From the IMG/VR virus record IMGVR_UViG_3300034375_004574, positions 1 through 20,302 of that record: DNA of 20,302 nt; one strand, 5' to 3'. A program made the position numbers and the translations under genes. The notes below the pieces were generated by a model. That model saw only the letters and a program-made list of their open reading frames with translations, searched no databases and was not told the DNA's origin. This document shows, one piece after another, positions 1 to 20,302 of this stretch. This DNA is from a virus. Within the stretch, counting starts at the first letter, position 1. The number at the start of each line of letters is the position of its first letter.

Positions 1-2
1 TT

Positions 3-1379
3 CCACTTGCGGCAACGGGCGATATTGAGTTTTTGGGTACTTTTCAGGTGTCTCAAACTGAGTCGTATTTGCTTGCCAGCGATGGAGACTCTAAAACATA
101 TTATTTTGACGGCTCTGCTTGGGTTCTTATTACTAATACTATTGCGGCTGCTGGGTTTGTACAGTTTGATGACAAAGCTTGGTTGACTGCCCCTGTCGGG
201 TCTACGAATCCTGGCGGGTATTGGACTGTTGCGGGCGGTTTTGTGGCTGACGCGAACATGCCTGAGGGCGAGTGCATTGTGTCGTTTAAAGGTCGTTTGT
301 GGGTTGCGGAGGGCCGTGACAGCACAAACCAGGGTACCCGTTTGTATAGGTCTCGAACTCTTGCAGACCCTAGTTTGTGGCAGGTAACTAACGATTTTGC
401 TGACATTGGTACGGGGGACGGTCAGAACATTGTCCAACTTATTGTGTACTTTAACACGCTGCTGATTTTTCGCACTAATTCTACGTTTGGTTTGCAGTAC
501 ACGACTGACCCTGCAGCGGCTGTTGTGTCATTGATTCTGCCTACTGTGGGGTTGAACTCGCGGTATGCGATTACCCAGTTTGAGTCCTACATTTATTTTA
601 TGTATGACGAAAAAGCGTACGAGTTTACAAACAGCCGGGCGTCACAGATTAACGTTAAAACACCGTTTACTTCGACTAGTACGGTGGGGCTTCACAATAA
701 CTATGCTGTGTCGGAGTTTAACCGCCGCATTATTTTCACATATTTTGACCAAATGTTTGTGTACAGTCTCCGCACACGGGCTTGGACTACCTGGTCTTCG
801 GACACTTACGGTTCTTTGTGCAAGATGGAGTACTTGAGCAATAACCTAGACCAGTCGATTGTTTTGACTCACAGCAACACGGCGGTAGCTGCTGGCGGCT
901 CTAGGGTTGCCCCGCTACTGCAAATCACAGACGACTATGTTTCTGGCGTAACAGAGACCATGACATGCAACATTCAAACTAAAAACTTTAATTACCAGGC
1001 CAGTTCTATTTACAAGCGCCTGTTTTGGTGGGGTTTGGATGCCAGGTTTAAAGGCACTGTCGTAGGCACAGCGCATCCTATTACACAATCTTTTTCTACA
1101 ACGTGGCAGGTTTTGTTGTCTCAGACTTGGGCTGCTTCTTTGTCTAATGCGTGGGCAAACCCTGCTTCTGGGGCAGCCCCTGTATCGACAAGCGTCACAG
1201 AAACCGCGATAACATTCCGTCGTGTCTTCACTAAGTTCCTGAAATCGCTACGGTTCCGGCAAATCTACTTCACCGTGTCTTTTGAGACGACAGGTACTAA
1301 CGCGGATGCGCCTGTTAGACTGTTTTCATTGATGACGTATGTCAACTCGAAGCAAACAGTGTCTAAGGAAATCACCTAA
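3..1379 (+). CDS. Tail nozzle / tubular tail protein B-like protein, 5'-truncated
   Basis: The frame is open to the left edge, so the true start lies outside the window; the first internal start-like codon is a TTG at 33. About 459 residues are visible. They are beta-rich, with repeated blade-like units: FVQFDDKAWL, IVSFKGRLWVAE, LIVYFNTLLIF, ITQFESYIYFMY and VSEFNRRIIFTYF, roughly 45 residues apart. The stretch LYRSRTLADPSLWQ, then DIGTGDGQ, then the LLIF strand matches a pattern I associate with P22 gp10 / T7 gp12-type nozzle proteins, which extend the portal into the short tail. This is recall of a family pattern, not a search. Position just upstream of the internal virion genes fits the T7 order. 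Its TAA overlaps the next ATG (TAATG). A tail fibre or other beta-propeller virion protein is the main alternative. Confidence 0.6.
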   Translation, partial: PLAATGDIEFLGTFQVSQTESYLLASDGDSKTYYFDGSAWVLITNTIAAAGFVQFDDKAWLTAPVGSTNPGGYWTVAGGFVADANMPEGECIVSFKGRLWVAEGRDSTNQGTRLYRSRTLADPSLWQVTNDFADIGTGDGQNIVQLIVYFNTLLIFRTNSTFGLQYTTDPAAAVVSLILPTVGLNSRYAITQFESYIYFMYDEKAYEFTNSRASQINVKTPFTSTSTVGLHNNYAVSEFNRRIIFTYFDQMFVYSLRTRAWTTWSSDTYGSLCKMEYLSNNLDQSIVLTHSNTAVAAGGSRVAPLLQITDDYVSGVTETMTCNIQTKNFNYQASSIYKRLFWWGLDARFKGTVVGTAHPITQSFSTTWQVLLSQTWAASLSNAWANPASGAAPVSTSVTETAITFRRVFTKFLKSLRFRQIYFTVSFETTGTNADAPVRLFSLMTYVNSKQTVSKEIT

Positions 1380-1576
1380 TGAACAGGTTTCGTAAGGAAT
1401 ACAGCGGGCCTGCTCAGGGGGGCGGCGGATTTAACGCTTATGCTGCGGGAAAGAAGCATTATGGGAGTGGACGTCCCATGCCAACTGTTGGTAAAGTAAC
1501 TAATAAGGGCGGATACAAACAGCGTGACGTTAAAGCAGCCGCAAGGCGCGATGCTTTACTGAGGAGATTGTCGTAA
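1379..1576 (+). CDS. Small basic virion-operon protein, 65 residues
   Basis: Unrecognised. The ATG overlaps the upstream stop as TAATG and is preceded by AAGGA nine bases away. The protein is strongly basic (15 Lys/Arg against 3 Asp/Glu by my count), Gly-rich in its first half (GGGG at 14-17), and ends in the helical, charged ARRDALLRRLS. That C-terminal pattern (A-R-x-x-A-x-x-x-R-L) recurs in the next two genes. The charge suggests binding to DNA or to an acidic virion surface; this is inference. Its stop overlaps the next start as TAATG, so translation is probably coupled along the cluster. Confidence 0.75.
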   Translation: MNRFRKEYSGPAQGGGGFNAYAAGKKHYGSGRPMPTVGKVTNKGGYKQRDVKAAARRDALLRRLS

Positions 1577-1755
1577 TGGCCCAGAAAGTGTGGGAGACCA
1601 AAAATCCCAAGCCGAAGAGCGAGCGGAAATCTCTAACGCCAGCACAGAAGTCACAGGCTAAGGCCCGTGCTAAGGCGGCTGGGCGTCCGTACCCAAACCT
1701 CGTGGACAACATGGCAGCTGCACGGGGCCGAGCTATACAGAAGAGGCTTAAATAA
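1576..1755 (+). CDS. Small very basic protein, 59 residues
   Basis: Unrecognised. The ATG at 1576 overlaps the previous TAA, and GAGGAG sits nine bases upstream. I count 16 Lys/Arg and 3 Asp/Glu in 59 residues, with a Lys/Pro-rich N-terminal part (KNPKPKSERK) and an Ala/Lys/Arg helix-like middle (AQKSQAKARAKAAG). It ends ARGRAIQKRLK, matching the C-terminal pattern of its two neighbours. It resembles small DNA-binding or nucleoprotein-like peptides in composition only. Both ends overlap neighbours by a TAATG junction, which with the SD site is good evidence that it is translated despite its size. Confidence 0.75.
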   Translation: MAQKVWETKNPKPKSERKSLTPAQKSQAKARAKAAGRPYPNLVDNMAAARGRAIQKRLK

Positions 1756-1898
1756 TGTACCGGGACAAATCTACTATGGGTAACCGTCTGGCACCGCAGA
1801 AGAGCGCTGTGATGGATGACGAGGAAATGAAGAAGAAAGCTCGTGAACGTGCCATGATGAACCGCCTGTCGTCCATGCCTGGTAAGACTTCATCTTAA
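1755..1898 (+). CDS. Small charged protein, 47 residues
   Basis: Unrecognised. Starts at an ATG that overlaps the previous TAA; AGAGG lies eight bases upstream. The protein is Met-rich and highly charged, with an acidic patch (DDEE, 21-24) running straight into a basic helix (KKKARERAMMNRL, 26-38). The segment ARERAMMNRLS (29-39) carries the same A-R-x-x-A-x-x-x-R-L pattern as the two preceding mini-proteins, here followed by an eight-residue Ser-rich tail. It is separated from the next gene by nine bases containing that gene's SD site. Confidence 0.7.
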   Translation: MYRDKSTMGNRLAPQKSAVMDDEEMKKKARERAMMNRLSSMPGKTSS

Positions 1899-1907
1899 GG
1901 AATAATT

Positions 1908-2180
1908 ATGCCTGGTCAAATGAAGAACTACGGTGGCGATATTCCTTCGCCTCGACAGAGTTACGATGCCCCTCCTCGCAGGCCTTCGTCGGCTGGTGGT
2001 GACCGTGACGCAATGATTCGTGCGTACATGGCTCGTATGCAGCCGGAGGAGATGGGCAGCACGGTTCCTGGTGAGGGTATGAATAAGCCTGCTATGGATA
2101 TTAATGATGCGTTTTTTGGTCCTGACCGTAAGCGTTTTGACATTGTGGAGTTTATTACGAACCTTATTGGGGGTAAGTAA
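1908..2180 (+). CDS. Virion-operon protein of unknown function, 90 residues
   Basis: Unrecognised. The ATG has its own AAGGA six bases upstream, unlike most junctions here, so it may be a fresh ribosome entry point. The N-terminal 35 residues are Pro/Ser/Arg/Gly-rich and look disordered; residues 24-31 read RRPSSAGG followed by DR, and the same peptide recurs in the 363-residue protein downstream. After that comes a Met-rich helix (DAMIRAYMARM, 34-44) and a C-terminal segment with alternating hydrophobics (FDIVEFITNLIGGK). A minor capsid, scaffold or internal virion role is possible from context only. Confidence 0.8.
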   Translation: MPGQMKNYGGDIPSPRQSYDAPPRRPSSAGGDRDAMIRAYMARMQPEEMGSTVPGEGMNKPAMDINDAFFGPDRKRFDIVEFITNLIGGK

Positions 2181-2953
2181 TGGTGTCTGTAATGAATCCT
2201 CGCCAAGCAGACCAGGAAGCCGCTAAAAGAAATAGAGTTAGCGATGTTGCTTCGCGGAGGCTACCTCTTGGGCAGCAAGCAGTAACTAACCCTGTTGCTT
2301 ATGGAGCTAAAAACAACGCACCTACTCAAACTTTGGGCAACGTACAGCCCGCTCCAGCTCCCGCCCCTCAAGCGCCTCGCCCCTTGAACTGGCGTGATGC
2401 AGCCTACAACGCACAAATTGCCTCTATCCAACGCGCTCTCCAAGACTTCGAAACCGGGGCAACCACACGAGGCGAACGCTATGGACAAGATTTTATGACC
2501 GGACTACGTGGTCTCGGTTACCGCCCCGCAGAAGGCTTCGAAGCAATGCCTAATGTTCTGGAGCAGCTGGACCAACCCCAAACAGCGGCATTGTCGGCTG
2601 AGGGTGAAGCAGGCGCACCTGCGGTTGCAGTAGCCCCTGTGTCGGGTGCCTTTGATATTGAGGGTGTGTATGACCCGTACAGTTCTGCGGCTCGCGGTAC
2701 TCGTGGTACTCGGGATGAGTTTGCGGCTCGTGGTACTTTGCGTTCGTCTGATTTTGCTAAAACTTTTGGGGCTTTCCAAGACCGCTTGAATAAGCAGTTG
2801 GAGGCCATGGAGACGGCTCGTGGAAGGTTTGGGCAGGATTTGGCTACTGAGGTTGCTCAGCAGCGTACACAGGCTCAGGAGCGCCAGCAGGCTGCTCAGC
2901 GTGATGCTATGTTGAGGGCTGCTATGGCGGCTGCGGGAGGTGCAGGTTTCTAA
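2180..2953 (+). CDS. Helical Ala/Gln-rich virion protein (candidate internal protein), 257 residues
   Basis: Unrecognised by family. Its ATG overlaps the previous stop as TAATG. Layout: basic N-terminus, a Pro/Ala linker (APAPAPQAP, about 58-66), a helix-rich region (70-130), an acidic/Ala segment, three RGT repeats (172-186), then a long Gln/Ala/Arg helix (195-250) likely to form coiled coil. Position just before a second helical protein and a giant protein resembles the T7 gp14-gp15-gp16 internal core set, so a DNA-ejection protein is a reasonable inference. Codon usage changes abruptly inside the gene: around 2402-2461 most codons end in C or A, while from about 2590 nearly all end in T or G, suggesting mosaic ancestry. 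Confidence 0.8.
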   Translation: MVSVMNPRQADQEAAKRNRVSDVASRRLPLGQQAVTNPVAYGAKNNAPTQTLGNVQPAPAPAPQAPRPLNWRDAAYNAQIASIQRALQDFETGATTRGERYGQDFMTGLRGLGYRPAEGFEAMPNVLEQLDQPQTAALSAEGEAGAPAVAVAPVSGAFDIEGVYDPYSSAARGTRGTRDEFAARGTLRSSDFAKTFGAFQDRLNKQLEAMETARGRFGQDLATEVAQQRTQAQERQQAAQRDAMLRAAMAAAGGAGF

Positions 2954-4044
2954 TGGCTAAGCAACAGCTTAAAATAGAATCTAATCAGCTTCCTGTTACA
3001 GATGATAGATTTACGGTTCCGGGCCCCGACAGAGAGTCGATACCCAACCCCTTTGACGCTTTTTCTAGGGCTTTAGGCAGCACAGTTTTGGGAGGCGCTC
3101 CTGGAACTTTTGCTCCAGGAGGCCCCGGTTTTGTGCCTCCTCAAACATTTAGCCAGACTCTTCCTGTCGAACCAGAAATTGCGCCTGCTTATTTGACGGG
3201 ACGTAGGCCTTCTAGTGCAGGAGGCGAACGTATGGCTAGAGAACGTGCAAACTACCAGCCAGCTGAAGTAATGCCTACCCCCACTGAAGTAATCGGGGGC
3301 GGGGGCGGTATTTCAGGGCCCGATTATTCTGCTTATCGTCAAGCTCTGACTGACCAAGCTCAGCAAATTAACGCCCAGATTCAGGCTATGTATAACGCTT
3401 TGGGCGAAGAAGCTGCCGCTAACGTTGGCCGTATCCAGGACATTTATGGTGGGGCTTCGACAGGTATTGGCGATGTGTACGGCAGCGCTATTGGTAACGT
3501 CGGTGACGCTTACAGTTCTGCACAGCAGCAAGCAGCTGACCAGCTTGCTCGCCTCGGTATTGAGGAGGCAGCCCCTGCTGTCGTAAACCCTATGGCTTTG
3601 TCGCAGGCTGAGGCCGTCAGTCAATTGCAGCAGGGCCTAGCTGGGGGTCAGGCTGCTACAGAGCGTTATGGTGCTTCTGCTGGCGGGTTTGGGTCTCAGA
3701 TGGCCCAGGTTGCACAGCAGCAGGGCACTGAGATGAATGCTGCTGTTCTTGCTGCTTTGCAGAACCGTTTGAACGAGTCGTTGTTGATGGAGGAGCAGGG
3801 CCGCCAGGCAGCTGCTCAGGCTTCCGCTAGGGGGCCTGAGGGACCAAGTTTCCGTGACATGCTTGCTGAAAGGCAGTTTGCTTTTGATGTTGCTCAGGCA
3901 GCTGCTGAGCCGGAGCTTGAGCAGCGGAGATTGAACCGCGAGCTTTTGCTTAGTTTGATTCTTCCGCAGGATGGTCAAAAACCTATTTATGACCTAAGCA
4001 CGGCAGAACAGCTGCTAAACGCGCTAGAATCTAGGGGATACTAG
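2953..4044 (+). CDS. Ala/Gln-rich helical virion protein with 11-residue repeats, 363 residues
   Basis: Unrecognised by family. The ATG overlaps the previous TAA (TAATG), with GGAGG upstream. The first 120 residues are Pro/Gly-rich and probably disordered, including RRPSSAGG at 84-91 (shared with the 90-residue protein) and a five-Gly run at 115-119. From 125 on it is helical and Ala/Gln-rich. Residues 161-193 contain three tandem 11-residue units of form [IV]-x-D-x-Y-[GS]-[GS]-A. Such hendecads are typical of right-handed coiled coils or membrane-lying amphipathic helices. The C-terminus (320-340) is a Leu/Glu/Arg helix. An internal virion or ejected channel protein is plausible from position. 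Confidence 0.8.
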   Translation: MAKQQLKIESNQLPVTDDRFTVPGPDRESIPNPFDAFSRALGSTVLGGAPGTFAPGGPGFVPPQTFSQTLPVEPEIAPAYLTGRRPSSAGGERMARERANYQPAEVMPTPTEVIGGGGGISGPDYSAYRQALTDQAQQINAQIQAMYNALGEEAAANVGRIQDIYGGASTGIGDVYGSAIGNVGDAYSSAQQQAADQLARLGIEEAAPAVVNPMALSQAEAVSQLQQGLAGGQAATERYGASAGGFGSQMAQVAQQQGTEMNAAVLAALQNRLNESLLMEEQGRQAAAQASARGPEGPSFRDMLAERQFAFDVAQAAAEPELEQRRLNRELLLSLILPQDGQKPIYDLSTAEQLLNALESRGY

Positions 4045-4056
4045 TAAGGAGTTGTT

Positions 4057-7000
4057 ATGGCTGAACAGCCTCCTAGCTCCGACAGGTTCAGCGAATACGT
4101 AAATCTTTACTATTCTCAACTGACTGGCGGGCGGGCAAAGCCCACCGGCGAGCCGGTAGAGTTTCCCGACCTCCCAGCTCCTAAACAAGAATTAGGTTTC
4201 TTGGGCCGCACTGTCGATATTCTGTCACGCCCTATGCGTGTTATTAGCAATCCGGCAATGAAGACTGTAGAGCTGCCCGAACGTTTTGACAAAGTTAGAG
4301 AGTTGCGGGTGTCTGGCGATGAGGCGGGCGCAACTAAAGAAGCGCTGTCCGCTGTCGGAAGTTTAATAGCTTCACCATTTACTGGCTTCTTTTCGGACGA
4401 CCCGGCGAATAAACCATATTGGTCAGAAATTATTGAGCGCCAGTCGGATGTCGACAATCGTAATGACCCTAATTACGTAGATGTTGCTAACAACGTTGAC
4501 CCGTCTGTTAAAGGCGCTCTTGGTTTTGTGGGTGACGTGCTATTGGACCCGTTGTGGTTGGTGCCTGGTGGTTGGGCTGCTAAGGGCGCTGCCAAAGTTG
4601 GTAAAGAGGCGGGGGCGGTTACTAGGGGAATTGCTACGGGTGAAAAGGTGGGGTTGCCAGGAGTTGCTGATGTTGTGCCTGTTGAGCAGTTTAGTCCTAG
4701 CCTGAAAGCTTTTGGCGAGAAGCCTACGTTTGATTTGACTACGACAGTTAGCGGTAAAACTCGTGTGCAGAACTTTCCTACTAGGCAAGCTGCTGAGGAA
4801 GCTTTGGGCAAGATTCGGTCTCGGACTACAAGACCGTTTGTTAATTTGGGCGAGACTTCTAAACTTGCTCGCGGCAGTAACGGCTACAAGATTATTCCTA
4901 AGTATGCGGAAGCTACCCCATTTCCCGCAGCCCAAGCGTCGCAGAAAGTTGCAGACGACCTTGTAGAAACTGCGGCCAAGGGCGGGGCCACGGCTAGCGA
5001 GTCGGTACTGAAATCTTTGCGTGAGGTTGTCAATGCCCGTACCGCTACTGTCGGCGGTAAGAAAGTTAATTTGCGTAGTGAGTTGGATTCGTTCTTTGAG
5101 GGATTAAAGAAAGCTGTTCCTGCGCCTAAGGCTAAGCCGGGTAAGCCTATTGCGTTTGCTAAGTGGTCTGAGTCTGTAGGTGCTGATAAGGCTATTGCCG
5201 GTGTTAAATTGTCTGTTCCTCGGGAAAGTATTTTGTTTGAGCCTTTGGGAGCGTCACCGTCAGTTGGTAACGTTTTGCGTTTGGCACGCGACACTAAGTT
5301 GCCTGAAATTAGAGAAGCAATTAATAAGCTTGTTTTGAAGCCTGCGTATAAGCGTTACGCGGCGGGTGTGCAAAGCGGTAAGGGTGTTGACCTTTTGGGT
5401 AATGCTACGACACCGGCTGCTCGTGTACAGGAGGCTGCGGAGGCTAGTGTCGCTGCTACGGTTGTTCGCAACCTGAAGAATCTTGATGATGCTGAGCGGG
5501 CTCGTGGTGCTGAGCTGTTGGGCGAAGAGTTGTTTGCTAATTTGCAGGCGTTTAATCCCAAAGTTATGTCTAAGTTCTTGGACGACATTGATGCAGTGCT
5601 TAAAGAGACTGGTGCTATTGATGCTTTGGCAGGTGCGGGTGCCCAGACTTTGACGGGTCGTTTCTTGCGTTTGTTTGAAGACGATGCAAACTTGAGGGCT
5701 ATTGCTGAGGCTCAGCTGTCTCGAAGTATTGATGATATTCCTAATGTTACGCCTGAAAATGTGGCAGCCCGCGTAGAAACTAATAGCCGCAAAGCTGACG
5801 TAGATGATTTTGTTACTACTCGTTTGCGTGAGACAGCCGCAGATTCTGGTGGGGTGGTGCAAAACATTGCTGCTAGAACTGCTGCAATTAAAGAAGCTGT
5901 TGCGGAAGTTTTGCCTGATTGGATTCGTAACCAGTTAGACGGCAAATATCAAAAGGGTGTGTACCCCTATGACCGCAAAGGTACGTTAAAGACGGAGCTG
6001 GAGTTTGGTAAAGGTCGTGCGGTCAGACCTAAAGATTTAAACGCAGATTCTCAAGCAGCGTTGATTCGTGATTTGATGATTAGTTTAAACAAGTTTTACC
6101 AAACCGAATCTGGGGCATCTATTTTCTTGGGTACTCGACAAGGGGGGCCGTTCCAGGGCGCTAAACTTATCCGTGAAAAAGAGCGTGATGCTTTGGTTGC
6201 TTTTGAGTTAGCGGATGATTTGCTTAAACAACAGGGTTTGGCACCTGTGTTTAGGTTGGATGGTGTTACTCACCAGATTTCTTGGTCTCAAGCATGGCGC
6301 ACTGTGTCGGATGTCATGGATGCGCCGACAGGCTCTGGTTCTAGCTGGTTGGCTGCTAGCTGGTTTAACGCCAGGTCTCCTATTGGCCAAAAAAATTCTA
6401 AGCTTTTTGATGGTTCGTTGCCTCCACAGGTATTTGCTTACGCAATTGCACGGGCTATTGAAACTGGAAATAAAGCAGAAGTCTTAGCTATCTTGACCTC
6501 TAAAAAATCTCCTGCTGGCGTGGATATGGTGAATGGTTTGGCAGATGCCGCAGCCGCGGGCCGCAGCATTAAAGTAGGCAATAAAAAACTTTCCGCAACT
6601 AAAATGCTAGACAACATTGCGGAAGGTATCGTTGCGGCCCGCGAAACATTACAAGGTGTGGTGACTGCTAACACAACAACTTACAAAAGCCGTGGCCTTG
6701 TGGAAGGTAAGCAACTTTCTGCTGAAGCAGCAGAGTTTATTACTGATTTGTTTAGTAACGCTGAGAAAACTGCTGAGCAAATCCGTGTAGCAGCTAAGCC
6801 TGCTGCAATTGTCGAAGACATGGCTACTGTTGTTCCTACGACAGAGCTAGGTCAAACTATTGCTCAGGGCGTTGTCACTGCGGGTATTGGCCCTGAGGTT
6901 AGTAAGGCCGCCCAGTTGACTGAAGAAATAGCTGACGGTGTGGCTAAGGGCAACAAGGCCAAGGTAGAGAAAGCCCAAGAAGCTTTGATGGAGAACGCTG

Positions 7001-9426
7001 AGCAGGGTGCTTTGCGTATTATGGATGAGGCCGCTCGAATTATTGAGCGGATGCGAGTGTCTGCTGACGAAGCTGCAGATATTGCTGACGAATTTAGTTT
7101 GAGCGCTGCTAGGCGTCACGATGCTGCGGCTACACAGGGTAGGGCAAGTGTTGTTGCGGGTGCTTTAAAGATTCTTGCTCCTCTACAGCGGTTCTTTGAC
7201 GCCAAAGCCGGTATGAATGTACAAGAAATGCTGTGGGGCTCTAGGTTGTTCTTTGCTCAGGGCAACATGATGGCCATGTTTAACAAACCATTCTTAAAGA
7301 ATCTACAAGCTTTGTCTAAGAATGACGCTTACGCACAGCCTGCTGTTGAAGGCGGTAAGCGCACTGTTTTGCAGCAAGCATTTGAGAACATTCAACGGGG
7401 TGTTCGTTCGACTGCTGGAACTACTTTGCGTAAAGCTGAAGACGACCTTCGGCCTATGATGGCCCGGTTCTTTGACCAGACTGACGACATTCAAAACGTG
7501 CTGTTGGGTAACTCGTTTTTTAGAACAGGTGCGGGGCGCGAAGCTATTAATGAGGTAATGGAGTTTGCGGCTGTGTTGGGTCGCACGGATGGTGCTGCTA
7601 GGACGCCTCCTCGCGGTGTTTTCTTTGATGAGGATTTGGCTTTAAAGACGGCTACTGAAAACGCTGCCCGTGCGGGTAGGGTTCCGACACAGGAGGAGAT
7701 TACTGCTGAGTTGTTGAATCAGTGGCGTACGTGGCCTGTAGATGATGTGTTGGATTTCATGTACCGCACTAACCGTGCAATGGTACAGCTGTCGTCTGAG
7801 GTTGCGTTTGTTACTCAGTTCCAGCGCAAAGCGTTGGAGCTGGGCCTGGCTAGCCGTAGCCCTAAGAAGGGTTTTGTAAAGATTGTTGCGGGCGACGACA
7901 GCCGTTACGGGCGTTACTTGGGCGACAAGCCTTTGTACATGGACCCTGATGCTGCCGAAATGTTCCAAGCTATCGATAATTTTGCTAAGACGAGTAAGCA
8001 GTTTGAGGGTGGTTTTGGCAAGTTTGTGAGGACTACGTTAGACCCCATTACTAACACATGGAAGTACGCGGTTACGCCGCCCCGCCCTGGTCACCACATT
8101 CGTAACATGATTGGTGATATTACTTTGACTTACTTGGCTGAGGGCGGGTTTGCGGCTTTGTCTTCTTCCAAGAAGGCTATTCAATTAATGGCTATGCGTG
8201 GCGGTTACGGCGATATCGACTTAGTTAAAGCAATGAACTACCAGGGCATTACAGATATTCCTAAGAACACGACAGTAATGTCGAGTGGTCGTTTTGGTTC
8301 TTTGACTGCCGATGAGCTTATGCGGGAACTTTTCTTTGGTAAGGGTATTTTGATTCCTGCTAGGCAGCGTGAAGGTTTGTTGACTCGACAGGGGGGTGTG
8401 GCAAAACAGGATGTGGACGCCCCGCTGTTGGACGATGATGATGTTATTACTAACACTGCTAGCCGGGCGTTGGAAAAGACGTTTGCTGTCACGTCTCTTG
8501 GTGTTGCTTCTCGGGGTGGTAGGGCTGAAGAAATTATTACCGAGATTGCTGAGGGGCGTGACACGTTTGTTCGTATGCAGCACGCTTTGCAGATGCTGGA
8601 AAAGGCTCAGCAGGGCAAGATTCTGACTCGTGGTTTTGGTACCACAGTTGACCCTAAGAAAATTAGCAAAGACGAGTTGTTTGATTTAATTGCGGAGCGC
8701 GTGTCGAAGTACCACCCCGACATGGCTACGTTGTCTGTGCAAGAAAAGAAGTATTTGCGCCGTGTTATGCCGTTCTATCACTGGAACCGTGGGGCTATAC
8801 AGGCGGTGCTAGAAACACTTGTTATGAATCCTGGGCGTGTCGTAGCGCTCAACAAAGCTTCATATAACGTTGCAGTAGCGGCAGGCATTAATCCTGATTC
8901 TTTGTACGACCCGTTCCCTGCCGACCAGCTGTTCCCAAGCTTCCTGTCGGAGCAAATGGAAGGCCCCCAGTTTGAGGCCGGTGGTCGATACTACGGATTT
9001 AGACCGGGTATTACTACATTCGATGTGTTTAATCAGTTTGCTAGCGGTAACCCTATCGACACGGTTTTGAACAACGCAAACCCCGCACTAAAGATTCCTA
9101 TTGAATTGCTTACTGGTACACGCCTGGGCACACAGTCCCGCATCCGCGATTATAGTGATTACATTGACTCGTCGCTTCCTGGCGTAAACTACCTTGCAAA
9201 TGTGTCGGGTCAAAGCGTCACAGGTTCGCTGTACAGTCTTTTGACTAAGGGTGCTATGGACCCGCAGCTCCAGTTTGAGCTGGGTAACAAGGAGTCTCGT
9301 GACCAACTTATCTCTGCTGTAAACTGGCTGACAGGTGTGGGGTTGATTGATTACAGCCGCCCAAGCTATATTAGATTTGCAGAGATAGAACAACAACAGG
9401 CCAATCAAGAAGGTAGGGGATTTTAG
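4057..9426 (+). CDS. Giant internal virion (ejection) protein candidate, 1789 residues
   Basis: TAAGGAG sits five bases before the ATG. The protein is largely helical. A hydrophobic Gly/Pro-bearing segment at about 153-175 (GALGFVGDVLLDPLWLVPGG) could insert in a membrane. A long Ala/Glu helical region spans about 945-1040. Near the C-terminus are PGHHIRN (1344-1350) and FYHWNRG (1573-1579) with MNPGR at 1590-1594; I associate this pair, as a pattern like P-G-x-x-x-R-N then F-Y-x-W-x-R, with very large phage virion and polyvalent proteins, from memory only. I see no transglycosylase or peptidase motif. Size and position match T7 gp16 or the giant internal proteins of other podoviruses, which are ejected into the host. 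A tape measure is less likely because no other long-tail genes are visible. Confidence 0.75.
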   Translation: MAEQPPSSDRFSEYVNLYYSQLTGGRAKPTGEPVEFPDLPAPKQELGFLGRTVDILSRPMRVISNPAMKTVELPERFDKVRELRVSGDEAGATKEALSAVGSLIASPFTGFFSDDPANKPYWSEIIERQSDVDNRNDPNYVDVANNVDPSVKGALGFVGDVLLDPLWLVPGGWAAKGAAKVGKEAGAVTRGIATGEKVGLPGVADVVPVEQFSPSLKAFGEKPTFDLTTTVSGKTRVQNFPTRQAAEEALGKIRSRTTRPFVNLGETSKLARGSNGYKIIPKYAEATPFPAAQASQKVADDLVETAAKGGATASESVLKSLREVVNARTATVGGKKVNLRSELDSFFEGLKKAVPAPKAKPGKPIAFAKWSESVGADKAIAGVKLSVPRESILFEPLGASPSVGNVLRLARDTKLPEIREAINKLVLKPAYKRYAAGVQSGKGVDLLGNATTPAARVQEAAEASVAATVVRNLKNLDDAERARGAELLGEELFANLQAFNPKVMSKFLDDIDAVLKETGAIDALAGAGAQTLTGRFLRLFEDDANLRAIAEAQLSRSIDDIPNVTPENVAARVETNSRKADVDDFVTTRLRETAADSGGVVQNIAARTAAIKEAVAEVLPDWIRNQLDGKYQKGVYPYDRKGTLKTELEFGKGRAVRPKDLNADSQAALIRDLMISLNKFYQTESGASIFLGTRQGGPFQGAKLIREKERDALVAFELADDLLKQQGLAPVFRLDGVTHQISWSQAWRTVSDVMDAPTGSGSSWLAASWFNARSPIGQKNSKLFDGSLPPQVFAYAIARAIETGNKAEVLAILTSKKSPAGVDMVNGLADAAAAGRSIKVGNKKLSATKMLDNIAEGIVAARETLQGVVTANTTTYKSRGLVEGKQLSAEAAEFITDLFSNAEKTAEQIRVAAKPAAIVEDMATVVPTTELGQTIAQGVVTAGIGPEVSKAAQLTEEIADGVAKGNKAKVEKAQEALMENAEQGALRIMDEAARIIERMRVSADEAADIADEFSLSAARRHDAAATQGRASVVAGALKILAPLQRFFDAKAGMNVQEMLWGSRLFFAQGNMMAMFNKPFLKNLQALSKNDAYAQPAVEGGKRTVLQQAFENIQRGVRSTAGTTLRKAEDDLRPMMARFFDQTDDIQNVLLGNSFFRTGAGREAINEVMEFAAVLGRTDGAARTPPRGVFFDEDLALKTATENAARAGRVPTQEEITAELLNQWRTWPVDDVLDFMYRTNRAMVQLSSEVAFVTQFQRKALELGLASRSPKKGFVKIVAGDDSRYGRYLGDKPLYMDPDAAEMFQAIDNFAKTSKQFEGGFGKFVRTTLDPITNTWKYAVTPPRPGHHIRNMIGDITLTYLAEGGFAALSSSKKAIQLMAMRGGYGDIDLVKAMNYQGITDIPKNTTVMSSGRFGSLTADELMRELFFGKGILIPARQREGLLTRQGGVAKQDVDAPLLDDDDVITNTASRALEKTFAVTSLGVASRGGRAEEIITEIAEGRDTFVRMQHALQMLEKAQQGKILTRGFGTTVDPKKISKDELFDLIAERVSKYHPDMATLSVQEKKYLRRVMPFYHWNRGAIQAVLETLVMNPGRVVALNKASYNVAVAAGINPDSLYDPFPADQLFPSFLSEQMEGPQFEAGGRYYGFRPGITTFDVFNQFASGNPIDTVLNNANPALKIPIELLTGTRLGTQSRIRDYSDYIDSSLPGVNYLANVSGQSVTGSLYSLLTKGAMDPQLQFELGNKESRDQLISAVNWLTGVGLIDYSRPSYIRFAEIEQQQANQEGRGF

Positions 9427-9430
9427 TGAG

Positions 9431-9703
9431 ATGAACCCCGAACAAGCGTCCCAATTTCTTATGGATTACGGCCCAATTATTTGGACCGTATTTTTAATTA
9501 CCGCTCTTGTCGCGACTCTTATCAAAATTTGGCCATTCATATCTAAGGTTGTACACACCATCGAAATTATTTCTGAGCTTCCCGACAGGTTGGACAAGAT
9601 AGAGGCACGTCTAATGGGTGTCGAACATGAGGTTAAAACTAACGGCGGGTCAAGCATCAAAGACGCTGTAAAAAGAATTGAAGACCATTTAAATAAAATT
9701 TAA
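9431..9703 (+). CDS. Single-span membrane protein with coiled-coil tail (holin-like candidate), 90 residues
   Basis: The ATG follows the giant gene's TAG by four bases, with AGGGGA upstream. One hydrophobic segment covers about residues 14-36 (GPIIWTVFLITALVATLIKI). It is followed by an amphipathic, heptad-like region (residues 40-68) and the stretch NGGSSIKDAVKRIEDHL, whose final helix is charged. Small single-span phage proteins at the end of a virion operon are often holins or membrane anchors, but no endolysin is visible in this window, so lysis is an inference. It is the last gene before the convergent terminator. Confidence 0.8.
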   Translation: MNPEQASQFLMDYGPIIWTVFLITALVATLIKIWPFISKVVHTIEIISELPDRLDKIEARLMGVEHEVKTNGGSSIKDAVKRIEDHLNKI

Positions 9704-9739
9704 TGTCCCCGCAGCTAGGACGGTAACTGCGAGGACATT
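9702..9739. terminator. Stem-loop terminator between convergent operons
   Basis: Arms AATGTCCCCGCAG (9702-9714) and CTGCGAGGACATT (9727-9739) pair over 13 positions with one mismatch around a 12-base loop. The left arm overlaps the TAA of the membrane-protein gene. Read leftward, the hairpin is followed by an A/T-rich run containing TTTTATTT, as expected of an intrinsic terminator for the minus-strand operon. Read rightward it lacks a clear U-tract, so plus-strand termination is less certain. Confidence 0.7.
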
Positions 9740-9747
9740 CAATGTTA

Positions 9748-10161
9748 TCATAGGGGTTTTGGTTGAAGAAGGCCTTTAGTCTCGAAGTAGTAGTAGCCAT
9801 GATTGTAGGCATCTATATCATGGCTTTTGGCGTGGTTGCTTGGGCGCTTAACGCCACTATGTAGGGCTGCAACGGTGAGGACGTTGGCTGGTTGGAGGAC
9901 AAACTTTGCTCCGATGCGTTGCGCCATTGATTTGAGGGCACCAATGATTTGGACGGCTATAAATCGTGACCCTGTTTGCACCATTTGTTTGCCCTGTCGA
10001 AGCCTGTAATCTTCGCACACGATTGTTTTAATGGGTTGGTTGGTGGTGGCAGTAAATTTTAGTATGTCGTCTAGGTCGTAGGTGGTGCGGCTAATGAAGG
10101 TACCGTCATCTTCCCAGAAGGCGATGCCGCTGGTTTCGCCGGGGTCTACGCTTATTACCAT
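9748..10161 (-). CDS. RuvC-like Holliday-junction resolvase, 137 residues
   Basis: A RuvC/RNase H-fold nuclease that would cut branched DNA, resolving replication or recombination intermediates before packaging. Visible signature: strand one ISVDPGETSG with Asp6, strand four IVCEDYRL with Glu50, and the C-terminal helix HDIDAYNHGYYYF with Asp115 and Asp117, giving the expected D...E...D(xD) acidic set. The length is near that of compact phage resolvases. The start overlaps the end of the upstream 31-residue gene by seven bases (ATGGTAA) and has only a weak SD, so it may depend on translational coupling. It is the last gene of the leftward operon, 9 bases from the terminator stem. Confidence 0.82.
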   Translation of the reverse strand: MVISVDPGETSGIAFWEDDGTFISRTTYDLDDILKFTATTNQPIKTIVCEDYRLRQGKQMVQTGSRFIAVQIIGALKSMAQRIGAKFVLQPANVLTVAALHSGVKRPSNHAKSHDIDAYNHGYYYFETKGLLQPKPL

Positions 10162-10250
10162 AAGTTTTGGTCTCTATCTATGCAGTGTGTTTCTGCAAGC
10201 TCCGCATCACTATCCATGTATTGGCAGTGGGGGCATTCATAGATAATCAT
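10155..10250 (-). CDS. Cys-rich microprotein, 31 residues (possible zinc knuckle)
   Basis: A very short gene between the polymerase and resolvase genes. It starts MIIYECPHCQYMD and carries Cys6, Cys9, His22 and Cys23 (CPHC...THC), enough ligands for one zinc. Support for translation is strong for its size: a full AGGAGG lies seven bases upstream, the ATG overlaps the polymerase TGA as ATGA, and its stop overlaps the resolvase start by seven bases. The function is unknown. It could be a cofactor for one of its neighbours, or it may mainly couple translation of the resolvase to that of the polymerase. Confidence 0.75.
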   Translation of the reverse strand: MIIYECPHCQYMDSDAELAETHCIDRDQNLW

Positions 10251-12016
10251 TTCCCGTCCTCCTGTGGAACCCAGTTTTCTACCTCGACAGCAAATCGAAC
10301 ATCGAAGTCAACCTCACCTGTTACGGCGTTGACGTCTTCCATTAATGTTCGTATCTTTTCTATGTATTGGGGTACTACGGATTCCTTAACCTCAAATGTA
10401 ATCGAGTCGTGGACTTGTAGCAACATACGACACTCCGGTCCTTCTAGCTCTTTAAAACATTTGACCATGATTCGTTCTACGATGTCTGCCCCTCCGCCTT
10501 GGATGAGGCTGTTCATGGCTTTGTATGCTTCGTTGCGGTTTTCGAAGTGTCGGACACGCCCAGACCATATGCGTATTTCGCCGGTCTGTTCTACTTTGGC
10601 TGTGCATCGTTCGTTTAGCCTGCGGAAGTGGGGGTAGGTGTCGAAGTAGTTTTGTCTGATTTGTTTGGCTGTTTCCTTGTCGACACCAAAGGCGTTCATC
10701 AGGCGTTGTTCTCCTGCCCCGTATTGCATGGAGTATACGAGGGTTTTGGTGTCGTGACGGGACATGCCTAGCTGTTTGGACATCTCGGTGAAGATGTCAC
10801 GCCCCTCGTTGAATACCTCTTTGAGTTCTTGTTCCCCAGCGTATGCGGTTGCGAGACGTAATTCGAGCTGCGAGAAGTCGGCATTGATAAGTGTGTAGCC
10901 ATCTTCCGGGATAAAGCATTCTTTAACTTTACCGTTCCATTCTTTGTCGGAACTTTTTGGAATTTGCTGCAAATTGGGTTCGGCGCAAGAAAGTCGGCCC
11001 GTAGCAGTCCCGTGGAGGCGATAACTGCACCTAAGTCGACCATCAACATCAACCAGGTCAATATAGGGCCTGTATGAGGCGCTGACGGCTTTTTGCCACC
11101 CCCGAAACTCTTTAATGAGCTTCGCAACGGGGTTTTCGAGCTTTTCTAGCATCAAATCGTACGCTAACATGGCCTCTTTGTCGAAACTCGGAGCACCAGT
11201 CTTCACACTCTGCTTCACTACCGGCAACCCAAGGTCATCAATCAAAAGTTTTTTCATCTGCTTCGGGCTTGCAGGATTTATCCCCAACTCTTTTTCTATC
11301 TGAACCATGCGGTCCTCACCACGCTGCACATACTGCTGAGCAAGCTGCACATCAATACGTACCCCGTGCCGCTTCATCGACAGCAACACACGAATCAGGT
11401 CCTGCTTGTGAGGCCACACAACATCCTCGACCTCACGCCACTGTTGCGTGTTGCGCAATAAGTCCCACAACCTCCACGTCAATACCGCATCAAGTACTGC
11501 GTAATCCCACATCTGCTGCCAAGTCGTGTTCTGCCAGCCTGTTTTCTTTTCTTTATCAATCTCTGGGTCTTTGACCTTGCCATCTACCTTCAGGTAATAC
11601 TGTGCCAGCGAATCCAAGCCCTTGTTGTACGGTTTGTTCTCGTTAATCAAGTGGGCCATAGCCGACACGTCAATGATGTCGGTGTGCTCCGTGTAGATAC
11701 CGATTGTTTCAAGCGACAGGATGTCGAATTGGGCGTTGACGAATACTAGGGTATTGTCTCCCTCTAGTGTCTGCTTGAGCAGGCTGAGAACTTCTGCACT
11801 GCAATTGTCACCTGTCGGGTGGTTGAAAGGAAAGTAATGACTATACGCTGTGCCGTCTACGACGGCTGCGATGCTGACACCGATACATTTGTCTTCGCCG
11901 CTGGCCACACTGAGCCCGGTAGCTTCGGTATCCACAGCAATAACTAAGTTAGGGTTACCTAACTTAGTTAGCACGGCTAAGCTTTCCGCATTGATGTCAT
12001 CAAATTTCAATGTCAT
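10247..12016 (-). CDS. polA: Family-A DNA polymerase with 3'-5' exonuclease, 589 residues
   Basis: Replicative phage Pol I-type polymerase without a 5'-3' nuclease domain, as in T7. Exonuclease: Asp29/Glu31 (DTEATG), Asn94...Asp98 (NAQFD), Tyr172...Asp176 (YAVLD). Polymerase: TATGRLS (337-343), motif A DFSQLELR with Asp380, motif B Arg420-Lys424-Tyr428-Tyr432-Gly433, motif C QVHD with Asp537. The residue aligned to E. coli Phe762 is Tyr428, as in T7. The residue after motif C Asp is Ser538 where E. coli has Glu883. The gene overlaps the helicase gene by 17 bases. AAGGA ends only two bases before the ATG, so a TTG two codons later (eight-base spacing) is an alternative start. The third-base preference of codons flips within the gene at roughly 11.0-11.2 kb. 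Confidence 0.97.
   Translation of the reverse strand: MTLKFDDINAESLAVLTKLGNPNLVIAVDTEATGLSVASGEDKCIGVSIAAVVDGTAYSHYFPFNHPTGDNCSAEVLSLLKQTLEGDNTLVFVNAQFDILSLETIGIYTEHTDIIDVSAMAHLINENKPYNKGLDSLAQYYLKVDGKVKDPEIDKEKKTGWQNTTWQQMWDYAVLDAVLTWRLWDLLRNTQQWREVEDVVWPHKQDLIRVLLSMKRHGVRIDVQLAQQYVQRGEDRMVQIEKELGINPASPKQMKKLLIDDLGLPVVKQSVKTGAPSFDKEAMLAYDLMLEKLENPVAKLIKEFRGWQKAVSASYRPYIDLVDVDGRLRCSYRLHGTATGRLSCAEPNLQQIPKSSDKEWNGKVKECFIPEDGYTLINADFSQLELRLATAYAGEQELKEVFNEGRDIFTEMSKQLGMSRHDTKTLVYSMQYGAGEQRLMNAFGVDKETAKQIRQNYFDTYPHFRRLNERCTAKVEQTGEIRIWSGRVRHFENRNEAYKAMNSLIQGGGADIVERIMVKCFKELEGPECRMLLQVHDSITFEVKESVVPQYIEKIRTLMEDVNAVTGEVDFDVRFAVEVENWVPQEDGK
10258..10263 (-). promoter_or_regulatory. Consensus Shine-Dalgarno AGGAGG for the 31-residue gene
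   Basis: The leftward strand reads AGGAGG followed by seven bases and ATG. It lies within the last codons of the polymerase gene and is the main evidence that the tiny downstream frame is translated. Confidence 0.75.
11941..11970. repeat. Perfect 13-bp inverted repeat inside the start of the polymerase gene
   Basis: Arms TAACTAAGTTAGG (11941-11953) and CCTAACTTAGTTA (11958-11970) are perfectly complementary around a four-base centre, GTTA. The repeat covers nucleotides 47-76 of the polymerase gene (residues about 16-26). As DNA it is a dyad suited to a dimeric protein; as RNA it gives a 13-bp, A/U-rich stem with a tetraloop. No U-tract follows, so it is not a classic terminator. Confidence 0.85.
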
Positions 12017-13238
12017 TGTCCTTTGCGAACTGGTTAAAAATGTTGCCCAGGTCTGTGGTGAAGCTTAAGTCGTCTGGGTTGCGGGTAATGTTGAACGGCT
12101 CGAACGTGGCACCCAACCTGTTCTTCAGCGTGTCGACTTGCAGCAGGTCCCCATCCACGGTCTTGAGCGACAGCACAAAGTCTACGTCTGTGGTGATGTA
12201 CGTCGAGCCGTACACATCCGACAGTTCCACACCTTTCTTCTGCCCATCGTTAGGTTTCTTGCGGTTGTGGTGAATCATCAGCATGGCACACGAGTACTTA
12301 GCCCGCACCATAGCCAGGTAGTGGATGAGGTTCTTGACTGCTTGCTCGTCCGTTAGTTCTTTGGAGCTGACCTTCTGCAGCGAGTCAATGACCAAGATGT
12401 CTGGCATGTGGTCGTTCATTATCTGGTCAAAGAAAATTTGACCCTCGGGCGTGTCGAGGTTGATGGGTGTACCAAACGGCGCGACCAGGAAGTTACGGTT
12501 CAGTGTGTTCTTGTCCGAGTAGCCCTTGCCGATGGTGGCCATAAAGTGGTTGAGCGGGGCAGCTGACATCTCCAACGACAGGAACAATACTTTCTTGCTG
12601 CCCGCCACGTTGTCCCAGGTAAGGAATTTCTTATCCCCTAAGGCCATGTGCGCCCCAAGAGCGATAGAAAACTGTGTCTTACCAGTACCTGGGTACCCTG
12701 TGATAAGTCCGAAGCCTCCCTGGGCCAGGAGGCCTTGCAGTATCCATTCAATCTTGAACTCAGCATCCACGAAATCCTGGTACCCGTAGATAAGTTTTGA
12801 TTCGCCCATGACTGGCGTGGTCTGGTTGGCCGACTCAATCATGCGTGTCAGGTCAACATTCTGCAGGGCATTGTACCCATGCTTCTGTCGGGCCCTGTTA
12901 ATAAAATCTGTTATGCGGCGGTCACGGTCACGGCGGTACTTGTACTTACCCCAACGGTCATCCGCATCGTACAGGGCAGCAGCAATGTGCTCGTCAGGCC
13001 AGCCAAGCTCAGCCCCCATGTGGGCCAGCTCCGACATCGCCGCAGACCTATCCTTCTTGGGAGGCCCAGCAAAGTATGTGGAATCCCTGTTGAACTTATC
13101 CAGAAACTCAGGGGTCCACGTAGCTAAAGCCTTGACATCCTCAAGAGGAGGCAACTCCCCCAACACCAAGTCAGTGCTGACAATCTTTCTGGCAGCTGCT
13201 ATATGCGCAAAGTCATCGAGACTATACTGCGTCTTCAC
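12000..13238 (-). CDS. RepA-like RecA-fold replicative helicase with PriCT-like N-terminal domain, 412 residues
   Basis: ATP-driven ring helicase expected to unwind the replication fork with the adjacent primase and polymerase. Residues 61-120 (RSAAMSELAHMGAELGW, then DDRWGKY and RRDRDRRI) look like a primase C-terminal (PriCT) domain. The motor follows: Walker A GYPGTGKT (181-188), LSLEMS with Glu223, Walker B ILVIDSLQ with Asp285, and HHNRKK at 323-328. The start is a GTG at 13238, chosen because AAGGAG lies seven bases upstream. The frame is closed by TGA 13 bases further upstream. It overlaps the primase gene by 17 bases, in the +1 frame relative to it. In many phages primase and this helicase are one protein; here they are separate. 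Confidence 0.88.
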   Translation of the reverse strand: MKTQYSLDDFAHIAAARKIVSTDLVLGELPPLEDVKALATWTPEFLDKFNRDSTYFAGPPKKDRSAAMSELAHMGAELGWPDEHIAAALYDADDRWGKYKYRRDRDRRITDFINRARQKHGYNALQNVDLTRMIESANQTTPVMGESKLIYGYQDFVDAEFKIEWILQGLLAQGGFGLITGYPGTGKTQFSIALGAHMALGDKKFLTWDNVAGSKKVLFLSLEMSAAPLNHFMATIGKGYSDKNTLNRNFLVAPFGTPINLDTPEGQIFFDQIMNDHMPDILVIDSLQKVSSKELTDEQAVKNLIHYLAMVRAKYSCAMLMIHHNRKKPNDGQKKGVELSDVYGSTYITTDVDFVLSLKTVDGDLLQVDTLKNRLGATFEPFNITRNPDDLSFTTDLGNIFNQFAKDNDIEI

Positions 13239-13797
13239 GTTCCCACTCCTTCACAATGACGGGCATGTTCCGTTTGTGATTAGTGGTACGTATGGGTCGA
13301 AGTATTTGGTCTGCGTCCCAGCCTGATGTATCCGCGTGCATCACGTAAGCAAGTGCCCTGTTTCTATCTTCCAGCGTTTCGATATCGTCAATAAATTTAT
13401 CTAGTTTCCAGTAGCAATGTTCATGTCCTTCGATGGACGACTGAACAATCAATGTCGGTGGCGGCACAAACATCTTGCCGTCCTCGGGTTCTTGGTCCCA
13501 CTCTCCTGGTGCGTTACCGTCGAAGTCTACCCACAGCATCCAACTACCCAGCACATTATCTTTGGCAGGGTTGGCTGCCTTGAAAAGAGCGGGCGAATAG
13601 AACACGTTAGCTTTGATGGCCGACCACTTCAGCGTGTGCCGGATGACGCCTTCGCGTTGGCGTGGCCACTCGAACATGTACGGAGTCCATTTGCCTTCGT
13701 GCTCGACAGGCAGATACACAAACGTTGGGGTATCCCTTACAGCTTCTTCGCCCCAGATGTAGTTGTAGAACTCTCGCAGTTCTGTGGTCGCGTCCAT
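13222..13797 (-). CDS. Archaeo-eukaryotic-type primase (PrimPol-like), 191 residues
   Basis: Primer-synthesising catalytic domain. The three AEP motifs are visible: WVDFD with Asp91 and Asp93 (metal binding), SSIEGHEHCYW at 120-130 with His127 (motif II), and DTSGWDADQILRP...TTNHK at 156-175 (motif III, with Asp156 or Asp161 and Arg167, Asn173, Lys175). AAGGA lies eight bases before the ATG. At 191 residues it is only the catalytic part; the PriCT-like domain and helicase normally fused behind it are encoded by the next gene, which overlaps by 17 bases. The gene is preceded by a strong hairpin in the longest gap of the operon, so its expression may differ from that of the upstream genes. Confidence 0.85.
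   Translation of the reverse strand: MDATTELREFYNYIWGEEAVRDTPTFVYLPVEHEGKWTPYMFEWPRQREGVIRHTLKWSAIKANVFYSPALFKAANPAKDNVLGSWMLWVDFDGNAPGEWDQEPEDGKMFVPPPTLIVQSSIEGHEHCYWKLDKFIDDIETLEDRNRALAYVMHADTSGWDADQILRPIRTTNHKRNMPVIVKEWEREDAV
13246..13251 (-). promoter_or_regulatory. Shine-Dalgarno AAGGAG that fixes the GTG start of the helicase gene
   Basis: AAGGAG on the minus strand, seven bases before GTG at 13238 and inside the last codons of the primase gene. No ATG is available nearby in this frame, and an in-frame TGA at 13251-13253 limits how far upstream the start can be. Confidence 0.75.
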
Positions 13798-13821
13798 TTA
13801 TATCGTCCTTAAGTTTAGAGT

Positions 13822-13860
13822 GTGGCCCCGGAGAAAAGAGAAATGAAACTCCGGGGCCAC
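13822..13860 (-). promoter_or_regulatory. Perfect 12-bp GC-rich hairpin between SSB-like and primase genes
   Basis: Arms GTGGCCCCGGAG (13822-13833) and CTCCGGGGCCAC (13849-13860) pair perfectly around a 15-base loop. In the leftward transcript the loop is pyrimidine-rich. There is no U-tract after it, so it looks more like an RNA-processing, stabilising or attenuating element than a full terminator. It occupies half of the 79-base gap and ends 24 bases before the primase ATG. Confidence 0.8.
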
Positions 13861-13876
13861 GTGCCCGTCAAGCTAG

Positions 13877-14365
13877 TTATGCAAAGGGGTTACTAGCTGC
13901 GGTCTGACGGGTCTTCTTCTGGGCTGGCTGGGGAGCCTCAGAAGCTTTTGCAATTTTGACATTCTTGATGTTCTGGAACATCTTACCAGCGTTGGCTCCC
14001 TTACCAGCGGAGCTGTAAAGCTGGAGAGTTCCGCGAAGTCCGATGAGGTCTTCACGGTCTACGTCGTTGACAGCTGCACGGTCAACGCCGAGGTCCATCA
14101 GACGGGCCACATAGTAGCCCAGCTTCTGACGCTCACGGTCAGTGAGGTTCTCGGGGTCGGCAGGCAACTCAAAGAGTTCGCTCTGCTTCTTGCCCTCATC
14201 GCCTACCAAGTATTCGATGATGACCCATGCACGGTCAGGGTACTTCTGGCTACCCTGCTTGACATAGACATCTCCGACAGTAAATTCATAAATACCGTCC
14301 TCCATGTCATACGACGGAGTTTCCGCCTCACTAGTGTCAATGCCATATTCATCTAACAGTCCCAT
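13877..14365 (-). CDS. Single-stranded-DNA-binding-like protein, 162 residues
   Basis: Probably coats single-stranded DNA for the polymerase and the Sak4-like ATPase encoded just upstream. Residues 23-70 alternate polar and hydrophobic residues (GIYEFTVGDVYVKQ, then RAWVIIEYLVGDEG), consistent with OB-fold strands; a helical stretch follows at 74-108, then another strand region (GLRGTLQLYSS), and a basic, low-complexity tail ending SNPFA. That tail lacks the acidic character of typical SSB tails. It resembles phage SSB-like families found beside Sak4, but I cannot show this without a profile search. AAAGGA lies six bases before the ATG. The gene is 18 bases downstream of the ATPase gene. Confidence 0.6.
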   Translation of the reverse strand: MGLLDEYGIDTSEAETPSYDMEDGIYEFTVGDVYVKQGSQKYPDRAWVIIEYLVGDEGKKQSELFELPADPENLTDRERQKLGYYVARLMDLGVDRAAVNDVDREDLIGLRGTLQLYSSAGKGANAGKMFQNIKNVKIAKASEAPQPAQKKTRQTAASNPFA

Positions 14366-14383
14366 TATTGGTCCTTTCAGTTA

Positions 14384-15289
14384 TCAGTTGGTTTCGCCCA
14401 CGAATACGGGCTCGTCATCTTCGATGTACTCTTCGGATACGGGCACGCCTTCGTCAGGCAGTTCATCCGAGGCTAATTCTTTAGACTCGGCTTCAATCCC
14501 TCGGGTGCTGTCATTGAGCCAGTCATTGACTACCTCAATAAAGTCCTCGGGTGAAGTCATAAGGGGCAGCCCACCAATGCGAGACTTCGCATCGACTAGG
14601 GCTGACGGGTGCGATTGCACCTGTCGTTCGTAGGTTGTGTTCTTACCGATGCCTTTGATTTCGTTTGTAACGTGTGCCGTTACGTGCATCAGTTTCTGCA
14701 ACCCATCGTTGTTCTTGGGGGTAAAGCCGGGCTTGGTTACCTTCATCTTGCGGTGGTCAACAACCTCGCGTTCGTGAGCGACGAGGATGACATGCACTCC
14801 CGACAAGTTCTGAAACATCTCCACTGCCTTACGACACGCATCGCCCAATGGCTTGTACAGCCTGGCATCCAGCGCACCTGTCGGAATCTCATCCTTGGTT
14901 GCACCAATGTCCTCACGGTACAGGTCATCAAGCAGCATGTCTGCTGCGGTAGAGAACTCGTCGATGACGACAGCTCCCACCTTCTCCAAACCTTTCTCAC
15001 CCTTGGCTATTGCGTTAGCAATAATCGCAAAGTCTGAAAAGTTTTGGTAGTTCATACGCACAACATCCTTGAGCAAGGTGTCGTGGTTTTGCAGCGATAC
15101 CCAACCTTCTTTGGTATCGATGTACAGTACCTTCTGCTTTGGTTTCACAATTGCTTTTGCCAGAGCGACAGATAGGACGGTCTTGCCAGTACCAGGCTTG
15201 CCATAAAGCATTGCCATCAGGTTCTTTGACACCTTCTCCGTACCAAGGTCAGCCATTCTTGACATGATTTCATCAAGGCGGTTACTCAT
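14384..15289 (-). CDS. Sak4-like RecA-fold ATPase (phage recombination), 301 residues
   Basis: ATPase of the phage nucleotide-binding/Sak4 type, which helps pair single strands in recombination together with an SSB. Walker A GKPGTGKT (30-37, Lys36), the following strand KVLYIDTKEG (53-62), Walker B AVVIDEF with Asp110/Glu111, and a sensor-like ILVAHEREV (168-176) are visible. The C-terminal 40 residues are acidic and likely disordered. An ATG five codons upstream (15304) is in frame, but GGAG lies nine bases before the ATG at 15289 and nothing SD-like precedes 15304, so I start here. This gives an eight-base overlap with the nuclease gene, matching other junctions in the operon. Confidence 0.85.
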   Translation of the reverse strand: MSNRLDEIMSRMADLGTEKVSKNLMAMLYGKPGTGKTVLSVALAKAIVKPKQKVLYIDTKEGWVSLQNHDTLLKDVVRMNYQNFSDFAIIANAIAKGEKGLEKVGAVVIDEFSTAADMLLDDLYREDIGATKDEIPTGALDARLYKPLGDACRKAVEMFQNLSGVHVILVAHEREVVDHRKMKVTKPGFTPKNNDGLQKLMHVTAHVTNEIKGIGKNTTYERQVQSHPSALVDAKSRIGGLPLMTSPEDFIEVVNDWLNDSTRGIEAESKELASDELPDEGVPVSEEYIEDDEPVFVGETN

Positions 15290-16202
15290 TATTTGCTTCT
15301 CCATTCGTGACGCCTACTTTACGGCGCTCTCGTATTTTGTATTCAGTTCTCAGCATCAATTCGGTGTTTCCACCAATCAACTCAGTGGAACATATGTCAC
15401 GGAACGAACAGGACTGGCACACCATCTTGTTGGCTGTGCGGTAGGCCCGCTTGTTCTGCTCATCGATACTAAGTTCTTTCAGGGCTTGAATCTCAGCCGC
15501 CACGCCGAGCTGTTCCATAAAGGTATTCAGCACGCGGTCAGTGTTGGGTTTGAGAATCATAAAGTAATTCATTGAGTCAGCTGCTGGTGTTTTCAGTTTT
15601 CGTGTGCGCAACATGTTGTATGCGCCGTAAGCAACCTCATGCCCCATTGCCCGCAGTGCCCCAATGTACTTGGGTATTTGTGGTTGCAGGTCTGTTTGTT
15701 CTGGGGTGTAGAAGTCGTACACAAACTTGTGGTCGATGACTACGTACCTGCCTTCAGGGTCTTGCACAAGCATGTCTACTACAAATGGGTAGCTGCTTTG
15801 TGTGTCTGTGTCGTAGATGAGACTGAACTCTGCCTCTACTGCGAGCACACGCCACCCGTTCTTGACCATAAACTCGTTGGCAAAGTATCCCCACTCTTCG
15901 TGGAACAGTATGTCGTGCAGCATGGCCCTGTTGTTTGCGTCTGTGTAGCCTTCGTCCATTACCTCTCGGTACACAGAGTATGCACGTTCCAGAGCAAGGT
16001 CGAAGTTTTCTAGCTGACCCTTTGCCGTATCCGACAGGCTCAGTAGGTGTGCGTAGAATGCTTCGAGTATGCGGTGACCTGCTGTGCCGGTTGCCAATGA
16101 TTGGCTTGTGCTGATGCGCTCTAGGCTGAGGCCGTAGCCATAGTAGTGCTTTCTCCGGCACAGCAGGTAGCTGTCCACCTCTGAATGGCTGACACTAGGC
16201 AT
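15282..16202 (-). CDS. Cas4/RecB-like PD-(D/E)XK nuclease with predicted 4Fe-4S cluster, 306 residues
   Basis: Exonuclease likely to make single-stranded ends for recombination. The Cas4/AddB-type layout is visible: N-terminal SYLLCRRKHYY with Cys15, GTAGHRILEAF with His43, VEAEF with Glu123/Glu125, VVDML with Asp143, VIDHKF with Asp157 and Lys159, a Q/Y helix LQPQIPKYI (172-180), and C-terminal CQSCSFRDIC with Cys262, Cys265 and Cys271. Cys15 plus these three would bind an iron-sulphur cluster, as known for Cas4 and AddB. No CRISPR array or other cas gene is present, so this is a phage recombination nuclease, not an adaptation protein. It overlaps the oligoribonuclease gene by eight bases. 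Confidence 0.88.
   Translation of the reverse strand: MPSVSHSEVDSYLLCRRKHYYGYGLSLERISTSQSLATGTAGHRILEAFYAHLLSLSDTAKGQLENFDLALERAYSVYREVMDEGYTDANNRAMLHDILFHEEWGYFANEFMVKNGWRVLAVEAEFSLIYDTDTQSSYPFVVDMLVQDPEGRYVVIDHKFVYDFYTPEQTDLQPQIPKYIGALRAMGHEVAYGAYNMLRTRKLKTPAADSMNYFMILKPNTDRVLNTFMEQLGVAAEIQALKELSIDEQNKRAYRTANKMVCQSCSFRDICSTELIGGNTELMLRTEYKIRERRKVGVTNGEANNE
15299..15302 (-). promoter_or_regulatory. Shine-Dalgarno GGAG that decides the start of the Sak4-like gene
   Basis: GGAG on the minus strand, nine bases before the ATG at 15289. It overlaps the alternative upstream ATG at 15304 (ATGGAG), which argues against that ATG as the start. Confidence 0.6.
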
Positions 16203-16767
16203 CTAGGTCATCCGGTTCGTTGTGTGTTCCTAGTTCTTGTACGAGTGAGAGATACCGCTTGTACAGATTGAATGTGTCAACGATGTCTTCCATTGCACGG
16301 TGTACTGTTTCGCGTTCCTTCTCTCCGACAGAGTAGTAACCCTGTGAGTCGAAGAACATGCGCAAGGTGCTGACATCCATGTGTCGGTGGCTTAGTCTGC
16401 GGTCAAGGCGAGGCATCCAGTTGCGAATGAATGCTCTGTCGAAGTGAACGCTTGCACCGGCGAGGGTAAGTAATCCCTCTGGGTAGTGCTTGTCTAGTTC
16501 CTCAAGGATTTGGTCTTCAGCATCCTCGGGGAGAACGGTGCCAAAGTACTCCATGTCTTTCAACAAGTCGTTCTCTGTGTGCATTGTCTGCACAAAGATG
16601 TCTTGCTGCATTAGCTCCCAGCCAATCTTGTCTGGGGTGATGAGCACTGATTGCTCTTCCGTTACCTGTTCGTGATGGTCCGACAGAAGCCAGCCAATCT
16701 CAAGCATACGGTCATTGTCTGGGTCTAGCCCAGTTGTTTCAAGGTCAATCCACAAATACATTGTCAT
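16195..16767 (-). CDS. orn: Oligoribonuclease (DEDDh exonuclease), 190 residues
   Basis: Degrades 2-5-nt RNA, and perhaps short DNA, to mononucleotides, which would feed nucleotide recycling during infection. Signature: LWIDLETTGLDP with Asp8/Glu10, VQTMHTENDLL (matching the Orn HT-x-SGL region), SVHFDRAF with Asp110, HMDVSTLRMF (129-138, close to Orn YLDVSTLKEL) and VHRAMEDI with His156 and Asp161. The length equals that of bacterial Orn. The match along the whole chain makes Orn more likely than DnaQ. The first ATG abuts GGAG, while AGGA is five bases away; the ATG two codons on (six bases from GGAG) is also possible. This is the first gene after a 33-base gap containing a short palindrome. 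Confidence 0.9.
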   Translation of the reverse strand: MTMYLWIDLETTGLDPDNDRMLEIGWLLSDHHEQVTEEQSVLITPDKIGWELMQQDIFVQTMHTENDLLKDMEYFGTVLPEDAEDQILEELDKHYPEGLLTLAGASVHFDRAFIRNWMPRLDRRLSHRHMDVSTLRMFFDSQGYYSVGEKERETVHRAMEDIVDTFNLYKRYLSLVQELGTHNEPDDLDA

Positions 16768-16785
16768 CTCCGTCCTGTTTCAGTG

Positions 16786-16800
16786 ATGGTAGCGTACCAT
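16786..16800. repeat. Short perfect palindrome upstream of the oligoribonuclease gene
   Basis: ATGGTA-GCG-TACCAT: six-base arms around a three-base centre, filling much of the 33-base gap directly after the HNH stop codon. It could be a small RNA hairpin or an operator half-site pair; it is short enough to be chance. Confidence 0.4.
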
Positions 16801-17373
16801 CTATTCGGTGTCAACATTAGCAAGCAACTTGTGTTTCGTTGCCCACCATGTCTCGTTATCTGCAATCTCTTTATCAGTTGCTTTAGTTTCCGTGTCATGT
16901 TTCTTGCAGATGTATTCCTCCAACGGCATGAAAGGCTCATCCGCTGGTGGTCTAGGTCCGTAGTACTTATTGTTCAGGGCGTGCCATCTGTTGTGACACG
17001 TACTACAGATACGGTGTACGTTGTCTGGGGCATTGTTGATAACATTCTTGTCCGGCCCATGGTGACGGTCACCTTTGTCGGGGCCTTTAGTTGGCTGTAT
17101 AACGTTGCCAAAGCAACCGATAATTGGCTCGACTCCCCCACCTGCGTACCTCAATCCTGCCCACTCACACTTCATGTCTTTGAAGATTGGGTACATCATC
17201 GCAGCTCGCTTACGACCTGTCGAGGTGATGTCAGTAATCTCTGAGGGCTCCGACATGGGGCGACCAATACCCTTGGACTCAACCTCAAGCACTGTGTAAT
17301 CATCCTGGTGCGGGTTATACAGTTCGAGGTTCTTACTAATCCAAGCCTCGTCAAACAAATCAATGTCACTCAT
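16801..17373 (-). CDS. HNH endonuclease with zinc-binding cysteines, 190 residues
   Basis: DNA nuclease of the HNH/beta-beta-alpha-metal class. The core spans 99-131: RHHGPDK (103-109), NAPDNVHRIC (114-123) and CSTCHNRWH (123-131). Cys69, Cys87, Cys123 and Cys126 could bind a structural zinc. The N-terminal 60 residues are unfamiliar and may be a DNA-contact arm; the C-terminal 50 are charged and helical. The start overlaps the SNF2 stop as ATGA, with GGGAG seven bases upstream. This tight fit suggests a settled operon member and not a recent homing insertion. Its partner may be the SNF2 helicase; cutting of host or phage DNA is inference. Confidence 0.85.
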   Translation of the reverse strand: MSDIDLFDEAWISKNLELYNPHQDDYTVLEVESKGIGRPMSEPSEITDITSTGRKRAAMMYPIFKDMKCEWAGLRYAGGGVEPIIGCFGNVIQPTKGPDKGDRHHGPDKNVINNAPDNVHRICSTCHNRWHALNNKYYGPRPPADEPFMPLEEYICKKHDTETKATDKEIADNETWWATKHKLLANVDTE

Positions 17374-19289
17374 AGTATCGCTCCCGTCCTCATTGCCTCA
17401 CTCAAACTTTCTGCTGTCATCTCAGCATCTTCATCTCCCATTGTATCTTGGAAGGCTGACACCATCTGTTCTTTACGGTGAATTGTGTTCGACATCCACG
17501 TGTCGATGCTTGCCGGGATGCGGTAAATGTACACGTCGTTCTCCAGCTCCTGCCCAATGCGGTCTGTCCTCGCGTAAGCCTGGTCCCTCTTGCCTGGATT
17601 CCATTCCTCGTCGATAATGTGCGTTGCAGTTGCAGCGGTCAGGTTCAACCCCGTCCCACCAGTTTTGTAGTTGCACAGAATGATGTCCCATTTCGGCTCC
17701 TCTCCTCGTGCCAAGTAAAAGTTATTCTTCACTTCCTCACGTACCTTACGCGGTGTTGCACCTGTCAGCAGTGCGACACGCAAACCGTTTTCTTCAAGCA
17801 AATCTTTGAAACCCTCAAGTGCTGTGGTGAATTGGCTGAACACTACCTGACGCCTGCCCTCAGCATGTAACTGCAGTATCTGGTCAAGTGCTGCATCTAA
17901 CTTGCAAGACTCACGCACCTCTTTACCGACAGAAAACACTACGTCACCGTCAGAATTCTTCAGCTCGATACCTGCAGGCCACACGTTAGCCTGTCGCTTG
18001 CGTGTAATCAACGCAATCAGGTGCATAATCGTCATCTGTTCACCACTGTCAAGCATGATTTGTGCCCGCTCCGACAGTTGGCGCACAATCTTGTACTGCT
18101 TCTTGTACGACTCCCTGTCCATATCGACACGCACAATGTGTTTCCTCTGCACTGGCAACACAATGCCAGCATCCTCACGTGTCCGAGCCAAAAACCTGCC
18201 AGCAATCAAAGGCTTCAGGTTATCCAACTGACCGTCACGAAACTCAACCTTGCCCGAATGGTAATTCGTAATACAAAACGACTGCAGAAACTGTGACTTG
18301 CGGGCGAACAACATGGGGTCACACAAATGCAACAGCGCATAGATGTCCATAGGACTGTTCAGGATAGGCGTGCCCGTAGTAAAGCACACGTTTTTCAGGC
18401 TTTTGCTCGACAACCACTCATCAAGTTTGTACGCATACCTCACAGGGGTCAGGTCACCCTTGCGCCAACCACAGGACTGACAAGGCTTTAGCTTCTTATC
18501 AGCGTCATGCAAACCCTTCAACGAACCTTTGCAACGAGGGCACACGTTATCAACCTTGATAAGCATTTCAATGTATTTGAAATTAGATGTGGACGTGTTC
18601 TTTAGGTTATGCGCTTCATCCACAATCATCGTGTCTATGTGCCACGACATAAGCTTCGCCAACAAATCTTTGTCTTTGCGCCAAATCTCAAAATTTACGA
18701 TGACAACCATGTCATCACTAGCCATTATTTTTTCCATCAGGGCATGGCGCGTTTTAGGTGTTTTCTTATACAAGTTGATGACCTCACGGTGCGGGGCAAG
18801 CGTCATCACCTCACCAGCGAACTGGTCACAAATGTCAGCCTGACAAACTATAAGAACCTTACGAGCTTCCACAAGGTCGAGCCATCCGATGGACTGTCGG
18901 GTCTTCCCCAAGCCCATGCCATCACCCAGAATCCATCGCTTCGCACCTGCACCAAAGAGAGCACCGCGCCATTGGAAGGGAAGAATAGCTCCAACGTCAT
19001 CACCACCGTCGTACCATGGGGTTCCCTCGGCTCGCTTTCGATACTTCTCCTCAAGTCGGGAAACATCTGACTTAACCTGATTGGCTTGCGCACGGGACTC
19101 TTGTCGTCGTTGCTCAGCTTCCTCTCGTCGCCGTATCTCCGCAATATCTTTTCGATTTCGTTGCTCGGCTTTTTCTTCGTCCTCCAACTGCCCCAAAAGT
19201 TTGGCAATCTCATCACGTTTCTTATCAGCCTTAGCAATATGGTCACGCCTACGTGTCTCAAGGTCAGAAACCTCCTCAAATAAACTCAT
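17370..19289 (-). CDS. SNF2-family DNA helicase/translocase with inserted zinc ribbon, 639 residues
   Basis: ATP-driven double-stranded-DNA translocase. Residues 1-88 form a highly charged coiled coil (Glu/Arg/Lys/Gln repeats). Helicase motifs: Walker A LGDGMGLGKT (121-130, Lys129), DEAH (224-227), TTGTP (304-308), then motif V GGTGLNLTAA (544-553) and motif VI ARTDRIGQ (573-580). A zinc ribbon, Cys250/Cys253 and Cys270/Cys273 (CPRC, CQSC), is inserted between the DEAH box and motif III. AGGAG lies nine bases before the ATG, which overlaps the microprotein stop as ATGA. Phage SNF2 proteins are known but their roles are poorly defined; DNA remodelling, recombination or protein displacement are options. 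The 4-base overlap with the HNH gene suggests they act together. Confidence 0.93.
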   Translation of the reverse strand: MSLFEEVSDLETRRRDHIAKADKKRDEIAKLLGQLEDEEKAEQRNRKDIAEIRRREEAEQRRQESRAQANQVKSDVSRLEEKYRKRAEGTPWYDGGDDVGAILPFQWRGALFGAGAKRWILGDGMGLGKTRQSIGWLDLVEARKVLIVCQADICDQFAGEVMTLAPHREVINLYKKTPKTRHALMEKIMASDDMVVIVNFEIWRKDKDLLAKLMSWHIDTMIVDEAHNLKNTSTSNFKYIEMLIKVDNVCPRCKGSLKGLHDADKKLKPCQSCGWRKGDLTPVRYAYKLDEWLSSKSLKNVCFTTGTPILNSPMDIYALLHLCDPMLFARKSQFLQSFCITNYHSGKVEFRDGQLDNLKPLIAGRFLARTREDAGIVLPVQRKHIVRVDMDRESYKKQYKIVRQLSERAQIMLDSGEQMTIMHLIALITRKRQANVWPAGIELKNSDGDVVFSVGKEVRESCKLDAALDQILQLHAEGRRQVVFSQFTTALEGFKDLLEENGLRVALLTGATPRKVREEVKNNFYLARGEEPKWDIILCNYKTGGTGLNLTAATATHIIDEEWNPGKRDQAYARTDRIGQELENDVYIYRIPASIDTWMSNTIHRKEQMVSAFQDTMGDEDAEMTAESLSEAMRTGAIL

Positions 19290-19384
19290 CGGTTTCTTCT
19301 CCTACGCCCAGGCGTAAGCAAATAAATCGTAACTCCGAACAAATACAAACTTCCAAAACCCATCAAAGCAGCTAACTCAACCAT
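19286..19384 (-). CDS. Single-span membrane microprotein, 32 residues
   Basis: A tiny gene between the 70-residue unknown and the SNF2 gene. The protein is one hydrophobic helix (about 4-24: LAALMGFGSLYLFGVTIYLL) followed by TPGRRRRNR, a strongly basic tail that by the positive-inside rule would stay in the cytoplasm. Support: GGAGG nine bases before the ATG, an eight-base overlap with the upstream gene (ATGGTTGA) and a four-base ATGA overlap with SNF2. The function is unknown. A small inner-membrane regulator, an anti-host toxin-like peptide, or a tether for a neighbour are all possible. Confidence 0.72.
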   Translation of the reverse strand: MVELAALMGFGSLYLFGVTIYLLTPGRRRRNR

Positions 19385-19589
19385 TGCTTCTCGCCTCCAA
19401 TATCTTCATCGCCTCGTTGTGCCTCAAGTAGGCAAACTGGTAAGGCAACTGGTTACGTGTTGTCGGGTGCGGATACCTTCGAGCCAAACGTGCATACTGC
19501 TCAATTTCTTTGCGTAACTGTGCCTCGTCCATGTCATACAAATCATCAACCCACAATTCATTAGGGTCACTGAACTCGTCATCAATCAT
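19377..19589 (-). CDS. Acidic/helical protein of unknown function, 70 residues
   Basis: Unrecognised. The N-terminal 25 residues are very acidic (MIDDEFSDPNELWVDDLYDMDE); the rest is a charged helix (QLRKEIEQYARLARRYPH) and a second helix (YLRHNEAMKILEARSNG). The frame opens at a TTG (19604), with ATGs at 19595 and 19589. GGAGG at 19598-19602 is only two bases from the first ATG but eight from the second, so I start at 19589. That also gives the eight-base overlap seen at neighbouring junctions. An acidic N-terminus could mimic DNA or bind a basic partner; that is speculation. Confidence 0.75.
   Translation of the reverse strand: MIDDEFSDPNELWVDDLYDMDEAQLRKEIEQYARLARRYPHPTTRNQLPYQFAYLRHNEAMKILEARSNG
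19394..19398 (-). promoter_or_regulatory. Shine-Dalgarno GGAGG for the 32-residue membrane protein
   Basis: GGAGG on the minus strand, nine bases before the ATG at 19384 and inside the end of the 70-residue gene. It is the main support for the start of this very short gene. Confidence 0.65.
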
Positions 19590-20019
19590 TTTCATTACCT
19601 CCAATCAACGTGAACCAATCAGGCTTATCAGCGTGCTCCTGCAACTGCCTGCCCAACAGAATCAGATTCGTACCCAACGCCTCCAACACCATGCCCTGCT
19701 TATGCACTGTGTCGGAATCATTGGCTCGGTCAATGCGCACAAACTGTGCAAGCTTGGGTGACACTTTGGCAACCCACTCAACCCACCCCTCACGAGGCAC
19801 GTCACCAGACAACCTAATCACCTGCTCATCCAGCACATCAGGCTTGGCCATGTAATACATTGTCGGGTGCTTGCCCACCTTGGTCACTCGCTCATCAGCG
19901 TCCACAATCTTTTTGATTGTGTTGTAAGACACCTTGGAGCGGAAAGCAACGTCACCGATAGTCATCGGCGCATTAGCGATAGCCAACGTGAACAACACCA
20001 GCGTCTCCTTACTACTCAT
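19582..20019 (-). CDS. Winged-helix DNA-binding protein (candidate regulator), 145 residues
   Basis: Residues 5-60 look like a winged helix-turn-helix: helix ETLVLFTLAIANAP, then TIGDVAFRSKVSYNTIKKIVD (20-40) as the HTH with recognition helix from about Ser31, then a wing DERVTKVGKHPTMYYMAKP (42-60). The second half (75-135) is helical with no family I recognise and may dimerise or bind a ligand. It overlaps both neighbours by eight bases. A role in controlling phage early genes or modulating host transcription is likely from the fold, but the target is unknown. Dyads that might be tested as sites are at 11941-11970 and 16786-16800. Confidence 0.72.
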   Translation of the reverse strand: MSSKETLVLFTLAIANAPMTIGDVAFRSKVSYNTIKKIVDADERVTKVGKHPTMYYMAKPDVLDEQVIRLSGDVPREGWVEWVAKVSPKLAQFVRIDRANDSDTVHKQGMVLEALGTNLILLGRQLQEHADKPDWFTLIGGNEND

Positions 20020-20239
20020 CAGCCCATGCCCTTTCGTCTTTCATACGGTCATGGGCTTCATCAGCCATGTCCCAAATCGTGTCTCTCTGGTATTCGTGAA
20101 ACGCCTTACACTTGGGGCACTCCCACTCACCCATCTCCACTGTGGCGTACACGACAATCGACAACAAAATCTCGTCATCAAACCCACATTGGTCACACGT
20201 GACAAGCCTGTCCTCTAGGTATGACTCTTCAAACTGCAT
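20012..20239 (-). CDS. Zinc-ribbon protein, 75 residues
   Basis: Two Cys pairs, TCDQCGF (Cys15, Cys18) and ECPKCKAF (Cys41, Cys44), separated by a beta-rich stretch (ILLSIVVYATVEMGEWE), form a classic zinc ribbon. An acidic/basic helix follows (DTIWDMADEAHDRMKDERAW). GAGGAG lies seven bases before the ATG. Zinc ribbons of this size bind nucleic acid or protein partners; no specific function can be assigned. Its end overlaps the winged-helix gene by eight bases, and its start overlaps the end of an upstream gene. Confidence 0.8.
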   Translation of the reverse strand: MQFEESYLEDRLVTCDQCGFDDEILLSIVVYATVEMGEWECPKCKAFHEYQRDTIWDMADEAHDRMKDERAWADE

Positions 20240-20302
20240 TAGTCGGCTCCTCTATCTCTGCGCTACCCAAATACCATTCGCCGTTATCGCCATCGTTGAC
20301 AA
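20229..20302 (-). CDS. C-terminal end of an unidentified gene (truncated by the window)
   Basis: One minus-strand frame is open from the right edge to a TGA at 20229, encoding the acidic tail VNDGDNGEWYLGSAEIEEP and four more residues. It overlaps the zinc-ribbon gene by 11 bases, in keeping with the operon. A second frame also reads open to a TAG nearer 20250, so the choice rests on composition and on the overlap. Too little is visible for a function. Confidence 0.4.
   Translation of the reverse strand, partial: VNDGDNGEWYLGSAEIEEPTNAV

Follow-up and report, generated by a model that had tools for sequence, protein, structure and literature searches.

In Escherichia coli, the border of a stabilised operon segment can be protected by a 3' structure: of 34 such cases, 26 show a stable hairpin that directly precedes the mapped 3' end and lacks a U-tract. 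In those transport systems that are described, the gene stabilised is the one for the subunit needed in more copies (PMC5927463). A hairpin at galE, in the gal operon of the same species, blocks exonuclease and creates polarity (PMC11925234, PMC9239205). Among the highly structured transcript ends of Streptomyces clavuligerus, 353 of 535 have fewer than three U in 8 nt, and read-through at these U-lacking ends is intermediate between that at U-rich and that at unstructured ends (PMC8269248). Mycobacteria are reported in a review to use mainly terminators without a poly-U tail, the reference list of the same review including a title according to which a U-tract is required (PMC12288462). In phages, the T4 gene 32 mRNA, which encodes the single-stranded DNA-binding protein (SSB), has a 5' pseudoknot bound by gp32 and is processed by RNase E (PMC3014915). 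We recognised no description of a hairpin of SSB genes in a literature search of titles and abstract beginnings, with most subscription papers outside its reach, and a term count of the main text of a paper on Arthrobacter phages including Jasmine (PMC5513430) found 'hairpin', 'stem-loop', 'terminator' and 'intergenic' absent.

The window analysed here, a 20,302-nt stretch of viral DNA, contains a replication operon on its minus strand. Genes for a SNF2-type helicase, an exonuclease and PD-(D/E)XK proteins, a Sak4-like protein and an SSB-like protein (13877..14365) are followed, after a gap of 79 nt (13798-13876), by those for the N-terminal part of a primase (13222..13797; phrog_10514 DNA primase 1.1e-12, phrog_3123 1.6e-19), a helicase and a family A polymerase. 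The gap holds a hairpin with a perfect 12-bp stem (13822-13860, minus strand), which begins 16 nt past the stop codon of the SSB-like gene (13877-13879). In mRNA sense, its 5' arm GTGGCCCCGGAG (13849..13860) and its 3' arm CTCCGGGGCCAC (13822..13833) are 12 nt each and 100% complementary, and the 15-nt spacer between them forms the loop TTTCATTTCTCTTTT (13834..13848), with 14 pyrimidines out of 15 bases. The bases after the stem on the coding (minus) strand are ACTCTAAACT; there is no U-tract, and the next 8 nt contain 2 T. A Shine-Dalgarno-like (SD) motif of the primase gene, AAGGACG (13804..13810, minus strand), lies 11 nt past the stem. The original prediction had described a perfect 12-bp hairpin with a pyrimidine-rich loop and no U-tract in 79 bases kept ahead of the primase gene, all of which was confirmed. 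It had also called this gap the longest of the replication operon, which is true from the SNF2-type helicase to the polymerase; longer spaces exist at 10162-10246 (85 nt, between the polymerase and a resolvase-like ORF) and, longer still according to the ORF list, upstream at 19290-19581.

When perfect inverted repeats were listed for the whole window (arms of at least 9 nt, separation of at most 60 nt), eight were obtained and just one was longer than that of the hairpin. This 13-bp repeat, with a 4-nt loop (TAACTAAGTTAGG), is located within the 5' end of the polymerase gene (11941-11970). Folded as RNA, a 101-nt stretch around the hairpin gave -37.5 kcal/mol, compared with -25.1 ± 3.2 kcal/mol for shuffled versions (z -3.8, 0/200 as good), this shuffle-tested fold being that of the plus strand; the fold of the gap is -28.9 kcal/mol. 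Rfam gave no match above the gathering threshold in the window. By blastn against cultured phages, the region found no match and the gap alone found chance-level matches only (E 3 or worse).

The protein encoded upstream of the hairpin is termed SSB-like from its predicted fold and from weak family matches of its relatives. Neither Pfam nor PHROGs gave a family match for the window protein itself. Of 27 aligned relatives, three match phrog_378, single strand DNA binding protein, as did 4 of 14 proteins in an earlier set that included cultured phages, and one of the 27 matches a Pfam tail tube family instead. The AlphaFold model obtained with the 27-row alignment (pLDDT 83) displays three strands, helices and two strands, an order which we take to be that of an OB fold. 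Foldseek searches with this model returned nothing below E 0.001, the best match being an RPA at E 0.02. VIA-align placed first the pCF10 protein PrgE (Z 9.0; DNA-bound form, 8.7) and next RadD (about 8). Scores near 5, for which the tool cautions that an arrangement may be a common one, were obtained with Rim1 and the single-strand binding protein of Pf3. Nothing useful came from a search of solved-structure sequences with the SSB alignment (best E 0.48).

Searches with the SSB and primase proteins were used to collect related virus contigs; a polymerase-based scan of genome contigs yielded no relative. Many of the resulting loci duplicate one contig, and counts refer to distinct regions where so stated. 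The nearest cultured phages, Microbacterium phage Shocker, Arthrobacter phages Jasmine, Adat and Brad, and Cellulosimicrobium phage DS1, infect actinobacteria, and weaker primase matches were to Serratia, Pseudomonas and Brevundimonas phages. The host of the window phage is probably an actinobacterium. We refer below to the window and its close relatives as group A, and to a sister lineage (L064, L065, L066 and L069) as group B. The AAGGAC of the primase SD is retained in the group A relatives, the exceptions being L032, L033 and L034, which have a longer gap. In these three, the SSB-primase gap measures 217 nt (L032, 2618-2783) as against about 66-82 nt, and some 140 nt of unexplained extra DNA follow the hairpin.

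The hairpin is conserved and is not due to chance. The covariation set consisted of 17 distinct group A sequences (the window and 16 relatives) in a register-true alignment, the four group B sequences being held separate. Both sides have changed in 7 of the 12 pairs and yet 99.0% of the 203 cells are paired; none of 500 shuffles attained any of five covariation measures, and pairing fell to 33-55% when the partner was slid along the alignment. Comparison of the gap in related phages for paired changes had been proposed at the outset, and this check is passed both by the strongly kept pairing in the 17 sequences and by the recurrence of the hairpin in very diverged relatives. The 17 loops average 88% pyrimidine, with 3% G. 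A covariance model located the element, at the corresponding site, in 15 group A sources; its one match elsewhere in the 46 sources searched was weak (E 0.03, in L072). On the window, it scored 55.6 bits on the mRNA strand and 35.1 bits on the opposite one, a difference partly owing to the loop. In the stems of 41 hairpins, 21 cells are G-U and 8 are A-C (p 0.024), the search used making no difference between the two; this excess suggests that the element acts as RNA copied in the coding-strand sense. An alternative structure, in which the 5' arm pairs with the loop, was no better than chance.

Outside group A, what is kept is the position of the hairpin; distant lineages, among them cultured actinophages, have hairpins of unrelated sequence. 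Among 44 distinct regions 3' of an SSB stop codon, identified with an SSB profile, 39 have a hairpin scoring at least 30, and in 40 the observed score is equalled by 0/40 dinucleotide shuffles; many of the 44 are close relatives and are not independent. In L084 and L093 no hairpin exceeds chance, and those of L052, L072 and L083 are weaker, so the hairpin is not indispensable. In the 23 loci for which distances were tabulated, the stop-to-stem distance is 2-18 nt, as against 71 to 1165 nt from the stop to the primase match. Four of the 27 SSB loci stand outside this table, L084, L093, and the two Arthrobacter phages Brad and Jasmine (L047, L048), in which the stem is found 28-29 nt past the stop and overlaps the annotated primase start, so that its position is uncertain. 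The distance from SSB to primase exceeds 140 nt in 14 of the 27 loci, and 12 of these 14 have the stem 2-17 nt past the SSB stop, L084 and L093 having none. L125 and L127 entered no count. Four of 31 primase loci lack an SSB by the profile; L050 and L090 have a strong hairpin ahead of the primase, and L086 and L088 do not. Since the stem stays near the SSB stop even when the primase is distant, it appears to be an element of the SSB 3' end rather than a primase leader.

The association with SSB was also examined against other genes of the same loci. A hairpin of this kind is found within 30 nt of the stop in 30 of 33 SSB genes, compared with 21 of 362 other ORFs of at least 100 aa, the latter count including close relatives and the operon-end hairpins of L071 and L075 entered from both sides. 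By our own reading of the list, 17 of the 21 non-SSB rows correspond to the operon end. These counts indicate two main points of punctuation in these loci, the SSB gene and the end of the operon. In Brad and Jasmine, SSB is flanked on both sides by strong hairpins (L047, 2725-2771 and 3406-3446; L048, 2729-2775 and 3406-3446), the second being the one that overlaps the annotated primase start, and this start may be misplaced.

Most likely, the hairpin is a 3'-end element of SSB and belongs to a known kind; its mechanism we infer from precedent. Its linkage to the SSB 3' end makes 3'-end protection or partial termination more likely than a function for the primase as a 5' leader or at the 5' end. 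SSB is a protein used in stoichiometric amounts. This use, together with the malE-malF and gal precedents, leads us to prefer protection of the SSB segment as the explanation and to see partial termination as its chief competitor. We hold with moderate confidence that a protective 3' hairpin of the malE-malF kind, perhaps helped by partial termination, raises the SSB message over that for primase, helicase and polymerase. The hairpin would act within the polycistronic replication mRNA, as an RNA element that delimits the SSB segment on its 3' side. RNA polymerase would mostly read through the stem, because there is no U-tract and hardly any space for a promoter between the stem and the primase start. 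The primase-helicase-polymerase message would be lost faster, through an endonuclease cut or Rho-type termination followed by a 3'-to-5' exonuclease. If this exonuclease halts at the stem, the message for SSB and for the preceding recombination genes would persist, and more mRNA would be available for SSB than for the catalytic replication enzymes; partial termination of the U-lacking actinobacterial type may contribute to some extent. The proposal that the hairpin splits the operon thus remains the best reading of a conserved pairing, narrowed to SSB 3'-end protection or partial termination and with the effect on RNA still conjectural. Either of the two would yield the ratio of SSB to replication enzymes suggested in the original prediction.

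In agreement with the malE-malF and menBCE cases, a stable hairpin without a U-tract stands at a gene border inside one operon, its structure is conserved in relatives, and the upstream product may plausibly be needed in larger amounts (PMC5927463). The present case differs in that it concerns the replication operon of a probably actinobacterial phage, and in that the position is conserved with unrelated letters and the loop is long and pyrimidine-rich in the window's group. The galE hairpin is similar in following the first gene of its operon, where it blocks exonuclease and creates polarity; its stem is of 8 bp and the 3' end lies about 120 nt past the stop, inside the next gene, whereas the stems described here are of 11-19 bp and mostly less than 20 nt from the stop. 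With T4 gene 32, the locus shares a special RNA control on a phage SSB message, although here by a 3' hairpin. Overall, it represents an unusually well conserved internal punctuation of an operon, tied to one gene and found mostly in uncultured phages. The SSB product probably must outnumber the remaining replication machinery, and the locus offers a simple testable case of a phage tuning protein ratios from one message, with Shocker, Jasmine and DS1 as cultured relatives.

Partial termination at a U-lacking or I-shaped terminator is possible, if rather unlikely; some polymerases would stop at the stem and fewer transcripts would reach primase, helicase and polymerase. Stems of the AGAAGG...CCTTCT type, which presumably resemble actinobacterial terminators, are present in the distant relatives Shocker, DS1, L081, L085 and L087. 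The window fits the highly structured, U-lacking type of Streptomyces, with 2 T in 8 nt and -28.9 kcal/mol, a value for the whole gap, whereas the source folded 40 nt at 30 °C. Such stem-loops are common Streptomyces 3' ends with intermediate read-through, which makes partial termination conceivable for the SSB hairpin (PMC8269248), and I-shaped terminators have been reported in mycobacteria, according to the review cited above (PMC12288462). The SSB hairpin is like the actinobacterial U-lacking ends covered by these sources in its strong GC stem, in having fewer than 3 U in 8 nt and in lying close past a stop. It is unlike them in its intra-operon location, in the next SD lying only 11 nt away and in its 15-nt loop, not one of 4-8 nt. 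More generally, the SSB hairpin loops of 10-16 nt in group A exceed the 4-8 nt described as optimal and as resembling Streptomyces 3'-end hairpins (PMC8269248). The need of the actinobacterial polymerase for a U-tract is itself disputed, to judge from titles pointing both ways in the reference list of the review (PMC12288462).

The operon-end terminator of the window (9698..9743, minus strand), with a 6-nt loop CCGTCC and a U-rich tail, allowed a contrast within the same genome, which covers just the 13 group A phages, window included, whose locus showed an operon-end hairpin. In these phages, the operon-end hairpins have loops of 6-8 nt and a mean of 5.1 T in the next 8 nt, whereas the SSB hairpins have loops of 10-16 nt and a mean of 2.3 T. 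The operon-end hairpin has the shorter loop in 13/13 phages and more T after the stem in 12/13 (paired tests, p 0.0002 and 0.0005, respectively), which speaks against a terminator at SSB and indicates that the two sites are built differently in the same genome. For L060, two versions of the values were obtained, a loop of 11 nt (entered in this contrast) or of 9 nt, and an operon-end tail with 6 or with 4 T. The four group B loci yielded no second strong hairpin, so that the contrast cannot be made there. Unlike a canonical intrinsic terminator, the SSB stem is followed by no U-rich tract, its loop is of 15 nt and not 3-8 nt, and a terminator consensus scan of the window did not list it. More T follows the stem in a few relatives (5/8 in L071, L047 and L048; by eye in L125). 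Closeness to the stop, where ribosomes may cover the stem (PMC4824070), was considered as an argument against termination and dropped because operon-end hairpins are equally close to a stop. In group A, the loop CCGTCC (GGACGG on the other strand) of the operon-end terminator is kept while its stem varies (window 9698-9743, L056 8969-9008, L059 9284-9323, and others).

In group B, the loop has a feature of its own. Its sequence GCCTTTC faces the primase SD GAAAGGC (L064, 4944-5003; also L065, L066 and L069), with 8-9 nt of perfect complement overall, which shuffled loops attain in 0.08-0.8% of trials. The mean duplex is -12.7 kcal/mol, as against -4.8 kcal/mol in shuffles (0/500), and its strength is lost when loops and tails are swapped between groups A and B. 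At one flanking pair, L064 has C-G where the other three have U-A; the four contigs share ancestry and thus represent few events. A broader proposal, which we consider doubtful, is a lineage-wide rule of gene dosage, in which a freshly evolving, letter-independent SSB hairpin would set the ratio of SSB to replisome and the loop of one lineage would have been recruited to mask the primase ribosome-binding site, gating primase translation.

Cleavage of the stem by RNase III or another endonuclease, dividing the operon into two messages, is improbable. A perfect double helix conserved in an intercistronic gap would suit such an enzyme, but it is to SSB that the stem is tied, not to the gene downstream, and a helix of 12-14 bp with no internal loop, as seen in the window's group, is short by comparison with the E. 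coli and T7 substrates of RNase III.

We regard as very improbable that the loop controls primase translation by pairing with the primase SD in a pseudoknot, an idea backed by the group B complement. Even there, a linker of 3-4 nt after a stem of 13-14 bp would force the base of the stem to open, and in relatives with intervening DNA the hairpin is far from the primase start. For group A, where anti-SD-like loops had suggested the same pairing, it was rejected: loop-SD duplexes average -4.3 kcal/mol, as against -5.0 kcal/mol for shuffled loops (95% of shuffles being as good), and the mean longest match is 3.9, compared with 4.2 in shuffles. The converse, avoidance of the SD by group A loops, was seen in single rows; taken over all rows, it does not reach significance (P 0.09 for 16 sequences, 0.48 for the 12 most different).

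A palindrome acting at the DNA level, as a protein site or single-strand origin, would suit the nearby replication genes and the perfect arms of many relatives, and is hardly credible given that arm letters are unrelated across distant lineages with pairing retained, that the location is bound to a stop codon, and that the G-U excess, of modest significance, and the covariance model scores both favour the mRNA strand.

Other elements were noticed around the SSB gene. In L076, the SSB hairpin and the primase gene are separated by a tRNA-Met gene (366-433), and in L075 a tRNA-like stretch, not called by ARAGORN, is visible by eye in the same place. A second U-poor hairpin with a C-rich loop is located about 3 kb upstream of SSB in L071 (1979-2016), L072 (1879-1912) and L091 (1896-1933); in L072, it separates a 206-aa ORF from a 180-aa ORF which is exonuclease-like by eye.
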